This document shows positions 1 to 64,000 of a stretch of 64,000 nt of DNA, one piece after another. The translations under genes and the position numbers were made by a program. The DNA comes from Luteolibacter sp. SL250 (lineage in GTDB: Bacteria > Verrucomicrobiota > Verrucomicrobiia > Verrucomicrobiales > Akkermansiaceae): positions 4,526,001 to 4,590,000 of the forward strand of contig NZ_CP113054.1 in the NCBI RefSeq assembly GCF_026625605.1, given 5' to 3'. How positions within the stretch are numbered: the first letter of the stretch is position 1; each line of letters opens with the position of its first letter. Below the pieces are notes generated by a model. That model was not told the origin of the DNA, searched no databases, and was given only the letters and a program-made list of their open reading frames with translations.

Positions 1-870
1 AACCATGCCGGGGACGTGTTCTACACGGACAACCAGGGGCCATGGAACGGATCCTCCTCCCTCAAATGGCTGAAGCCCGGCTCGTTCCAGGGAAATCCCA
101 CGGGTAACAAATACCACACCCTGGCCAACCTGCCGGAACCGCCGAAGCCCACCGATGGATCACGCATCGTCACCGAGCGGGAACGCCTCCCGGAGTTCGT
201 TCCGCCCGCCGTCATTTTCCCGCATGCGAAGGTAGGCCAATCGCCCACCGGCATCGCCGCGGATGTCTCCGGCGGGAAATTCGGGCCATGGGAAAACCAA
301 CTTTACGTGGGTGAGCAGACCCACTCGGAAGTCCAGCGCGTCGCCTTGGAACAGGTGAACGGAATCTACCAAGGGGCGGTCTTCAAGTTTCTGGCCGGCT
401 TCGGCTCCGGCATCATCCCGCTGCGTCTCGATACGCAAACAGGCCACCTGTTCGCCGGTGGTTCCAGCCGGGGCTGGGCGTCCCGCGGCGGCAAGCCGTT
501 CACCTTCGAGCGCGTCACCTGGACCGGCACCACGCCGTTCGAGATCCGTACGATGAAAGCGGAGAGCGATGGCTTCACCCTCGACTTCACCGAACCCGCG
601 GGGGACTCCGCCGGGGACCCGGCGAGCTACTCGATGGACGCCTGGACCTACATCTACCAGTCGAAGTATGGCAGCCCGGAAGTCGATCAGACGGTTCCGA
701 AGATCACCGCCGCCACACTTTCGCCGGACAAGAAGTCCGTCCGCCTCAAGATCGACGGCCTCACCAAGGGCCATGTCCATCACCTGGAGGCGAAAGGAGT
801 GAAGTCCGCATCCGGCACGCCGCTGTGGCACGCGGAGGCATGGTACACCCTGAACGAGATCCCGAAGTGA
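1..870 (+). CDS. C-terminal part of a sorbosone-dehydrogenase-like beta-propeller protein (5' truncated by window)
   Basis: The reading frame is open at base 1, so only the last 289 residues are present. Visible blocks include GDVFYTDNQGPW near the left edge, a propeller-like stretch (NQLYVGEQTHSEVQRV, then GIIPLRLDTQTGHLFAGG) and a beta-rich C-terminal domain ending in HHLEAKGVKSASGTPLWHAE. These match the C-terminal part of the glucose/sorbosone dehydrogenase-like 'putative membrane-bound dehydrogenase' family, which is abundant in Verrucomicrobia and Planctomycetes and usually secreted and heme- or PQQ-associated. No heme c motif lies in the visible part. The family call is good; substrate and cofactor cannot be read from this fragment. 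Confidence 0.7.
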   Translation, partial: NHAGDVFYTDNQGPWNGSSSLKWLKPGSFQGNPTGNKYHTLANLPEPPKPTDGSRIVTERERLPEFVPPAVIFPHAKVGQSPTGIAADVSGGKFGPWENQLYVGEQTHSEVQRVALEQVNGIYQGAVFKFLAGFGSGIIPLRLDTQTGHLFAGGSSRGWASRGGKPFTFERVTWTGTTPFEIRTMKAESDGFTLDFTEPAGDSAGDPASYSMDAWTYIYQSKYGSPEVDQTVPKITAATLSPDKKSVRLKIDGLTKGHVHHLEAKGVKSASGTPLWHAEAWYTLNEIPK

Positions 871-908
871 GGGAAAGGAGAGCAATTCTGCGAATTGCCC
901 GATAAGGA

Positions 909-937
909 TTGGCCGCACCGCTCCCAGACTTTACCTA
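909..937 (+). promoter_or_regulatory. Candidate promoter of the methyltransferase gene
   Basis: TTGGCC at 909-914 and TACCTA at 932-937 are separated by 17 bases. The -10-like element ends 8 bases before the ATG at 946, so transcription would begin almost at the start codon. The hexamers are only moderate matches to the sigma-70 consensus. Confidence 0.35.
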
Positions 938-945
938 GCGTCGCC

Positions 946-1617
946 ATGAAGCCGACCGTCACCCTCGCCACCACCCGCACCCCGGACGGGGCGACCATGA
1001 CCCTCCACGAGCACGACGGACAACACTTCCTCAAGGTGGCCGGCCTGCAACTGATGAGCACCACCGCCTCCTCGTCCGAGGAGCAGATGGCGGAGCTTTC
1101 CTGCGCCACGCTTCCGCCCCGGCCCCGCATCCTCATCGGTGGCCTCGGTTTCGGCTTCACGCTGAAGCGCGTCCTGGAACTCACCGGCCCGGATGCCGCC
1201 GTCCACGTTTCCGAGCTGATGCCGGAGATCGTCGCCTGGAACCGCGAGTATCTGGCCGCGGTCAACGGCAGGCTGCTCGACGACCCGCGCGTCACCACCC
1301 TCGTCCGTGACGTCTATGACATCATCGGCAAGGCATCCGGCCCCGACCGCTACCACGCCATCCTGCTGGACGTTGACAACGGACCCGATCCCTTCGTCCA
1401 GAAAGGCAACGAGCGCCTCTACCAAGGCTCCGGCCTCGTCCGGATCAAGGCCGCCCTCCAGCCCGGGGGCCGCGTCATTTTCTGGTCCGCCCACCAGGAC
1501 AAATCCTTCGTCAAAACGCTGTCCCGGACGTTCAGGAACGTCGAGGCGATCAGCGCCAAGGCCTACCCGAAGGCGAAACGCTTCACCCATACGCTGTTCA
1601 TCGCAGACCGGGATTGA
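946..1617 (+). CDS. Spermidine-synthase-like SAM-dependent methyltransferase-fold protein
   Basis: This 223-residue protein has a Rossmann-type SAM-binding motif (ILIGGLGFGFTLKRVLEL, about residues 62-79), an acidic strand-2 end (VHVSELMPEIVAWN) and a downstream DD-type segment (YHAILLDVDNGPDPF). This is the pattern of the spermine/spermidine synthase superfamily. Proteins of this size lacking the N-terminal beta domain are often annotated only as spermidine-synthase-like, so aminopropyl transfer is not assured. An upstream TTG at 895 exists in frame, but the ATG at 946 is preferred because it follows a promoter-like pair. It stands alone between unrelated genes. Confidence 0.75.
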   Translation: MKPTVTLATTRTPDGATMTLHEHDGQHFLKVAGLQLMSTTASSSEEQMAELSCATLPPRPRILIGGLGFGFTLKRVLELTGPDAAVHVSELMPEIVAWNREYLAAVNGRLLDDPRVTTLVRDVYDIIGKASGPDRYHAILLDVDNGPDPFVQKGNERLYQGSGLVRIKAALQPGGRVIFWSAHQDKSFVKTLSRTFRNVEAISAKAYPKAKRFTHTLFIADRD

Positions 1618-1695
1618 GCGGGACCCCTTCGGTGACGATTCCGCCACATCGGCGGACTATCCTATGGCATGGGCGGAGAAAGAATCGCCGCGTCC

Positions 1696-3393
1696 ATGGA
1701 TTTGTTCCTCATCGACGCCATCGGCCCGTTTTTCAGGGGCTATGGAAAGCGCCGCATCAACTGGTCGAAGATCCCGTTCACCCACCTGCGGACCGGGGAT
1801 GACAGGACGTTGCAATGGGAGGAGATCGCACGGGATCTGGAGCGGTTCGCCACAGAGGTCGTCCGGCTCGGTTACAATGCGGTCACTTTGGATGATCTGG
1901 CCCATCTGGCCCCTCATCCGCTCCATGAGCCGGAGATCCGGGAGCGCATCACCGTGTTCCGGCAGGAATTCGCCAAGCTGTTCGACCTCCTGAAGAATGA
2001 ATACGGGCTGAAGATTTTCCTGACCTCGGATGTGATCCCGTCCACCCCCGCGCTGGATGCGGCGTTCGGAGGGAATGCCGTGGCATGGGAAGACTACTAC
2101 CGGGATCTGGTCCGCGGCATCCTCGATGATTTCCCGCAGCTCGACGGCCTCATCCTCCGCATCGGTGAGAGCGATGGCAACGACGTGCGCGACCCCATCC
2201 GCACCCGCCTCCACCTGCGCGGGGCGGCGGAGACGAACCGGTTCCTGAAAAATCTGCTGCCTGAATTCGAAGCCCGCGACCGGACCCTCATCCTCCGCAC
2301 CTGGACCGTCGGCGCGCACAAGATCGGGGATCTCATCTGGCACCGCCGGACCCTGGCGGAGACATTCCAGGGCATCGACTCTCCGCACTTCATCGTCTCG
2401 ATGAAACACGGCGAGAGTGACTTCTTCCGCTACCTTCCGCTCAACCGGGCGTTCTTCCACCTGCCGCAGCGCAAGCTGCTGGAACTCCAGGCCCGGCGGG
2501 AATACGAGGGGGCCGGGGAATATCCCTCCTACATCGGCCGTGACTGCGGACGTTTCGCCAGGGAACTCGCCACGGCGGAAAACATGGCGGGCATTTCCGT
2601 TTGGTGCCAGACGGGCGGCTGGCACCGCTTCCGCCGGCTGCCATTTCTGGAAAACACCGGGGATGACACCTGGATCCGGCTGAACGCCACCGCCGCCATC
2701 GACATCTTCCGCCATGGCAGATCCGTGGAGGAATCCGTGGGGAATCCCACCGTCATGGAGTTCCTCACGCTGGCGGACACGGTGATCCACGAGCTGCTCT
2801 ACATCGAGGACTTCGCCCGCCAGAAGCTGTTCTTCCGGCGGGTGCGCATCCCGCCGCTGCTGCACGCCTACTGGGACTCCCTGTTCATCAACCATGCGGT
2901 CCGCAAGGTGCTGCGGCATTTCGTGAAGGATCCGGAACGGGCCTTGAGATCCGCGGAAGGTGCGTTCTCCCTTTTCCCAAGAATGATCGGATTGGCGCGC
3001 GAGGCGGGCCTGCCGGTGGAGGATGTGGAACACATGCGGGACCTGTTCGGCATCCTGCTGCTCGCGCGGCGTTACTACCTCCTGCCGTATGACGAAGAGC
3101 TGTCCGCCGAACTGCGCGCCGCGAAAAAGGCATACAAGCAACGCTGGCCGAAAGGCTCCCGCGAACGCTACCGCATCAAGACTTCCTTCGATCCTGTCAG
3201 GATCACGGGCCGGACGCTCGGCCTGGCGACTTCCCTGTTGCTGCGGAGGAAGCGCGGCTACCGCCTGATCGACCACATTTTCACCCTCAATCTCCTCGGC
3301 TTCGCTTTCCGGGTGTTCAAGCCACGGGACAAACGGAAAATGCCGAAGTTCCTCCGCAAATCGGCGATGGGCGTGGATGCCCTCTTCAAGTGA
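1696..3393 (+). CDS. TIM-barrel glycosidase-like protein, function unassigned
   Basis: About 565 residues, soluble, with no signal peptide. The N-terminal two thirds alternates predicted strands and helices (NAVTLDDLAHL, LKIFLTSDVIP, DGLILRIGESDGNDV, RTLILRTWTVG, HFIVSMKHGESDFF, MAGISVWCQTGGWHRF) as in a (beta/alpha)8 barrel. Acidic residues sit at strand ends, reminiscent of alpha-glucuronidase-like glycosidases. The C-terminal third is helical and basic. I do not recognise an exact family. The ATG at 1696 is chosen because a purine-rich GGCGGAGAAAG lies upstream; an ATG at 1669 would add nine residues. Confidence 0.6.
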   Translation: MDLFLIDAIGPFFRGYGKRRINWSKIPFTHLRTGDDRTLQWEEIARDLERFATEVVRLGYNAVTLDDLAHLAPHPLHEPEIRERITVFRQEFAKLFDLLKNEYGLKIFLTSDVIPSTPALDAAFGGNAVAWEDYYRDLVRGILDDFPQLDGLILRIGESDGNDVRDPIRTRLHLRGAAETNRFLKNLLPEFEARDRTLILRTWTVGAHKIGDLIWHRRTLAETFQGIDSPHFIVSMKHGESDFFRYLPLNRAFFHLPQRKLLELQARREYEGAGEYPSYIGRDCGRFARELATAENMAGISVWCQTGGWHRFRRLPFLENTGDDTWIRLNATAAIDIFRHGRSVEESVGNPTVMEFLTLADTVIHELLYIEDFARQKLFFRRVRIPPLLHAYWDSLFINHAVRKVLRHFVKDPERALRSAEGAFSLFPRMIGLAREAGLPVEDVEHMRDLFGILLLARRYYLLPYDEELSAELRAAKKAYKQRWPKGSRERYRIKTSFDPVRITGRTLGLATSLLLRRKRGYRLIDHIFTLNLLGFAFRVFKPRDKRKMPKFLRKSAMGVDALFK

Positions 3394-3408
3394 AGAGTCG
3401 GTTTGGCC

Positions 3409-4140
3409 TCAGATCCTCCTGCGGACCGCAGCCGCCGCAAGCAGTCCCAGCCCGGCAAGCAGGGCGGACGAAGGCTCCGGCACGATGCTGATGGTGAAAC
3501 TCTCGTAACGACCGGTGGCCTGCGTCCTCACCCCGGCGGAACCCGATGCGATGGACGTATCAGTCGCAACGATCGAACCAGCCAACGTGTTGTTTTCGTC
3601 ATACGCGTAGGTGGAGATCGTCGTCCCGTTGAAATCCATCACCAGCCGCCACGCCGAATCCGCGACATAGGCCGGATCCAGGGGGGTGGTGGAGCCAAGT
3701 TGCGTGGCGGTACCGCTCACGAACTTGTACAATTGCAGGCTCGGAAGATCGTTCACCGTGAAGATCCGCGCGTGATAGAAGGTATCGGTCGATGAAATTC
3801 GTCCCGCTAGCCCCACCACCGAACCCGCCGATCTCCTTACGGTTGCCTCAATCGTGAAATCCGTCAGCGCGTTGTAGGCGATCCCACCCTCGAGGGCACC
3901 CGTGTAATGGGAGAGGGCATTTGTCCCGGTATTCGGGTTCTGGTAGCGGTAGGCACCGTTGTCATCGATGCGCCAGCCTGTCCCGGTTCCTGTGGCGGTT
4001 CCTCCGGCAATCACCGTCCAGTCGGCAGGCTGGGTCGCCGTCCCGGGGAAGTCCGTGGTGTAAAGAACCGAAGCGGCTTCAGAAACTCCGGCTCCAACAA
4101 GCTGGAAGCAAACGGCGGCGGCGGTGAGGAGGGTTTTCAT
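3409..4140 (-). CDS. PEP-CTERM sorted secreted protein
   Basis: A 243-residue exported protein. It has an N-terminal signal peptide (MKTLLTAAAVCFQLVG, cleavage after about residue 22), a beta-rich body starting VLYTTDFPG and resembling a concanavalin-like fold (EATVRRSAGSVVGLAGRIS), and a C-terminal PEP-CTERM tail: VPEPSSALLAGL, a hydrophobic stretch, then a terminal RRRI. By family knowledge such tails are processed by an exosortase, and no exosortase gene is in this window. An upstream in-frame extension to 4248 is rejected because the ATG at 4140 directly begins the signal peptide. It is divergent from hprK. Confidence 0.85.
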   Translation of the reverse strand: MKTLLTAAAVCFQLVGAGVSEAASVLYTTDFPGTATQPADWTVIAGGTATGTGTGWRIDDNGAYRYQNPNTGTNALSHYTGALEGGIAYNALTDFTIEATVRRSAGSVVGLAGRISSTDTFYHARIFTVNDLPSLQLYKFVSGTATQLGSTTPLDPAYVADSAWRLVMDFNGTTISTYAYDENNTLAGSIVATDTSIASGSAGVRTQATGRYESFTISIVPEPSSALLAGLGLLAAAAVRRRI

Positions 4141-4152
4141 GGAATTTCGGGG

Positions 4153-4181
4153 ATTAGGGGAAATGGGATGGGGATGCACAA
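4153..4181 (-). promoter_or_regulatory. Candidate promoter of the PEP-CTERM gene
   Basis: On the minus strand TTGTGC (4181-4176) and CCTAAT (4158-4153) are 17 bases apart, with 12 bases between the -10-like element and the ATG at 4140. It lies in the 140-bp divergent region shared with hprK. Confidence 0.35.
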
Positions 4182-4280
4182 GGCCTTTTCCCGGCCGCCG
4201 CGACCTATCCATACGTCCGGCGGGGCAGTTTCTTTTCGCGTGCCGCATTGCCTCCGGTTTGCTTCAGTGAATGCAAGTCC

Positions 4281-5249
4281 ATGACCCCACGCGTCAAAAC
4301 CGTTGCCTCCATCACCGTCGGAAAGTTCTTCGAGAACCACGCCGAAGCCCTCGGCCTCACCCTCCACGGTGAAAGTGTCGGCTTTGACCGCCCGATCAGC
4401 GAACCGGCGATCAACCGGCCCGGCCTGGCGCTCGCCGGATTCTTTTCCTATTTCGCGCCCAAGCGGGTGCAGGTGCTGGGGAACTCCGAACTTTCCTATC
4501 TGAAGAAGCTGCCGGAGGCGATGCGGGCCGACCGCTTCCGCCGGATGTGCGACCGTGACATCCCATGCATCGTCATCGCCCGTGGAGCCACCATCGGGGA
4601 AGACCTGATGGCGGTGGCGAGGGAGCATTCCATCCCGGTGTTCGGTACCTCGCAGGTGACGATGAAGTTCCTCAACGCGGCGACGATCCGCCTGGAGCAC
4701 GAGTTCGCGCCAAGCGTCACGCTGCACGGCTGCATGGTTGATATGCGGGGGGTCGGCGTCCTGATCATCGGCAAGAGCGGTTCCGGAAAGTCGGAAACCG
4801 CCATCGGCCTGCTGGAACGCGGGGCATCCCTGGTGGCGGATGACATGGTGCGCATCAAGCTGGTGGGCGGGGAACTGACCGCCACCGCGCCCGACCTTTC
4901 CCGCGGCTACATGGAGATCCGCGGCATCGGCGTGATCAACGTGGCGAACCTCTACGGCCTCGCCTCCATCCGTCCGGAGAAGCGGGTCGATCTGGTCGTG
5001 ACCCTCAAGCCGCAGGCGGACCTGAATGAGGTGGATCGCCTGGGCCTGCAGCAGAAAACCCACGAGATCCTGGGCCAGCACATCACCCACGTGGAGATCC
5101 CCGTCGGCCCCGGCCGGGACACCGCCCGGATGGTGTCCATCGCCGCGCTGGACCAACAGCTCCGCCGCCTGGGCTACAACATGGCGGACGAGTTCAACCA
5201 AAAGCTCCTCAGCCACATGGCGGGCATGAATGCCGGCCCGATGAGGTGA
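4281..5249 (+). CDS. hprK: HPr kinase/phosphorylase
   Basis: A 322-residue bifunctional serine kinase/phosphorylase that in known systems acts on HPr of the PTS. The N-terminal domain (about residues 1-125) precedes a catalytic domain with the family His (VTLHG, about 149), the P-loop GKSGSGKS (about 164-171) and the HprK signature YMEIRGIGVINVANLYG (about 210-226). Length is normal for the family. No PTS enzyme, HPr or sigma-54 gene lies nearby, so its partner is outside the window. In PTS-poor Gram-negatives HprK is usually tied to a regulatory PTS, which is inference here. The ATG at 4281 begins the conserved domain; an upstream in-frame start at 4248 would add 11 unlikely residues. Confidence 0.93.
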   Translation: MTPRVKTVASITVGKFFENHAEALGLTLHGESVGFDRPISEPAINRPGLALAGFFSYFAPKRVQVLGNSELSYLKKLPEAMRADRFRRMCDRDIPCIVIARGATIGEDLMAVAREHSIPVFGTSQVTMKFLNAATIRLEHEFAPSVTLHGCMVDMRGVGVLIIGKSGSGKSETAIGLLERGASLVADDMVRIKLVGGELTATAPDLSRGYMEIRGIGVINVANLYGLASIRPEKRVDLVVTLKPQADLNEVDRLGLQQKTHEILGQHITHVEIPVGPGRDTARMVSIAALDQQLRRLGYNMADEFNQKLLSHMAGMNAGPMR

Positions 5250-5290
5250 GGCTGGGAGTTTCCGGCTCTCCCCGCCTGCCCGGCGACCGA

Positions 5291-5320
5291 TTGACACCCG
5301 GAGGCCTTCTGAGGTAGGCA
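5291..5320 (+). promoter_or_regulatory. Candidate promoter of the helical-repeat protein gene
   Basis: A consensus TTGACA at 5291-5296 and TAGGCA at 5315-5320 are spaced 18 bases apart. The -10-like element ends 9 bases before the ATG at 5330, predicting a nearly leaderless transcript. Confidence 0.5.
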
Positions 5321-5329
5321 TATCGTTCC

Positions 5330-6502
5330 ATGAGGAATGGAACCATCGCCGCCGGGCTGCTCGTGACCCTGTCCGCAGGATTCATGGTTGGGCGGATCAC
5401 TTCCTCATCGGAGACGGCCCATGATCGTGGCGACGGCGGATCGGCCGACCGGACCGCCGCCCTCAAAACCCGCGTGGCGGAACGCCCACCGGTGGAACGC
5501 CCCTCCACTCCAGGAGCGCGGTTGAGGCAGGAAATCCGGGCGCAACCGGCCGACCGGATCCCGCAACTGGTTTTCCGGGCCCTCGAAACGGGCGATCCCA
5601 TCCTGCGCAGGCAACTGATGTCCGATCTCTATTCCCGGATGGACCATACGAACTACCGGGAGATGATGAACCAGATCCTGGAGGTCTCCAATGCCACGGC
5701 ACGGGAGTATCCGGAGGAGTATCTATTGATGAGCATGCGCGCCGGCCAGATCGCCGGTCAGACGGTGATGGAAGATTGGAAGAAAAACGGCATCACCACC
5801 GAAGCGGCTTCCAAATCGTTCACGGGTTGGGCGCAAGTGGATCCTGAAGCCGCGCGACGCTGGCTGGAAGCGAATCCCGATTTCGATGGAAGCACCAGGA
5901 GCAAACTCTTCAACGCTCTCCTCACCGGAGCGATGATCAATGATCCGGCGTCCGCCACACGGCTCTACGGTTCCCTCCAGGGGGAAGACCGTGAGCGGGC
6001 CCTGGCCACATTCACCAACCAGATCGTCCAGGTGGCGGGGAAGGAAAGCGGGGTGCAGTGGCTCCACGATCTCAAAGCAAGCGGTGGAGATGATCCGTAT
6101 GTGCGGCGGGCGGCGACCTCCCTTTTCGACCGCATCCTCTGGTCAGGCGCCAACCGCCGGAATGCGGCCTCCCTCGCAAGGGATCTGGAAAGCCTGATCA
6201 CGACGTTTCCGGATGATGCCGACTGGACCACCCGTGGCATGGGACAGATCCGGGACAGGAAAGTCACCGGAGGAATCGAGCTTCTCGACGAGCTCGCGCG
6301 GGGACCGGTTTTCAAAGGCAAGGAGTTCAGCCAACGCCAGTGGAACAGTGCCGTCGATTTCGCGCTCCAGCGGGACCACGCGGCGGTGGACCGATGGCTC
6401 CAGGAAAATCCGGACTCCCCCATCCATGCGCAGGTGCAGGAAATGGCGGAGAAGAAAAAGGCGCAAGCGGCGGCGGCGAAGGCTCCTCCCGCGCCGAATT
6501 GA
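5330..6502 (+). CDS. Exported helical-repeat protein (paralogue of the 14.4-17.7 kb pair)
   Basis: A 390-residue protein with an N-terminal signal/anchor (RNGTIAAGLLVTLSAGFMVG), a disordered Arg/Pro-rich linker (about 30-70) and a wholly alpha-helical body. It contains the recurring motif DPEAARRWLEANP (about 180-192) and the related NDPASATRLYGSL. The tail is Lys/Ala-rich. The same motif style occurs in the proteins encoded at 14415-15719 and 15724-17682. I know this type as a lineage-specific verrucomicrobial family without assigned function; it resembles TPR/HEAT-like scaffolds. It stands alone with its own promoter-like sequence and converges on uvrC. Confidence 0.7.
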   Translation: MRNGTIAAGLLVTLSAGFMVGRITSSSETAHDRGDGGSADRTAALKTRVAERPPVERPSTPGARLRQEIRAQPADRIPQLVFRALETGDPILRRQLMSDLYSRMDHTNYREMMNQILEVSNATAREYPEEYLLMSMRAGQIAGQTVMEDWKKNGITTEAASKSFTGWAQVDPEAARRWLEANPDFDGSTRSKLFNALLTGAMINDPASATRLYGSLQGEDRERALATFTNQIVQVAGKESGVQWLHDLKASGGDDPYVRRAATSLFDRILWSGANRRNAASLARDLESLITTFPDDADWTTRGMGQIRDRKVTGGIELLDELARGPVFKGKEFSQRQWNSAVDFALQRDHAAVDRWLQENPDSPIHAQVQEMAEKKKAQAAAAKAPPAPN

Positions 6503-6520
6503 ACGACCGGCACCCCGCCA

Positions 6521-8086
6521 TCAGGAAAGCCAATCGAGAATGGCAGCGGCGGATTTCTCCGAGATACCGGGGATTTCCGCGATTTGTTTGGCAGTCGCCT
6601 TTTTCACCCGCTCCACGCTGCCGAACTTTTCCAGCAGGAGTTTCTTCTTCCGCGGTGACATGCCCGGCACCTCGTCGAGCAGGCTTTCCTTCATCCGCCT
6701 GCGGTAGAGCAGCGCGTTGTAGCCGTTGGCGAAGCGGTGGGCCTCATCCCGGATGCGCTGGAGGAGCTTGAGGGCACCGCGGTCGTGCGGGATGAGGATC
6801 GGTTCGCTGCGGCCGGGGACGAACACTTCCTCCCGCTGTTTCGCCAGACCGATCACCGGCAGGTCATGCAGGCCGAGGTTGCCCAACTCCCTCACCGCCA
6901 TGCCGAGCTGCCCCTTGCCGCCGTCCACGATCACCAGGTCCGGCAGCACGATCTTCGCCCGCCCCTCCCGGGCGAGCCGCCGCTGGGCCTCAACGACATC
7001 TTCCTGGGAAATGTCCGCATCCGGGTCCGCGGCGGAATTTTCCATGAGGATGCGGGAGTAGCGCCGCCGGATGACTTCCGCCATGGAGGCGAAGTCATCC
7101 TGCCCCTCCACGGTGCGGATGCGGTAGCGGCGGTAGTTCTGGTTGTCCGGCTTGCCATCCGTGAAGCGGACCATCGAAGCGACGATGTGGTTGGAGGAGA
7201 CGTTGGAAATGTCAAAGCACTCCATGACACGGGGCGGACCGGAGAGGTGCAACGCCTCCCCGAGATCCGCCAGATCCTCCACCGGCTTCACCGTGGTGGG
7301 CACCCCGCGGCCACGGGTGAACTGGCGCGTCGGGCTCAGCGTCTTCTCCAGGTTGAGCATCACGTCACGGAGGTTCGCCGCTTTCTCGAAATCCAGGTTC
7401 GCGGCGGCGCGTTCCATTTCGGCGCGGAGGTTGTCGAACATCTCCTTGCGCCCCTTCCCCTCCAGCATCCGGCAGGCCTCCTCCACTTTCAGCAAATAGG
7501 CGGCACGGTCGATCCGCCCGATGCACGGCGCGGAACAGTTGCGGATGATGTCCGCATTGCAGTGCTTGTAGTCGCTTTCCCCCGGCACCACCGGGCGGCA
7601 GACCCGCAGCCCGCAGGCCCGGTTGATCCAGGAGATGGTCTCCCGCAGCGCCCCCGAATGGGGGAATGGCCCGAAATACCGCGCACCGTCCTCTTTTTTC
7701 AGGCGGGTGGTCGCGAACTTCGGCCACGGATCCTCCATCCGGACCTTCACCAGCAGGAACCGCTTGTCGTCCCGGAAGGCGACATTGTAGCGCGGGCGGT
7801 AGTCCTTGATCAGCTTGCCCTCCAGCAGCAGGGACTCCTGCTCGTTGCGGACGACGTGGAACTCGAAATCCGCGATGGAATCGATCAGCGCGCGTGTCTT
7901 CAGGTCCGCCCGGGTCTTCCGCGACGCCATGAAATAGTTCGACATCCGCTTCCGGAGATCCCGCGCCTTCCCGACATAAATGATGGAACCCAGGCGGTCC
8001 TTCATCAGGTAGACGCCGGGTTGATGTGGCACCTCGCCAAGCCTTGATCTCAAGTCACTCCCTGCCATCCGCGGTCGATCCTTCAT
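6521..8086 (-). CDS. uvrC: UvrABC excinuclease subunit C, short form
   Basis: This 521-residue nucleotide-excision-repair nuclease has a GIY-YIG domain (GVYLMKDRLGSIIYVGKARD, about 24-43). It has four Cys in a C-x12-C-x7-C-x3-C array (about 167-192) like the iron-sulfur Cys of UvrC, and a UVR motif (DFEKAANLRDVM, about 237). The RNase H-like nuclease follows (RVMECFDISN, about 288; LVIVDGGKGQLGMA), then two C-terminal HhH motifs (LLDEVPGMSPRKK; IAEIPGISEKSA). Usual length is about 600: only about 40 residues separate the UVR motif from the RNase H-like domain, where roughly 130 are normal. It converges on the gene at 5330 and diverges from exbB. A second ATG at 8068 is possible. Confidence 0.92.
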   Translation of the reverse strand: MKDRPRMAGSDLRSRLGEVPHQPGVYLMKDRLGSIIYVGKARDLRKRMSNYFMASRKTRADLKTRALIDSIADFEFHVVRNEQESLLLEGKLIKDYRPRYNVAFRDDKRFLLVKVRMEDPWPKFATTRLKKEDGARYFGPFPHSGALRETISWINRACGLRVCRPVVPGESDYKHCNADIIRNCSAPCIGRIDRAAYLLKVEEACRMLEGKGRKEMFDNLRAEMERAAANLDFEKAANLRDVMLNLEKTLSPTRQFTRGRGVPTTVKPVEDLADLGEALHLSGPPRVMECFDISNVSSNHIVASMVRFTDGKPDNQNYRRYRIRTVEGQDDFASMAEVIRRRYSRILMENSAADPDADISQEDVVEAQRRLAREGRAKIVLPDLVIVDGGKGQLGMAVRELGNLGLHDLPVIGLAKQREEVFVPGRSEPILIPHDRGALKLLQRIRDEAHRFANGYNALLYRRRMKESLLDEVPGMSPRKKKLLLEKFGSVERVKKATAKQIAEIPGISEKSAAAILDWLS

Positions 8087-8186
8087 CCAACCGCCGGAAA
8101 TTCAAAAAACAAACCGTAAATCCGGTGACGCCTTTCCTATGAAAGAAATCACCGTTTTTCCCGTAATCCGCACCTGCACCCCGGGC

Positions 8187-8214
8187 TTGCGTTGACCCTC
8201 GTGGTCGCTAAACT
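8187..8214 (+). promoter_or_regulatory. Candidate promoter of the exbB-exbD-TPR operon
   Basis: TTGCGT (8187-8192) and TAAACT (8209-8214) are spaced 16 bases apart, 13 bases before the ATG at 8228. Confidence 0.35.
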
Positions 8215-8227
8215 CCCAGACAACTTC

Positions 8228-9067
8228 ATGAAGTGCCGCCTCCTGACCATCGCGGGGATGTTGATCTCCGCGCTTTCCGTTTCCGCTGCTCCCGTCGCAA
8301 CCGGCGCCCCACAAGAGAAAGGACTGATCGAGCTGTTCGCCTCCGGCGGATACACGATGTACGCCCTGCTGGTGATTTCCGTGATCCTCGTCCTGTTCAT
8401 CCTGGTCTTCCTCGCCACCATCCGCCGCAACGCCGTGGTGAGTGACAAGTTCATGAGCGCCGCGGACGCCATGATCCGCCGCCGGGACTATCTGGGTCTC
8501 ATCGCCTACTGCCACCGGCAGAACGAATCGATCGCCCGTGTGATCCAGAAGTCCCTGGAATTCCTCACGAAGAACCCGAACGCCCCGTTCATCGAAGTCC
8601 GCAGCCTCGCTGAGGCGGAAGGCTCCCGGCAGGCGGGCACCCTCACCTCCCGCATCACCTATCTCGCTGACATCGCGGCCATCGCGCCGATGGTGGGTCT
8701 GCTGGGAACGGTGCTCGGGATGATCAAGTCATTCATCCACATTTCCGGCGGAGCCGGCCAAGGCGTGCGCCAGATGGAGCTGGCGGGCGGTGTTTCCGAA
8801 GCGCTGATCGCCACCGCATCCGGCCTGATCATCGCGATTCCCGCATTGGTGTTCTACTCCTTCTTCCGCGGACGTGTTTTCCGCTACGTTTCCGAGCTGG
8901 AAGCGGCCTCCGCCCACCTGATGGCCATCCTGAACAGCCAGATCGAGCGCCAGCCGTCAGGGCCTTCCTACGCCACCCCCGCAGCCAGAGGCGGCCGGGG
9001 TGATGACTTCGCCATGCCGACGCCCGCACCGCTGGGCGCGGAGCGTCCGGACCTGCACGGCATCTGA
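8228..9067 (+). CDS. exbB: MotA/TolQ/ExbB family proton channel protein with N-terminal signal peptide
   Basis: A 279-residue inner-membrane stator protein. The N-terminus looks like a cleavable signal (MKCRLLTIAGMLISALSVSA, then AAPVA). Three membrane segments follow: MYALLVISVILVLFILVFL (about 46-64), the conserved pair around IAAIAPMVGLLGTVLGMIKS (about 146-170) and GVSEALIATASGLIIAIPAL (about 182-201). The central motif is diagnostic of ExbB/TolQ. With ExbD it would form a PMF-driven motor energising outer-membrane transport or envelope integrity. It heads a tight operon with exbD 14 bp downstream and a TPR protein after that. An in-frame start at 8192 is disfavoured because it would precede the signal peptide. 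Confidence 0.9.
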   Translation: MKCRLLTIAGMLISALSVSAAPVATGAPQEKGLIELFASGGYTMYALLVISVILVLFILVFLATIRRNAVVSDKFMSAADAMIRRRDYLGLIAYCHRQNESIARVIQKSLEFLTKNPNAPFIEVRSLAEAEGSRQAGTLTSRITYLADIAAIAPMVGLLGTVLGMIKSFIHISGGAGQGVRQMELAGGVSEALIATASGLIIAIPALVFYSFFRGRVFRYVSELEAASAHLMAILNSQIERQPSGPSYATPAARGGRGDDFAMPTPAPLGAERPDLHGI

Positions 9068-9081
9068 ACCCCGCACCGATC

Positions 9082-9501
9082 ATGAAGTTCAACCGCCACC
9101 TCCCTCCTCCGGCACCCATGAATCTGGTGCCGATGATCGACGTGTTGTTCCTGCTGCTGGCGTTCTTCATCATTTCCTGGCAGTTCTCCCAGTCCGAGAC
9201 GGAACTGAACGTCTCCGTCCCGACCGCGGAGGAAGGCGCGGACTCCGAGCAACAACGGGGCGAAATCATCATCAACATCCTCGCGGACCTTTCGATCCGG
9301 GTGGAGGGCCGCACCGTGACCCTCCCCGAGCTGCAGGAAAAACTCACCTCCCTGGCCAAAGACTACAAAAACCAGCCGGTGCGGCTGCGGGGGGACGCAA
9401 CCGTCCCCTACCAGCGGATGGTGGATGTCATCGACACCTGCCAAAAAGCGGGGATCTGGAACATTTCGTTCGCTTCCCAAGCTCCGAAAGAGAATCAATG
9501 A
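9082..9501 (+). CDS. exbD: ExbD/TolR family biopolymer transport protein
   Basis: A 139-residue protein with a short cytoplasmic N-terminus, one membrane helix carrying the conserved protonatable Asp (PMIDVLFLLLAFFIISW, Asp20), and a periplasmic domain with the ExbD/TolR pattern (GEIIINILADLSIRVEGR, then VRLRGDATVPYQRMVDVIDTC). Length and architecture are typical. It is the partner of the adjacent ExbB. A TonB-dependent receptor is encoded at 19-21 kb, but no TonB gene is here, so this could equally be a Tol-like pair. Confidence 0.92.
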   Translation: MKFNRHLPPPAPMNLVPMIDVLFLLLAFFIISWQFSQSETELNVSVPTAEEGADSEQQRGEIIINILADLSIRVEGRTVTLPELQEKLTSLAKDYKNQPVRLRGDATVPYQRMVDVIDTCQKAGIWNISFASQAPKENQ

Positions 9502-9541
9502 GGCCACCTCCGGGTGGCATCCCCGAACCCCTTCGCATCCC

Positions 9542-11920
9542 TTGAACCGCGCGCTACCTTTCCTTTTCCTCACCGCCGGAGCCCTCTCGGCCCAGCCGCC
9601 GCGTGCCGAAACGGTGAACGAAGTCCTCGAACAGGACCCCGGCGAGGCGTTCTTCCAGCGATGCAAGAACCGCTTCAACCAGGGCGTCCAGGCCGCGGAC
9701 GTGGAAAACCGCATCCTGATCTTCCAGCATGCCGGGGAGTTGCTGGAGAACTACATCAGCCAGTTTCCGAACCACAAGAACACGGAGAGCGCCTACTATT
9801 TCCTGGGGGAATCCCTCTACCAAAGCGGCGTGCCTGACGCGGGAAGGCAAAGGTTCTCCACGCTCCTCAACCGCTATCCGGACGGCCCCTGGGCGGCGCT
9901 CGCCGCCTACAAGCTGGGACTCGAACACTACAACCGCCGCGAGTATGCCTTCGCCGCGCCTCTCTTCGAACGCTACGCGCTCAACGCGGCGAAGCCATCG
10001 GAGCGTCCGCGGGGAAACTACAATGCGGGCGACTGCTACCGCCTGCTCGGCCGGGACCGCGAGGCTCTGGCCGCCTTCAGGAAAGTCATCGACGACCCGG
10101 CGGGTGCACCAATGGTCCCGAAAGCGAAGTTCTTCACGGGCAAGATCCTCCTGAAGTCCGGTGACGCGAAACAGGCGCTGCCCCTCTTCGAGGAAGTGGC
10201 CGGCAACAGCGGCAACCCCAACGAACTGCGGGGGGATGCCGCACTGGCGGCGTCCGACGCGGCAGCGAAACTGGAGCAACATGACGTGGCGGACAAGTAC
10301 CTCCAGTTCATCCTCACCCAGCCGGGCATGGAAGCATTCCGCGCGGACGCGCAGATCACGCTGATGAGACAGGCCTTCGACCGGAAGGAATACAAGAAAG
10401 TCATCGAGATCTACCAACGCAACAGCGCCCCCGCCGAAGGGGAACGTGAAGCGGCACGGCTGACGCTGGCCGCGCGCGCCTACATGGAGAACAAGCAGCC
10501 GCAGGAGGCGATGCAGCTTTTCCGGGAGGTGGAGAAACTCGTGCCGGAGAGCAACCTGGCTTTCCTCGCCGCGTATTACCGCCTCCACTGCTTCTTCCAG
10601 ATCGAAGGCCGCCACGTGCCAGACCAGGTGGATGGATTCCTGCAGATCTACCGCCGGACCCGCCCCCCGGATGACCCGAAGATCCAGACCGTCTTGCTGC
10701 TGAAAGCGGAGACCCTTTTCTCCAGCGGCAAGAATGCGGAAGCCGCGAAGGCATTCGCCGAGATCGACGCCAACGCCATCAGCGAACAGAACCGCCCCGG
10801 CCTGCTCTACAACCGTGGCTGGTGCATGGCGGAAGCGGGAGACCTCCAGGGCGCCATCCGCTCCCTGAGCGAGTTCATCGCCAAGTATCCCAAGGACGAA
10901 CGCGCGCCATCCGCGCTGATGAAACGCGCCCAATCCTATGCGCAGAGCGGGGATAACGCGAAAGCCATCGCCGACTTCGACCAGCTCACCGCCGAAGGCA
11001 TGCCGGATGACCTTTCCACCGCGGCGTGGATCGAGTCCGCCCGCCTGCGGAGGACGGAGGACAATGTCCCCGACATGATCGTCCGCTACAAGGGGCTCCT
11101 CGCCAAAAAGAACATCAATGACAACCAGTCCGCGGAAGCGAACTTCCGGATCGGCTGGGGCCTGGTGAAACAGAACACCCACGCCGAGGCTATCGCCTTC
11201 CTGGAAAAGGCGCGCGCCCTGGACGCCAAAACCTATGGCAAGCACTCCGGCCTCCTGCTGTGCATGGCCTATGGAGCGATGCTGGACGCACAGAAACTCT
11301 CCGCCGAAATCAACCTCGCCATCGAGGGTGGATACAACGAGGAACTGGCGGACCAAACGATCCAGTGGGCAGGCATGCAGGCCTACAACGGAGGCGACTA
11401 CAAATCGACCGCCCGCTTCCTCAACCTGATCGCCAACCCTGAGGAGCCCAGGGAAACCGCCAAGGAAATCTGGCGTTATCTGGGCAAAGCGCGCTTTGAG
11501 ACCGGTGATTACGAAGGGGCCCTCACCGCCGCCAACAACGTGCTGGCCGTGGAGGACAACGCAAGCTGGAAGGCCGATGGACTGGTGGACAAGGGACGTG
11601 CACTGCTCGCCCTCGACCGCATCGCGGAAGCGCGGGTGGCTGCGAATGAGTCGGAGGATCTCCATCCAACCGGCCGCACCAGTGTTCTGCTCGGGATTCT
11701 AAACGGGGATCTTTTTGACAAGGAGGGAGCGCTCGACCGTGCCGCCGGTGCCTACAACAGGATCGTCCAGTTCGCGGGGGATGCGGAACTCAAGCCACTG
11801 GCCCTCCACAAGCTGATCCAGCTCCGCGAACGCACCGACGACAAAGCTGGAGCGGACAAGCTCCGCCAGCAGCTCCAGAAGGAGTTCCCCAACTGGAAGC
11901 CTCCAGGCAACGCTCCTTGA
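9542..11920 (+). CDS. Secreted tetratricopeptide-repeat protein
   Basis: About 792 residues, with a signal peptide (NRALPFLFLTAGALSAQ) and many TPR-like helix pairs, for example SAYYFLGESLYQSGVPDAGR, YKLGLEHYNRREYAFAAPLF and YNRGWCMAEAGDLQGAIRSL. The N-terminal repeats resemble YbgF/CpoB and BamD. A TTG at 9542 is proposed as start because it directly precedes the signal peptide; an in-frame ATG at 9425 would overlap exbD. The exbB-exbD-TPR order suggests a periplasmic scaffold working with the ExbBD motor. That is inference from context. No catalytic domain is visible. Confidence 0.8.
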   Translation: MNRALPFLFLTAGALSAQPPRAETVNEVLEQDPGEAFFQRCKNRFNQGVQAADVENRILIFQHAGELLENYISQFPNHKNTESAYYFLGESLYQSGVPDAGRQRFSTLLNRYPDGPWAALAAYKLGLEHYNRREYAFAAPLFERYALNAAKPSERPRGNYNAGDCYRLLGRDREALAAFRKVIDDPAGAPMVPKAKFFTGKILLKSGDAKQALPLFEEVAGNSGNPNELRGDAALAASDAAAKLEQHDVADKYLQFILTQPGMEAFRADAQITLMRQAFDRKEYKKVIEIYQRNSAPAEGEREAARLTLAARAYMENKQPQEAMQLFREVEKLVPESNLAFLAAYYRLHCFFQIEGRHVPDQVDGFLQIYRRTRPPDDPKIQTVLLLKAETLFSSGKNAEAAKAFAEIDANAISEQNRPGLLYNRGWCMAEAGDLQGAIRSLSEFIAKYPKDERAPSALMKRAQSYAQSGDNAKAIADFDQLTAEGMPDDLSTAAWIESARLRRTEDNVPDMIVRYKGLLAKKNINDNQSAEANFRIGWGLVKQNTHAEAIAFLEKARALDAKTYGKHSGLLLCMAYGAMLDAQKLSAEINLAIEGGYNEELADQTIQWAGMQAYNGGDYKSTARFLNLIANPEEPRETAKEIWRYLGKARFETGDYEGALTAANNVLAVEDNASWKADGLVDKGRALLALDRIAEARVAANESEDLHPTGRTSVLLGILNGDLFDKEGALDRAAGAYNRIVQFAGDAELKPLALHKLIQLRERTDDKAGADKLRQQLQKEFPNWKPPGNAP

Positions 11921-11965
11921 TCCGGCCTGGGACCTTCACTTCCTCCTCCCGGTCAATTTCCACCT

Positions 11966-12352
11966 ATGGACCTCGCTTCGCCCGAAATCAAGCTGCTGGG
12001 TTTCTGCGTCCTGCTGCTGGCTCTGGCGGGTGCCATCTCCGCGTCGGTGGCATTTCTGCGTGAAAAGGGTGCCGGCCCCCGCATCATGCTGGCTGGCTCG
12101 ATCCTTTCCTTGGTCGGGATGATCCCGCAGGCGCTCGCGCAGTTCATCGACTACCACGCGAACAAGGGCTACGAGCCTCTGGAACTGCCACAGATCGTGT
12201 ACTTCACGTTCTGGAACTGGCTTCCCACCGCCTCCGCCCTGGTGTTCGCGGTGGGATTGCTGATGACCGCCTTCCAACGCCGGGGTCTCTCGAAACGGAT
12301 TGCCGAGCTGGAAAGCATCCTCTCCGCCCATGAGATGGCGGGGAAAAAGTGA
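11966..12352 (+). CDS. Small integral membrane protein of unknown function
   Basis: 128 residues with three hydrophobic segments: LLGFCVLLLALAGAISASVA (about 10-29), IMLAGSILSLVGMIPQALAQ (about 40-59) and NWLPTASALVFAVGLLMTAF (about 84-103). A short charged tail (SKRIAELESILSAHE) is probably helical. I recognise no family. It lies 45 bp after the TPR gene in the same direction and may be the last gene of that operon. Confidence 0.6.
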   Translation: MDLASPEIKLLGFCVLLLALAGAISASVAFLREKGAGPRIMLAGSILSLVGMIPQALAQFIDYHANKGYEPLELPQIVYFTFWNWLPTASALVFAVGLLMTAFQRRGLSKRIAELESILSAHEMAGKK

Positions 12353-12408
12353 CGCCTCGCGGGCGCGTTTCCGCCGGATTTCTTCCCATTCCAGTCACAT
12401 CTTCGTCA

Positions 12409-12436
12409 TTGATCCACCGCCCAGCGGTGCTAACGA
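12409..12436 (+). promoter_or_regulatory. Candidate promoter of speA
   Basis: TTGATC (12409-12414) and TAACGA (12431-12436) are spaced 16 bases apart, 13 bases before the ATG at 12450. Confidence 0.4.
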
Positions 12437-12449
12437 TTCGCTTCTTCCC

Positions 12450-14396
12450 ATGACGCCTCCTGCCACCGCCACCGGTAAATCCTCGAAACGTCCCGCTGAA
12501 AAGGCGTGGTCACCGGACAAGTCCGCCGACCTCTACGGCGTTGATTCGTGGGGACACGGGTTTTTCGGCGTCAACAAGGCAGGCCATGTCACCGTCAACC
12601 TGACGGATGAAGACACCACTGCGGAAGTCTCTCTGCATGAAGTCGTGGAAGGCCTGCGCGACCGCGGCACCCACCTTCCCGTGCTGCTCCGCTTCCGCGA
12701 CCTGCTCCACTCCCGCATCACCGAACTCAACGAGTCCTTCCGCAAGGCCATCAAGGACGTGAAGTACCGCGGCGAATACCGCGGCGTCTATCCCATCAAG
12801 GTGAACCAACAGCGGCAGGTCATCGAGGAGATCTCCGAGTTCGGGAAAAAGTACCACTATGGCCTGGAAGCGGGCTCGAAGCCGGAGCTGATCGCCGCGC
12901 TGGCGCACATGCACGATCCGGAGGCCTACATCATCTGCAACGGCTACAAGGATGAGGAATTCATCGACCTGGCGCTGACCACCCAGAAGATGGGCCTGAA
13001 GATCATGCTGGTGCTGGAGATGCCGTCCGAACTCGGCCTCATCCTCGAGCGCTCCCGCAAGATCGGCGTGCTGCCGAACCTCGGCGTGCGCATCCGTCTT
13101 TCGACGAAAGGCTCCGGCCACTGGCAGGAATCCGCGGGTGACAAATCCGTCTTCGGCCTCAGCGCCAACCAGATCATCGACGTGGTCGATCAACTGAAGG
13201 ATGCGGGCTACCTCGGCTGCCTGAAGATGCTCCACTACCACCAGGGTTCCCAGATCCCGAACATCGCGGCCATCCGCGAAGGCTGCACGGAGGCGGTCCG
13301 CGTCTATTGCGACCTGGTGAAGGAAGGCGCGCCGATGGGCGTGCTGGACATCGGCGGCGGCATGGCGGTGGACTACGATGGCTCCCACACCAACTTCGCC
13401 TCGTCCTGCAACTATTCCATCGCCGAATACTGCACGGACATCGTGGAAACGGTTTCCCAGGTCTGCGACAAGGCGGGCATCGCCCACCCGAACCTCATCT
13501 CGGAGTCCGGCCGCGCGATCGTCGCCTACTACTCCGTGCTGGTGTTCAACATCCTGGATGTGACCAGCGCGCAGACCAGTGAAGCCGCACCGGCCATCCC
13601 GGAAAAAGCGCCGCAAAACCTGATCAACATCATCGACATCAACAAGACGCTTTCCACGAAGAACCTCCAGGAAAGCTACAACGACGCGCTCTACTACCGG
13701 GACCAGCTCCGCGCGCAGTTCTTCTACGGCGCGGCCACGTTGCGCGAACGCGGTCTGGGCGAGGCTTGGTTCTGGCACATCCTCACCCGCATCTCGAAGC
13801 TCATCGCGGATCTGGATGAAATTCCGGAAGACCTCCGTGAGCTGTCCTCCACGCTGGTGGACTACTACTACGGGAACTTCTCCCTGTTCCAATCCCTGCC
13901 GGACTCCTGGGCCATCGACCAGCTCTTCCCGGTGATGCCCATCCACCGTCTCGATGAACGTCCGCGCCACCGCGCGGTGCTGGCCGACATCACCTGCGAC
14001 TGCGACGGCAAGATCGACCGCTTCATCGACAAGGAAGACGTCGCCAAGATCCTCCCGCTGCACGACCTGAAGCCGGATGAGCCTTACTACGTGGCCATCT
14101 TCCTCGTCGGTGCCTACCAGGAGACCCTCGGCGACCTCCACAACCTGCTGGGCGACACCAACGTCGTCGGCGTCCATCTTGAGAACGGCAAGCCGGTCTA
14201 CACCCACGAAGTCGAGGGCGACACCGTGGCCGATGTGCTCAGCTACGTGGAATACGACCCGAAGGAACTGATCAGCCGCTTCCGCAACTTCGCGGAGAAG
14301 GCCGTATCCGAAGGCCGCATCTCACCGAAGGAACGCCGCGAGATCCTCGACCGCTACCGCGAGGGCCTGAATGGCTACACGTATTTCGAAAGCTGA
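12450..14396 (+). CDS. speA: Biosynthetic arginine decarboxylase
   Basis: A 648-residue PLP enzyme converting arginine to agmatine, the first step of the agmatine route to putrescine. Visible landmarks are the PLP-lysine region (GVYPIKVNQQRQVIEEI, about 110-126), the glycine-rich phosphate-binding segment (GVLDIGGGMAVDYDGSHTN, about 296-314), SESGRAIVAYYSVLVFN (about 350) and the C-terminal ADITCDCDGKIDRFI (about 512), which contains the partner-site Cys/Asp. Length matches the SpeA family. The ATG at 12450 is used because the in-frame extension to 12300 overlaps the preceding gene. No agmatine-processing gene is adjacent, but a carboxynorspermidine-synthase-like gene lies at 46850-48073. Confidence 0.96.
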   Translation: MTPPATATGKSSKRPAEKAWSPDKSADLYGVDSWGHGFFGVNKAGHVTVNLTDEDTTAEVSLHEVVEGLRDRGTHLPVLLRFRDLLHSRITELNESFRKAIKDVKYRGEYRGVYPIKVNQQRQVIEEISEFGKKYHYGLEAGSKPELIAALAHMHDPEAYIICNGYKDEEFIDLALTTQKMGLKIMLVLEMPSELGLILERSRKIGVLPNLGVRIRLSTKGSGHWQESAGDKSVFGLSANQIIDVVDQLKDAGYLGCLKMLHYHQGSQIPNIAAIREGCTEAVRVYCDLVKEGAPMGVLDIGGGMAVDYDGSHTNFASSCNYSIAEYCTDIVETVSQVCDKAGIAHPNLISESGRAIVAYYSVLVFNILDVTSAQTSEAAPAIPEKAPQNLINIIDINKTLSTKNLQESYNDALYYRDQLRAQFFYGAATLRERGLGEAWFWHILTRISKLIADLDEIPEDLRELSSTLVDYYYGNFSLFQSLPDSWAIDQLFPVMPIHRLDERPRHRAVLADITCDCDGKIDRFIDKEDVAKILPLHDLKPDEPYYVAIFLVGAYQETLGDLHNLLGDTNVVGVHLENGKPVYTHEVEGDTVADVLSYVEYDPKELISRFRNFAEKAVSEGRISPKERREILDRYREGLNGYTYFES

Positions 14397-14414
14397 TTTC
14401 CCTCTCCGGAAAAT

Positions 14415-15719
14415 TCAATGAAGGCCGTGGCACTCCGCGAAGGAGGCTGCGGCCTTCTCGTTGATGGGATCATCCTTCGGCCAGCGTTCATAAACCTTCC
14501 GGATCGTCCGGTCTCTCCGCTCGCCCGCCGGTAATGTTTCCGCCCACTGCGACGCCGTTTCAGGGTCATACTGCGCCACCGCCTCCGCATACGCCTGCGC
14601 CGCGACGTCCTTCATCGTTCCTGCGGATGCCTCCTGCAGCCATTCTCCGGCAGCCATGTGGTCCGCCTCCACCCACGAGGTGAACAACCCGCCGATCTCC
14701 GCTTCCGACTGAACCACAGGGATATTCCGCTCCACCCATCCGATCCACCTCCCCGCGGTTTCTCCCTTCAATTTCCCGAACATCCCCGCCGTCAGTGCAT
14801 CGAGTTCGGGACCGTCGAGATGCGCACCGTCCATCCATCGCTGCGCCCCGGAGGTTCCCGCAGCCACCAGTTGATCGGCAAAGGCGCCGAAACCACCAGC
14901 CATCGCCTCGTTCCGTTGTTTCGCTCCGCCCATGCCCTGCAGATACCCGCGGAGCGCTCCGAGCATGCGATCCCTTTCCTCCGGCGTGCGCGCCGCCCGC
15001 ACAATGGATGCCACCGACTTGTCATCCGCCTGGAGCCCGAGGTCTCGGATCGACTGGAACGCCAGCACTGGATCCCTGGCCGCGATCTGATAAAGCACCA
15101 CCCGCCTGGTCTGTCCGGAAATGTGATCATCGAAGCGGGCGCTTTCCGACTTCAACCAGGTGATCGCCTTCCGCGGATCATCCCTCGCCATGGAGATCAA
15201 TGAGTCCCCGATCACCTGCCCCTCCATATCCCTGAAAAGCGACCATGACTTTTCCGCTTCCCGGTTGGACGCCTCCGACAAAAATCCAATCGCAAGCTCC
15301 GGTCGGTAGGACGCAAGTTTCAACATGCATTGCTGGAGAACGAATCCCCATGGGTGCTCATGTGGGACCTTTCCCGTCATGTATTCCCGTACGATGAACT
15401 CCGCTTCTGCCGCATCCATGGTCAGGAGCCGCTCCAGCACGTGTGACCATGCCGCCTTCCGATCCGCGCTGTCGTCCGGAAGAGCACCGAATTTCCGATA
15501 GCAATCCATCGATTCGATTGCCGATCGCTTCGCCACTTCACCCCGGTCGTCTCTCCTCCCGGCATCATCAGGGCCGCCGGACCTTGAAAACCTGGCCGGC
15601 GAATCCGCCCCACTTGCCCGGGCTACGTGCGCCAGTGAATCGATCCGCCAACCGGCGAACAGCCCGCCGGCGACGATCACCACTGCCGCGAGCAGCGAAA
15701 CTTTCATCGGATGATCCAT
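14415..15719 (-). CDS. Exported helical-repeat protein coupled to the sigma-factor gene
   Basis: 434 residues. An N-terminal hydrophobic signal/anchor (MKVSLLAAVVIVAGGLFAGW) follows an alternative ATG four codons upstream. The rest is helical with DPxxAxxW motifs: DDPRKAITWLKSES, ARDPVLAFQSIRDLGL and QYDPETASQWAETLPAGERR. It belongs to the same family as the protein at 5330 and as the extracytoplasmic part of the product of 15724-17682. Its ATG lies 4 bases after the stop of that sigma-factor gene, so the two are almost certainly co-translated. Function is unknown; periplasmic location is inferred from the N-terminus. Confidence 0.75.
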   Translation of the reverse strand: MDHPMKVSLLAAVVIVAGGLFAGWRIDSLAHVARASGADSPARFSRSGGPDDAGRRDDRGEVAKRSAIESMDCYRKFGALPDDSADRKAAWSHVLERLLTMDAAEAEFIVREYMTGKVPHEHPWGFVLQQCMLKLASYRPELAIGFLSEASNREAEKSWSLFRDMEGQVIGDSLISMARDDPRKAITWLKSESARFDDHISGQTRRVVLYQIAARDPVLAFQSIRDLGLQADDKSVASIVRAARTPEERDRMLGALRGYLQGMGGAKQRNEAMAGGFGAFADQLVAAGTSGAQRWMDGAHLDGPELDALTAGMFGKLKGETAGRWIGWVERNIPVVQSEAEIGGLFTSWVEADHMAAGEWLQEASAGTMKDVAAQAYAEAVAQYDPETASQWAETLPAGERRDRTIRKVYERWPKDDPINEKAAASFAECHGLH

Positions 15720-15723
15720 ACGT

Positions 15724-17682
15724 TCATTCCAGTGCTTCCAACACCTCCGCCCTTCGGACGGGATCCGTTATCTCCGCCGCCATTGCCCTCGCCTCATCCT
15801 TCTTTCCCCGCGCCCCCTTTGAGCAGAGAAAGGCGACCAGAAATTCGTCATTCCCATCCGTCCCACGGAACCCCGCCGCCAGGGATGCGATCTCGGAAAA
15901 GCTGGCCGGGCCGTGTTCCAGGGCTTTCCCCAATGCTTCACCAATCACCCGGTCCGCCTCCACCGGAGCCGTCCGCTCCAACCATGCGCGGGTCTCCGCC
16001 AGATCCGCCATGGTGAGCTTCCCGTTCAACGGCTTGTTCGAAATCGAGCCGATGGCCGCCATCTCACAGATGACCTTGCGCTCGTCCGGCGTCGCCTTGA
16101 TCCTTTCCAAATAGGAATCCACCCGCCGGGATTCCATATTCCAAGCGACAATACCGAGGGTCTTCCGGCATTCCTCAGGCGTCAGATGCCTTCGGGCCAG
16201 CCCGACATAGGCAGCCTCACTGGCCTGATCATAAATCGACAGTTCGCCGATCATCCCCATCACCTCCATTCTTGTCTTCGGGGACATTCCCTCCAGCCTG
16301 GAAGATGCGGCTTCGAGATCCTTCACAGACATCTGCTCCAGCAACGCTACTTCCAGCCGCATCCTGAGAGGATTCTTCCCGTCCAGACGCTTCGTCTCCA
16401 GTTTGCCTTCCGCCACCTGCCGGTCGAGCCATGCAGCAGCCGCCACGGGATCTTTCTTCGCCATGGCAAGCACCGCATCCTTCATCATGTAACTGTACCG
16501 GGGCTTGGCCACCTTTTCCTCCGCCAGGGCCAACACGACAGCAGGATCTTTCTTCATCAGAAGGTAAAGGATACTCGATTCTATCATGATTCGCGCCGTC
16601 TCCTCCATGTCCACCTTTGCCACTTCGTCCAATTCCGCCACCAACCCTTCAACGGAAAGCTTTCCCAAAAGATAATCCAGAGAGGTATCTTCGATCGTGC
16701 TCATGGTCACGAGTCTCCCGCTGATATGCTTTTCCGTCATCATCGCTCCGATCTTCTCCCATGCGATGCACTTCCCTCCACCCATCGGAACGACATTCCT
16801 CCGGGATGACCGGACGGCATCTCCAGCCGTCCCGCCGGAACCACGCAGGTGGCCCGCACGAGTTGACACTTCTTTCTTCCCGACGGCCGCGAGGGCCTCC
16901 CATTTCGGAGAAATCCAGAAACCTACCACGATCAACGCGATGACGGGCGGGACGAATGGCGTGGCTTTCATAACGGTGGTGGCGGTGGCCAGTGTGGCGG
17001 TGGAGACCGGGCCTTGTGCGGCACAGGCTGCCAGTGCCTTTGAGGAAAGGGCATGGATAGTGCCAACCGGGGCGTTCAGCTCCGCGGCGAATCCAGCCGT
17101 CAGGACCATGTTGAAAGCCCCGCCCGGCTCATATCCACGGCGGGCGAGCTTCGAGCGCAGGCGGGCCGTCGCCCGTTCGAGCCGCTTCCTCGCCGCATCC
17201 GTGGCGATCCCCAGCCTCGCCGCCATCTCCCCGACGCTCATGGCGTGGTAGAAGTGGAGCAGCACGGTTTCCCGGTCTTTTTCCGGAAGCGAGGCGATCG
17301 CGTCGTCGATGACGGGGCGCAATTCCCGCCAACCGTCTCCACCCTCCTGTGCCGGGGTCGTTTTCATTTCATCGAGAAGTCGCTGCCGCTTCTTGATCTC
17401 ACGGAGGTTCCTCCTCATGAGATTCTTCGCCTGCATGACGGCGGTGATGTAGAGCCACCCGGCAAGGGTGGGGCGTGTGTGGAGAAAGGCGGCCCGCCGC
17501 GCCAGCAGGATGAAGACCGCCTGGGATACCTCCGCCGCCGCCCCGTCATCCCCTGCCACCCGCCGTGCCGCTGCATGGACCATCCCGGCATGGCGCTCCA
17601 CCAGCGACCGGAACGCCGCCTCCCTGCGGGTCGTCAGCCAGTCCGCGAGAAGCTCGCCATCGGTGGGTTCGGAATTCGCCAT
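15724..17682 (-). CDS. ECF sigma factor fused to a transmembrane segment and a C-terminal helical-repeat domain
   Basis: 652 residues in one uninterrupted frame. Residues 1-90 carry sigma region 2 (RSLVERHAGMVHAAARRVAG; AEVSQAVFILLARR; AGWLYITAVMQAKNLMRRN). Residues 120-182 carry region 4 (ASLPEKDRETVLLHFYHAMS; GEMAARLGIATDAARKRLER). A linker rich in Ala/Thr follows, then one membrane segment (PFVPPVIALIVVGFWI, about 243-258), then about 390 residues of helical repeats containing KKDPVAAAAWLDRQVAEG. Typical ECF sigma factors have about 190 residues. C-terminally extended ECF factors occur in Planctomycetes and Verrucomicrobia. Tethering the sigma part to the membrane with a periplasmic sensor is my inference. 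It is coupled to the paralogous gene at 14415-15719. Confidence 0.85.
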   Translation of the reverse strand: MANSEPTDGELLADWLTTRREAAFRSLVERHAGMVHAAARRVAGDDGAAAEVSQAVFILLARRAAFLHTRPTLAGWLYITAVMQAKNLMRRNLREIKKRQRLLDEMKTTPAQEGGDGWRELRPVIDDAIASLPEKDRETVLLHFYHAMSVGEMAARLGIATDAARKRLERATARLRSKLARRGYEPGGAFNMVLTAGFAAELNAPVGTIHALSSKALAACAAQGPVSTATLATATTVMKATPFVPPVIALIVVGFWISPKWEALAAVGKKEVSTRAGHLRGSGGTAGDAVRSSRRNVVPMGGGKCIAWEKIGAMMTEKHISGRLVTMSTIEDTSLDYLLGKLSVEGLVAELDEVAKVDMEETARIMIESSILYLLMKKDPAVVLALAEEKVAKPRYSYMMKDAVLAMAKKDPVAAAAWLDRQVAEGKLETKRLDGKNPLRMRLEVALLEQMSVKDLEAASSRLEGMSPKTRMEVMGMIGELSIYDQASEAAYVGLARRHLTPEECRKTLGIVAWNMESRRVDSYLERIKATPDERKVICEMAAIGSISNKPLNGKLTMADLAETRAWLERTAPVEADRVIGEALGKALEHGPASFSEIASLAAGFRGTDGNDEFLVAFLCSKGARGKKDEARAMAAEITDPVRRAEVLEALE

Positions 17683-17700
17683 TCACCTGTTATCTGTCCT

Positions 17701-17719
17701 GTCACCCTTCCGGAGGGAC
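17701..17719. promoter_or_regulatory. Imperfect inverted repeat upstream of the sigma-factor gene
   Basis: GTCACCCT and AGGGAC arms flank TCCGG, with a small bulge, 19 bases upstream of the sigma-factor ATG at 17682. Next to it is an A/T-rich stretch (17720-17760). It could be an operator or part of an ECF-type autoregulated promoter. The evidence is only the symmetry and position. Confidence 0.25.
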
Positions 17720-17820
17720 AAAAAATTTCGATGATCCTGAATTTTTCCCGACCCGCAGGGCATCGTTTTTCAAAGTCGCCATTGGAGGATCAATCGGGTG
17801 GGTGGAAAATTTTAACGGAT

Positions 17821-17840
17821 TAGTACGGCCCTCCGTACTA
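17821..17840. promoter_or_regulatory. Perfect 8-bp inverted repeat upstream of nrdR
   Basis: TAGTACGG and CCGTACTA are exact reverse complements separated by CCCT. The repeat ends 36 bases before the -35-like element of the nrdR promoter. It does not match the NrdR box as I remember it, so the binding protein is unknown. Confidence 0.45.
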
Positions 17841-17876
17841 TCCGGACCCACTACTAAATCAGCCGTAGTTTTCGGT

Positions 17877-17904
17877 TTGACCCTACCACATCTTGTCATA
17901 TTAT
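17877..17904 (+). promoter_or_regulatory. Candidate nrdR promoter
   Basis: TTGACC (17877-17882) and TATTAT (17899-17904) are spaced 16 bases apart, 23 bases before the ATG at 17928. This is the best -10 match seen in the window. Confidence 0.55.
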
Positions 17905-17927
17905 CGGCCCGTTGCTTCCGGTACTCC

Positions 17928-18416
17928 ATGCGTTGCGTTCAATGCGGTTCTCTCAAAGACAAAGTCCTCGACTCCCGGTCGTCGAAGGATGGCACGTCGA
18001 TCCGCCGCCGCCGCGAGTGCCTGAACTGCACCTACCGCTACACGACCTACGAACAGATCGAACGGACGGAGCTGCGGGTCGTGAAACGCGACGGCACCCG
18101 CGAAGCCCTCAACCGCGAGAAGCTGATGGGTGGCCTGATCAAAGCCTGCGAAAAGCGCCCCGTTTCCATGGACCGGCTGGACCGCGCCGTGGAGGAGATC
18201 CTGACCGACCTGCACAAGGACCACGTGAGCGAGGTGCCGTCCCACATCATCGGTTCCAAGGTGATGGACAAGCTGCACCAGATCGATCCCGTGGCCTACG
18301 TGCGCTACGTTTCGGTCTACCGCCAGTTCGAGGATGTGAACGAGTTCATCCAGGAAATCCAGTCCCTCTCCCGTCGCGCGACACGTGACACCATGCAACG
18401 CCGTCTCCCCCTCTGA
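17928..18416 (+). CDS. nrdR: Transcriptional repressor NrdR
   Basis: A 162-residue zinc-ribbon/ATP-cone regulator that represses ribonucleotide reductase genes in response to nucleotide state. The zinc ribbon uses C3, C6, C31 and C34 (CVQC and CLNC), followed by YRYTTYEQIE. The ATP-cone (about 46-136) begins VVKRDGTREALNREKL and contains VSEVPSHIIGSKVMDKLHQI and AYVRYVSVYRQFED, all diagnostic. The ATG at 17928 directly starts the zinc ribbon, so the longer upstream frame is ignored. No nrd gene is in the window; NrdR usually acts in trans. Confidence 0.96.
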   Translation: MRCVQCGSLKDKVLDSRSSKDGTSIRRRRECLNCTYRYTTYEQIERTELRVVKRDGTREALNREKLMGGLIKACEKRPVSMDRLDRAVEEILTDLHKDHVSEVPSHIIGSKVMDKLHQIDPVAYVRYVSVYRQFEDVNEFIQEIQSLSRRATRDTMQRRLPL

Positions 18417-18479
18417 CATTCACCCCCGCATCCACCCAACCTCTCACCCCCTCTCCCTGACCACGACAGCTTCCTCCCC

Positions 18480-19010
18480 GTGATTTCATTCATTGGCAAC
18501 CGCCCAGCCATCCAAATCGGACGCCACCAGGTGTTCGACTACGATCCCGCGTGGCTGGATGACGCCATCATCCGCGCGGCGAAGGCGGCGGACCAGAATG
18601 ATTTCCCGTTTGTCACGGAGATCCGCAGCGGGATCACCCAATACCTGGAGGAGGCGTGCAAGCTGCGGTTGCTGCACCTGCATGACCTGTTCGAAAAGGT
18701 GCGCAAGATGCTGGTGAAGATCGGCTGCCACCACATCGCGGAGCACCTGCAGCCGCTGGCGCCACCGCTGACCATCTCTCTGGTCCATGCGGCCATGGAG
18801 GCCGGCACCGGCTACGAGCTGGCATTTTTCGAGAAACTCCGCACGGAGCTGGAGGAACTGCGCAGCCACGGCGCGGAAGAGATCCGCTTTACAGGCCTGC
18901 GCGAATGCGTGCTGATCCTCCGCAGCGCGAAGAAGTGGGACAAGCGCTGCGAGGCGGTGCTCCAGGAGGTGGAGGCGTTCCTGAAAAGCTGGGACACCTT
19001 CGCCGCTTGA
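18480..19010 (+). CDS. Hypothetical protein, mostly helical
   Basis: A 176-residue soluble, helix-rich protein starting at GTG 18480. It has no signal peptide or membrane segment. Recognisable features are only compositional: PAIQIGRHQVFDYDPAWLDD near the start, HLHDLFEKVRKMLVKIGCHH in the middle and RSAKKWDKRCEAVLQEVEAF near the end. I do not recognise a family. It follows nrdR by 63 bases in the same direction and might share its transcript. No ATG occurs in frame near the N-terminus, so the GTG start is the only long option. Confidence 0.6.
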   Translation: MISFIGNRPAIQIGRHQVFDYDPAWLDDAIIRAAKAADQNDFPFVTEIRSGITQYLEEACKLRLLHLHDLFEKVRKMLVKIGCHHIAEHLQPLAPPLTISLVHAAMEAGTGYELAFFEKLRTELEELRSHGAEEIRFTGLRECVLILRSAKKWDKRCEAVLQEVEAFLKSWDTFAA

Positions 19011-19021
19011 CAATGGAAAAC

Positions 19022-19046
19022 GGGGCACCGCGATCCGCGATGCCCC
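19022..19046 (-). terminator. Hairpin downstream of the TonB-receptor gene
   Basis: GGGGCACCGCG, loop ATC, CGCGATGCCCC: an 11-bp stem with one mismatch. It lies between converging genes, about 30 bases after the minus-strand stop at 19076. On the minus strand it is followed by GTTTTCC, a weak T-tract. It may act in both directions. Confidence 0.5.
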
Positions 19047-19075
19047 GCCACCAGCCAACCAGGCAACGGTTCCAA

Positions 19076-21112
19076 TCAGAAATTCACCTTCACGCCGGCC
19101 ACCACGCCGCGGCCATGGAGCGGAACACTGTCCTTGAGGAATGAGGTGTGCTCGCGCGCCTCCTCATCGGTGAGGTTCACCCCCTTGATGTAAAGGTCAG
19201 TGGTCACCGGACCGCTGGTGATCGTGTAGCTGAGGACGGCGTTGAACATCACGTAGCTGTCCGTGGGCAGCTCGTTGTCCGCCGTTTCCGCCTGGTGGGC
19301 GGAGAACACGCTTTCAAGACGTGCCCCGAAGGCACCCTTTTTGTAGTCCAGTGCGGCACTGGCATGGAAGGGGGAGATGCGTGGCAGGGGGTCGCCCGTT
19401 TTCCGGTCGTTGGCCTGCACATAGTCGGCGCGCAGATCCACATTCAGGTGGTCCTCCGCGGTCTCTCCGGCAATCACCGGTCCCAGCAGATGGAAGGTGG
19501 TCTCCACCTCCGCGCCGAAGAACTCCGCATCCGTCGCCTGGTAGGCGTAGATGGGCAGACCGCCGAGCGAAACACCACCCGTCGGGAACAGGCCGATGTA
19601 GTCGTTGAAGCGGTTGTAGAACACGGTCACCGCTCCGGTCACGCTGCCGGTGACCTTGCGGAAGGAAAGATCGAAGCCGAGCGACTTCTCCGTGCGGAGT
19701 CCGTCATCACCCACTTCGAAGGCACCCGTCGCGACATGGGGGCCACCGGCATAGAGTTCCTGATAGGTCGGCGCGCGCTCCGTCCATGAGGCGGAAAGGG
19801 CGACCTTGTAGTTGTCGTTCGGCGTGAAGACGATCCCGAGCGATCCGCTCAGGGTGTCGAAGTTCCTTTCCCGGTCCGGGCCGAAGTCCACATCCGCGCT
19901 CGCCTTCGCGTTGGTATGGTCGTAACGGAGGCCGCCCTCCAACCTCCAGTGATCCGAAAGCTCCATCTCCTCGAAGAGGAAAGCGGAGTGCCCGTGCGTC
20001 AGCACATGCGGGAGGAACTTTTCATCGCCCACCGCCTCGAAGTCGCTGCGCTGGACCTGATAACCGAAGGTGCCTTGCAGCGGTCCCCATTTCTCATGGG
20101 AAAGCTCGACCCGGCCATCATAGCCATCGTTGGTGAAGGTCGTCCCCGGATCCGGTCCTTCGAACTCGGTGTGTTCGTAGTTGGAGGTGGCGAAGCGGTA
20201 CTTGATCTCCCGGATGCCCTGGAGCGGCTCATAGAACGCCCCGTGGAAATCCCAGCGGCGCTGGCGCATGTCGATGCTCACTTCCTTCTCCACCGGTGAA
20301 CCGTAGTCCGTGTCAAAACCGGAGTAGGCCAGGCCGAAGTAGCCGCCATCCCAGACATAGGACGCCCCCGCGGAGAAGCCTTCCGTGTTGAACCAACTGT
20401 TTTCCAGCGTTCCGCGTTCATCGTTTTCCGGGGCACCCGGATTCGCGTCACGGAAACGCTTCGAGCGGGCGTAGCCGGGAATCTCCAGTTCCTCGATGTT
20501 CCGTTTGTAACCTTCCAGGTGCCACGCGAACCCGCCGACGCCGCCCTCCAGTTCGAAGTCCGATGCGATGCCGTTGTCCGCGGAGCTGGCACGGGTGCCC
20601 ACGCTGCCCCTCACCCATTCGCCGATCCTCTCGGACGGGATGCGGTTGTCCGTGACATTCACCACGCCGCCGATGGCATTCGGCCCGAAAAGCACGGTCG
20701 CCGGGCCGCGGACGACCTCGATCTTCGAGACGCTCACCGGATCGAAGCTCACCGCATGGTCGAAGCTCGTCGCGGAGGCATCGATGGTGTTGAGGCCGTT
20801 CTGCAGCACCCGGATGCGGTCGCCGTCCAGGCCACGGATCACCGGGCGGCTGGACGCCGGGCCGAAGTAGGTCGAACGGACGCCGGGCTGCGTCGCCAGC
20901 GTTTCGCCGAGGGTTGCCTCAAGGTTGAGGAGAAGGTCCCTCCCTTCCAGCACGGTGACCGGCTGCGCCAGATCGGACGCGCTTTCCCCGAGCCTGCTGG
21001 CACTCACCGTGATCTCCCCCAGTTCCGGAGCTTCCGGGGTGGTCTGAGCGGATGCCACCGAGGGCACCAGGAACGCGGCGGGGATGAACATCAGGAAACG
21101 GGAGATCTTCAT
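19076..21112 (-). CDS. TonB-dependent outer-membrane receptor, ZnuD-like
   Basis: A 678-residue protein with a signal peptide (MKISRFLMFIPAAFLVPSVA, cleavage after about 22), a TonB-box-like segment (GEITVSASR, about 33-41) and a plug domain (LGETLATQPGVRSTYFG; PVIRGLDGDRIRVLQNGLN; VEVVRGPATVLFGP-type motif near 120-135). A 22-strand-type barrel ends in an aromatic residue (VAGVKVNF). The plug sequence resembles the ZnuD/zinc-type receptor family, but I see no His-rich loop, so the substrate is uncertain. The ATG at 21112 begins the signal; an upstream in-frame start at 21136 is less likely. It is divergent from the gene at 21253, with TTGACG at 21158-21153 as a possible -35 element. Confidence 0.9.
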   Translation of the reverse strand: MKISRFLMFIPAAFLVPSVASAQTTPEAPELGEITVSASRLGESASDLAQPVTVLEGRDLLLNLEATLGETLATQPGVRSTYFGPASSRPVIRGLDGDRIRVLQNGLNTIDASATSFDHAVSFDPVSVSKIEVVRGPATVLFGPNAIGGVVNVTDNRIPSERIGEWVRGSVGTRASSADNGIASDFELEGGVGGFAWHLEGYKRNIEELEIPGYARSKRFRDANPGAPENDERGTLENSWFNTEGFSAGASYVWDGGYFGLAYSGFDTDYGSPVEKEVSIDMRQRRWDFHGAFYEPLQGIREIKYRFATSNYEHTEFEGPDPGTTFTNDGYDGRVELSHEKWGPLQGTFGYQVQRSDFEAVGDEKFLPHVLTHGHSAFLFEEMELSDHWRLEGGLRYDHTNAKASADVDFGPDRERNFDTLSGSLGIVFTPNDNYKVALSASWTERAPTYQELYAGGPHVATGAFEVGDDGLRTEKSLGFDLSFRKVTGSVTGAVTVFYNRFNDYIGLFPTGGVSLGGLPIYAYQATDAEFFGAEVETTFHLLGPVIAGETAEDHLNVDLRADYVQANDRKTGDPLPRISPFHASAALDYKKGAFGARLESVFSAHQAETADNELPTDSYVMFNAVLSYTITSGPVTTDLYIKGVNLTDEEAREHTSFLKDSVPLHGRGVVAGVKVNF

Positions 21113-21252
21113 GGAGGTGGTGCCGCTGACTCTCATCCAGCGAAAAACCGTCCGTCAACTACCTTTGTATGTTTTTTGCATTTGATAAAAACTTACCTCA
21201 ATCAAACTTTCCGAAATTGATCCGCGAAGAGATCCGGTGGAGAGTGCCATCG

Positions 21253-22587
21253 ATGAAACCATGGGCTGTCCTTTCCCTGCTCCTCACATCGACCGCTCCG
21301 CTGCTGGCAAATGGCGGCGGATACCTGCGTGGCGGCATCACCCATGCCGGTGACCTCACCACCTTCGAGCCGCAGGCGACGGGCAACATCCGCATGGTGG
21401 ATGAGAAGCTCAACATCGGATTCGGCAAGGAGGAAGCCAAGGTGGAGATCCACTACCTCCTCAGGAACCAGACGAAGGAGAAGGTCAAGGTGCGCTTCGG
21501 CTTCCCGGTGGAGGAGGTGTTCGACAACGACATGATCGACGAGGAGAGGACCGCCCATCCGGAAGGGAACAAGGCACAGGTCACCCCGAAGTATTGCCAG
21601 GACTACGTGATCACCGCGCGCGACAAGAAGATCACGGCGAAATGGCAGGGCGAGGAAAAGCAGTCCGAGGACGAGCGGTTCAAGGGCATCGCCGGTTGGT
21701 TGGTGTCTGAAATCACGTTCGAACCGGATCAGGAAATCCCCGTCTCCATCCGGTTCCGCAGCGGCTATGTCTCGGAAGACTGGAGCGTGAGTGATGACTC
21801 CCACAGGACCGCCTCCATTTTCAAATACCGTCTGTCATCCGCCGCCGTATGGGCCGGAACCATCGGCAACGGAAAGATCACCCTCAAACCGGACGGGATT
21901 CCTGCGGAAGACCTGAAAGTACTGAAACCCGCGAACCGCTTCAAGAAGGACGGCGACACCTGGGTTTGGGATTTCAAAGACCTGGAACCCACGCTGGCGG
22001 ATGACTTCGAAGTGGAGGCGACTCCGGAGGAACGCTCCTACATGCGGTCCGCCGCCAACCCGGGAAAGTATGAGGAACCTCTCGCCGACTACATCCAGCG
22101 GGCGGAAAAATGGTCGATGGCCCATACGAACTACACCATCGCCGCCAGTTCCACCCTCCCGGCCAGCGGGGACACGAACTACTCCGCCGGCAACCTGAAG
22201 AACCTCTGGAGCGAAGACGCTTGGAGTGAGGGCGCCAAAGGGCCTGGCATCGGTGAATGGCTGGAGGTTAAGCCCCAGGTGCCAAAACCCCTGACCGCCA
22301 TCAGCATCATCCCCGGCTATGTGAAAGAAGATGACCTTTTCAAAGCCAACGCGCGGCCCAGAGAGATCCTCATCGAACTCAACGAGGAGCATCAGTTCAC
22401 CGTGGAGATTCCGGACTCCCCGGAGCTGTTCGAGTTTCCCGTGACCGGCTACAACAAACCGGTGAACACGGTGAAGCTGACCTTCCAGAATGTATGGAAG
22501 GGCTCCCGCCACGAAGATCTCTGCGTCACCGGCCTCCGCCTCCATGTCGCCCTGGACAAAGCACCGAAGATCCAGCCTGCCCGCTAG
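21253..22587 (+). CDS. Secreted protein: DUF4424-like N-terminus plus NADase-type glycan-binding-like C-terminus
   Basis: 444 residues with a signal peptide (MKPWAVLSLLLTSTAPLLA). The N-terminal half (about 20-270) resembles DUF4424: NIRMVDEKLNIGFGKEEAKV, then VKVRFGFPVEE. The C-terminal part (about 290-440) resembles the discoidin-like 'NADase-type glycan-binding domain': ASSTLPASGDTNYSAGNLKN, GPGIGEWLEVKPQV and KLTFQNVWKGSRHEDLCVTG. The domain calls are from pattern recall. It is followed by an overlapping gene at 22544, so the two are translationally coupled and probably act together outside the cytoplasm. Confidence 0.7.
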   Translation: MKPWAVLSLLLTSTAPLLANGGGYLRGGITHAGDLTTFEPQATGNIRMVDEKLNIGFGKEEAKVEIHYLLRNQTKEKVKVRFGFPVEEVFDNDMIDEERTAHPEGNKAQVTPKYCQDYVITARDKKITAKWQGEEKQSEDERFKGIAGWLVSEITFEPDQEIPVSIRFRSGYVSEDWSVSDDSHRTASIFKYRLSSAAVWAGTIGNGKITLKPDGIPAEDLKVLKPANRFKKDGDTWVWDFKDLEPTLADDFEVEATPEERSYMRSAANPGKYEEPLADYIQRAEKWSMAHTNYTIAASSTLPASGDTNYSAGNLKNLWSEDAWSEGAKGPGIGEWLEVKPQVPKPLTAISIIPGYVKEDDLFKANARPREILIELNEEHQFTVEIPDSPELFEFPVTGYNKPVNTVKLTFQNVWKGSRHEDLCVTGLRLHVALDKAPKIQPAR

Positions 22588-25045
22588 CCTGGCGGCACTG
22601 GGGGTCCTGTGTCTGCCGCTGGCCCGGGCTCTCCCGGTTTTCATCGCGGACAATCATGCGGAGACGTTCGGCTGGATCACCCGCACGTTCGATCCGGATG
22701 ACGCGTTCACCCTGGTGCTGATCGACGCGCACTCAGATGCGTCCGCCGCGGAGCGATCGGAGGAAATGCGCGAGCAGCTCCGGAGGGTGCCGGATCTGGC
22801 GAGCCGTGCGGGGACGGTCGAGAAATGGCGAAAGGAACACCGCCTGCAGGCATTCAACTGGATCGAGCCGCTGATGCCGCGACCGCTCGACCGCGTCCGG
22901 TGGTTTTTCCCGACCGCCGCCGGTGATCCGCAAACGCTGAACAGCGGAGCGGTTGCCTCGCTCGATGGCAGGCTGGAGGTGGAACCGAGATCTTCCGGTT
23001 CTTTCGCGGAACGCTGGCAGACCTCCGTCCTCGGGGATTTCGCCACATGGCAGCCGGGACCGAAGCCGGTGATCCTGGCCATCGACCTCGACACCTTCGC
23101 GGAGATGGATGCAGCGGAGGCAGAGGAAAATTTCGCAGGGATTTGGAAACACGCAATGACCCTGCCGGATCTCCGCGGGGTCGCCTTCGCGATTTCCCGT
23201 CCGTGGCTGAAGGACGACGGGCAGGCCTCACACCTCGTCCGGATGGCGCTGCGGGCGGTTCGCCACACCCGTGGTGCCACCCTCGAGTGGGATGCCTCCG
23301 TGGATGACCGACCGGATGATTCCCTGAACGCGGCTGAACTCCGTCAGGATGGCAGGCCGGTTCCCCGCTGGGATCTCGGCACCGCCCCCGCGCAGATCAC
23401 CGCGGAGCTGGCATTGATGCACCCCGCCGCACGCATCACGGACCGGAAGCGGGAATGGTCCGGGGAGGATTTCCCGCGTCCCGCAACCATCGCCCCCACC
23501 GCGGGCGAGATCGACATCGATGGCGTCTGGCGTTTTCCCATCGGCCAGGAACCGATCCTCCGGCTAAGCCCACCCGGAGACGCGACGGGCAGGGTCCGCT
23601 GGCAGTTGCTGCGCCCCGTATCCGACGCTTACGACCTGCTGCCACAAACCGGTCTCGGCAAGGGCTTCTCCGGAAACGCCGCCCGCCACATCCATGAGGT
23701 GAGCGTCAGCCTGGATGCCGCGGAAGATTTCCTGCTCGATCCCGCATCTTGGAGGACAGCGACCGGCGGTTCCTTCCGGATCACCGCGGAATATGAAACG
23801 CCGTCCGGTTGGCTCCCCGCCGGCATCACCACCATCCGCATCCGCAACAGGGAAGGCTTCCACGGTGCGCTTTCGGAATGCCTGGGGATGCCCTACGTTT
23901 TCGGCATCGCCGGATTGGCAAAGGACGACCTGACCGGTGTGGAAACCGGATGGGGCAGCGATTGCGCGAACCTGCTGATCTACGCGTGGCGGAGGAATGG
24001 CGTTCCCCTCGCGTGGGGGGATCCGGGCAGGCTCCGGCGGCAGTTGGCGGTAAAGGTTGGAAAAACCGTCATCGAAGCGCAGACCGCCATCACTCCGGCG
24101 GAAGTCCGTCGCGGCATCGCCATCGACTTCGGCTCCCACGTGGCCGCGCTGTGGGAGGATCGTCCGCCCGCGGGGCAGCTCGACGGGAGTGACCTGGTGA
24201 TGCACCATCTGGGCGGCAAGCCGGAGATCCTTCCTCTGGGAAAGCTGTTGAGCGACCGCCCACAGTTCTCCCTGCTGACGCCACGCAACAGCTATCCTCT
24301 CCGGGTGGCGTTCGCGGGTGACGTCGTTCTCGCCGGTGACGATCCGGTGTTTCATCCGGATTTCGGACGGCGGGATTTCGATCTCTTCTTCGGCAATCTC
24401 GAGGGCATCCCGTCGATGCTCGAACCTGCGGCCAAGCCCCGCTACGACTTCCGCTTCGCCCCGGAGAAGATCGCCTTGCTCAAGAAGCACAATTTTTCCG
24501 CGATCTCCCTGGCGAACAACCACGCTCTGGATGCCGGACTGGATGGTCTGCTGGAGGGGATGCGAGCCCTCCGCGAGCGACGTTTTCCGTTCGTCGGTGC
24601 CGGAGCGGATGAGCGCGAGGCGTGCATGCCGCGGATGATCGAACCCTACGGCACCAAAATCGCGCTCTACGGGGTATCCATCGTCGGCGACGGTGCGGCG
24701 GGGCCGGATTCACCGGGCATCGCGATGCTCCCCCATCATTCGCGTCTGCTGGAGGAGTCCCTACGCGCCTCCAGAAAGGCGGGCGCGAGGATCATCATCC
24801 TGCTGCATGGAGGTGACGAATACTCCACAAAGGTGAATGACGAACAGCGGCGCTGGGCGCGGTGGCTCATCGCGCGGGGAGCCGCTGTCATCGCCGGTTC
24901 CCATCCCCATGTGATCCAGCGGGAGGAGATCCACGGCGGAGCGACCGTGCTCCATTCCCTGGGGAACGCGGTTTATCCCAGGGACTTGAAAGGTGCGGAC
25001 TCCGGCCAGATCCGCGTTGTTCCGGTCGCTGGCGAAGACTTCTGA
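22544..25045 (+). CDS. Three-domain exported protein: UPF0489-like, NlpC/P60-like and CapA-like
   Basis: About 833 residues with a signal-like N-terminus (KHRRSSLPASLAALGVLCLP). Domain 1 (about 30-250) resembles the arginase-like UPF0489 family: FIADNHAETFGW, LVLIDAHSDAS and ILAIDLDTF. Domain 2 (about 440-560) resembles an NlpC/P60 peptidase, with a candidate catalytic Cys in GWGSDCANLLIYAWRRNG and His in FGSHVAALWED. Domain 3 (about 580-830) is a CapA/poly-gamma-glutamate-type metallophosphatase-like domain: VAFAGDVVLAGD, FGNLEG, SLANNHALDAG, LLHGGDEYS and AGSHPHVIQ. A wall or polymer remodelling role is inferred. The ATG at 22544 overlaps the preceding gene by 44 bases. Confidence 0.75.
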   Translation: MSPWTKHRRSSLPASLAALGVLCLPLARALPVFIADNHAETFGWITRTFDPDDAFTLVLIDAHSDASAAERSEEMREQLRRVPDLASRAGTVEKWRKEHRLQAFNWIEPLMPRPLDRVRWFFPTAAGDPQTLNSGAVASLDGRLEVEPRSSGSFAERWQTSVLGDFATWQPGPKPVILAIDLDTFAEMDAAEAEENFAGIWKHAMTLPDLRGVAFAISRPWLKDDGQASHLVRMALRAVRHTRGATLEWDASVDDRPDDSLNAAELRQDGRPVPRWDLGTAPAQITAELALMHPAARITDRKREWSGEDFPRPATIAPTAGEIDIDGVWRFPIGQEPILRLSPPGDATGRVRWQLLRPVSDAYDLLPQTGLGKGFSGNAARHIHEVSVSLDAAEDFLLDPASWRTATGGSFRITAEYETPSGWLPAGITTIRIRNREGFHGALSECLGMPYVFGIAGLAKDDLTGVETGWGSDCANLLIYAWRRNGVPLAWGDPGRLRRQLAVKVGKTVIEAQTAITPAEVRRGIAIDFGSHVAALWEDRPPAGQLDGSDLVMHHLGGKPEILPLGKLLSDRPQFSLLTPRNSYPLRVAFAGDVVLAGDDPVFHPDFGRRDFDLFFGNLEGIPSMLEPAAKPRYDFRFAPEKIALLKKHNFSAISLANNHALDAGLDGLLEGMRALRERRFPFVGAGADEREACMPRMIEPYGTKIALYGVSIVGDGAAGPDSPGIAMLPHHSRLLEESLRASRKAGARIIILLHGGDEYSTKVNDEQRRWARWLIARGAAVIAGSHPHVIQREEIHGGATVLHSLGNAVYPRDLKGADSGQIRVVPVAGEDF

Positions 25046-25096
25046 CCCGCCTCCGGGGCTTGACCCCGGCGCAGGTTCATGCACCCTGCGCCCCCG

Positions 25097-27127
25097 ATGA
25101 TTTCCGTCCAATCCCTGCGCGTCGAGTATGGCGCCCGCGTCCTTTTCAGCGACCTCGGCTTTTCGGTGCAGCCGCGGGAGCGCATCGCCTTCGCCGGGCA
25201 CAACGGTGCGGGGAAATCGACGCTGATGAAATGCATCGCCGGGATCATCAAGCCATCCGGCGGCCAGATCAACGCGCCGAAGGGCACCCGCATCGGCTAC
25301 CTGCCGCAGGAGGGCATCCACGTGAAGGGCATCACCCTGTGGAAGGAAACCGAGTCCGCCTTCAGCGAGGCCGTGGCCATGAAGGAGAAGATCGAGCGCC
25401 TTTCCGCGGAGCTGGAAACGCTCGACCCACGTTCCTCCCCCTACGGTGACCTGCTGGAGGAAATCGGCGACCTGGAGATCCGGCTGGATACGATGGACCC
25501 GGACCGCATGAAGCCGCGGATCGAGTCCGTGCTGAAGGGCCTCGGCTTCCAGACGAAGGATTTCACCCGCGACTGCGCGGAGTTTTCCGGCGGCTGGCAG
25601 ATGCGGATCGCGATGGCGAAGCTGTTCCTCCAGGAGCCGGAAGTCCTGCTGCTGGATGAGCCGACGAACCACCTGGACATCGACACCCAGCTCTGGGTGG
25701 AGCAGTACCTGATCAACTACCCGGGAGCGATCATGCTGATCTCCCACGACCGCGGCCTGCTGGACACGCTCTGTACGCGCACAATCGCCTTCGCCCACGG
25801 CCGTGCGGAGGAATACGCCGGGAACTTCTCCTACTTCGAGCGCGAGTCCGTGCTGCGGAAGGAAATCCAGCTCAAGCAATACACCGCCCAGCAGCGTGAG
25901 ATCGCGGAGATCCAGCGCTTCATCGACCGCTTCCGTGCGTCCGCCAACAAAGCGACGCTGGTGCAGTCGCGGGTGAAGATGCTGGCGAAGATCGAACGCA
26001 TCCCGGCTCCCGAGCAAGCGGACGCGGTGATGAACTTCCGCTTCCCGCCACCGCCGAACTCCGGCCACATGGTGGCGAAGCTGGAAGGCGTCTCAAAGGC
26101 CTACGGCCCGCTGCAGATTTTCAGCGGCTATGATTTCGAGATCAACAAGGGCGAGAAGTTCGCCGTGGTGGGTCCGAACGGCGCGGGCAAGTCCACCTTC
26201 TGCCGCCTGATCACCGGGCAGGAAGCACCGGACTCCGGCGAGCATACCTTCGGCCACAAGGTGGCGACGTCCTTCTTCTCCCAGAACCACGCGGACGAAC
26301 TGGACCCTGACCGCACGGTGCTGGAGACGGTGGAGGCCGCCGCATCCCGCGAGTCCATGCCCCACGCCCGGAACCTGCTGGGCTGCTTCCTCTTCCGCGG
26401 TGACGACGTCTTCAAGAAAGTCGGCGTCCTTTCCGGTGGTGAGCGCTCCCGCGTCGCACTGGTCTGCATGCTCCTGCGCCCGGCGAACTTCCTGATCCTC
26501 GACGAGCCGACGAACCACCTCGACATGCAATCGCAGGACGTCCTCAAGCGCGCCCTCGCCGACTATCCCGGCAGCGTGCTGATCGTCTCCCACAACCGCG
26601 ACTTCCTCGACCCGGTGGTGACGAAGACGCTGGAGTTCCGTCCCGGCAAGCCGCCGAAGACCTACGTCGGCAACATCACCTACTACATCGAAAAGGCAGC
26701 CGAGGACAAGGCGCTCGAACTCTCCGCGGCAAAAGCCGGAGCCGCCGCCGCAAAGGCAGCGCCAACGGTCCTGCCGAAGGTGGAGGCCGCTGCTGCAGCC
26801 TCGCAACCACCAGCGTCCCAGCCCGGCGTGAACCGCAAGGAACAACGCCGACAGGAAGCCGAGGCACGCGAACTGCGCTCCAAGGTCCTCAAGCCGCTCG
26901 AAACGGAATTCGAAGCCCTTGAGATCAAGATCGCGGAGCTGGAAAGCGAGCAGGCCAAGCTCACCGAGAAACTCTCCGACCCCGCCGTCAGCGGCGATCC
27001 GACCGCTTTCCGCAATGCGACCAATGACGTCGCGAAGGTGGGATCCGCGCTGGAGACCAGCTACTCGCGGTGGGGCGCGCTGTCCGAGGAGATCGACCGT
27101 ACGAAGGCGCGCCTCGGCGACGCCTGA
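25097..27127 (+). CDS. ABC-F family ATPase (Uup/EttA-like)
   Basis: 676 residues, soluble, with two ATP-binding cassettes and no membrane domain. Walker A motifs are GHNGAGKST (about 34-42) and GPNGAGKST (about 365). Signatures are FSGGWQMRIAMAKL and LSGGERSRVALV, each followed by LDEPTNHLD Walker B blocks. Between the cassettes lies the ABC-F interdomain linker (AHGRAEEYAGNFSYFERES onward). The C-terminus has an Ala-rich hinge and a coiled coil (EFEALEIKIAELESEQAKL). ABC-F proteins act on ribosomes in translation or antibiotic protection; which subfamily cannot be fixed by eye. A possible start at 25079 would add six residues, but TTGACC at 25060-25065 favours 25097. Confidence 0.92.
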   Translation: MISVQSLRVEYGARVLFSDLGFSVQPRERIAFAGHNGAGKSTLMKCIAGIIKPSGGQINAPKGTRIGYLPQEGIHVKGITLWKETESAFSEAVAMKEKIERLSAELETLDPRSSPYGDLLEEIGDLEIRLDTMDPDRMKPRIESVLKGLGFQTKDFTRDCAEFSGGWQMRIAMAKLFLQEPEVLLLDEPTNHLDIDTQLWVEQYLINYPGAIMLISHDRGLLDTLCTRTIAFAHGRAEEYAGNFSYFERESVLRKEIQLKQYTAQQREIAEIQRFIDRFRASANKATLVQSRVKMLAKIERIPAPEQADAVMNFRFPPPPNSGHMVAKLEGVSKAYGPLQIFSGYDFEINKGEKFAVVGPNGAGKSTFCRLITGQEAPDSGEHTFGHKVATSFFSQNHADELDPDRTVLETVEAAASRESMPHARNLLGCFLFRGDDVFKKVGVLSGGERSRVALVCMLLRPANFLILDEPTNHLDMQSQDVLKRALADYPGSVLIVSHNRDFLDPVVTKTLEFRPGKPPKTYVGNITYYIEKAAEDKALELSAAKAGAAAAKAAPTVLPKVEAAAAASQPPASQPGVNRKEQRRQEAEARELRSKVLKPLETEFEALEIKIAELESEQAKLTEKLSDPAVSGDPTAFRNATNDVAKVGSALETSYSRWGALSEEIDRTKARLGDA

Positions 27128-27133
27128 TCCGGG

Positions 27134-28480
27134 TCACTTCGCCGCTTCACGCAGCTCGCGGAAGCGCTCCCGCATTTCCGCGAGCCGCCCCGCTTGGGCC
27201 GGGTCCCCCGCGAGGTCATTTTCCTCGCGGGGATCGTTGGTGAGGTCGAAGAGCTGCTCTTTCCGGAAGTCCGGCCAGTGGAAGTACTTCCAGTCCTTCC
27301 GCACCAGCGCCTGTGACGCGGGGATGAAGTCGGTGTTCCGGATCGTCGCGTGTTCGTAGAAGTATTCCGAACGCCAATCCACCGGATCGGACGAAAGGTA
27401 GAGCGGGGCCATGTCCCTGCCCTGCATGCCTTCAGGAACCTCCGCTCCGGCGGCGGACAGGATGGTGGGAGCGAGATCGACATTGAGTGTCAGCGCGACG
27501 TTGGTCTTTCCACGGACCGCCGCACCCATGCGCGGATCATCCACGATGAGAGGGACACGGATGCTTTCCTGGTGCGGATACCATTTGTCCGCCAGGCCAT
27601 GCTCGCCGTGGAAAAATCCGTTGTCCGTGGTGAAGATCACCAGCGTCTCCCCGCGCACGTTCTGGCGGTCCAGTTCCTCAAGGATACGCCCACAGGTGGC
27701 GTCCACCTCGGAGGCCATGCGGTAGTAGTTCCTCATCATCCGCTGGTATTTCTCCGGCTCGTCGAATCGCCAGTGCCAGCGGACGCGGCCCTCATTTTTT
27801 TCATTCGCGATGAAGGGCGGCAGCCTGCGGAAGGATTCATCCGTCATGTTCGGCGGCACGGGAATCACCTGATCCGCATACAGGCCCATGCTCTCCTTCT
27901 GCGGCAGGAACTGTTCCGGGTTCGCGTCCTCCGCATGGGTGGCGAAGAATGCGACGGTGAGGCAGAAGGGTTTGTCCTTCGGCCTTCCGCGCAGGAACTC
28001 CAGTGAGTCCTTTTCGTTCTTCGCGGTCACATGGATGTCATTCCCCTGTTCGTCCTTCATCCAGTGTTTGCCGGAATAGGCGCGCGCGAAATCAAACCGC
28101 TTCGCCGGGAATTTCCCGCAGTGCCATTTCCCCACATGGCCGAGATGGTAGCCGCTCTCCCGCAGCACACCGGGGAACGTCTGTTCCCAAGGCGTGCGGA
28201 ACATCTGGAATGCCTCATTGCCGTGCCGGGACATCCACTGGCCGGTCAGCAGGGTGGCGCGGCTCACCCCGCAGATCGCGGTGGTCACACGGTTCTCCGT
28301 GAAGCGCACACCCTTTGCGGAGAGCGTGTCCAGCACGGGTGTTTTCAGCACCGGATTTCCCGCCACGCCGAGCGAGTCATGCCGCCAGTCGTCCGCGTAG
28401 AGCAGGACGATGTTCATCGGCTTCGCCCATGCGGCGGAAACAGTGACCCAACCCAGGCAGAGGACCGCGGCAAATCTCAT
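27134..28480 (-). CDS. Secreted sulfatase with a variant CxVSR active-site motif
   Basis: 448 residues with a signal peptide ([19 protein letters not shown]). The sulfatase fold is clear: [16 protein letters not shown] with the metal-binding Asp pair (30-31), the formylglycine motif region [13 protein letters not shown] (Cys70), [12 protein letters not shown] and [20 protein letters not shown]. The usual motif is C-x-P/A-S-R; here the third position is Val. The substrate is probably a sulfated polysaccharide, inferred from the pectate-lyase-like gene whose stop lies 9 bases upstream on the same strand. It converges with the ABC-F gene, leaving only 6 bases between stops. Confidence 0.9.
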
Positions 28481-28489
28481 GCGGCTTCT

Positions 28490-29752
28490 TTAGAACTTCG
28501 CAAGCCACTCCGCACGGCCATTCTCCGGCACCTCCAGCTTGCGCTCCGCCTGTTTCAGTTCCGGCCAGCCACCCACATCCTCCTGGGTGTCCGGGATGCG
28601 TCCGGTGCCTTCCTTCACCTGCCGGATGATGCGTTCGTCCACGGGATCCCTGTCCTTCGGACGGGCACCCACATTCGCCAGAACCGCATCCTTCACCTCG
28701 TTCACCGGGATGATCCGCAGGCCGTCGATCTTCACCGGCGCTTCCTTCACGAAGACATCATAGTCGAGGAGCTTCGCCGCCTCGACACTGCCTTCCGGCA
28801 CCAGGTTGCCGCTCACGAAAATCTGGCTCCCCTCGTTGGTCCAGCCGTTTTTCGTGGTCTTGTCGGAGTAGAAATTCACCACCTTGCTCCTGCCCTTGGT
28901 CTCCCTCGCCCGGGTGGGGCTTTCCAGCAGCACGTTCGCCACGGCAGTCAGTTTCGTCGGCAGCCCCTCACCCGCGCCATAGCTGTGCAGCGCGTTGCTG
29001 CCGATGTCATACATCACATTGTTCGCCACGATGGAACTGGTGTTCCCCTTCACGACCGGGTTCCGGTAGCGGTTGTGGGCGAAGAGATTCCTCAGGATGG
29101 TCACGTTCTGCGTGTGGTCGCCGACGAGCAGCCCCATCGAGTGCCCGCCCTTCGGATGGCCCGCCTTGTCCAGCGCCTCCGCGATGATGCAGTCGCTGAT
29201 GGTGACGTCCCTGATGCCCTTGAAATAGGTCGAGATCCCCTCGTCCGTGGACCAAGCGACCGAGCAATGGCGGATCACCACGTTGTAGACCTTTGGATCA
29301 GGAAACTGGCCTGCGGGAACCTTGTCCTCGCCCACGAGCTGGATGCCGTCGCGGTCCTCCATCGACTCCTTGCCCGGCTTGTTCCCCACGCGCATGCGGA
29401 TGTGCTCCACCACCACGTCATGCGTGCGGATGCGCAAGGTCGCATTGCGGAGGGAGATACCCGGTGACGGGGCGGTCTGCCCGGCGATGGTCACGAACGG
29501 GCTGTGGATCGAGAGATCCCTCTCAAGGTCGATGTAGCCCGCCACTTCGAACACGACCAGACGCGGCTCCTTCACATTCTGGAGTGCGTCCCTAAGCGAG
29601 CCGGGGCCGGAATCGGCAAGGGTGGTGACCTTCACCACCTTCCCTCCGACGCCTCCCGGGGTATCTGTTCCGAAACCCTCCGGAGCGGCGGAGAGAGGAC
29701 CTGAAATCAGGATGGCAAGCGAAGCAATAGCGGGTAGCAGGATGTTGCGCAC
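28490..29752 (-). CDS. Secreted pectate-lyase-like polysaccharide lyase
   Basis: 420 residues from a GTG start, with a signal peptide (RNILLPAIASLAILISGPLS) and a right-handed beta-helix of the pectate lyase/PL1 type. Landmarks are TTLADSGPGSLRDAL, VFEVAGYIDLERDL, ITIAGQTAPSPG-like turns, HIRMRVGN, the DGIQLVG Asp-containing segment, VVIRHCSVAWSTDEGISTY and ILRNLFAHNRYRNPVVKG. It is the first gene of a two-gene operon with the downstream sulfatase. A TATTCC element lies 4 bases before the GTG, so the transcript could be nearly leaderless. Confidence 0.88.
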   Translation of the reverse strand: MRNILLPAIASLAILISGPLSAAPEGFGTDTPGGVGGKVVKVTTLADSGPGSLRDALQNVKEPRLVVFEVAGYIDLERDLSIHSPFVTIAGQTAPSPGISLRNATLRIRTHDVVVEHIRMRVGNKPGKESMEDRDGIQLVGEDKVPAGQFPDPKVYNVVIRHCSVAWSTDEGISTYFKGIRDVTISDCIIAEALDKAGHPKGGHSMGLLVGDHTQNVTILRNLFAHNRYRNPVVKGNTSSIVANNVMYDIGSNALHSYGAGEGLPTKLTAVANVLLESPTRARETKGRSKVVNFYSDKTTKNGWTNEGSQIFVSGNLVPEGSVEAAKLLDYDVFVKEAPVKIDGLRIIPVNEVKDAVLANVGARPKDRDPVDERIIRQVKEGTGRIPDTQEDVGGWPELKQAERKLEVPENGRAEWLAKF

Positions 29753-29850
29753 ACCCGGAATACGTGGCGCGCATCACCACATTTCAAAAATTGCATTCAA
29801 CCCCGCCGGAGTCGCACACCGGATGCGTGGGGACGGCTGTTGCCCGAAAC

Positions 29851-30279
29851 TCACCGCCCCTCGTCCGCATCCAGGAACTGGAACATGGTCTCGATTCCCG
29901 CCTCCGGGCCGAACCCGGCTTCCTCGCAGCGGAACCTCAGGCGGTCGCTCGCCTCGTCCTTCCAGCCTCTCTTTGTCATGAAGCCGTTCCAGAGATCGAT
30001 GTCCTGGGGAGTGGGTCGCCGGCCGTTCAGGAACACCCATTCCAGCACGTCCTCATCACTGCCGCCCTGAAGGGTTCTCTCCACCACCGCGCCGTAGTCC
30101 ACTCCGAGGAACAGCGAGCAGCGCCAGTCGAAGGTGTTTTCCTTCGCCCCCAGAAAGTCGACGTAGTCCTGCGGCAGTTTTCCTTCCGCATGCAGCCGGA
30201 TCTTGGAAAGCATGCGGGGGAAATAGACCATCCCACCGGTGCGGTCATAGGGGCTGAGGAGACCGGGAACGTGTGCCAT
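29851..30279 (-). CDS. DUF5069 domain protein
   Basis: 142 residues matching the DUF5069 pattern as I recall it: GLLSPYDRTGGMVYFPRMLS near the N-terminus, KIRLHAEGKLPQDYVDFLG, a WRCSLFLGVDYGAVVERTL block and GGSDEDVLEWVFLNGRRPTP. Soluble and without signal. Function is unknown. The ATG at 30279 is preferred over one five codons upstream because the conserved domain starts here. It is divergent from the CotH-type gene and separated by 98 bases of non-coding DNA from the pectate-lyase start. Confidence 0.8.
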   Translation of the reverse strand: MAHVPGLLSPYDRTGGMVYFPRMLSKIRLHAEGKLPQDYVDFLGAKENTFDWRCSLFLGVDYGAVVERTLQGGSDEDVLEWVFLNGRRPTPQDIDLWNGFMTKRGWKDEASDRLRFRCEEAGFGPEAGIETMFQFLDADEGR

Positions 30280-30360
30280 GCGCCGATCTTCCACAAATCA
30301 CCCCGACCGGCAAATTCACTTTCCCCTTGATTCGGAAACTTTCGGACCAATAACGGAGGG

Positions 30361-33300
30361 ATGGTAAAACCCTCCCCCGGGCCGTCCATACGGTCCGCGT
30401 TCCGGTGTGCCCTCGCCGGATGCCTGTTCACCGTGGCCACGGCCGCACCGGTGGCCATCCCGTTCACGGAGAACTTTGATTCCGGCTCCAGCGTTTTCTC
30501 CGGAGGCTCCGGATGGACCCACACGGGCGGGAAATATCGCGGTGCCATCAGCGGGAACGGAACGTCCTCCGGCAGCTCGGTCGAAGCCCCCGCTTTTCCG
30601 GACGGCTTCCGGATGGAGACGTCGATCTCCGGTGTCACCGGAACGGGGGGAACGAACTCCTGCGGCTTTGGCTTTCTCGGTGCGGCGGCGGGCTTCAGCG
30701 GCACTTCTCCCTACTACCTGGTCGATGTGCGTCCGGCCACCAGCAGGCTGCGCCTCGTGCAGGTGGGCACAACAAATGTTTTCTTCATCAACAATGAGGC
30801 ACTCGCCTTCACACTGGATCCGGCAACCCCGTTCAAACTGTCGGTCGAAGGAACCTACGACGGACCCGTCCTCAGGCTGCGGATCATCGTCTCCCAGAAC
30901 GCGAACCAGTCGATCCACGCGTTCGACGATGACACGCCCCTCACCGGTTCCTTCTTCGGGTTCCGCGTGAGGAGCGAGGGAACATCCGCCACCATCGGTG
31001 CGGATTTCGATGACTTTTCCCTGAGAGGTTATTCGCTGGTGGACTTCACCGGCGCTCCCGCCGCCTACGCCCGGTCTGGCTCTCCCTACTCCTCCACTTT
31101 CGGAGCAACCTCGACTTCCGGAGGGACGGTGGGTTTCTCTCCGGTGGAACTTCCCGGTTGGCTTTCACTCACGGACAACCACAACGGCACCGCCACCGTC
31201 AGCGGCACACCTCCCGCCGGACTCACCGGCTCTTTCCTGATGAAGGTGTGGGCCGACGATTCCAACGGCGCGCCAGCGGTGCAGGAGTTCCCCCTCAAGT
31301 TGCTCGGAATCTCCGGGGTGATGATCAGCGAATTCGTGGCCTCCAACAATGGCGCGCTGGAAGATGAGGACGGCGACGATTCCGACTGGCTGGAGATTTT
31401 CAACGCGGATCCAGACCCAGTGGATCTCGGAGGGTGGAAGTTGAGGGACGACAAGACATCATGGACCATCCCGGCAGGGACCGTCCTCCCCCCCTTCGGA
31501 CATCTGGTGGTGTTCGCTTCCGACAAGAACCGCACCGGCCCGGAACTGCACGCCAACTTCAAGCTTTCCGCGGATGCCGGGGGACAACTCGCGCTCGTCC
31601 GGCCGGACAATTCCATCGCCAGCGAATACACGAACTATCCCGCCCAGCGGAAAGGCGCGTCCTATGGTGTATGGGGTGACTACCAGTCTCGTGGCTACCT
31701 TTCCCCACCGACTCCCGGAGCGGCGAACCCGGCGGAGGGTTATGTGTCGTTCGCGGCCAATCCGGCGTTCTCCATGCAGCGTGGATTTTTCACCTCCCCG
31801 CAGAGCCTCACCCTGGAAGCTCCCCTGGCCGGAGCGAGCATCTCCTACACCCTGGACGGCTCCCTGCCGACCGCGACCAACGGCACGCTGATCACGGCGG
31901 CGGACGCCTCCGCTTTTCCTTCGGGAACGATCAGCATCCCGACCTCCTCGGTGGTCCGCGCCGTCGCGTTCAAGGCGGGCTATCTGCCGTCGCCCGCCGT
32001 CACCCATACCTACCTTTTTCCGGACGATCTGGTGACGCAATCCGCCAACGGCCTGCCGCCCGAAGGTTGGCCGACGAACTCCGTCAACGGCCAGATGCTG
32101 GACTACGGGATGGACCCGGAGGTGATCAACAGCCCGGCAAAGGCGGAGGAATTGAAAGCCGCCCTCCGCAGCCTGCCGACCTTCTCCCTGGTGACGGACC
32201 GCAAACATTTCTTCGATCCGCTCACCGGCATCTATGTGAACGCCTATGGCCGGGAAAAGGAATGGGAGCGCCCCACCTCCATGGAGATGATCCGGCCGGA
32301 CGGGACCAGCGCTTTCCAGATCGACTGCGGTATGAGGATGCGGGGCGGAGTGAGCCGGGATGACTCCAACCCGAAGCACAGTTTCCACTTCTACTTCCGC
32401 AGTGAATACGGGGAAGGGAAACTCAACTACCCGCTCTTCGACGGCGACGGTGCCGCCGAGTTCGACCGCATCGACCTGCGCACCACCCAGGGCAGCAAGT
32501 CATGGCATACCTCCGGCTCGACCGCAGCCAACTACATGCAGGACGAATGGTCGCGTGCCACCCAGGGGGCGATGGGCCACCCGCATGCCCGCAGCCGCTA
32601 CGTCCACCTCTACATCAACGGCCAGTACTGGGGCATCTACGCGACGCAGGAGCGCGCTGACAACGCGTGGGCCGCCTCCTACTTCGGCGGGGAAAAGGAA
32701 GAATACGACATCATCAAGACCTACACCCTTCCCCACCGGGTGGAGGCCGCGGACGGTGACGCCGTTGCATGGACCCAGCTTTTCAACGCCGCCACGGCGG
32801 GCTTCTCCAGCGATGCCGCCTACTACGCCGTGCAGGGCCGCAACCCGGACGGAACGCCCTCCGCCACCCTCAAGCCGCTGGTCGAGATCGACAACCTGAT
32901 CGACTACATGATCCTGAACATGTTCGCCAGCAACACCGACGGACCGGTGAACCCGGGGGACAAGAACGTGCCGAAGAATTTCTTCTGCTTCCGCCCGCGG
33001 GATGGCTCCGCCGGGTTCCGTTTCGTCGCCCATGATTTCGAGGACACCTTCGGCGGCACCGACGTGACCGGCCATCTGACCACCGACGGAAAGCATCCCG
33101 TGGCCGGAGCCACGCTGGTCTATTTCAACCCGCGCTGGCTCCACCTCCAGTTGGTCCAGAACCCGAACTACCTCCGCCGCTTCGGCGACCGGGTGCAGCG
33201 GAATCTTTTCGGCAGCGGCGCGCTCACCGCCTCCGCCTCCACCGCCCGCTGGACCGCCATGCGGGCGGTGCTGGCCCCGGCGATGCTCGCGGAGTCCGCC

Positions 33301-34596
33301 CGCTGGGGGGACTCCTACGGTGAGACCCGTGGAACCGCGGGATACGTGCCGCGGACGGTCGCCAACTGGGAAAGCGGCTGCAACGTGTTCTTCAATCCTA
33401 CGAACTCCTCGGGGACGCTGGTGAGCAGGCCCAACAGCTTCATCACCCTGCTGCGCGGCACCTCCCGCGGCTATGCCCTCTTTCCCAGCACTGATGTCAC
33501 CGCCCCGGTGTTCTCCCTGTCCGGCGGAGTGGTTCCCCCCGGCTCCAGCCTGACCATCACCGGCCCCGCATCGACGGGCATTTTCTACACCCTGGATGGC
33601 ACGGATCCCTCCGGAGGAACAGCGGTTGCCTACACCGGATCCATCCCCCTCGACAGTGCTTCCGTCATGGTGAAGGCACGGGTCAGGCACAACACCACCG
33701 GCGAGTGGAGCACCCTGACCGAGGCCACCTTCACCCATCCTCCCGTCCCCGCCGCACCGGGAAACCTCTACTTCTCCGAACTCCACTACAATCCTGACGA
33801 CGGCCTCGACACCCGTGACTTCATCGAAGTCCACAACCCATCCTCCTCCATCGTCGATCTCACGGGCGTCCGCATCACCACCGGCATCACCTTTGCCTTC
33901 CCATCGGTCCTGCTCCAACCGGGAGCCCGCATCGTGGCGGTCAAAAACCTCGGCGTATTCCGCGCCCTCTACGGCCAGATCCCGAAGGTGGCGGGAGTAT
34001 GGGACGGAAACCTCGCCAACAGCGGTGAAACCATCGAACTGCGGGCCGCTGACAATTCCATCATCGAGAGCCTCACCTACGCCGACGTCCCGCCATGGCC
34101 CACCTCGCCTGATGGCGACGGTCCCTCGCTCGTCCGCATCCACCATACCCTGCAGGCAGATTCCGCCTACAGTTGGCGGGCTTCTTCCGCCTTCCACGGC
34201 ACCCCGGACGCCCCGGATGCCGCCTCTTTTGCTTCGTGGCTGTCGTCCCACCAATTCGCCAGCGCGGCGTCCCCGGCCCCCGGCGGAATGAAAGCGTTGC
34301 TGCACTACGCGACAGCGACCCCACCCGCCGACCAACCGACCGCACCCCTCATCACCCGTGGAGCTGGCACGGACTCCATCACTCTCCGCCGGCCTTTCGC
34401 CGCGGTTGATGCGGTGAGGTTTTTCATCGAGCAATCATCCGACCTCACCAACTGGCCGGTCTCCATCGAGATCGACTCCGCCGCCGCCACCATCCTCAAC
34501 CGCAACGTGGACTCCGGCGGCATCGAGACCCTCACCGTCCGTCTTCCCACAACGGCTCCGGGCACATTCTATCGCCTCCGCTACCTCACCCGCTGA
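30361..34596 (+). CDS. Large secreted CotH-type protein with lamin-tail and chitobiase-like domains
   Basis: 1411 residues. A signal peptide (about 1-29) is followed by a beta-sandwich. A first lamin-tail domain (about 320-430) reads MISEFVASNNGALEDEDGDD. A chitobiase C-terminal-like repeat (about 463-540) contains ISYTLDGSLPTA. A CotH kinase-like domain (about 600-1000) has FSLVTDRKHFFDP, MRMRGGVSR, YMQDEWSRATQG and HLYINGQYWGIYATQERAD. A second sugar-binding-like repeat (about 1050-1125) contains FYTLDGTDPSGG, then a second lamin-tail domain (about 1133-1260, LYFSELHYNPDDG). The end is FYRLRYLTR, common in verrucomicrobial secreted proteins. GGAGGG directly precedes the ATG. Whether the CotH part phosphorylates surface proteins is unknown. 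Confidence 0.88.
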   Translation: MVKPSPGPSIRSAFRCALAGCLFTVATAAPVAIPFTENFDSGSSVFSGGSGWTHTGGKYRGAISGNGTSSGSSVEAPAFPDGFRMETSISGVTGTGGTNSCGFGFLGAAAGFSGTSPYYLVDVRPATSRLRLVQVGTTNVFFINNEALAFTLDPATPFKLSVEGTYDGPVLRLRIIVSQNANQSIHAFDDDTPLTGSFFGFRVRSEGTSATIGADFDDFSLRGYSLVDFTGAPAAYARSGSPYSSTFGATSTSGGTVGFSPVELPGWLSLTDNHNGTATVSGTPPAGLTGSFLMKVWADDSNGAPAVQEFPLKLLGISGVMISEFVASNNGALEDEDGDDSDWLEIFNADPDPVDLGGWKLRDDKTSWTIPAGTVLPPFGHLVVFASDKNRTGPELHANFKLSADAGGQLALVRPDNSIASEYTNYPAQRKGASYGVWGDYQSRGYLSPPTPGAANPAEGYVSFAANPAFSMQRGFFTSPQSLTLEAPLAGASISYTLDGSLPTATNGTLITAADASAFPSGTISIPTSSVVRAVAFKAGYLPSPAVTHTYLFPDDLVTQSANGLPPEGWPTNSVNGQMLDYGMDPEVINSPAKAEELKAALRSLPTFSLVTDRKHFFDPLTGIYVNAYGREKEWERPTSMEMIRPDGTSAFQIDCGMRMRGGVSRDDSNPKHSFHFYFRSEYGEGKLNYPLFDGDGAAEFDRIDLRTTQGSKSWHTSGSTAANYMQDEWSRATQGAMGHPHARSRYVHLYINGQYWGIYATQERADNAWAASYFGGEKEEYDIIKTYTLPHRVEAADGDAVAWTQLFNAATAGFSSDAAYYAVQGRNPDGTPSATLKPLVEIDNLIDYMILNMFASNTDGPVNPGDKNVPKNFFCFRPRDGSAGFRFVAHDFEDTFGGTDVTGHLTTDGKHPVAGATLVYFNPRWLHLQLVQNPNYLRRFGDRVQRNLFGSGALTASASTARWTAMRAVLAPAMLAESARWGDSYGETRGTAGYVPRTVANWESGCNVFFNPTNSSGTLVSRPNSFITLLRGTSRGYALFPSTDVTAPVFSLSGGVVPPGSSLTITGPASTGIFYTLDGTDPSGGTAVAYTGSIPLDSASVMVKARVRHNTTGEWSTLTEATFTHPPVPAAPGNLYFSELHYNPDDGLDTRDFIEVHNPSSSIVDLTGVRITTGITFAFPSVLLQPGARIVAVKNLGVFRALYGQIPKVAGVWDGNLANSGETIELRAADNSIIESLTYADVPPWPTSPDGDGPSLVRIHHTLQADSAYSWRASSAFHGTPDAPDAASFASWLSSHQFASAASPAPGGMKALLHYATATPPADQPTAPLITRGAGTDSITLRRPFAAVDAVRFFIEQSSDLTNWPVSIEIDSAAATILNRNVDSGGIETLTVRLPTTAPGTFYRLRYLTR

Positions 34597-34612
34597 GGGG
34601 CACCGCCGTCCG

Positions 34613-35608
34613 TCAGACTTCCTTCATTTCCTTCACGGAGATCCTGTCCCGCCTCTTCAGGAAGAACAACGCCCCCAGCACCGCCCATAAGACGTTGCAG
34701 GCAAAGCCAGCCAGTGATGAATCCCGCGCGATGTCCTTCGAAACATCCGCCAATGCCGGCATCAGCATCATGAACAGGTTTTCCCGGATGCCGATGCCGC
34801 TGATCGACACCGGGATCGAGCTGAGGCCATCGATCACCGGCATGGCGGTCATGAAAGGTCCCAGCGCCGCCTCTCCGCCCACCGCGCGCAGTCCGCACCA
34901 GAATGAGGCGAAGTAGGTCAGCATCATCAGCATGGAGAATCCCAGCCCGGCCAGGGTGAGTTTCCAATTCCTCCGGTAAGTATCGTAGATCTCCGGAATC
35001 CGCCTCATGATCGGCCAGCGGTCCATCCGGCCGTTCGCATGGATCCGCCGGTGCAACGGGGGACTGGCGCAGAGGAAAAACAGCGCCACCAACAGGAATC
35101 CTCCGCCGATATACAGCCACGCCAGCCGGAGGATATTCTCGCCCTGCGCGCCCAATACCTCCCGGCTGGTGAGTTCCTCGAACCCACGCACCGACATGAA
35201 GAAGAACAGAAGCCCGATCGAAACCATCCCCGCCATGTGGTCGATCAGCACGCTCATCGTGACCGGCAGCTTTTTCCCCGGATGGTCGCGGTTCAGCAGG
35301 ATCACCTTGGCAGCATCCCCTCCCAAGCTGCCTATCGAAAAAAGACTGAGAAGATTTCCGATCATCGTCAGCTCGATGGTCCTCGCAATCCCCACGCGGA
35401 TGTCCAGCACCCTCATGAGCACCCACCAGCGGAGGGCGGACAACACCATGGAAATTCCGGCTATGCCCACCCCGACGGACAACCATCCGTAGTGGATGTC
35501 ACCGGGCCGGGCGAGGATCGTCCCCTTGCCATCGATCCCGGAAAACGCCCACCAAAGGCAGGCGACCGTCAAAGCCAGCTTCAGCAGGAAAATCAGGGCC
35601 GCCTTCAC
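34613..35608 (-). CDS. Lysylphosphatidylglycerol-synthase-TM-like (UPF0104) integral membrane protein
   Basis: 331 residues with about seven or eight hydrophobic helices. The family pattern is visible: VLSALRWWVLMRVLDI (about 60-75), LLSLFSIGSLGGDAAKVILL (about 88-107), SVLIDHMAGMVSIGLLFFFM and SIPVSISGIGIRENLFMMLM (about 263-282). This membrane domain is found alone in proteins annotated as flippase-like or glycolipid-associated, and here it lacks the MprF catalytic domain. It overlaps the acyl-carrier-protein stop by 4 bases and is the last gene of an SDR-ACP-membrane-protein operon, suggesting a lipid substrate. Confidence 0.82.
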   Translation of the reverse strand: MKAALIFLLKLALTVACLWWAFSGIDGKGTILARPGDIHYGWLSVGVGIAGISMVLSALRWWVLMRVLDIRVGIARTIELTMIGNLLSLFSIGSLGGDAAKVILLNRDHPGKKLPVTMSVLIDHMAGMVSIGLLFFFMSVRGFEELTSREVLGAQGENILRLAWLYIGGGFLLVALFFLCASPPLHRRIHANGRMDRWPIMRRIPEIYDTYRRNWKLTLAGLGFSMLMMLTYFASFWCGLRAVGGEAALGPFMTAMPVIDGLSSIPVSISGIGIRENLFMMLMPALADVSKDIARDSSLAGFACNVLWAVLGALFFLKRRDRISVKEMKEV

Positions 35609-35862
35609 GCGGCTTTCTCAATCTCCACCGCGATCGTTTCGACGCTTTCCAGGATTCCCTTTGCCTCCGATGAGTTCCCGATCTTCAGGCCGAAGTGTTT
35701 CTCCAGGGCCACCACCAGTTGCAGGGCATCCACGGAATCCAGCCCAAGTCCATGGTTTCCGAAGATCGACGTTTTGTCGCCGATCTCCTCCGGGGCGTAG
35801 TCGAGCATCAGCTCCTCCACCATCACTTCCTTGATCTTCTGCCGCAGTTCAGCGCCTTGCAT
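35605..35862 (-). CDS. Acyl carrier protein
   Basis: 84 residues with the phosphopantetheine attachment motif GLDSVDALQLV (Ser43) inside a four-helix ACP fold (MVEELMLDYAPEEIGDKTSI before it, VEIEKAA at the end). It is small and acidic, as typical of ACP. Its short gap after the SDR gene and ATGA overlap with the membrane-protein gene show a dedicated operon rather than the housekeeping fab cluster. The ATG at 35862 is chosen over an in-frame GTG at 35898, which would overlap the SDR gene. Confidence 0.88.
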   Translation of the reverse strand: MQGAELRQKIKEVMVEELMLDYAPEEIGDKTSIFGNHGLGLDSVDALQLVVALEKHFGLKIGNSSEAKGILESVETIAVEIEKAA

Positions 35863-35884
35863 GTCGTATATTTTGGATGATCTT

Positions 35885-36610
35885 TCAGAAAATTCCACCG
35901 TCGATCTTCAGCGAAGCTCCGGTGACATAAGATGCCTCCGCGGATGCCAGGAAAAAGACGGCCGCGGCCACCTCCTCCGGCTTTCCGAACCGGCGCATCG
36001 GGATGCCCGCCTTCGCCTGCTTCTTCGCGTCGTCGTCCATGCCGCCGAGCGCCTCCGTCTCCACGTATCCGGGAAGTACGGCGTTCACCGTAATTCCCGC
36101 GCGGGCGGTTTCCTTCGCCAGCGTGCGGGTCAGGGCGACCACGCCCGCCTTCGCCGCCGCATAGTTCGTCTGCCCCAGGGGCGGCAGCAACGCGCTGAGG
36201 GATGCGATGTTGATGATCCTCCCGGAACGCTGCCGCATCATCGGGGTGACCACGGCCCGGCAGCCGAGGAAAACGGAATCCAGATTCGAGGAAATGACGC
36301 CGTGCCACGCTTCGTCCGGCATGGCCGCCAGCAGGTGGTCCCGGTGCATGCCGGCGTTGTTCACCAGCACGTCGATCCGGCCCGTTTCCGCCGTGATGGC
36401 ATCCACGGCGTCCTTCCATGCGGTGGCGTCCGTCACCTCCAGGGCCACGGTCCGGCAACGCTCCGGAAACTCCGCGGCCAGGAGATCCGCGGCATCACGG
36501 TTCGCCCGCACACCCAGCCAGATACGGCATTCCCCGTCCTTCTGGAGAAAGTAACGTGCGATGCCGAGCCCCAGCCCGCCATTTCCGCCTGTGATCAAGA
36601 TCGAACGCAC
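35885..36610 (-). CDS. 3-oxoacyl-ACP-reductase-like short-chain dehydrogenase
   Basis: 241 residues from a GTG start. Classical SDR features are the TGGNGGLG cofactor motif (about 7-14), NNAG (about 83), the catalytic Ser in INIASLSALL and the Y-x3-K in QTNYAAAKAG, and the FabG-like end (FFLASAEASYVTGASLKIDG). Because the next gene encodes an ACP, the substrate is likely an ACP-bound 3-oxoacyl chain. It is a FabG paralogue outside a fab cluster. Upstream in-frame extension to 36904 would run through the thioredoxin-fold gene and is rejected. Confidence 0.88.
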   Translation of the reverse strand: MRSILITGGNGGLGLGIARYFLQKDGECRIWLGVRANRDAADLLAAEFPERCRTVALEVTDATAWKDAVDAITAETGRIDVLVNNAGMHRDHLLAAMPDEAWHGVISSNLDSVFLGCRAVVTPMMRQRSGRIINIASLSALLPPLGQTNYAAAKAGVVALTRTLAKETARAGITVNAVLPGYVETEALGGMDDDAKKQAKAGIPMRRFGKPEEVAAAVFFLASAEASYVTGASLKIDGGIF

Positions 36611-36641
36611 GGCGGAGCGTGGACTCCGGAGTTCCTCACGG

Positions 36642-37247
36642 TCAAGACAACCCGCCACCATCACCCGCATTCCACCAGACCGGGCGGGTTCCTTCCTTCC
36701 ACTTGATGTTGCAACCGCTGCTCGGATACGGCCGCTCCATCGCGGACTCCCCCGCCAGCATCCGCCGGACCGCCTCGCGGAGATCCCCTCCATGCGCCTC
36801 CTGTCCTTTCTTCGGGCGGGTGTCATCGAACTGCCCGGCGTAGAACAACCGCCCTCCCCCATCGAAAAGGAAAAAGTCCGGCGTGCAAGCCGCACCATAG
36901 GCACGCGCGACGTCCTGGCTTTCGTCCAGCAGGTAAGGGAACTTCCACCCGTGTTCAGGAGCGAAGGTCTTCATGAATTCCGGCCCATCCTGGGGGTAGT
37001 TCGCCAGATCATTGGAATTGATGGCCACCGTGCCGACCCCTTCCGCGGAAATCTCCTCCGCGAGGGAACCCACCGCATCCGCAAGGTGGATGACGAACGG
37101 GCAATGGTTGCAGGCAAAGATCACCAGTAGTCCCCTTTTCCCCGCCGTTTCAGCCCGGGAAACAATCTTCCCCCATGCGTCCGGGAGCGAGAATTCCGGA
37201 GCGCTGTCGCCCTGTTTCAGTTGGAATGTGGAGAGCACCTCGGCCAT
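36642..37247 (-). CDS. Thioredoxin-fold (AhpC/TSA-like) redox protein
   Basis: 201 residues with no signal peptide. The thioredoxin-like core is visible: GDSAPEFSLPDAWGK, LLVIFACNHCPFVIHLADAV with a C-N-H-C pair (C46, C49), VAINSNDLANYPQDGPE, FPYLLDESQDVARAYGAACT and a cis-Pro region (TPDFFLFDGGGRLFYAGQFD). This matches the AhpC/TSA 'thioredoxin family protein' group with CNHCP motifs. Peroxidase or disulfide reductase activity is inferred. TAGGTT lies 6 bases before the ATG as a possible -10 element. It is divergent from the MoeB-like gene. Confidence 0.85.
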   Translation of the reverse strand: MAEVLSTFQLKQGDSAPEFSLPDAWGKIVSRAETAGKRGLLVIFACNHCPFVIHLADAVGSLAEEISAEGVGTVAINSNDLANYPQDGPEFMKTFAPEHGWKFPYLLDESQDVARAYGAACTPDFFLFDGGGRLFYAGQFDDTRPKKGQEAHGGDLREAVRRMLAGESAMERPYPSSGCNIKWKEGTRPVWWNAGDGGGLS

Positions 37248-37293
37248 CCGGCCAACCTACCACAAAATCCCCTCCCGCAACACCCTTTCACCT

Positions 37294-37322
37294 TTGACGC
37301 GGGGGCGTCCCCGGGCATCTTT
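37294..37322 (+). promoter_or_regulatory. Candidate promoter of the MoeB-like gene
   Basis: TTGACG (37294-37299) and ATCTTT (37317-37322) are spaced 17 bases apart, 9 bases before the ATG at 37332. The spacer contains GGGGGCGTCCCC, a small inverted repeat. Confidence 0.35.
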
Positions 37323-37331
37323 CCGCCCATC

Positions 37332-38456
37332 ATGGCAAGCGGCCTGTCCAAGGAAGAACTCCTGCGTTACTCCCGCCACCTCCTGATCCCAGGGGTGGGT
37401 GTGGAAGGCCAGCTCCGGCTGAAAAACGCTTCCGTTCTGATGATCGGCACCGGCGGCCTGGGCTGCCCGGCGGCCCTCTATCTTGCCGCGGCTGGCGTGG
37501 GCCGTCTCGGCCTGATCGATCCGGATACCGTCGATGTCTCCAACCTCCAGCGCCAGATCCTCCACGGGGAGTCCTGGATCGGGAAGCCGAAGCTGGACAG
37601 CGCGGAAAGCCGTCTCCGCGAGATCAACCCGCATCTGCAGATCGACCGGCATGCCGTCCGCTTCACTCCCGATAACGCCCTCGAGTTGGCGGAAGGCTAC
37701 GACATCATCCTCGACGGCTGCGACAATTTTCCCACCCGCTTTCTCTCCAACGACACGGCCTATTTCCTGAAGAAGCCGTTGATCTACGGTGCCATCCACC
37801 GCTTCGAAGGCCAGGCCACCGTCTTCGCCCCCCATCTGGGCGGGCCGTGCTACCGCTGCCTGCTTCCGGAGCTGCCTCCTCCCGGATCCGTGCCGTCCTG
37901 CAATGAAGCCGGGGTCCTGGGCGTGCTACCCGGGGTGATCGGATCCCTGCAGGCGATGGAGGCGATCAAGCTCATCCTCGGTATCGGCAATCCGCCGCTC
38001 GGCAAGCTCACCGTCTATGACGCCTTGAACAGCAATTTCCGGACGATCTCACTCCGCCGCGATCCGGGTTGCCGCTTGTGCGGCGACACTCCGGAGATCT
38101 CCGGCGTCTCCAATCCCGAAACCCTCGCACCCGCCTACTGCGACATTCCCAACGATCACATGGAAACCATCACCACCGCCGAACTCCGCACCCGCCTCGC
38201 CGGGAATTTCCAAGCCCTGCTCATCGATGTGCGCGAGCCGGATGAATACGCCATCGCCAGCATCCCCGGAGCGGTTTTGATCCCGCTCGGCACGATGCAG
38301 GACCGACTCGGCGACCTGCCGAAAGACCGGGAAATCATCATTCACTGCAAAGCTGGCGGCCGCTCCGCCCGTGCCGTCAATCTGCTGCTGGCCAACGGCT
38401 TCACCAATGTGAAGAACGTCGAAGGCGGCATCGACGCGTGGTTGGAGGAGGAGTGA
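37332..38456 (+). CDS. MoeB/ThiF-like adenylyltransferase with C-terminal rhodanese domain
   Basis: 374 residues. The E1-like domain (about 5-245) has MIGTGGLGCPAALYLAAAGV for ATP binding, IDPDTVDVSNLQRQIL, GCDNFPTRFLSNDTAYF, and two Cys pairs (CYRC and CRLC) for zinc. A rhodanese domain (about 275-374) carries DVREPDEYAIASIPGA and the active-site loop HCKAGGRSA (Cys about 338). Such MoeB-rhodanese fusions activate the C-terminus of MoaD- or ThiS-type sulfur carriers and pass sulfur to them. Which carrier is served cannot be told; no moa, moe or thi gene is nearby. Confidence 0.92.
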   Translation: MASGLSKEELLRYSRHLLIPGVGVEGQLRLKNASVLMIGTGGLGCPAALYLAAAGVGRLGLIDPDTVDVSNLQRQILHGESWIGKPKLDSAESRLREINPHLQIDRHAVRFTPDNALELAEGYDIILDGCDNFPTRFLSNDTAYFLKKPLIYGAIHRFEGQATVFAPHLGGPCYRCLLPELPPPGSVPSCNEAGVLGVLPGVIGSLQAMEAIKLILGIGNPPLGKLTVYDALNSNFRTISLRRDPGCRLCGDTPEISGVSNPETLAPAYCDIPNDHMETITTAELRTRLAGNFQALLIDVREPDEYAIASIPGAVLIPLGTMQDRLGDLPKDREIIIHCKAGGRSARAVNLLLANGFTNVKNVEGGIDAWLEEE

Positions 38457-38484
38457 TCCTTCCCAAGCCCAATCCACCTCCAAC

Positions 38485-38517
38485 GAAAAAGGGCACCGGC
38501 TGGATCAGCCGGTGCCC
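38485..38517 (-). terminator. Intrinsic terminator of the gyrB-gyrA operon
   Basis: GGGCACCGGCTG, loop GAT, CAGCCGGTGCCC: a perfect 12-bp stem at 38491-38517. On the minus strand it is followed by TTTTTCG (plus-strand CGAAAAA at 38484-38490). It lies 17 bases after the gyrA stop and between converging genes. Confidence 0.85.
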
Positions 38518-38534
38518 ATCTTCGGATCAGCGGA

Positions 38535-41249
38535 TCATTCCGCGGCGTCCGCTTCCGGCTCGCCGGAAACATCGCCCGATCCCTCCGTGGCATCGCCACC
38601 TTGCGAATCATCTCCATCAGGGATGACGAGCGACACATCCTGGAGCTTCTCACCCTCCTTCAGCGTGAGCAGCTTCACCCCTTGGGCGACGCGACCGGTT
38701 TCCCGGATCTCGCCCACACGGATGCGGATGCTCTGGCCGGATGAGGTCATGAGCATGAGTTCGTCCTCGGCGGTCACGGTCACGGCACTGACCACAAGAC
38801 CGGTTTTCTCCGTGACGTTCATGGTCTTCACACCCTTTCCGCCACGGCGGCGGTACGGGTAGCTCTTGAAGTCAGTGCGCTTGCCGAGGCCGTTTTCAGC
38901 GGCCACCAGCAGGGTGGAGTTCTCCGTGACGATCGCCATGCCGACGACTTCGTCGTCCTTGCCGAGGCGGATCCCGGTGACACCGGCGGTCGCACGGCCT
39001 TGCGGGCGGATCTGAGGGGTGCCGTCGTCCTCGGCTTCCGCGCCTTCGGCGGCGGTGTCCGCATCGGAGGTTTCCTCGCCGTCTTCCGTTTCACCCTGCG
39101 GCTTCTTGTAGACTCCTTCGGTGAAGCGGATGCTGAGGCCGTTCTTCGTGACAAGGATGATCTCATCCTCACCGCTGGTGAGCTTCACACCAATAAGGTC
39201 GTTGCCTTCCTCGAGGTTGATGGCGGTCAGACCCGCCTTGCGGTAGTTGCGGAAATCATTCAGCGCGGTCTTCTTCACCTTGCCGTTCCGGGTCGCGAAG
39301 AACACGAAGCCCGCCCCCTCGCGGAAGGTGATGTCATTGCCGTCCTCATCCACGGTGCGCTCCAGGCGGAGCAGCGCGGTGATCTTCTCCTCCGGTTTCA
39401 GATCCAGCACGTTCTTGATGCTGCGACCGGTGGAGGTGCGGGAGCCTTCCGGAAGCTCATACACGCGCTCCACATAAACCCGTCCGGTGTTCGTGAAGAA
39501 CAGCAGATAGTCGTGGGCCTGCACGCTGAAGAGGTGCTCGACGAAATCATCCGCCTCGTCCTTCTTCGTCGCCTTCGTCTCCATCCCCTTCAGGCCCTTG
39601 CCGCCGCGGCCTTGCAGGCGGTATTCGGAGGAAGGCGTGCGCTTCACGTAACCGCGGTGGGAAAGCGTGACGATCATCGCGTCATTCGCGATCAGGTCCT
39701 CCATCGCCACCTCGCCGGCTTCCGCCACGATCGGGCACTTCCGCGGGGTCGCGTACTTGTCTTTGATCGCGCGCAGCTCATCCTTGATGATGCCGAGCAC
39801 GCGGACCTCGCGGGCGAGGATGTCCATCAGGTCGGTGATGTCGGCCAGCACGCCGTCATATTCGCCCTTCACCTTGTCCTGCTCCATGCCGGTGAGCTGG
39901 TAGAGGCGCAGCTCCAGGATGGCGTTCACCTGGCGCTCGCTGAAAACATAGCGGTCACCCTGCACGGATGCCTGCGAGCGGATGAGGATGCCGAGGTTTT
40001 CCGCGGTCTTCGTCGGGAAACTATAGGCGGCCAGACGCTCGCGCGCCTCATCCCGGTTCCGGGATTCACGGATGATCTTGATGAAATCATCGATGTGACC
40101 GAGCGCGAGAAGGAAGGCTTCCAGCAACTCCGCGCGCTCCTCCGCCTTGCCCAGCAAGTAGCGGGTCCGGCGGATGACCACCTCGCGGCGGTGCTCGATG
40201 TAGGCGTCGATCGCCTCCTTCAGCGAAAGCTGCTTCGGACGGTTCTGGTGGATCGCCAGCATGTTCACGCTGAACGAGGTCTCCATCGCCGTCAGCTTGA
40301 AGAGCTGGTTCACCACCACCTGCGGACGGGCGTCGCGCTTCAGTTCGATTTCGATCCGCGTTTCCTCGTCGGAAAGGTCGCGCATGCCGGAGATGCCGGT
40401 GAGGATCTTCTCGTTGACCAGTTCCGCGATGCGCTCCTGCAAGGTCGCGCGGTTCACGCCATACGGCACCTCGCGGATGATGATCATCGAGCGGCCGTTC
40501 TCGTTCTCCTCGATCTCCATCTTGCCGCGCATCCGCATGGAGCCGCGTCCGGTGCGGAAGTAGTCCTCGATGCCGCGGATGCCGCGGATCTCCGTCGGAA
40601 CGGCGAAGTCCGGCCCTTTGATGTACTGCATCAGGCCCGGCAGGTCGATGTCCGGCTCGTCGATCTGGGCACAGATGGCGTCCACCACCTCACCGAGGTT
40701 GTGGGAGGCCAGGTTCGTCGCCATGCCGACGGCGATGCCGGTACCACCGTTGACCAGGAAGTTCGGGAACGCGGAGGGGAGCACGGTCGGCTCCGTCAGG
40801 CGTTCGTCGTAGTTGGGGACGAAATCGACGGTCTCCTTGTCGAGATCGTCCATCATCGCCATGCCCAGGTGGGTGAGGCGGGCCTCCGTGTAACGCATCG
40901 CTGCAGGAGGGTCGCCTTCAACGGAACCGAAGTTGCCCTGGCCGTCGATCAGCGTGTCGCGCATCGACCACTTCTGGCCCATGTTGACCAGCGTCGGGTA
41001 GATGACGGATTCACCGTGGGGGTGGTAGTTACCGGAGGTGTCACCGCAGATCTTCGCGCACTTGATGTGCTGCTTTCCGGGCGCGAGGTTCAACTCCCGC
41101 ATGGCGAAAAGGATCCGCCGCTGGGATGGCTTGAGGCCGTCGCGCACATCGGGCAGCGCGCGGGAAATGATCACCGACATCGAGTAGTCGAGGAAGGACT
41201 TCGAGAGTTCCTCCGCGACGTTGATCGGCTTGATATGGTCGTCAGACAT
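38535..41249 (-). CDS. gyrA: DNA gyrase subunit A
   Basis: 904 residues. The breakage-reunion domain has SRALPDVRDGLKPSQRRILF, the quinolone-region block GNYHPHGESVIYPTLVNM (about 73-90) and the catalytic Tyr in PAAMRYTEARL (about 121). The C-terminal pinwheel contains GyrA-box-like GRGGKGLKG and RRRGGKGVKTM. An acidic insert (about 713-750, with DGEETSDADTAAEGAEAEDD) and an acidic tail are unlike textbook GyrA. It lies 31 bases downstream of gyrB in one operon. Confidence 0.97.
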   Translation of the reverse strand: MSDDHIKPINVAEELSKSFLDYSMSVIISRALPDVRDGLKPSQRRILFAMRELNLAPGKQHIKCAKICGDTSGNYHPHGESVIYPTLVNMGQKWSMRDTLIDGQGNFGSVEGDPPAAMRYTEARLTHLGMAMMDDLDKETVDFVPNYDERLTEPTVLPSAFPNFLVNGGTGIAVGMATNLASHNLGEVVDAICAQIDEPDIDLPGLMQYIKGPDFAVPTEIRGIRGIEDYFRTGRGSMRMRGKMEIEENENGRSMIIIREVPYGVNRATLQERIAELVNEKILTGISGMRDLSDEETRIEIELKRDARPQVVVNQLFKLTAMETSFSVNMLAIHQNRPKQLSLKEAIDAYIEHRREVVIRRTRYLLGKAEERAELLEAFLLALGHIDDFIKIIRESRNRDEARERLAAYSFPTKTAENLGILIRSQASVQGDRYVFSERQVNAILELRLYQLTGMEQDKVKGEYDGVLADITDLMDILAREVRVLGIIKDELRAIKDKYATPRKCPIVAEAGEVAMEDLIANDAMIVTLSHRGYVKRTPSSEYRLQGRGGKGLKGMETKATKKDEADDFVEHLFSVQAHDYLLFFTNTGRVYVERVYELPEGSRTSTGRSIKNVLDLKPEEKITALLRLERTVDEDGNDITFREGAGFVFFATRNGKVKKTALNDFRNYRKAGLTAINLEEGNDLIGVKLTSGEDEIILVTKNGLSIRFTEGVYKKPQGETEDGEETSDADTAAEGAEAEDDGTPQIRPQGRATAGVTGIRLGKDDEVVGMAIVTENSTLLVAAENGLGKRTDFKSYPYRRRGGKGVKTMNVTEKTGLVVSAVTVTAEDELMLMTSSGQSIRIRVGEIRETGRVAQGVKLLTLKEGEKLQDVSLVIPDGDDSQGGDATEGSGDVSGEPEADAAE

Positions 41250-41280
41250 CTGTTGTTGAAATCGGAAATGGGTTGTTGGA

Positions 41281-43890
<2,610 letters not shown>

Positions 43891-44064
43891 TCAGCGAACC
43901 CGAAGCCATCCCGCAACCCATTTCAAACCAATGAGATAAATCAGAAAAAACCCAACTCCGGAGAACCCCTCCCCAACCACCGCGGAATCCCTGTGGAAAT
44001 CCCCTCGATTCCGGGCGGACCGCAGCCGCGCCGGATCATGGAGGGAAGCCCTCCAGGGAGAAAA

Positions 44065-45138
44065 TCACGGAAGCTGGAGACATTCCCGCTGCCATTTCAG
44101 AAGCACATCCTCCACCACCACTTCACCGGCGGCGAGACTCTCCAAAACCGCCCGGGGAGCGATGAGCGAGCCTTCGATATCCAGCTTGACCGCCGCCGTT
44201 TCCCTCACCTTCAGAAATTGATCCAACTTCCGGTCAAAGTCCCTGTCCCGCTTGCGGCGCTTGCCCTGCGGGCGCTCCGGATACTCCGACTCAGGCAACG
44301 CGGCAACAGCCGCCAGCGCTTCCTTGAATCTCTTGACCCGGTCACCGCGGAAATGTCCCGGCAACGTCACGGACCTTCCGCCGGACAAATCAATGCTCCA
44401 CTCAAGCAACTGGCGGTTCGGCGCCACCATGAATGACGGACGATCCCAGGCCTTCGCCTCTTCATCGCGCCACTGCCACAGCGCACGCAGGAAGGCCAGC
44501 CCCCGTCTTTCGAGTTTTCCCGAGCCTTGGACGCGCCATCCCTCTTCCTTGGAATCATCCCGCTCCAGAACTTTCCGGAGAGCCGCATCACAGCTCTCCT
44601 CAAACCATTCCAAACGCCCTTTCTCCTGAAGCTCCGCAACAATGCGCCGGCCCATTTCCAGCAGATAGCGGACGTCGTTGAGTGCATACTCCACCATCTT
44701 CTCGGACAGCGGACGCTTGCCCCAGTCCGCCTTCTGCGAGGACTTGGAAAGCTCGATCCCGAAATAATGGCTCACCAGATCCCCCAACCCGAACTTGCGG
44801 GCTCCCAGCAGACGCGCACCGATCTGGGTGTCATAGACCTTTCCAGGCAGGCGGCCGAACTGCCGCTTCAGCATGGTCATGTCGTAGTCCGCTCCATGCA
44901 TCCAGACAACGGATCCGGAAAGGTAGTCACCCAACGGATTCAAGTCCTTGATCGCCAGCGGGTCGATCAGGACACAGTCCGAGTCATCCGCAAACTGGAT
45001 GAGACAGAGGGACTCACGGTATCGGTGAAGGCTGTCAGCCTCCGTATCAATCGCGCAAACCGGGGGATTCTGGCCGCCGGAATGCCCGGCAAGGTAAGCG
45101 GAAAGCTCTTCAGTACTATCAATCAAGCTCGCAGACAT
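44065..45138 (-). CDS. rnd: Ribonuclease D-like 3'-5' exonuclease
   Basis: 357 residues. The DEDDy exonuclease domain has AIDTEADSLHR (D31, E33), WMHGADYDMTMLKRQFG and the final YALNDVRYLLEMGRR, giving the Tyr and Asp. A C-terminal HRDC-like helical region follows (about 215-300, containing RDEEAKAWDRPSFMVAPNRQ), then a basic tail region (RPQGKRRKRDRDFDRK). It would trim tRNA or other RNA 3' ends. It has the same orientation as the gyr operon but is separated from it by 240 bases, with a GGAGGG-AAG-CCCTCC hairpin at 44040-44054 after its stop. Confidence 0.92.
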   Translation of the reverse strand: MSASLIDSTEELSAYLAGHSGGQNPPVCAIDTEADSLHRYRESLCLIQFADDSDCVLIDPLAIKDLNPLGDYLSGSVVWMHGADYDMTMLKRQFGRLPGKVYDTQIGARLLGARKFGLGDLVSHYFGIELSKSSQKADWGKRPLSEKMVEYALNDVRYLLEMGRRIVAELQEKGRLEWFEESCDAALRKVLERDDSKEEGWRVQGSGKLERRGLAFLRALWQWRDEEAKAWDRPSFMVAPNRQLLEWSIDLSGGRSVTLPGHFRGDRVKRFKEALAAVAALPESEYPERPQGKRRKRDRDFDRKLDQFLKVRETAAVKLDIEGSLIAPRAVLESLAAGEVVVEDVLLKWQRECLQLP

Positions 45139-45183
45139 GGAAAACTTCGCAACAGGCAGATCCGTCCCCGCGAACTTTGATTC

Positions 45184-45213
45184 GGGGATCCGGCCCCCTC
45201 GGACCGGATCCCC
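45184..45213 (-). terminator. Stem-loop downstream of the large secreted protein gene
   Basis: GGGGATCCGG, 10-base loop, CCGGATCCCC: a perfect 10-bp stem. It lies 7 bases after the minus-strand stop at 45221 and before the rnd start. It lacks a clear T-tract, so it may stabilise the 3' end rather than terminate. Confidence 0.45.
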
Positions 45214-45220
45214 GGAAGAA

Positions 45221-46759
45221 TCAACCCGGATCGTTGTATTTCACACGGAAATAACGCTTGTCGGTAAGCTCGGGGGTACGGCTGAGAATGCGGATGCGGG
45301 GCTCTTCGTTGATGTCCTCAACAATCCAGTGCGGGTCGTTTTCACTCACCGGAGCCCAAGTTTCAAGATCAGTACTGGACTCGACGGTCACGGTCACACC
45401 CGCAGGAAGATTCGCCCTGCGATCAATGGACATGTGCCAGTAGCCTGGAATGGTCTGGCCGGAGCGGCGGGTGGAAGCAGGAACATAGGCAAGCTGGCTC
45501 AGAGCCGCAGGAGCATTCGCCGTATATGGATCCGTTCCGGAAAGCCACTCAAGCCAGTTGGAAACACCGTCACCATCAGGGTCGGCATTCTTGTCCATCA
45601 AGGCCGCAGGCGTATCCTTGGGGAAGGCAGCCGCCATCGCTCCCGGGAATCCAGCCACAAAGCGGATCGGCAACTGGAAGCGCCTGGTGCTCACCGAGGA
45701 AAGGCCGACACCCGGGTCACGCTCCAGCGTCAGCTCCAGCATGGTGGTGCTCCGTGCAGGAGTGAAGAATCCCGGAGGAAGGTTGTAAAAGCTCTGGACC
45801 GGAGAGTCCAGACGGATGCGGGTGCCAGGGAACAGGTTGATGTCAGCCCCGGGAGGCGGGAAATCAAACACCGGCTCACCACGGCCATTCACCATCAGGG
45901 TCGAATCCGGATCGAGCGCGGTATCAAGCCTGCGGAAGCCGATGTAGAGCCGGTCCCCGCTGCTGACACCACTGGTAAGCCCCTCCCAACGGAACTGGGC
46001 GATGAGATTGATGTCGTATTGCGCGAACCCGGTGGTATTCATCGGTCCGACATTGATGAAACGGAATCCTCCGCGGATCGGCCCCTCCACGTAACCTTCG
46101 ACCGTCGGTGTGACCGGGAAATTCAGATAGAGAGGTCTCTCCGGACGCCCGAGGGAAGGAACCCTGAACTGGTAGATCCCGTTGGTGATCTCCCGTTCCA
46201 TGCGGGAACGATCAGTCGGCCCATACAACCTCCTGAAGGCATAACCCGGATCGAAGGTATTCCCCCTCAGACCGGTTCCCGCCAGGCGGTACTCCTTCAC
46301 GTCACCAGTGGTGGACTGAAGGTTGTAGAAGATGACCGTGGTCCGGCTAGCGATGTTCAGCCCGTTCACCGGGAATTCATAACTCGGGCGCGCGTAGAGG
46401 CTGACCAGATCGTGCCGACCCGGCTCGATCACAGTCGCCGCCTCCACGCCAACCAGCTCGAAGAACTGGGGCACCAGGGAGGAACCGATGAACCTCACCG
46501 CATTCGAACCGATGTTGCAGCCGAGCTGGGTGTCGATCGGGAATGGATTGGGCGAGATGTCATTGAGCGCACATCCGGTCTGGGTGAAGGTACCGTCAAC
46601 AATGTACATGAACCCCTCACCGGATCGGAAAGTGGGAGGTTCTGAACCAAATTGGCGGTATTCCTTGTCGATTTTGAAACCTGCCCGGAAGTAGGCGTCC
46701 GCGGGCAGCAATGCCGCGGCAAGGGTGAGGGTTGTGAATGAGAGGGTTTTTAAGTTCAC
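45221..46759 (-). CDS. Large secreted protein with a calcium-binding-type DxDxDG segment, function unknown
   Basis: 512 residues with a signal peptide (NLKTLSFTTLTLAAALLPADA). The body is beta-rich without a family I recognise. Near residue 390 a DKNADPDGDGVSNWLEW segment resembles thrombospondin type-3 calcium-binding loops that often precede verrucomicrobial C-terminal domains. The end (VTVESSTDLETWAPVSE to YFRVKYNDPG) matches the recurrent C-terminal module of verrucomicrobial secreted proteins. No PEP-CTERM tail is present. The GTG at 46759 is chosen as start; a TTG two codons upstream is also possible. Confidence 0.7.
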   Translation of the reverse strand: MNLKTLSFTTLTLAAALLPADAYFRAGFKIDKEYRQFGSEPPTFRSGEGFMYIVDGTFTQTGCALNDISPNPFPIDTQLGCNIGSNAVRFIGSSLVPQFFELVGVEAATVIEPGRHDLVSLYARPSYEFPVNGLNIASRTTVIFYNLQSTTGDVKEYRLAGTGLRGNTFDPGYAFRRLYGPTDRSRMEREITNGIYQFRVPSLGRPERPLYLNFPVTPTVEGYVEGPIRGGFRFINVGPMNTTGFAQYDINLIAQFRWEGLTSGVSSGDRLYIGFRRLDTALDPDSTLMVNGRGEPVFDFPPPGADINLFPGTRIRLDSPVQSFYNLPPGFFTPARSTTMLELTLERDPGVGLSSVSTRRFQLPIRFVAGFPGAMAAAFPKDTPAALMDKNADPDGDGVSNWLEWLSGTDPYTANAPAALSQLAYVPASTRRSGQTIPGYWHMSIDRRANLPAGVTVTVESSTDLETWAPVSENDPHWIVEDINEEPRIRILSRTPELTDKRYFRVKYNDPG

Positions 46760-46849
46760 GGTCAAAAGATGGAAAAGAGTCTTGTGGGTGACAAGCGGAA
46801 TTTAAAAAATTGGCAAAGTATTTACATGATCCGGCCAATTCACCGCAAT

Positions 46850-48073
46850 TTAGACCACTTTGAAACTACGGGCGGCTTCCGGAGAAAGCTCCACCCACTG
46901 CCATGGGAGGCCGTGGACATTGAGGTCCGCCATGAAAGGATCCGGATCATACTGCTCCATGTTCCAGACCCCAGGATGCTGCCACTTCCCTTCCAGAACC
47001 TGCTTGGCGCCAATCATCGCCGGGACCCCCGTGGTGTAGGAAATCGCTTGGGATCCCACCTCTGCGAAGCAGGCTTCGTGGTCGCAGATATTGTAGATGT
47101 AAATGGCCTTCGGCTGGCCGTTTTTGACACCCGTGATCACATTACCGATACAAGTCCTGCCTTTGGTGGTCTGACCAAGGTCCCCTGGATTTGGGAGAAC
47201 GGCCTTGAGGAACTGCAGCGGGATGATTTCCACCCCGTTGTACGCCACCGGATCGATGCGGGTCATGCCGACATTCTGGAGCACCTCCAGGTGCTTCAGG
47301 TAGTTCGGGGAGAATGACATCCAGAACTGGGCCCGCTTGATCGTCGGGATGTGTTTCACGAGGGACTCCAGCTCCTCATGGTACATGCGGTAGATTTCGT
47401 AGGTCCCCACGCCGTCCGGGCAGGTGAACGCCTGGTGGAGGGACATGGCCGGCGTTTCGACGAAGTCACCGTCCTCGAAGTGGCGGCAGGGCGCGGTGAC
47501 CTCGCGGATGTTGATCTCCGGATTGAAGTTGGTGGCGAATGCCTTGCCGTGGTTGCCGCCGTTCACGTCGATGATGTCGAGCGTATGGATCTCATCGAAG
47601 TGGTGCTTGAGCGCCCAGGCGGTGAACACGTTGGTAACGCCGGGGTCGAATCCGGAACCCAGAAGCGCGGAAAGCCCTGCGGCCACGAACTTCTCGTGAT
47701 AGGCCCACTGCCAGGAATACTCGAACTTCGCCACGTCCTTCGGCTCGTAGTTCGCAGTGTCCAGGTAATCGACACCCGCATCCAGGCAGGCGTCCATGAT
47801 GGTGAGGTCCTGGTAGGGCAGGGCCACGTTGATCACCAGCTTCGCGCCGGTCTTCCGGATCAGCGCGGCGGTCTGGACCGGATCGTCCGCATCAATGGCG
47901 GCGGTGGCGATGTCCCGGCCGGTGCGGCGCTTCACCTCTTCCGCGATGGCGTCGCACTTCGACACCGTGCGGGAGGCAAGGGTGATCTCGCCGAACACCT
48001 CCGGCACCATGGCACATTTGTGGGCGACGACACTGCCGACTCCGCCGGCTCCGATGATCAGGACTTTGTTCAT
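46850..48073 (-). CDS. Saccharopine-dehydrogenase-family enzyme, probable carboxynorspermidine synthase
   Basis: 407 residues. An N-terminal Rossmann motif (KVLIIGAGGVGSVVAHKCAM), then LVINVALPYQDLTIMDACLD, DYLDTANYEPKD, ALLGSGFDPGVTNVFTAWAL and GLPWQWVELSPEAARSF at the end match the LYS1-like group that includes carboxynorspermidine (carboxyspermidine) dehydrogenase rather than fungal saccharopine enzymes. In that pathway the enzyme condenses putrescine with aspartate semialdehyde. SpeA in the same window supports a polyamine role, but the decarboxylase partner is not here. The ATG at 48073 begins the Rossmann fold. It is divergent from the gsp operon. Confidence 0.82.
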   Translation of the reverse strand: MNKVLIIGAGGVGSVVAHKCAMVPEVFGEITLASRTVSKCDAIAEEVKRRTGRDIATAAIDADDPVQTAALIRKTGAKLVINVALPYQDLTIMDACLDAGVDYLDTANYEPKDVAKFEYSWQWAYHEKFVAAGLSALLGSGFDPGVTNVFTAWALKHHFDEIHTLDIIDVNGGNHGKAFATNFNPEINIREVTAPCRHFEDGDFVETPAMSLHQAFTCPDGVGTYEIYRMYHEELESLVKHIPTIKRAQFWMSFSPNYLKHLEVLQNVGMTRIDPVAYNGVEIIPLQFLKAVLPNPGDLGQTTKGRTCIGNVITGVKNGQPKAIYIYNICDHEACFAEVGSQAISYTTGVPAMIGAKQVLEGKWQHPGVWNMEQYDPDPFMADLNVHGLPWQWVELSPEAARSFKVV

Positions 48074-48229
48074 GATGACGAGCGACAAGGGGTGGGGAAA
48101 TCTCTCCCTTCTGGCAAGAAATTCCCCGTGACGATGCCCCTGAAATCCAAAATTTTCCCGACAACTTTTCAGTCGCCCGGCGTTTTCATCTTTGAAAGCA
48201 TCCGCCCGACAACTCTCCGACTCCCCTTG

Positions 48230-48673
48230 ATGAAAAACCAACATCCATCCATCCGCCACCGCCTTGCCGCCGGTTTCACCCTTCTCGAAATGGTCATCGT
48301 GCTCGGCATCATCGCCATCCTGCTCGGCGGTTCCATCGCCCTGATCGGTGGTGTGGGTGACGGTGCCAAGCTCCAGCGGGTGCGCGCCGACTTCCAGAGC
48401 GTGGGCTCCGCCCTGAACACCTACCGCGTCAACGCCGGCAGGTACCCGACCACCCAGCAAGGCCTGGCCGCCCTGGTGGACAAGCCCACCTCCACGCCGG
48501 TTCCGCGCGACTGGGTCCGGATTTCCAAGAAAATCCCCGTCGATCCGTGGCAGAACGCCTATCTCTACAAGTTCCCCGGCAGCAAGGACCCTGCCGAGTT
48601 CGAGCTCCTCAGCAACGGACCTGACGGCATTCCAAACACCCCAGATGACCTCAGCAGCCAGGATCCGGAATGA
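48230..48673 (+). CDS. gspG: Type II secretion major pseudopilin GspG
   Basis: 147 residues with a prepilin leader cut in AAG|FTLLEMVIVLGIIAILL (Glu+5 present). The globular domain has GRYPTTQQGLAALVDKP, VDPWQNAYLYKFPGS and the C-terminal Ca-site-like NGPDGIPNTPDD, all diagnostic of GspG. It is the first gene of an operon running to the secretin gene. A TTGAAA at 48192-48197 could be the -35 element. CCCGACAACT occurs twice upstream (48157-48166 and 48205-48214), possibly an operator. Confidence 0.95.
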   Translation: MKNQHPSIRHRLAAGFTLLEMVIVLGIIAILLGGSIALIGGVGDGAKLQRVRADFQSVGSALNTYRVNAGRYPTTQQGLAALVDKPTSTPVPRDWVRISKKIPVDPWQNAYLYKFPGSKDPAEFELLSNGPDGIPNTPDDLSSQDPE

Positions 48674-49223
48674 TCTGAAACGGGGGTTCACCCTCATCGA
48701 GATCGTCCTGGTTCTCGGTCTCGCCGCCCTCATCGCGGGCGGCGCGGTCACCTACATGGTCTATTCGTCGGATGAACGCGTGCTGCGCAACACCTCCGGC
48801 GAGGTGGAGCTGCTGGCAAAGCGGGCACGGACGCTGGCCATCCTCCAGCAAACCCCCTACGCCCTGGAGTTCCGCAAGGAACGTGTGCGCCTGCTGCCGC
48901 TGGCGGAGGCGGGCGGCATCGAACGGACAACCGGCATGGGCAACGAAATCGGCGGACGGACCGTCGAAGTCGAGGATCCTGACAAGATCGCGCCGGTGAG
49001 GGAGGAGTTCCTCCTTCCGGACGAGATGGAGGTTTCCGTCCTCCGCTGGAACACCACGGCGTGGGTCCCGCTGGTGCGGGATGTGATCCAGATCTGGCGC
49101 TTCGATCCCGACGGCCTCTGCGAACCTGTCACCGTCCGCTATGCCATCGAGAAAGGCGTGGCGGAGAGCACCTTCCACCCGTTGACCGCCACGGTCAGCG
49201 ATTTCCTCCTCGAAGTCCGATGA
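48645..49223 (+). CDS. gspH: Type II secretion minor pseudopilin GspH-like
   Basis: 192 residues with a prepilin signal KRG|FTLIEIVLVLGLAALIA and a C-terminal beta domain (TLAILQQTPYALEFRKERV) as in GspH/FimT. It overlaps gspG by 29 bases and ends in an ATGA overlap with gspI, so it is translated in the same operon. The assignment is by pilin type, position and order. Confidence 0.85.
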   Translation: MTSAARIRNDLKRGFTLIEIVLVLGLAALIAGGAVTYMVYSSDERVLRNTSGEVELLAKRARTLAILQQTPYALEFRKERVRLLPLAEAGGIERTTGMGNEIGGRTVEVEDPDKIAPVREEFLLPDEMEVSVLRWNTTAWVPLVRDVIQIWRFDPDGLCEPVTVRYAIEKGVAESTFHPLTATVSDFLLEVR

Positions 49224-49633
49224 AACCCACGGCCCGAACCACCCACCGACGCGGATTTCTCCTGCTGGAGATCATCCTCGCCCTGTTGGTGTTCGGCATC
49301 GCCGCCACCGGCTTCGCCGTCGCCATCAACCAGACGGCAAAGGCCGCGGAAACGGCCCGCCAGGGCCTGCGCATCACCCGCGTTCTGGAAAGCGCGCTGG
49401 ATGAGGCCGTATCCATGCCCACCCTTGAGGAAGGGGTGACCAGCGCCAAGGTACCGGGCACCGACATCGAGATCGACACCACGGTCGAGCTGCTGAAGGA
49501 AATCGAGAATCAGGACGGCCAGTTCCTGCAGGAGATGTACCGGGTGAATGTCACCGCCCATTGGTTCGCGGACAACGCCTGGCAGCAGCGGTCCGCGGAA
49601 ACCTGGCGCTACGGGAGGATGTACCAGCCGTGA
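49220..49633 (+). CDS. gspI: Type II secretion minor pseudopilin GspI-like
   Basis: 137 residues with a class III prepilin signal RRG|FLLLEIILALLVFGIAA (Glu+5 present) and the short alpha/beta body typical of GspI (QEMYRVNVTAHWFADNAW). It overlaps gspH (ATGA) and the gspJ start codon (GTGA). The longer in-frame extension upstream is rejected because it lies inside gspH. Confidence 0.83.
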   Translation: MKPTARTTHRRGFLLLEIILALLVFGIAATGFAVAINQTAKAAETARQGLRITRVLESALDEAVSMPTLEEGVTSAKVPGTDIEIDTTVELLKEIENQDGQFLQEMYRVNVTAHWFADNAWQQRSAETWRYGRMYQP

Positions 49634-50448
49634 AACGCCACCCCTCCATTTCCCGGAAGCAGGGCTTCACGCTGCTGGAACTTGTGATCTCCATCGCGAT
49701 GAGCGCGCTGCTCATCGGCATGGTCGTGCAGACGGCGAACACTTCCCTGCAACTGGGGAACTCCGTGGTGAAGAGCCAGAACGAGGAAATGCTCCGCCAG
49801 TCGTTCATCGAGCTGCTGGACCGCCGGCTGACGTCACTGCCGGGGAACACCCGCTTCGATGTGAAGGTAACGGACAATGGCAGCCAGTATGAGTCCACCA
49901 TCACCCTCCAGAAGGTCCCGCTCAGTTTCGCCTGGGGCAACCAGGAACGGGTGGCGAAGGCGGTGACGCTGAGCACGGTCCGCACCCGCAGCGGCTACTT
50001 CGACATCGTCCTCAGCTACTATGAGAACGAAATCCTGGACGACGCCAGTTCCAGGGGAACCGGTGGCACCAGCGGCTCGGTCGCGCTGTCGAAGGAACCT
50101 TTCGCCCAGATCGTCCTGCTTTCCAACCTCCGCTACTTCGAATGGCGCTTCCTCGACGGGACGAACCTGGAGTGGCGTTACGACTGGGACCTGCAGGGCC
50201 GCCTGCCACTGCAGATCGAGCTGGTTTTCGCCATCGGCGCCAGCGGGGAGGAAATCCGCCAGGTGTTCTGGCTCCCACCGAAGCAGAACCCGGAGATCCT
50301 CGCCCGGGAGATGATGCAGAACTCCGGCGGTGGGACCATCGTCAACCCCGGCGGCAATGGCGGGGGAAACAACAACGGCAACGGCGGAGGAAACAATAAC
50401 AACAACTCCGGTGGAGGAAACTCCGGAGGATCACAGAACCCCCAATGA
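49630..50448 (+). CDS. gspJ: Type II secretion minor pseudopilin GspJ-like, with Gly/Asn-rich tail
   Basis: 272 residues from GTG. The prepilin signal is RKQG|FTLLELVISIAMSALLIG, and the body has the GspJ beta domain (YFEWRFLDGTNLEWRYDWDL). An unusual low-complexity tail of Gly and Asn (about 240-272) ends in SGGSQNPQ. It has GTGA overlap with gspI and ATGA overlap with gspK. The tail is not part of the normal GspJ fold and may be a flexible surface extension. Confidence 0.85.
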   Translation: MKRHPSISRKQGFTLLELVISIAMSALLIGMVVQTANTSLQLGNSVVKSQNEEMLRQSFIELLDRRLTSLPGNTRFDVKVTDNGSQYESTITLQKVPLSFAWGNQERVAKAVTLSTVRTRSGYFDIVLSYYENEILDDASSRGTGGTSGSVALSKEPFAQIVLLSNLRYFEWRFLDGTNLEWRYDWDLQGRLPLQIELVFAIGASGEEIRQVFWLPPKQNPEILAREMMQNSGGGTIVNPGGNGGGNNNGNGGGNNNNNSGGGNSGGSQNPQ

Positions 50449-51380
50449 CCCGCCGCCGCAGACATCCCCGCGGCGCTTCCCTGCTCGCCGTCATCCTGCT
50501 CATCGCCATCCTTGCGATGGCGACCATGACCACCCTGCGGGTCGTGTCGTTCGACATGGAGATCGCCACCGCGAAGATCCATGGCTCCCGAGCGAAGCAG
50601 GTCGCAGAGATGGGCATCGCCATCGGCTCGAATCCTTCGGTGAAACGGAGTGATCCACTGCTCCACTACTTCAACGAGGAAACCGGGGAACGGTATGACG
50701 TGCGGATCATTTCCGAAGCGGGCCGCTTCAACATCAACTCGATCATCCTGCGGGACGACAAGGCGCTGCTGCGCTCCATCTTCATCGACTGGGGTCTGGA
50801 CATCGACACGGCCGGAGCGATCTCGGACGCGCTCGGGGACTGGGTTGACTCCGACGACAACGCGGCGCTCAACGGAGCGGAAAGGGAATGGTATGAGCAG
50901 CAGGGACGGATCAACCAGCCGTTCAACCGTCCGTTCTACAACTTGGATGAAGTGCGCCTGGTGCGCGGGATGGAGCTGGTGGAGGCCGTCCGGCCGGACT
51001 GGCGGGACTGGTTCACCATCTATTCCGGCGGCGGGCTGGATGTGAACGACGCGGAGGTTGAACTCATCGCGGCGGCGGCGGAGGTGAACGTGGACCAGGC
51101 GAAGACCATCGTGGAGACCGTGCGCGGTCCTGACGGCATCCGGGACACGGATGATGACGCCCCTTTCCAGAACGCACCGGCCGCGTTGCTGCTTTTAGGT
51201 ATCGACGCGGAAAGCAGACCCGATATAGCTGCGCGCTTCAGCGCGAATGACTCGACCGTCCGCGTCGAAAGCACCGGCTCCGCGGACGGCGCGCGCCGGC
51301 GCGTGAATGCCATCCTCCGCAACCGCTCCGGAAGACCCGCCCTGTTAGAAAAATCCGTAGAAATCCTGCCCAGTGAGTAA
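50445..51380 (+). CDS. gspK: Type II secretion pseudopilin GspK
   Basis: 311 residues. The N-terminus RRRRHPRG|ASLLAVILLIAILAMATM has the pilin helix but lacks Glu+5, as is typical of the tip pseudopilin GspK. The globular part contains the helix-hairpin-like SAM region (DTAGAISDALGDWVDSDDNA, NRPFYNLDEVRLVRGM). GspK caps the GspH-I-J tip complex. It overlaps both neighbours by a few bases. Confidence 0.92.
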   Translation: MTRRRRHPRGASLLAVILLIAILAMATMTTLRVVSFDMEIATAKIHGSRAKQVAEMGIAIGSNPSVKRSDPLLHYFNEETGERYDVRIISEAGRFNINSIILRDDKALLRSIFIDWGLDIDTAGAISDALGDWVDSDDNAALNGAEREWYEQQGRINQPFNRPFYNLDEVRLVRGMELVEAVRPDWRDWFTIYSGGGLDVNDAEVELIAAAAEVNVDQAKTIVETVRGPDGIRDTDDDAPFQNAPAALLLLGIDAESRPDIAARFSANDSTVRVESTGSADGARRRVNAILRNRSGRPALLEKSVEILPSE

Positions 51381-52596
51381 GGCCGCCGAAACCACCCTCA
51401 TCGTTCCCGGAGAATCCGGTTGGGAAATCTGGACCGGCACCGCCACCGCCGGCTTCACACTGAAGCAGGCGACCGACGCCCAGCTCGCCGGGGACATCCC
51501 TGACCTGCCCGGGACGGACCTCATCCAGCTTTTCCCGGTCAAGTCCGTGACCGCCATCCCCATGCGGGTCACCAGCGACGATGAAGCGTTGTTTCCCGAT
51601 CTGGCCCTGCTCCACGCGGAACGTCTGGGCATCCGCCCGGACCCGATGGCCGGGCAGCTCACGGACCTGTTCGTGATCGAAAAGGAAACGGAAGGCACCG
51701 CACTGCTCTCCGTCTTCCTACGTTCTCCCGGAGAAGGGGAGATCCCGGCACGCACGCCGAAGGAGTTCGACCTTTCCGCCCGGGCATTTCCCCTGGCAGG
51801 AGACAGCCTCGCCGTCTGGAAGGAACTGGGACGCTGGGTTTTCTCCCTCTCCTCCGGCGGGAACACTGCCTACTGCCAGGCCACCTCCATCTCCACCCAC
51901 GCGCCGGACCAGGCGCTGGCCCGGGAGATCCGCCTGGCGCTGATCCAGCTTTCCATCCAGGGCATCGAGATCCAGCCATCGAAGATTTTCGTCTGGACCT
52001 CCGACGGTGAAACTTCCGCTGCGGAACTGACCGGGGAGTTCCGTGTGGCGGCGGAAGTCGCCCCCCGCCCCGCCCCCGTGCTGCCGGCCACCCGCAGCAA
52101 GCTGCTCCCGGCCGACGTCCGCGCCGCGCGCAAGGCGGCGGAGAAAAAGCGCAACATCACCCTCGCGGTCGCCGCGGTGGTGCTGGCCTACCTGGGTGCC
52201 ATCGGCTGGTTCGGCTACGGCATCTGGAAGGACGTCTCCCGCACCAAGTATCTCCGTGCCCAGGCGGCGGAAGCCGCACCGGACGCCGCCGCCTTCACCA
52301 TCCACAGCCAGAAATGGGACGAACTGGCCATGACCCGGGAGGAAAACTCCCCGGTGGAACTGCTGCTCCATATCGCCAATTCCATCCCGCCGAACACCGG
52401 CCTCCGGCTCCGCACGGCGGAGATTTCCGCCGCGGAGGTCAAGCTCATCGGCGAGGCCCCCCAGCCCGGCCCCGTCAACCAGTTCAACCTCAACATCAAG
52501 AAGAAGAACGAGCTGATCGGCTTTGACTGGGAGACACCCGCGCCACAGACCTCCACCCGCGGCTGGGAGTTCACCTTCAACGGCACCGCCCGCTGA
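51373..52596 (+). CDS. gspL: GspL-like type II secretion inner-membrane assembly protein
   Basis: 407 residues from a GTG that overlaps gspK. The N-terminal cytoplasmic region (about 1-255) would be the GspL actin-like domain, though its sequence is divergent. One membrane helix follows (ITLAVAAVVLAYLGAIGWFG, about 259-278), then a periplasmic PilN/GspL-like ferredoxin-type domain (LLLHIANSIPPNTGLRLRTA). The assignment rests mainly on position between gspK and the gspM-like gene. GspL normally recruits the ATPase GspE, which is not encoded here. Confidence 0.75.
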   Translation: MSKAAETTLIVPGESGWEIWTGTATAGFTLKQATDAQLAGDIPDLPGTDLIQLFPVKSVTAIPMRVTSDDEALFPDLALLHAERLGIRPDPMAGQLTDLFVIEKETEGTALLSVFLRSPGEGEIPARTPKEFDLSARAFPLAGDSLAVWKELGRWVFSLSSGGNTAYCQATSISTHAPDQALAREIRLALIQLSIQGIEIQPSKIFVWTSDGETSAAELTGEFRVAAEVAPRPAPVLPATRSKLLPADVRAARKAAEKKRNITLAVAAVVLAYLGAIGWFGYGIWKDVSRTKYLRAQAAEAAPDAAAFTIHSQKWDELAMTREENSPVELLLHIANSIPPNTGLRLRTAEISAAEVKLIGEAPQPGPVNQFNLNIKKKNELIGFDWETPAPQTSTRGWEFTFNGTAR

Positions 52597-52711
52597 ACCG
52601 ACAAATTCCCCCCCGGCCGGCATTCAACAGGAAGAACCCGCACACCTCCACGCTCCCAACGCCAGCCGGTTCCGCTCCATCATCCCTTTTTTCCGACTTT
52701 CCGCCCACACA

Positions 52712-53251
52712 ATGTCACCCCGCGAAAAAAACCTGCTCCTGATCTTCGGCGCCGCAGGGTTCATCATCCTCAACGTCCTCGCCTTCAAACTCTACACCAA
52801 GAAACGGAACGAAATCACCGCCAACCGGGTGGTGGCGGAGCAAGCGCTCGAACAGGCGCACATCATCAGCGATCGCCGCGACGAAGTGCTGGATGACGTG
52901 GAATGGCTGGCCAAGCACGAACCGGCCCCCGCCGCCTACCAGGACGTCCAGTCCAGCCTGCAGCAGCTCGTCGAGCGTGAGGCGCAGATCGCCGGACTGA
53001 CCATCAAGCCCAACTCCCAGAAACTCCTTCCCACCGACCAGACCGACGGCAACCACTACCACCGGGTGAAGATCCAGGTGACCGTCACCGGCACCGAAAA
53101 GGCCCTCTTCGACGCCTGGCTGGGCCGCCTGAACAACCCGGAACAGTTCCGCGCCGCCACCAACCTCCTCCTCAAACCCGACAACACGGACGACACCAAG
53201 ATCGACTGCACCGCCATCATCGAGCAATGGTTCGTCCCGGTTGTCCAATAG
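52712..53251 (+). CDS. gspM: GspM-like type II secretion protein
   Basis: 179 residues with a short cytoplasmic start (SPREKNL), one membrane helix (LLIFGAAGFIILNVLAFKLY, about 8-27), a coiled-coil stretch (NRVVAEQALEQAHIISDRRD) and a periplasmic ferredoxin-like domain (YHRVKIQVTVTGTEKALFDA). The architecture matches GspM/PilO. It lies 115 bases after gspL. The sequence is too divergent to call by motif alone; position supports it. Confidence 0.7.
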   Translation: MSPREKNLLLIFGAAGFIILNVLAFKLYTKKRNEITANRVVAEQALEQAHIISDRRDEVLDDVEWLAKHEPAPAAYQDVQSSLQQLVEREAQIAGLTIKPNSQKLLPTDQTDGNHYHRVKIQVTVTGTEKALFDAWLGRLNNPEQFRAATNLLLKPDNTDDTKIDCTAIIEQWFVPVVQ

Positions 53252-53259
53252 CCCCGGCC

Positions 53260-53880
53260 ATGAAAACCGTCATCATCCTCTTCATCGCCCTCGCCGCCAC
53301 CGCCCTGGCCAAGCCGCCACGGGTGGTGCCGACGACGAAATACACCCGGCTGTGGACGGACTCTCCATTCACCACGAAACCGCCGCCCCCACCGCCCCCG
53401 GAAGTGGCCAATCCCCTGGAGGACTACGCGCTGGGCGGCATCTCACCCATCCCCGGTGGCTACCGCGTCACCCTGCTGAACCGCAAAAATCCGGAGGAAC
53501 GCATCATCCTGCCGGAGAACCAGGATTTCAAAGTTCTCTCCGTCCAGTATGCGCCGGGCAATCCGCTGGGGACCACCGTCCGTGTTTCCACCGGCTCGAA
53601 GAGCGGCACGGTGGCCTTCGACGAGAAGCTGCTGACCCTCAAGGCGGCGCCCGCGCCTCCGCCACCGCAACAGGGCCAGCCTCCGCAGCCGGTCCCCGGC
53701 CAGCCGGCCGCCGCACCGGGGACTGAACCACCCCGCGCGCCCCGCCCCCGGGTGGTGCCTCCGGCGGGACCCGGAAACCAGCCCGCCGCCAACCAGGGCT
53801 CAGGCACGCTTCCGCCAGGGGTCGCCCCCAACACCCAGCAAGGAACGTCCCAACCGAACCAGCGCATCCAGCGCCGCTGA
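53260..53880 (+). CDS. Secreted proline-rich protein of the gsp operon, GspC/PilP-position
   Basis: 206 residues with a signal peptide (MKTVIILFIALAATALA), a Pro-run (TTKPPPPPPPEVANP), a small beta domain (GGISPIPGGYRVTLLNRKNP, about 70-125) and a long Pro/Gln/Gly tail (about 130-206). It sits between gspM and the secretin gene, where GspC or the PilP-like secretin-contacting lipoprotein would be expected, and the central domain resembles a small HR-type beta domain. I cannot call GspC by sequence. The Pro-rich parts may span the periplasm. Confidence 0.6.
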   Translation: MKTVIILFIALAATALAKPPRVVPTTKYTRLWTDSPFTTKPPPPPPPEVANPLEDYALGGISPIPGGYRVTLLNRKNPEERIILPENQDFKVLSVQYAPGNPLGTTVRVSTGSKSGTVAFDEKLLTLKAAPAPPPPQQGQPPQPVPGQPAAAPGTEPPRAPRPRVVPPAGPGNQPAANQGSGTLPPGVAPNTQQGTSQPNQRIQRR

Positions 53881-53931
53881 CCCTCCATTTCCCGCACCCC
53901 GTCCGCCTCATCCACTTTCCCTGATTTTCCC

Positions 53932-56394
53932 ATGAGCTTCCTCCGCCCCATTGCCGCCCTCGGCCTCGCCGGAATCACCACCGGGCTCGCACAGCCTCCG
54001 GAACAACCGCTCGTCACACCACAGCCCCCTGCCCGTCCGGCAGTCCCCGCGGCTCCAGGCCAACCGGTGCCTCCTCCGGCTCCTCCCGCCGCCGGGGAGA
54101 TTCCGCTCGCGGAGCAGAAGGTGACCGAGGCGATCATCGAGCCGAAGCTTTCCGGCACCGCCCTTGCGGGTCTCTACCGGAAATACACGGGGCGGCGTGT
54201 GATCGTCTCCGCCCAAGCCGCTCTGGCGGAGTTCGCCTTCGTGCAGGACGCCAGCCCCACCGATCCACTGACGTATGCCCAGGTCGCGGAGCTGTTGAAA
54301 AAGGCCGCCACCATCGAAAACTTCGTCTTCGTTCCGGATAGCACGGACCCGAATCTGGACATCCTCACCTTTTCCGCCGGCACGATCACCCCGAAGAGCC
54401 GCGGTGTACCAGTTTATACCGAGGGTTCCACACTGCCTGATGGGGATGCGGTCATCACCTACGTGATGAACCTGCAGTATCTGAAGCCGGAAGCCGCCGT
54501 CACCACTTTCAACCAGGTGGTCGGGCAGTTCGGGGCCTACGGATCCATCGCCCCTGTGGCGAACGCCTCCTCCGTCATCATCACGGAGAACACCTCCCTC
54601 ATCCGCAGGCTCATCGAGCTGAAAAAGGAGATCGACGTTCCTGGTGGCAAGGTGGCCACCCGCTTCATCAAAGTGGAATACGCGGATGTGACCGAGCTGG
54701 CCACCACGCTCAACGAGCTTTTCACCGCCCAGCAGCAAGCCCAGCGCACCGCAGGCGTGCAACGCACCGGCGGCCAGCAGAATGCGCCCGCCGTTCCCGG
54801 AATGCCAGTGGGCGACGGTGGCGGTGGCGGAGGAACAGGCGGTGAGGAGAATCCCCCGCAGATCGTTCCGGAACCGCGCACCAACCGCATCTTTGTCATG
54901 GGCCGGCCGAATGACCTGGTGTTCATCGAAAGCCTGGTCCGCGAGTTCGACGTCCAGACGGACCAGCGGAACTTCATGCGCAGGAAGCTGAGCTTCGTGA
55001 AGGTCGCCGACTTTCTGGGCATCGCGGAGAACGCTCTGACCCGGGCCTACTCGGCGGGAACCGCCACCGAAGGGGGGGCGGCCGGTGGTGCCGCGGGTGG
55101 CCAACAAGGCGCGCAGAGGACCGGCGCCCAATCCCGCACCAACCAAAACTCCCGCACCAACAGCAACAGCCGGACCGCGGCTTCCAGCGGCGGCTTCGGC
55201 ACCGGCGGTTCATCCGGCTTCGGAGGGGGTGGCAGCGGTGGTGGCAGCGGCGGATCCGTCGGTCTGGACGATCCGGATGTGGATACCGCACCGGTCTCCC
55301 TCCTCGTCGGACGGACCCTTCTCGTCGCGGACCAGATCACCAACTCCATCGTGGTCCAGGGACCACCCGCAGGCGTGGAAATCATCGAGAACCTGCTCGA
55401 CCAGATCGACGTGAAGGCGGACCAGGTGATGATCTCGACGGTGTTCGGCCAGCTTACGCTGACCGATGAGTTCGATCTCGGAGTGGACTACGTGAAAGCG
55501 CTCGGTGGTGACAGGATCGCGGGCCAAGGAGGTTCCGGCGGCAGTGGCACCACCATTCCCCTCCCTTCCGGTGCGACCTTTGACCCAGGTGACATTGCAG
55601 CGGGCACCGGACTGTCGCTCTACGGCAAGATCGGCAACAACCTGCACATCTACCTCAACGCCCTGCAGAACGACTCGAACTTCACGATCCTCTCACGCCC
55701 CAGCATCTTCACCTCCAACAACCAGAAGGGGATCATCTCCAGTGGCGAGCGGGTGGCGATTCCCACGAACAGCAACAGCTTTTCATCAGGCGGACAAAGC
55801 ACGAACATCGAATACCAGGACGTCGTCCTGAAGCTCGAAGTGATCCCGCTGGTGAACTCCCCCAACGAGATCACCCTCCAGATCGCCCTTCTCAACGACG
55901 AACTGAATGGAAATCAGATCCTCGCGGGAGCGGGGCCGAATGGTTCGGCTCTTTCCGTCCCGCGGATCACCACCCGGGAGATCCTCACCCAGGTCACGGT
56001 TCCCAACAACGAGACGATCGTCCTCGGAGGCTTGATCATTGATCGGGATACCAAGTCTGTAAGCGGGATTCCCGTCCTGAGCAGCATCCCGGGACTCGGA
56101 CGACTGTTTTCCCGGACCGAAAAGGACAAGTCCCGCTCCGAGCTGCTGATCTTCATCCAGCCCAGCATTGTCAGCGGCCAGAATACGCTGGATCTCGCCC
56201 AGGATGACATGAACTCCCGCTACAAGGTCTCCGATGACGTCCTCAAATTGGGCAACGGTCCCGGAGTTCTCCCCCCACCGGACGTCATTCCGGTGTCGGA
56301 CAAGGCGGGCAAGAGTCCCCGGGCGGTGATCATCGGCCCCGGCCCGAAGAAAAAGCCGTTCCCGCACCATAACTTCCGCGGCTCACCCCACTGA
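53932..56394 (+). CDS. gspD: Type II secretion outer-membrane secretin GspD
   Basis: 820 residues. A signal peptide is followed by a Pro-rich spacer (about 20-60), N-type domains (ITYVMNLQYLKPEAAVTTFN, then VATRFIKVEYADVTELATTL and RTNRIFVMGRPNDLVFIESL) and a large Gly/Ser/Asn-rich insert (about 375-450). The C-terminal secretin domain follows, with ISTVFGQLTLTDEFDLGVDY, VPNNETIVLGGLIIDRD and GIPVLSSIPGLGRLFSRTEK. It is the last gene of the gsp operon, with a terminator about 180 bases downstream. Confidence 0.95.
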   Translation: MSFLRPIAALGLAGITTGLAQPPEQPLVTPQPPARPAVPAAPGQPVPPPAPPAAGEIPLAEQKVTEAIIEPKLSGTALAGLYRKYTGRRVIVSAQAALAEFAFVQDASPTDPLTYAQVAELLKKAATIENFVFVPDSTDPNLDILTFSAGTITPKSRGVPVYTEGSTLPDGDAVITYVMNLQYLKPEAAVTTFNQVVGQFGAYGSIAPVANASSVIITENTSLIRRLIELKKEIDVPGGKVATRFIKVEYADVTELATTLNELFTAQQQAQRTAGVQRTGGQQNAPAVPGMPVGDGGGGGGTGGEENPPQIVPEPRTNRIFVMGRPNDLVFIESLVREFDVQTDQRNFMRRKLSFVKVADFLGIAENALTRAYSAGTATEGGAAGGAAGGQQGAQRTGAQSRTNQNSRTNSNSRTAASSGGFGTGGSSGFGGGGSGGGSGGSVGLDDPDVDTAPVSLLVGRTLLVADQITNSIVVQGPPAGVEIIENLLDQIDVKADQVMISTVFGQLTLTDEFDLGVDYVKALGGDRIAGQGGSGGSGTTIPLPSGATFDPGDIAAGTGLSLYGKIGNNLHIYLNALQNDSNFTILSRPSIFTSNNQKGIISSGERVAIPTNSNSFSSGGQSTNIEYQDVVLKLEVIPLVNSPNEITLQIALLNDELNGNQILAGAGPNGSALSVPRITTREILTQVTVPNNETIVLGGLIIDRDTKSVSGIPVLSSIPGLGRLFSRTEKDKSRSELLIFIQPSIVSGQNTLDLAQDDMNSRYKVSDDVLKLGNGPGVLPPPDVIPVSDKAGKSPRAVIIGPGPKKKPFPHHNFRGSPH

Positions 56395-56612
56395 TTTCAA
56401 ACAAATTGGAAAACCACGGGATCCGGCGGGAAAATTTTCCCGGAAATCTTTGAACGATCCGGCAGGCTGCAATGTCTGAACCCATGAAAACTGCAACTTA
56501 GTTTGTGTTTTCATGTAAGGGTGAACAGCAGTTGTTAGCCTCAGTCGCTCTGCGATTTGAAGTTTTCAACTTGGGCCGTCGGAGTGGGTGCTCCGGCGGC
56601 CCTTCTTTTTTT
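56395..56612 (+). other. Non-coding stretch between gspD and the MITE-like element, possible small RNA
   Basis: About 218 bases with no plausible gene (the only ATG gives a five-residue frame at 56484). It contains a 33-base stem-loop at 56483-56515 with perfect 9-bp arms CATGAAAAC and GTTTTCATG, a small AAGTT-TTC-AACTT hairpin at 56561-56573 and a strong terminator at its right end. It may be the long 3' UTR of the gsp operon or a separate small RNA; no promoter is convincing. Confidence 0.35.
56573..56612 (+). terminator. Strong intrinsic terminator after the gsp operon
   Basis: GGGCCGTCGGAG, loop TGGGTG, CTCCGGCGGCCC: a 12-bp stem with one G-T position, followed directly by TTCTTTTTTT. 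Position and shape are those of a Rho-independent terminator for plus-strand transcription. Its right edge touches the MITE-like element. Confidence 0.85.
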
Positions 56613-56654
56613 GGAGGGTGGACACTCCTGTCCTCCGGCGGCATTGGCGGATCA
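56613..56654 (+). repeat. Left terminal inverted repeat of the MITE-like element
   Basis: Begins GGAGGGTGGACACTCCTG and ends GGCATTGGCGGATCA. It differs from the reverse complement of the right arm at positions 7, 9 and 38 only. Confidence 0.8.
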
Positions 56655-56773
56655 CGTAAGATTCACCGCCAAGACGCAAAGATCGCGGAGAAGCGCAGAG
56701 AAAGGATAGATCTCTTATCTTTGCTGAAATCTTTTGGGCCCTCTCGCCTGATCCTTGTCGCAATGCCTTTTTC

Positions 56774-56815
56774 TGATTCGCCAATGCCGCCGGAGGACAG
56801 GAGTGTACTCCCTCC
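56774..56815 (-). repeat. Right terminal inverted repeat of the MITE-like element
   Basis: Begins TGATTCGCCAATGCC and ends GTGTACTCCCTCC on the plus strand, directly before the recR stop codon at 56816-56818. Confidence 0.8.
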
Positions 56816-57418
56816 TTAAAAGCTGCGGCGGCCCTGGAGGGCGCGCAGCAAGGTGAGCTCGTCGGCATGTTCCAGGCCACCACCGGCAGGGAGCCCTTGG
56901 GCGATGCGGGTGATGCGGCAGTTCCGGCCTCGCAGGAGATCCGCCAGGTAGTTGGCCGTGGCCTCTCCCTCGACATCCGAGCCCAGGGCCAGAATCACCT
57001 CGATCTCCCCATCGCCGATGCGCTTGAGCAGGGATGGGATTTCCAGATCCTCCGGGGATACCCTGTCCAGCGGGGAGAGTTTTCCGCCGAGACAGTGGTA
57101 TCTGCCATTGAACGCCCCGGAGCGCTCCAGGGGGAGGACATCCGTGGCCTGCTCCACCACGCAGAGGAGGTGATCGTCGCGCCGGGGGTCATCACAGATG
57201 CCGCACCCGTCCCGGGTGGCGAAGAAGCCGCAGACCGGGCAGGAGATGATCTCCTCCTCCGCTTTGACCAAGGCGGCGGCGAGCGAAACGGGATCCGCCT
57301 TCTTGTTCCGGAGCAGCCAGACGGCCATCCGTTCCGCGCTGCGGGGACCGACGCCGGGAAGGCGCTTCAGCTCCGCGACCAATGCCTTCACCGGCTCTGG
57401 AAAATCCGCTCTGCCCAT
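56816..57418 (-). CDS. recR: Recombination protein RecR
   Basis: 200 residues with an N-terminal HhH (LKRLPGVGPRSAERMAVWLL), a four-Cys zinc finger (C60, C63, C72, C75; CPVC and CGIC) and a Toprim domain (LLCVVEQATDVLPLERSGAF, VILALGSDVEGEATANYLAD). The C-terminal Walker-B-like region reads RITRIAQGLPAGGGLEHADE. RecR works with RecO/RecF to load RecA at gaps. The stop codon abuts the MITE-like element. A small membrane-protein gene is encoded just upstream on the same strand. Confidence 0.95.
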   Translation of the reverse strand: MGRADFPEPVKALVAELKRLPGVGPRSAERMAVWLLRNKKADPVSLAAALVKAEEEIISCPVCGFFATRDGCGICDDPRRDDHLLCVVEQATDVLPLERSGAFNGRYHCLGGKLSPLDRVSPEDLEIPSLLKRIGDGEIEVILALGSDVEGEATANYLADLLRGRNCRITRIAQGLPAGGGLEHADELTLLRALQGRRSF

Positions 57419-57426
57419 GAGATTGG

Positions 57427-57876
57427 TTATTTGTCCGCCGCCATGCGGTGCCGGGAAGCATAGACCAAGGCGCAGAGCCCGGCCCAGAAGGTGGCCAGCA
57501 GCGGAACCGCCACAACCGGGAAACGACCGGCAAGGACAAGCACCGGCCCCCACCCGGCGACCAGCACCAGCGCGGAAATCCACAGCACCACCCGCCTCCA
57601 GGTACCCGGCACGGAGAGGATGAGGAAAGACAGGCTGAACGCCCCCACGGCGGCGGAAGCCCACACCGCCCAGACGGGCAGGGATTTCGCCACACCTCCC
57701 CCGACCTGGATGATCCCGGCGATGCCGTCGTTCGCGCGGTCCATGATGCCGACGGAACCGAAGCCCGCGGCGAGGACGAGCGCGAGGCTGCCGATGGCCA
57801 GCCCGGGCATCAGGACATGCCCCTCGCTCTCACGGTACGAACTCATGAATGGCTTGAAACTAGCGGACTCTTTCAT
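57427..57876 (-). CDS. Hypothetical four-helix membrane protein
   Basis: 149 residues with four hydrophobic segments: MPGLAIGSLALVLAAGFGSV, LPVWAVWASAAVGAFSLSFL, VVLWISALVLVAGWGPVLVL and PVVAVPLLATFWAGLCALVY. I recognise no family. It starts about 4 bases after the bcp stop and ends 8 bases before recR, so it is in one transcription unit with both. Starts at 57888 (TTG) or 57846 (ATG) are also possible. Confidence 0.6.
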   Translation of the reverse strand: MKESASFKPFMSSYRESEGHVLMPGLAIGSLALVLAAGFGSVGIMDRANDGIAGIIQVGGGVAKSLPVWAVWASAAVGAFSLSFLILSVPGTWRRVVLWISALVLVAGWGPVLVLAGRFPVVAVPLLATFWAGLCALVYASRHRMAADK

Positions 57877-57880
57877 CGGT

Positions 57881-58345
57881 TCAAGCAAGCGCTTCCTTCA
57901 GGAGCGCCAGGTGTTTGGGGGGTGAAACTTTTTCCAGCACGGCGGAGATCCGGCCGTCCGCGCCGATGACGAAGGTGGTGCGCTCGATGCCCATGAATTT
58001 CCTGCCCATGAACGACTTTTCCACCCATACGCCGTAGGCTCCGCAGATGCCGCGGTCCTCATCCGCGATGAGGGGATAGGGCAGCTCCCGCTTGCGGATG
58101 AAATTCTGGTGGCTCTTCACCCCGTCCGCGCTCACGCCGAAGATGCGGGCCTTCCCACGGATCTCCTCCCAGCCGTCCCTCAGGGCGCAGGCCTGGAGGG
58201 TGCAGCCAGGGGTGCTGTCCTTCGGGTAGAATACCAGCACCACCTTCTCCCCCCGCAGGTCGGAGAGTTTCACACGGCCTTCACGGGTGCCTTCCACCAC
58301 GGTCGCTTCAAAGTCGGGGGCGGGGGCGCCCGGTGCAGGTTTCAT
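57881..58345 (-). CDS. bcp: Thioredoxin-dependent peroxiredoxin, BCP type
   Basis: 154 residues with the peroxiredoxin motif FYPKDSTPGCTLQACALRD: peroxidatic Cys48 and, five residues on, the BCP-type resolving Cys53. Other family marks are GAPAPDFEATVVEG, IFGVSADGVKSHQNFIRK and YGVWVEKSFMGRKFMGIERT. It would reduce hydroperoxides in the cytoplasm. Upstream it is divergent from pgsA. A longer start at 58369 adds eight residues and is less likely. Confidence 0.93.
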   Translation of the reverse strand: MKPAPGAPAPDFEATVVEGTREGRVKLSDLRGEKVVLVFYPKDSTPGCTLQACALRDGWEEIRGKARIFGVSADGVKSHQNFIRKRELPYPLIADEDRGICGAYGVWVEKSFMGRKFMGIERTTFVIGADGRISAVLEKVSPPKHLALLKEALA

Positions 58346-58393
58346 GCTCCGGACTGTCGGTGTTTTCACCTTTCAAACCAATCACTTTCCACC

Positions 58394-58399
58394 GATAAT
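58394..58399 (+). promoter_or_regulatory. Candidate -10 element of pgsA
   Basis: GATAAT lies 7 bases before the ATG at 58407, with only a poor -35-like TTTCAA 17 bases further upstream. If used, the mRNA would begin at or next to the start codon. Confidence 0.35.
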
Positions 58400-58406
58400 T
58401 CGTTCC

Positions 58407-58994
58407 ATGAACCTGGCCAGCAAGATCACGCTCACCCGCTTGTTGCTGGTGCCGGTCTTCGCGGTTCTGGCGATCTACTACGGCAAAACCATCGCGGCGG
58501 GAGAACCGGTGGAATGGCTGCGCATCGCGGCACTGGCGACCTTCGTGACAGCGGCCGCGAGCGACGGCATCGACGGCTGGGTGGCGCGACGCTTCAACCA
58601 ACGCTCGAAATTCGGCGCGTTCATCGACCCGCTGGCGGACAAGACGCTGCTGCTGACGGGCATCACGGTACTGGCCGCGGTGGACTGGGGTCCGGACGGC
58701 TGGAGCCTGCCGGTGTGGTTCAGCGCGTTGGTCATCGTGCGGGATGTCATCATCGTGGCCGGGCTGGCGTTCCTCCACTTCACCCACCACAAGATCCAGA
58801 TCAAGCCGCACTGGAGCGGCAAGGTCTGCACGGTGGCGCAGATGTTCGCGCTGGGTTGGGTGATGCTGAGAATCTACCTGCTGCCTCCCATCTATCCCTG
58901 CGTCATCGCCGCGGTGTTCACGGTGTGGTCCACGGTCGCGTATGTCCGCCAGGGCCTGGTCATCCTGAACGAAAGCGGGCACGCCCGGGAGTGA
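58407..58994 (+). CDS. pgsA: CDP-alcohol phosphatidyltransferase, probable phosphatidylglycerophosphate synthase
   Basis: 195 residues, integral membrane. The CDP-alcohol phosphotransferase motif DG-x2-AR-x8-G-x3-D-x3-D is complete in DGWVARRFNQRSKFGAFIDP and the following LADK. Further helices follow (VWFSALVIVRDVIIVAGLAF; CTVAQMFALGWVMLRIYLLP). The order (NLASKITLTRLLLVPVF at the start) and size fit PgsA, the first step to phosphatidylglycerol and cardiolipin; a related CDP-alcohol transferase cannot be excluded. Confidence 0.87.
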   Translation: MNLASKITLTRLLLVPVFAVLAIYYGKTIAAGEPVEWLRIAALATFVTAAASDGIDGWVARRFNQRSKFGAFIDPLADKTLLLTGITVLAAVDWGPDGWSLPVWFSALVIVRDVIIVAGLAFLHFTHHKIQIKPHWSGKVCTVAQMFALGWVMLRIYLLPPIYPCVIAAVFTVWSTVAYVRQGLVILNESGHARE

Positions 58995-59101
58995 GCGGCA
59001 ACCGCCAGCAATGATGCTTGCCACCGCCGGGATTCAGGATATTCACCTGATGGATTAGATCCTGTTTTCCGCCTTGGCATTCGTAACAGGCCCCCAAACC
59101 C

Positions 59102-61750
59102 ATGAAACCCTCCATCCTCCGCATGTTTTCCCGCGGCCTTCGCCCCGGGCTCGTCACGGCCATCTGCCTCACCGGTCCAGCGGCCTTCTCCGCAGACGTG
59201 GATCACGTCCTTTCGTCCACCAGCGGCACATGGGCGGCAGCAACCTGGACCAACGGGACACCTTCCGTGAACCCGGGTGATATCGCCACCTACAGCGGCG
59301 GGTCGAACTCCACGGTTTCCCTGGGCAGCGCGGTCACCATCGGTGTGCTGAGGGGGGCGATGTCGAACACCTCCACCTGGGGCATCTCCTCCTCCGGAAG
59401 CATCGCCTTCACCATGGACGGGACGGGAATCAGCGCGGCGAACAACCGGTTCTCCAACGCCGGCACCGCATCCATTGTCAACTCGAGTCCCGGAGGCACG
59501 CTCACGGTGCGGCCGAACCTGATCATGACGAACACGAACCTGGACATCGGCATGACCGGGTCCGGAGCCGCAGCCATCAACATCGGGGCCGCCACGGCCA
59601 ACGAAAACACCATCACCAACGCGGACAGCACCGCCCGTGCGCTGAATTTCCGCCTGAACGCCGGGACGGGGAACATGAACATCGGCAGTTCCATCGGCGT
59701 GACGGGAGTCACCGGAGGGCTGATCAACATTTCCAACCTCGGTACGAACGGAACGGGAGCGGTGGTCATTTCCGGAAACCTGGGGACTTTCGTCGGCTCG
59801 GTGGTGCAGAACAGCACGAACTCCCGGCTGATCCTCTCGGGTGCGAACGACTACGCCGGTGCCTATACCATCACTTCTGGCGCCCTTTCCTTCGCCACAC
59901 GGACCGCCCTCTACAACGCGAACACCACCCAATGGACACCGGCGAACATCCAGGTGGCGGCAGCGGGCATCCTGGGGCTGGGCTACGGAGGGACAGGAAG
60001 TTTCTCTGAGGCCGAAATCAAGGCATTCAACGATGGGGCATTCCTGACCGCGGGCTCCCGGCTGGGGATCGAGGTCGCCTCTGGAAACACGGGAACCTAC
60101 GCCGAGGTCATCGCCAACGCGAACGCCGGGGCGAATGTGACCGGCTTCGTGAAGCTCGGCGCGGGCACGTTGATCCTCACCGGGGCGAACACCTATACCG
60201 GCAACACCCTGATCTCCGGAGGAACCCTGCGGCTCAGCGCGGCCCAGGGGGAAACCAGCGGACCCCTGGGCGGGGGCACAGCCAGCCTCCCCGCCGGGAC
60301 GATCCATTTCAACGGCGGAACGCTCCAATACTCCTCGGCCAACACCACGGACTACTCCTCCCGCTTCAGCACGGCGGCGGGCAACCAGGTGATCATCGAC
60401 ACCAACGGCCAGACGGTCACTTTCGCCAGTGGGATCAACAGTTCCACGGGCACGCTCTCGAAGACCGGGTCCGGCACGCTGATCCTGACTGCCGCCAGCA
60501 CGATGACGAATGGATCGGTCGTCACCAACATCAGCGCGGGCACGCTCCGCGGGGTGGATTCCACCGCCTACACCGCCAGCAGCAACACCCTCCAGAAAAT
60601 CTTCGGCACCGGGACGGTCCAGGTCGGCAACAACGCGACGCTGGATGCCCGTGCCGACGGACTCAATGACAGTTCCTCCCAGACCCTGACCTACGGAAAC
60701 CAGGTCCAGGTTTCCTCCACGGGGGCGACCTACAACATCAACGTGGACCAGGCTTCGGCGACCGGCGGCACAAACAAAATCATCGCCTTCGGCAGCCATA
60801 ACATCGGCGCCAACACGACGATGAACCTCACCGGAGGCAACGGTTATTCGCTCAGCCTCAACCAGCTCCAACTCGGCGGCGGTGGAACTGCGAACTCGGT
60901 GATGACAATGAATCCGACCACCGCGAACCTCCTTTTGAACGGAGTGTCCGGAGGTTCGCAGACCGCGAGTCCCACACTCAGGTTGTCCGGCACCAGCTCA
61001 GGCAACGTGATCAGCGGCACCGTGGCGAACCCGAACGCGACGGTGACGAACCGCACCTCCATCATCAAAAGCGGCACCAGCATCTGGACCCTGGGGGGAA
61101 CGAACACCTACACGGGAACGACCACCATCGAGGCCGGGACTCTGGTCGTGAATGGCTCCATCGCGGCGAGCACCGCCACGGTTCCCACCACAATCGTCCA
61201 AGCGGCGGGGACGCTGGCAGGGACCGGCACCATCAACAATGCGCTGGCCATTTCGGGAACCGTAGCCCCGGGTGCCCTCAACGGCGCGGCAGGCAAGATG
61301 ACGTTCAACAGTTCCGTGGTCAGCACGGCGGACTTCAGCACCGGGGGCAACCTCCAATGGAGCATCACCGCCCTGACGGATCTGGAGTCCGCAGCGGGGA
61401 CGGACTACGATGAGTTGACGCTGGCCGGAGCCATGGGCCTCACTCTGGGAGGAACATCCAGCCTGACGCTCTCCTTCAGCGGAGGGGCGGCGGACCCCAA
61501 TTCGGCGGATGCCTTCTGGACCACCGCACGGAGCTGGAAGATCGTGAACAGCACGGGCACGGGCACCAATTCCGGAGCCACCAACTTCAGCCAGATCACC
61601 AACGCGGACTACACCACGGGTTCCTTCACCACGCTGGCGGATGCCTCGGGCAATGTCTTCCTGAACTTCACCCCGATTCCGGAACCTGGTACCGCCACCC
61701 TGCTGGCCGCGGCGCTGGGCCTGTCGCTCCGCCGCAGGCGGAATGCCTGA
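59102..61750 (+). CDS. PEP-CTERM protein with autotransporter-associated beta-strand repeats
   Basis: 882 residues. A signal peptide of about 30 residues is followed by Gly/Thr/Asn-rich passenger-like beta-helix sequence. Autotransporter-associated repeats (PF12951 type) occur at about 353-380 (GAGTLILTGANTYTGNTLIS), about 458-485 (SGTLILTAASTMTNG) and about 657-685 (TNTYTGTTTIEAGTLVVNG). There is no outer-membrane beta-barrel; instead it ends in a PEP-CTERM tail (PIPEPGTATLLAAALGLSLR then RRRNA). Surface attachment through exosortase sorting rather than autotransport is inferred. A 107-base region upstream has no clear promoter. Confidence 0.9.
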   Translation: MKPSILRMFSRGLRPGLVTAICLTGPAAFSADVDHVLSSTSGTWAAATWTNGTPSVNPGDIATYSGGSNSTVSLGSAVTIGVLRGAMSNTSTWGISSSGSIAFTMDGTGISAANNRFSNAGTASIVNSSPGGTLTVRPNLIMTNTNLDIGMTGSGAAAINIGAATANENTITNADSTARALNFRLNAGTGNMNIGSSIGVTGVTGGLINISNLGTNGTGAVVISGNLGTFVGSVVQNSTNSRLILSGANDYAGAYTITSGALSFATRTALYNANTTQWTPANIQVAAAGILGLGYGGTGSFSEAEIKAFNDGAFLTAGSRLGIEVASGNTGTYAEVIANANAGANVTGFVKLGAGTLILTGANTYTGNTLISGGTLRLSAAQGETSGPLGGGTASLPAGTIHFNGGTLQYSSANTTDYSSRFSTAAGNQVIIDTNGQTVTFASGINSSTGTLSKTGSGTLILTAASTMTNGSVVTNISAGTLRGVDSTAYTASSNTLQKIFGTGTVQVGNNATLDARADGLNDSSSQTLTYGNQVQVSSTGATYNINVDQASATGGTNKIIAFGSHNIGANTTMNLTGGNGYSLSLNQLQLGGGGTANSVMTMNPTTANLLLNGVSGGSQTASPTLRLSGTSSGNVISGTVANPNATVTNRTSIIKSGTSIWTLGGTNTYTGTTTIEAGTLVVNGSIAASTATVPTTIVQAAGTLAGTGTINNALAISGTVAPGALNGAAGKMTFNSSVVSTADFSTGGNLQWSITALTDLESAAGTDYDELTLAGAMGLTLGGTSSLTLSFSGGAADPNSADAFWTTARSWKIVNSTGTGTNSGATNFSQITNADYTTGSFTTLADASGNVFLNFTPIPEPGTATLLAAALGLSLRRRRNA

Positions 61751-61769
61751 GCCGCCGGAAGGCGTCCGT

Positions 61770-62444
61770 TCATTCGGGAAGTTCGACCTTTTCCCCCAGA
61801 TGCCTCGGCCGGGTGTTCAGGAAATGGACATCCAGCCACATCTGGACGCGGGCGGCGACTTCACGTGCCTTTGTCTTGAGACCACCCCTGCCCTGGACGT
61901 CCTCGGCATCGAACCCGAACGCTCCGATCCCATGGGCCTCCGCGAGGTAGATGGCGCGCTCGTTCTGGAATCTTTGGCTGATGAACATGACGGGATCCGC
62001 GCCGAAAATTTCCTTTGCCCGGACGACGGAGTCCAAGGTCCGCAGGCCGGCGTAGTCCGAAACGATGCGGTCGGCGGGAACGCCGCGTGCGACGAGCGCG
62101 GCCTTCATCTTGCGGGGTTCGTTGTAGTTCTTCTCCCGGTTGTCTCCGGAGACGATGATGGTTTCGAGCTTCCCCGCCTTCCAGACCTTCTCCGCAGCGT
62201 CGATCCGGTAGCGGAAATACAGGTTCTCCCGCCCGTCAACCCTGTCCGTGGTCCCGAATATCAGGCCGACCCGGGCCTTCGGGAGCGAGGTGACGTCCGT
62301 GAAAAGCTGACCCCGTGAGACCCACATGGGGATGAGGTTCACATACGCGACGAACCCACCTCCCGCGAAAACGAGCAGGATGCCGGTGATCACCACCCGC
62401 CGGAACCATCTGGCGAAAGCGCTCCTGTGAACCTTCTTCTTCAT
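61770..62444 (-). CDS. SanA/YdcF-like DUF218 membrane protein
   Basis: 224 residues with one N-terminal membrane helix (VVITGILLVFAGGGFVAYVN) and a DUF218 domain: VGLIFGTTDRVDGRENLYFR, IIVSGDNREKNYNEPRKMK, VSDYAGLRTLDSVVRAKEIF and MFISQRFQNERAIYLAEAHG. This resembles SanA, linked to envelope barrier function. The ATG at 62444 overlaps the stop of the upstream kinase gene by 4 bases, showing translational coupling. Confidence 0.87.
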   Translation of the reverse strand: MKKKVHRSAFARWFRRVVITGILLVFAGGGFVAYVNLIPMWVSRGQLFTDVTSLPKARVGLIFGTTDRVDGRENLYFRYRIDAAEKVWKAGKLETIIVSGDNREKNYNEPRKMKAALVARGVPADRIVSDYAGLRTLDSVVRAKEIFGADPVMFISQRFQNERAIYLAEAHGIGAFGFDAEDVQGRGGLKTKAREVAARVQMWLDVHFLNTRPRHLGEKVELPE

Positions 62445-63424
62445 GCACGCGGGGATTCCATCAGCTCCGGAGGACGGCGGGTCCACTGGAGCAATGCCTT
62501 CACCGCATCCACGAAACGGCTGCCGGTGACAACCTCCGGCGCGATGACCCGGAGCTTCCGGCTGGCGGCGGCGAACCTTACCTCGGTGAAGCGGCCCAGG
62601 AGGTCACCATCCACCTCCACGGGCACCTCACCCTCCGCCTTCACGGTGAAGGCAGCCGCCTGGAAATAGCTGGTGGATGCCGCGAGATCCACCCCGCCAA
62701 GGGCGAGACCCTTGATGGAATCCAGCACCAGCTTGTAGCCGGCCTCCTTGAAGACCAACACGTCGAGCTTCGAGTCCTGGTTGTCCGCGGCCCGGAAAAG
62801 CCTGAACTGCCCGCCATAAAGGGAGCCGTTCCCAGCCAACACCGCCACGCCCTCCTCCCGGCGACCGTCGGAGCAGATGATCTCCATCTTGCGAGGCTTC
62901 TCCCCCAGCACTTTCACAGCGGCCAGCAGGTAGGCCAATGGGCCGAGCATCTTCTTCGACTCCCACGTCGTTTCCTCGATGACCATGGCATCGAAGCCCA
63001 CGCCGGCCATCTGGATGAACGGCGCGCGGTTCGCCTCGAACAAGTCGATTTCACGGACATGACCGCGCTCGATGACATCGAAGCAGCGGGGCAGGTTGTC
63101 GAACGGGATGCCCAGCTCCCTGGCGAAAACGTTCATGGTTCCGGCGGGGATCACCCCCAGCGCCGTCCCACTCCCGGCCAAGCCCTTCACCACCGCGTTG
63201 AGCGTGCCATCCCCCCCTGCGGCGACCACGACGGGCTCACCCTCCGCGGCGAATCTGGCGGCCAGCTCACGCGCTTCATCCCCATGGTTCGTCGCATACA
63301 GCGCGAAGCGGTTCGCGTGTTCCATGAGAAAGCGCAGGGTCCTCTCCCCCTTCTGGCTTTTCGCCTTCGGGTTAAAAATCAGGGGATAACGGTGGAGAGG
63401 CTCCATGCCGGGATCATCCGTCAT
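62441..63424 (-). CDS. Diacylglycerol/sphingosine-kinase-family lipid kinase
   Basis: 327 residues with the DAGK catalytic domain: YPLIFNPKAKSQKGERTL, VVVAAGGDGTLNAVVKGLAG (about 69-88), GVIPAGTMNVFARELGIP and a C-terminal YegS-like region (LAGNGSLYGGQFRLFRAADN, VEVDGDLLGRFTEVRFAAAS). It probably phosphorylates a lipid alcohol in the inner membrane. It overlaps maf upstream and the SanA-like gene downstream by 4 bases each. Confidence 0.88.
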   Translation of the reverse strand: MTDDPGMEPLHRYPLIFNPKAKSQKGERTLRFLMEHANRFALYATNHGDEARELAARFAAEGEPVVVAAGGDGTLNAVVKGLAGSGTALGVIPAGTMNVFARELGIPFDNLPRCFDVIERGHVREIDLFEANRAPFIQMAGVGFDAMVIEETTWESKKMLGPLAYLLAAVKVLGEKPRKMEIICSDGRREEGVAVLAGNGSLYGGQFRLFRAADNQDSKLDVLVFKEAGYKLVLDSIKGLALGGVDLAASTSYFQAAAFTVKAEGEVPVEVDGDLLGRFTEVRFAAASRKLRVIAPEVVTGSRFVDAVKALLQWTRRPPELMESPRA

Positions 63425-64000
63425 CCCTCCGTCGTCCGCAAGCCCGGGCTGGAGGACATCAGCCGCTCCACCACCATTCCGACGGGCAGCCCCATCACGT
63501 TCTCAAAGCTTCCGCGGATCTCCGAGACCAGCATCTCCCCATGCTCCTGGATCCCATAGGCGCCCGCCTTGTCCAACGGGTTCACCTCCGCGAAGTATTC
63601 TCCGATCACGTCGTCCCCGAACTCCCGGAAAATGACTTCCGTGAGGTCATGGAACACCTCTTCAACGCCTCCTGGGAAAATGAGGCAGACGCCGGTACAC
63701 ACCCGGTGGGTCTTTCCGGACAGCGCCCGCAACATGGCCCGGGCCTCCTCCATATCCCGGGGTTTTCCCAATGCCCGGCCATCACTGAAGACGAGGGTAT
63801 CCGCACCGATGATGGTTTCTTCCGGGTGATCCGGAGCCACCGCCCTGGCTTTCAGCAGCGCGTTCTCCTCGCACAACCGCCAGGGCTCCATCGTCTCATC
63901 ATGGATCTCCTCCGCCGGGGAGGCCGCCACCTGGAACACCAGTCCGGCACGCTCCAGCAGTTCACGCCGCCGGGGGGAAGAAGAAGCCAGCAAAATTCTC
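63421..64000 (-). CDS. maf: Maf/Ham1-like nucleotide pyrophosphatase, 5' end cut by window
   Basis: The frame is open at the right edge (RILLASSSPRRRELLERAGL), so probably only a few N-terminal residues are missing. Diagnostic parts are the SSSPRR motif, IIGADTLVFSDGRALGKPRD and KAGAYGIQEHGEMLVSEIRG. Maf proteins hydrolyse non-canonical or canonical nucleoside triphosphates and are linked to cell division control. It is the first visible gene of the maf-lipid kinase-SanA operon. Confidence 0.94.
   Translation of the reverse strand, partial: RILLASSSPRRRELLERAGLVFQVAASPAEEIHDETMEPWRLCEENALLKARAVAPDHPEETIIGADTLVFSDGRALGKPRDMEEARAMLRALSGKTHRVCTGVCLIFPGGVEEVFHDLTEVIFREFGDDVIGEYFAEVNPLDKAGAYGIQEHGEMLVSEIRGSFENVMGLPVGMVVERLMSSSPGLRTTEG

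Follow-up and report, generated by a model that had tools for sequence, protein, structure and literature searches.

How is a sigma factor controlled when it appears to be held at the membrane by its own chain and is followed directly by a gene for a relative of its own C-terminus? This question is raised by a locus of Luteolibacter sp. SL250 (Verrucomicrobiota; Akkermansiaceae), which we analyzed in a window of 64,000 nucleotides (assembly GCF_026625605.1, contig NZ_CP113054.1, positions 4,526,001 to 4,590,000). In what follows, A denotes the C-terminal domain of the sigma protein, sigma-A the whole of that protein and B the protein encoded by the second gene. The features of the locus are collected in Table 1.

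Table 1. Features of the sigma-A/B locus, in window coordinates
Feature	Position	Strand	Basis and remarks
Sigma-A gene, 652 aa: ECF sigma domain, single hydrophobic segment and helical C-terminal domain	15724..17682	-	ORF, Pfam, NCBIfam
Sigma-70 region 2, residues 27-93	17404..17604	-	PF04542 (sigma70_r2), E 5e-7
Sigma-70 region 4, residues 125-175	17158..17310	-	PF08281 (sigma70_r4_2), E 4e-11; alignment with M. tuberculosis SigE
Predicted single transmembrane segment, residues ~237-258	16909..16974	-	Kyte-Doolittle peak 237-253
A domain, all-helical, predicted extracytoplasmic	15727..16908	-	AlphaFold2; no Pfam family
B gene, 434 aa: A-domain paralogue with N-terminal membrane segment	14415..15719	-	ORF, hhalign, AlphaFold2; start more likely 15707
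N-terminal hydrophobic segment of B, residues 7-23	15651..15701	-	Kept in nearly all of 67 B relatives
Putative ECF-type promoter element TTTTTTGTCC-CTCCGGAAGGGTGACA-GGACAG upstream of sigma-A	17694..17725	-	Conserved upstream of relatives' sigma genes

An ECF sigma factor with a predicted membrane anchor

Both reading frames lie where the initial annotation had placed them, and the anatomy that it had read from the longer one, namely sigma regions 2 and 4, one membrane segment and a helical C-terminus, is borne out by Pfam, hydrophobicity and AlphaFold2; its extracytoplasmic placement of the C-terminus agrees with the prediction given below. The matches to sigma70_r2 and sigma70_r4_2 both exceed the curated Pfam cut-offs, NCBIfam assigns the protein to the sigma70-ECF superfamily above its cut-off, and the nearest solved relatives by sequence in the PDB are SigE and SigL of M. 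tuberculosis, of which SigE aligns over both regions. Regions 2 and 4 are likewise present in 12 of 12 aligned members of the family. By these defining features sigma-A is an ECF (group 4) sigma factor. No anti-sigma domain was recognized between region 4 and the membrane segment, and no Pfam anti-sigma or zinc-finger family was detected in the protein as a whole; a Pfam search with residues 190-652 returned nothing above cut-off, the FecR-like CSS periplasmic domain included.

A strong hydrophobic segment is found at the equivalent place directly after the sigma domain in all 21 sigma-A proteins, in 20 of which it is the sole such segment. Its sigma side has more net positive charge and is nearly devoid of acidic residues, with 0.05 flanking acidic residues per protein as against 1.43 on the other side (21 sigma-A proteins). 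Since the sigma domain is necessarily cytoplasmic and a single membrane segment follows it, the ~390 residues of the A domain beyond that segment are predicted, from hydrophobicity and flanking charge, to be extracytoplasmic.

The flanking genes of the sigma-A/B pair, which are named here from reading the sequence, are a convergent arginine decarboxylase-like gene and a divergent NrdR-like one. A gene that presumably, by the same kind of reading, encodes a TonB-dependent receptor-like protein (19076-21136) lies near the sigma operon with other genes between, and there is no sign that it belongs to the system.

The C-terminal domain and the second gene product are paralogues

Profile-profile comparison of A with B using hhalign gave a probability of 98.7% (E 4e-16) over 328 collinear columns that include the membrane segment, and a hidden Markov model of either family retrieves members of the other. 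These profile comparisons bear out the paralogy that had been claimed and show it to be full-length and collinear. The accompanying claim that both are built from the same repeats holds in terms of profile homology and predicted fold, but repeats are scarcely visible by motif, as clear DPxxA-type motifs number only two in the sigma C-terminus and four in B. The AlphaFold2 model of A (mean pLDDT 77.2) is all helical without strands and that of B (mean pLDDT 81.6) is likewise all helical, with good confidence in the folded part of each.

No family in Pfam or NCBIfam covers the A domain or B. Neither library finds an anti-sigma domain in B, so this adjacent gene does not qualify as a separate class I anti-sigma gene. 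A sequence search for solved structures related to A or B yielded none that is convincing, the best candidate for B (C5HR2_4r, E 1.5e-4) matching over part of the protein. The same is true of Foldseek searches against the PDB, in which the best match of B was a designed PPR protein (E 0.0026, TM about 0.23) and the best match of A had an E of 0.0086. Ranked sixth for the A model (window 15727-16995) was the dimeric transmembrane anti-sigma factor DdvA (8rw5, E 0.053, TM 0.23), a sub-threshold match that we record as a lead only. A coiled-coil stalk after the membrane segment, suspected by eye in several relatives, was discarded when the heptad signal proved not clearly above that of shuffled sequences (mean z 0.3-0.9). 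Some B proteins carry an extra C-terminal motif, PGFVxSPFTGKxxEVxGxPSGTLVxDP...YFRIP (L062:3290-4318, L066:3057-4367, L071:4479-5846), which is absent from the B of the window.

Two details of the second gene call for revision. The initial annotation had taken B to be exported, and its conserved N-terminal hydrophobic segment is better read as a membrane anchor. The gap of four bases given between the genes is correct for the listed reading frames (15720-15723), but the initiator conserved in 15 aligned B relatives is Met5 of the listed frame, and because of this the true gap is probably 16 nt. In 67 A-B pairs the gap lies between -4 and 34 nt, and in 15 of them the stop and start codons overlap by 4 nt; translational coupling of the two genes is likely in view of these short distances, and it would not be peculiar to the copy in the window.

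The A-B pair is a conserved unit with or without a sigma domain

We searched all 73 genomes available for the genus with profiles of sigma-A and B and compared the positions of the matches. B lies directly downstream and on the same strand of 15 of the 17 sigma-A genes; both of the remaining sigma-A genes sit at contig ends, and in one of them (L100) the start of a B gene can be seen before the contig stops. In other genera of the family, B follows sigma-A in 7 of 8 cases. The linkage in related genomes, on which the initial annotation had staked its reading, thus holds, and this recurrence across the genus and beyond it means that the pair is not due to chance. The genus also has 37 sigma genes of the same family whose C-termini differ, and B adjoins only 3 of these.

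The pairing is real, then, but it is not peculiar to the sigma factor: B also comes directly after A genes that lack a sigma domain, in 60 of 61 instances in the genus and in 23 of 26 in the other genera of the family. As B stands next to sigma-less A as reliably as it does next to sigma-A, what is conserved is the two-gene A-B module, in which A may or may not carry a sigma domain as its head. In the genome of SL250 itself, three A-B pairs have the sigma domain and two are without it. Among 289 genomes of the phylum Verrucomicrobiota, strong matches to B are confined to this same family, whereas A-like domains extend to one or more further families of the order. The sigma-less pairs have no consistent conserved neighbors, and no match pointed to a phage origin.

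A candidate promoter element specific to the sigma-bearing copies

Upstream of the sigma-bearing genes we observed a conserved element of roughly the form AAATTTTTTGTCCG(C/T)TTTC, ~8 bases, CGG(A/T)(C/G)A, which ends a short distance ahead of the start codon. The window contains a single copy of TTTTGTCC-N16-GGACAG, immediately upstream of the sigma gene, and shuffled sequences contain 0. We then counted TGTCC within 110 nt upstream of each class of gene, with the expectation taken from shuffles. It precedes 22 of 25 sigma-A genes (3.0 expected) and 20 of 28 other sigma genes of the family (3.4 expected), as against 3 of 51 sigma-less A genes (5.7 expected) and 2 of 67 B genes (3.7 expected), counts that describe a pattern and are not to be read as a p-value, since the element was spotted by eye and then counted on the same, mutually related sequences. 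The sigma70-like TTGAC[AG] shows the reverse distribution, being present upstream of 26 of 51 sigma-less A genes (2.0 expected) and of no sigma-A gene. The pattern is explained most simply if these sigma factors transcribe the operons that encode them and the housekeeping sigma factor transcribes the free A-B pairs. The specificity of the element for the sigma-bearing copies suggests a working, autoregulated sigma factor. A search of the SL250 genome with two promoter patterns gave no clear set of regulon targets.

Sigma genes of the same family, most of them with the same type of promoter, carry other domains in the place of A, which makes A-B one of several modules on these sigma heads. One such gene bears a serpin as its extracytoplasmic domain (L091:6007-8043; PF00079, E 3e-94), and in another (L080:5164-8430) repeated carboxypeptidase-regulatory-like domains replace A.

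A proposed mechanism and its alternatives

The initial annotation had seen in this locus a one-component system, in which the sigma factor is held by its own sensor. That is probably wrong, as the conservation of the A-B module with or without the sigma domain looks more like a sensor of two proteins. What we infer instead, as to A-B binding, topology, silencing, proteolytic release, signal and regulon alike, is a membrane-tethered, autoregulated sigma factor under the control of a two-subunit periplasmic A-B sensor, a proposal whose chances we consider about even. According to it, sigma-A and B would form an autoregulated signaling operon, in which one segment holds the ECF sigma domain at the inner membrane and the helical A domain lies on the far side. 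B would be a membrane-anchored paralogue of A, and the two would most likely form a heteromeric periplasmic sensor that keeps the tethered sigma factor silent. A periplasmic signal may then alter the A-B complex such that the sigma domain is freed or activated; by analogy with IutY (see below), release would probably proceed by trimming of A followed by intramembrane cleavage. The freed sigma factor would transcribe its own operon from the TGTCC...GGACA-type element, along with other targets. The periplasmic binding or competition that the initial annotation had suggested for the partner is plausible, as are the holding of the sigma factor at the membrane and its release. Our searches found no protease or signal for this system.

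Among other explanations, we regard it as possible, though unlikely, that A-B has a function of its own as an envelope scaffold or adaptor complex, and that the fusion does no more than anchor the sigma factor or bind it to that site, with no regulation by A-B. Most A-B pairs are indeed sigma-less, and half of these have sigma70-like promoters, so A-B must act without a sigma factor; however, the fused form is found in several sigma clades with B kept adjacent, and the fused operons bear the sigma-type promoter, both of which speak against this reading. Quite unlikely, in our estimate, is an asymmetric arrangement in which B alone is a regulatory ligand-binding protein and A only its docking site, in the manner of RseB on RseA and not of a symmetric heteromer. 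The invariant columns of B are concentrated in its C-terminal repeats (W360, L361, P397), as those of a binding surface might be, but A and B are collinear and about equally long, and RseB is a soluble protein, whereas nearly all copies of B have a membrane segment of their own. It is improbable that the hydrophobic segment does not span the membrane and that A is a cytoplasmic regulatory extension like that of the TPR-bearing ECF42 factors: helical repeat extensions are known on those cytoplasmic sigma factors (PMC8103513, PMC8999054), but the segment of sigma-A is kept in 21 of 21 relatives and aligns with the membrane segments at the N-termini of free A and B. Finally, the idea that the sigma domain is a decayed passenger in a gene that works only as an A protein, which the many A genes without any sigma domain might bring to mind, is very hard to credit, given the retention of regions 2 and 4 in every aligned member and of the sigma-specific promoter element.

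Relationship to known systems

In the RpoE-RseA-RseB system of E. coli the sigma factor and the membrane anchor are separate proteins, and RseB is not a paralogue of the periplasmic domain of the anchor. The likeness to it lies in a periplasmic protein, RseB, that binds the membrane protein controlling an ECF factor (PMC8103513). IutY of Pseudomonas putida (ECF243) is a sigma/anti-sigma fusion of cell-surface signaling, the sigma domain of which is released once Prc has trimmed the periplasmic part and RseP has cleaved the protein, and it combines a cytosolic ECF sigma factor, one membrane segment and a periplasmic regulatory domain in one chain, as sigma-A would with its predicted topology (PMC5411451; PMC8999054). 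IutY, however, has a periplasmic anti-sigma (CSS) domain and answers to a TonB-dependent receptor, whereas the predicted periplasmic part of sigma-A is an unrelated helical domain that is paired with a paralogous second gene.

Large C-terminal repeat extensions are shared with ECF57 and other C-terminally extended ECF factors of Planctomycetes within the PVC group (PMC8999054). The description of ECF57 that we consulted in this source names WD40-like repeats together with two conserved cysteines in sigma2 and sigma4 and mentions no paralogous partner gene; sigma-A, by contrast, has no WD40 match in Pfam, its model is all helical, and residues 1-183 of the protein in the window contain no cysteine. 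The actinobacterial groups ECF48, ECF52 (SCO4117) and ECF53 resemble it in the C-terminal fusion to membrane segments, with proteolytic activation proposed for them (PMC8999054). They differ in having a zinc-finger anti-sigma domain and other periplasmic parts, none of which was seen in sigma-A, and no A-B pair is described for them. ECF42 shares a helical repeat (TPR) extension on an ECF factor, but no membrane segment is described for that group, whereas one is conserved in sigma-A, which has no TPR match in Pfam.

Judged from its sequence, sigma-A is thus not a relative by membership of ECF57, ECF42, ECF48/52/53 or IutY, the defining C-terminal domains of which it lacks, and by analogy it would work like a membrane-tethered ECF factor, a kind already known. 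In the papers that we searched, we found no description of the obligate paralogous partner or of the same pair without a sigma head; the group may already bear a number in the full ECF classification of 2021. More tentatively than the mechanism itself, we propose that A-B may be a portable extracytoplasmic sensor of two subunits, largely restricted to one family of Verrucomicrobiota and used either alone or wired to ECF heads, and that it would represent a previously undescribed form of transmembrane signaling, with the sigma factor serving as one of the subunits of a heteromeric receptor made up of paralogues. Membrane-tethered ECF factors are abundant in PVC bacteria and almost unstudied, and IutY is the sole case with a worked-out release mechanism in the literature that we searched. 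The comparison set provided by fused and free A, with and without B, together with a candidate self-recognized promoter, makes the switching of a membrane-tethered sigma factor directly testable.

History of the fusion

A and B fall on opposite sides of one branch (SH-aLRT 87) in a tree built jointly from 69 A and 65 B sequences, and the two halves mirror each other, with a branch-distance correlation of r=0.96 that was matched in 0 of 1000 permutations. This fits a single old A/B duplication, after which the two genes were inherited together. Linked genes are expected to give mirrored trees, and these speak for co-inheritance without being proof that the products bind each other. Changes between the fused and the free form number 10 in a quick tree and 6-9 in a careful one, and no bootstrap tree has a single fused clade; in an AU test, one clade of all fused A domains is not rejected (p 0.58). 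Parsimony for the ancestral state at the root of A gives 10 versus 11.

Local arrays and an atypical fusion were also observed. One contig (G028:C144; L136:4405-14664) has four sigma-less A-B pairs in a row, with one B shortened. At another locus (L057:5548-16774) two free A-B pairs, a sigma-A/B pair and another sigma gene of the family follow one another in tandem on one strand. A third (L147:1882-5163, genome G061) has a frame of 1093 aa in which a long N-terminal stretch precedes the sigma domain and the C-terminus is weakly A/B-like.
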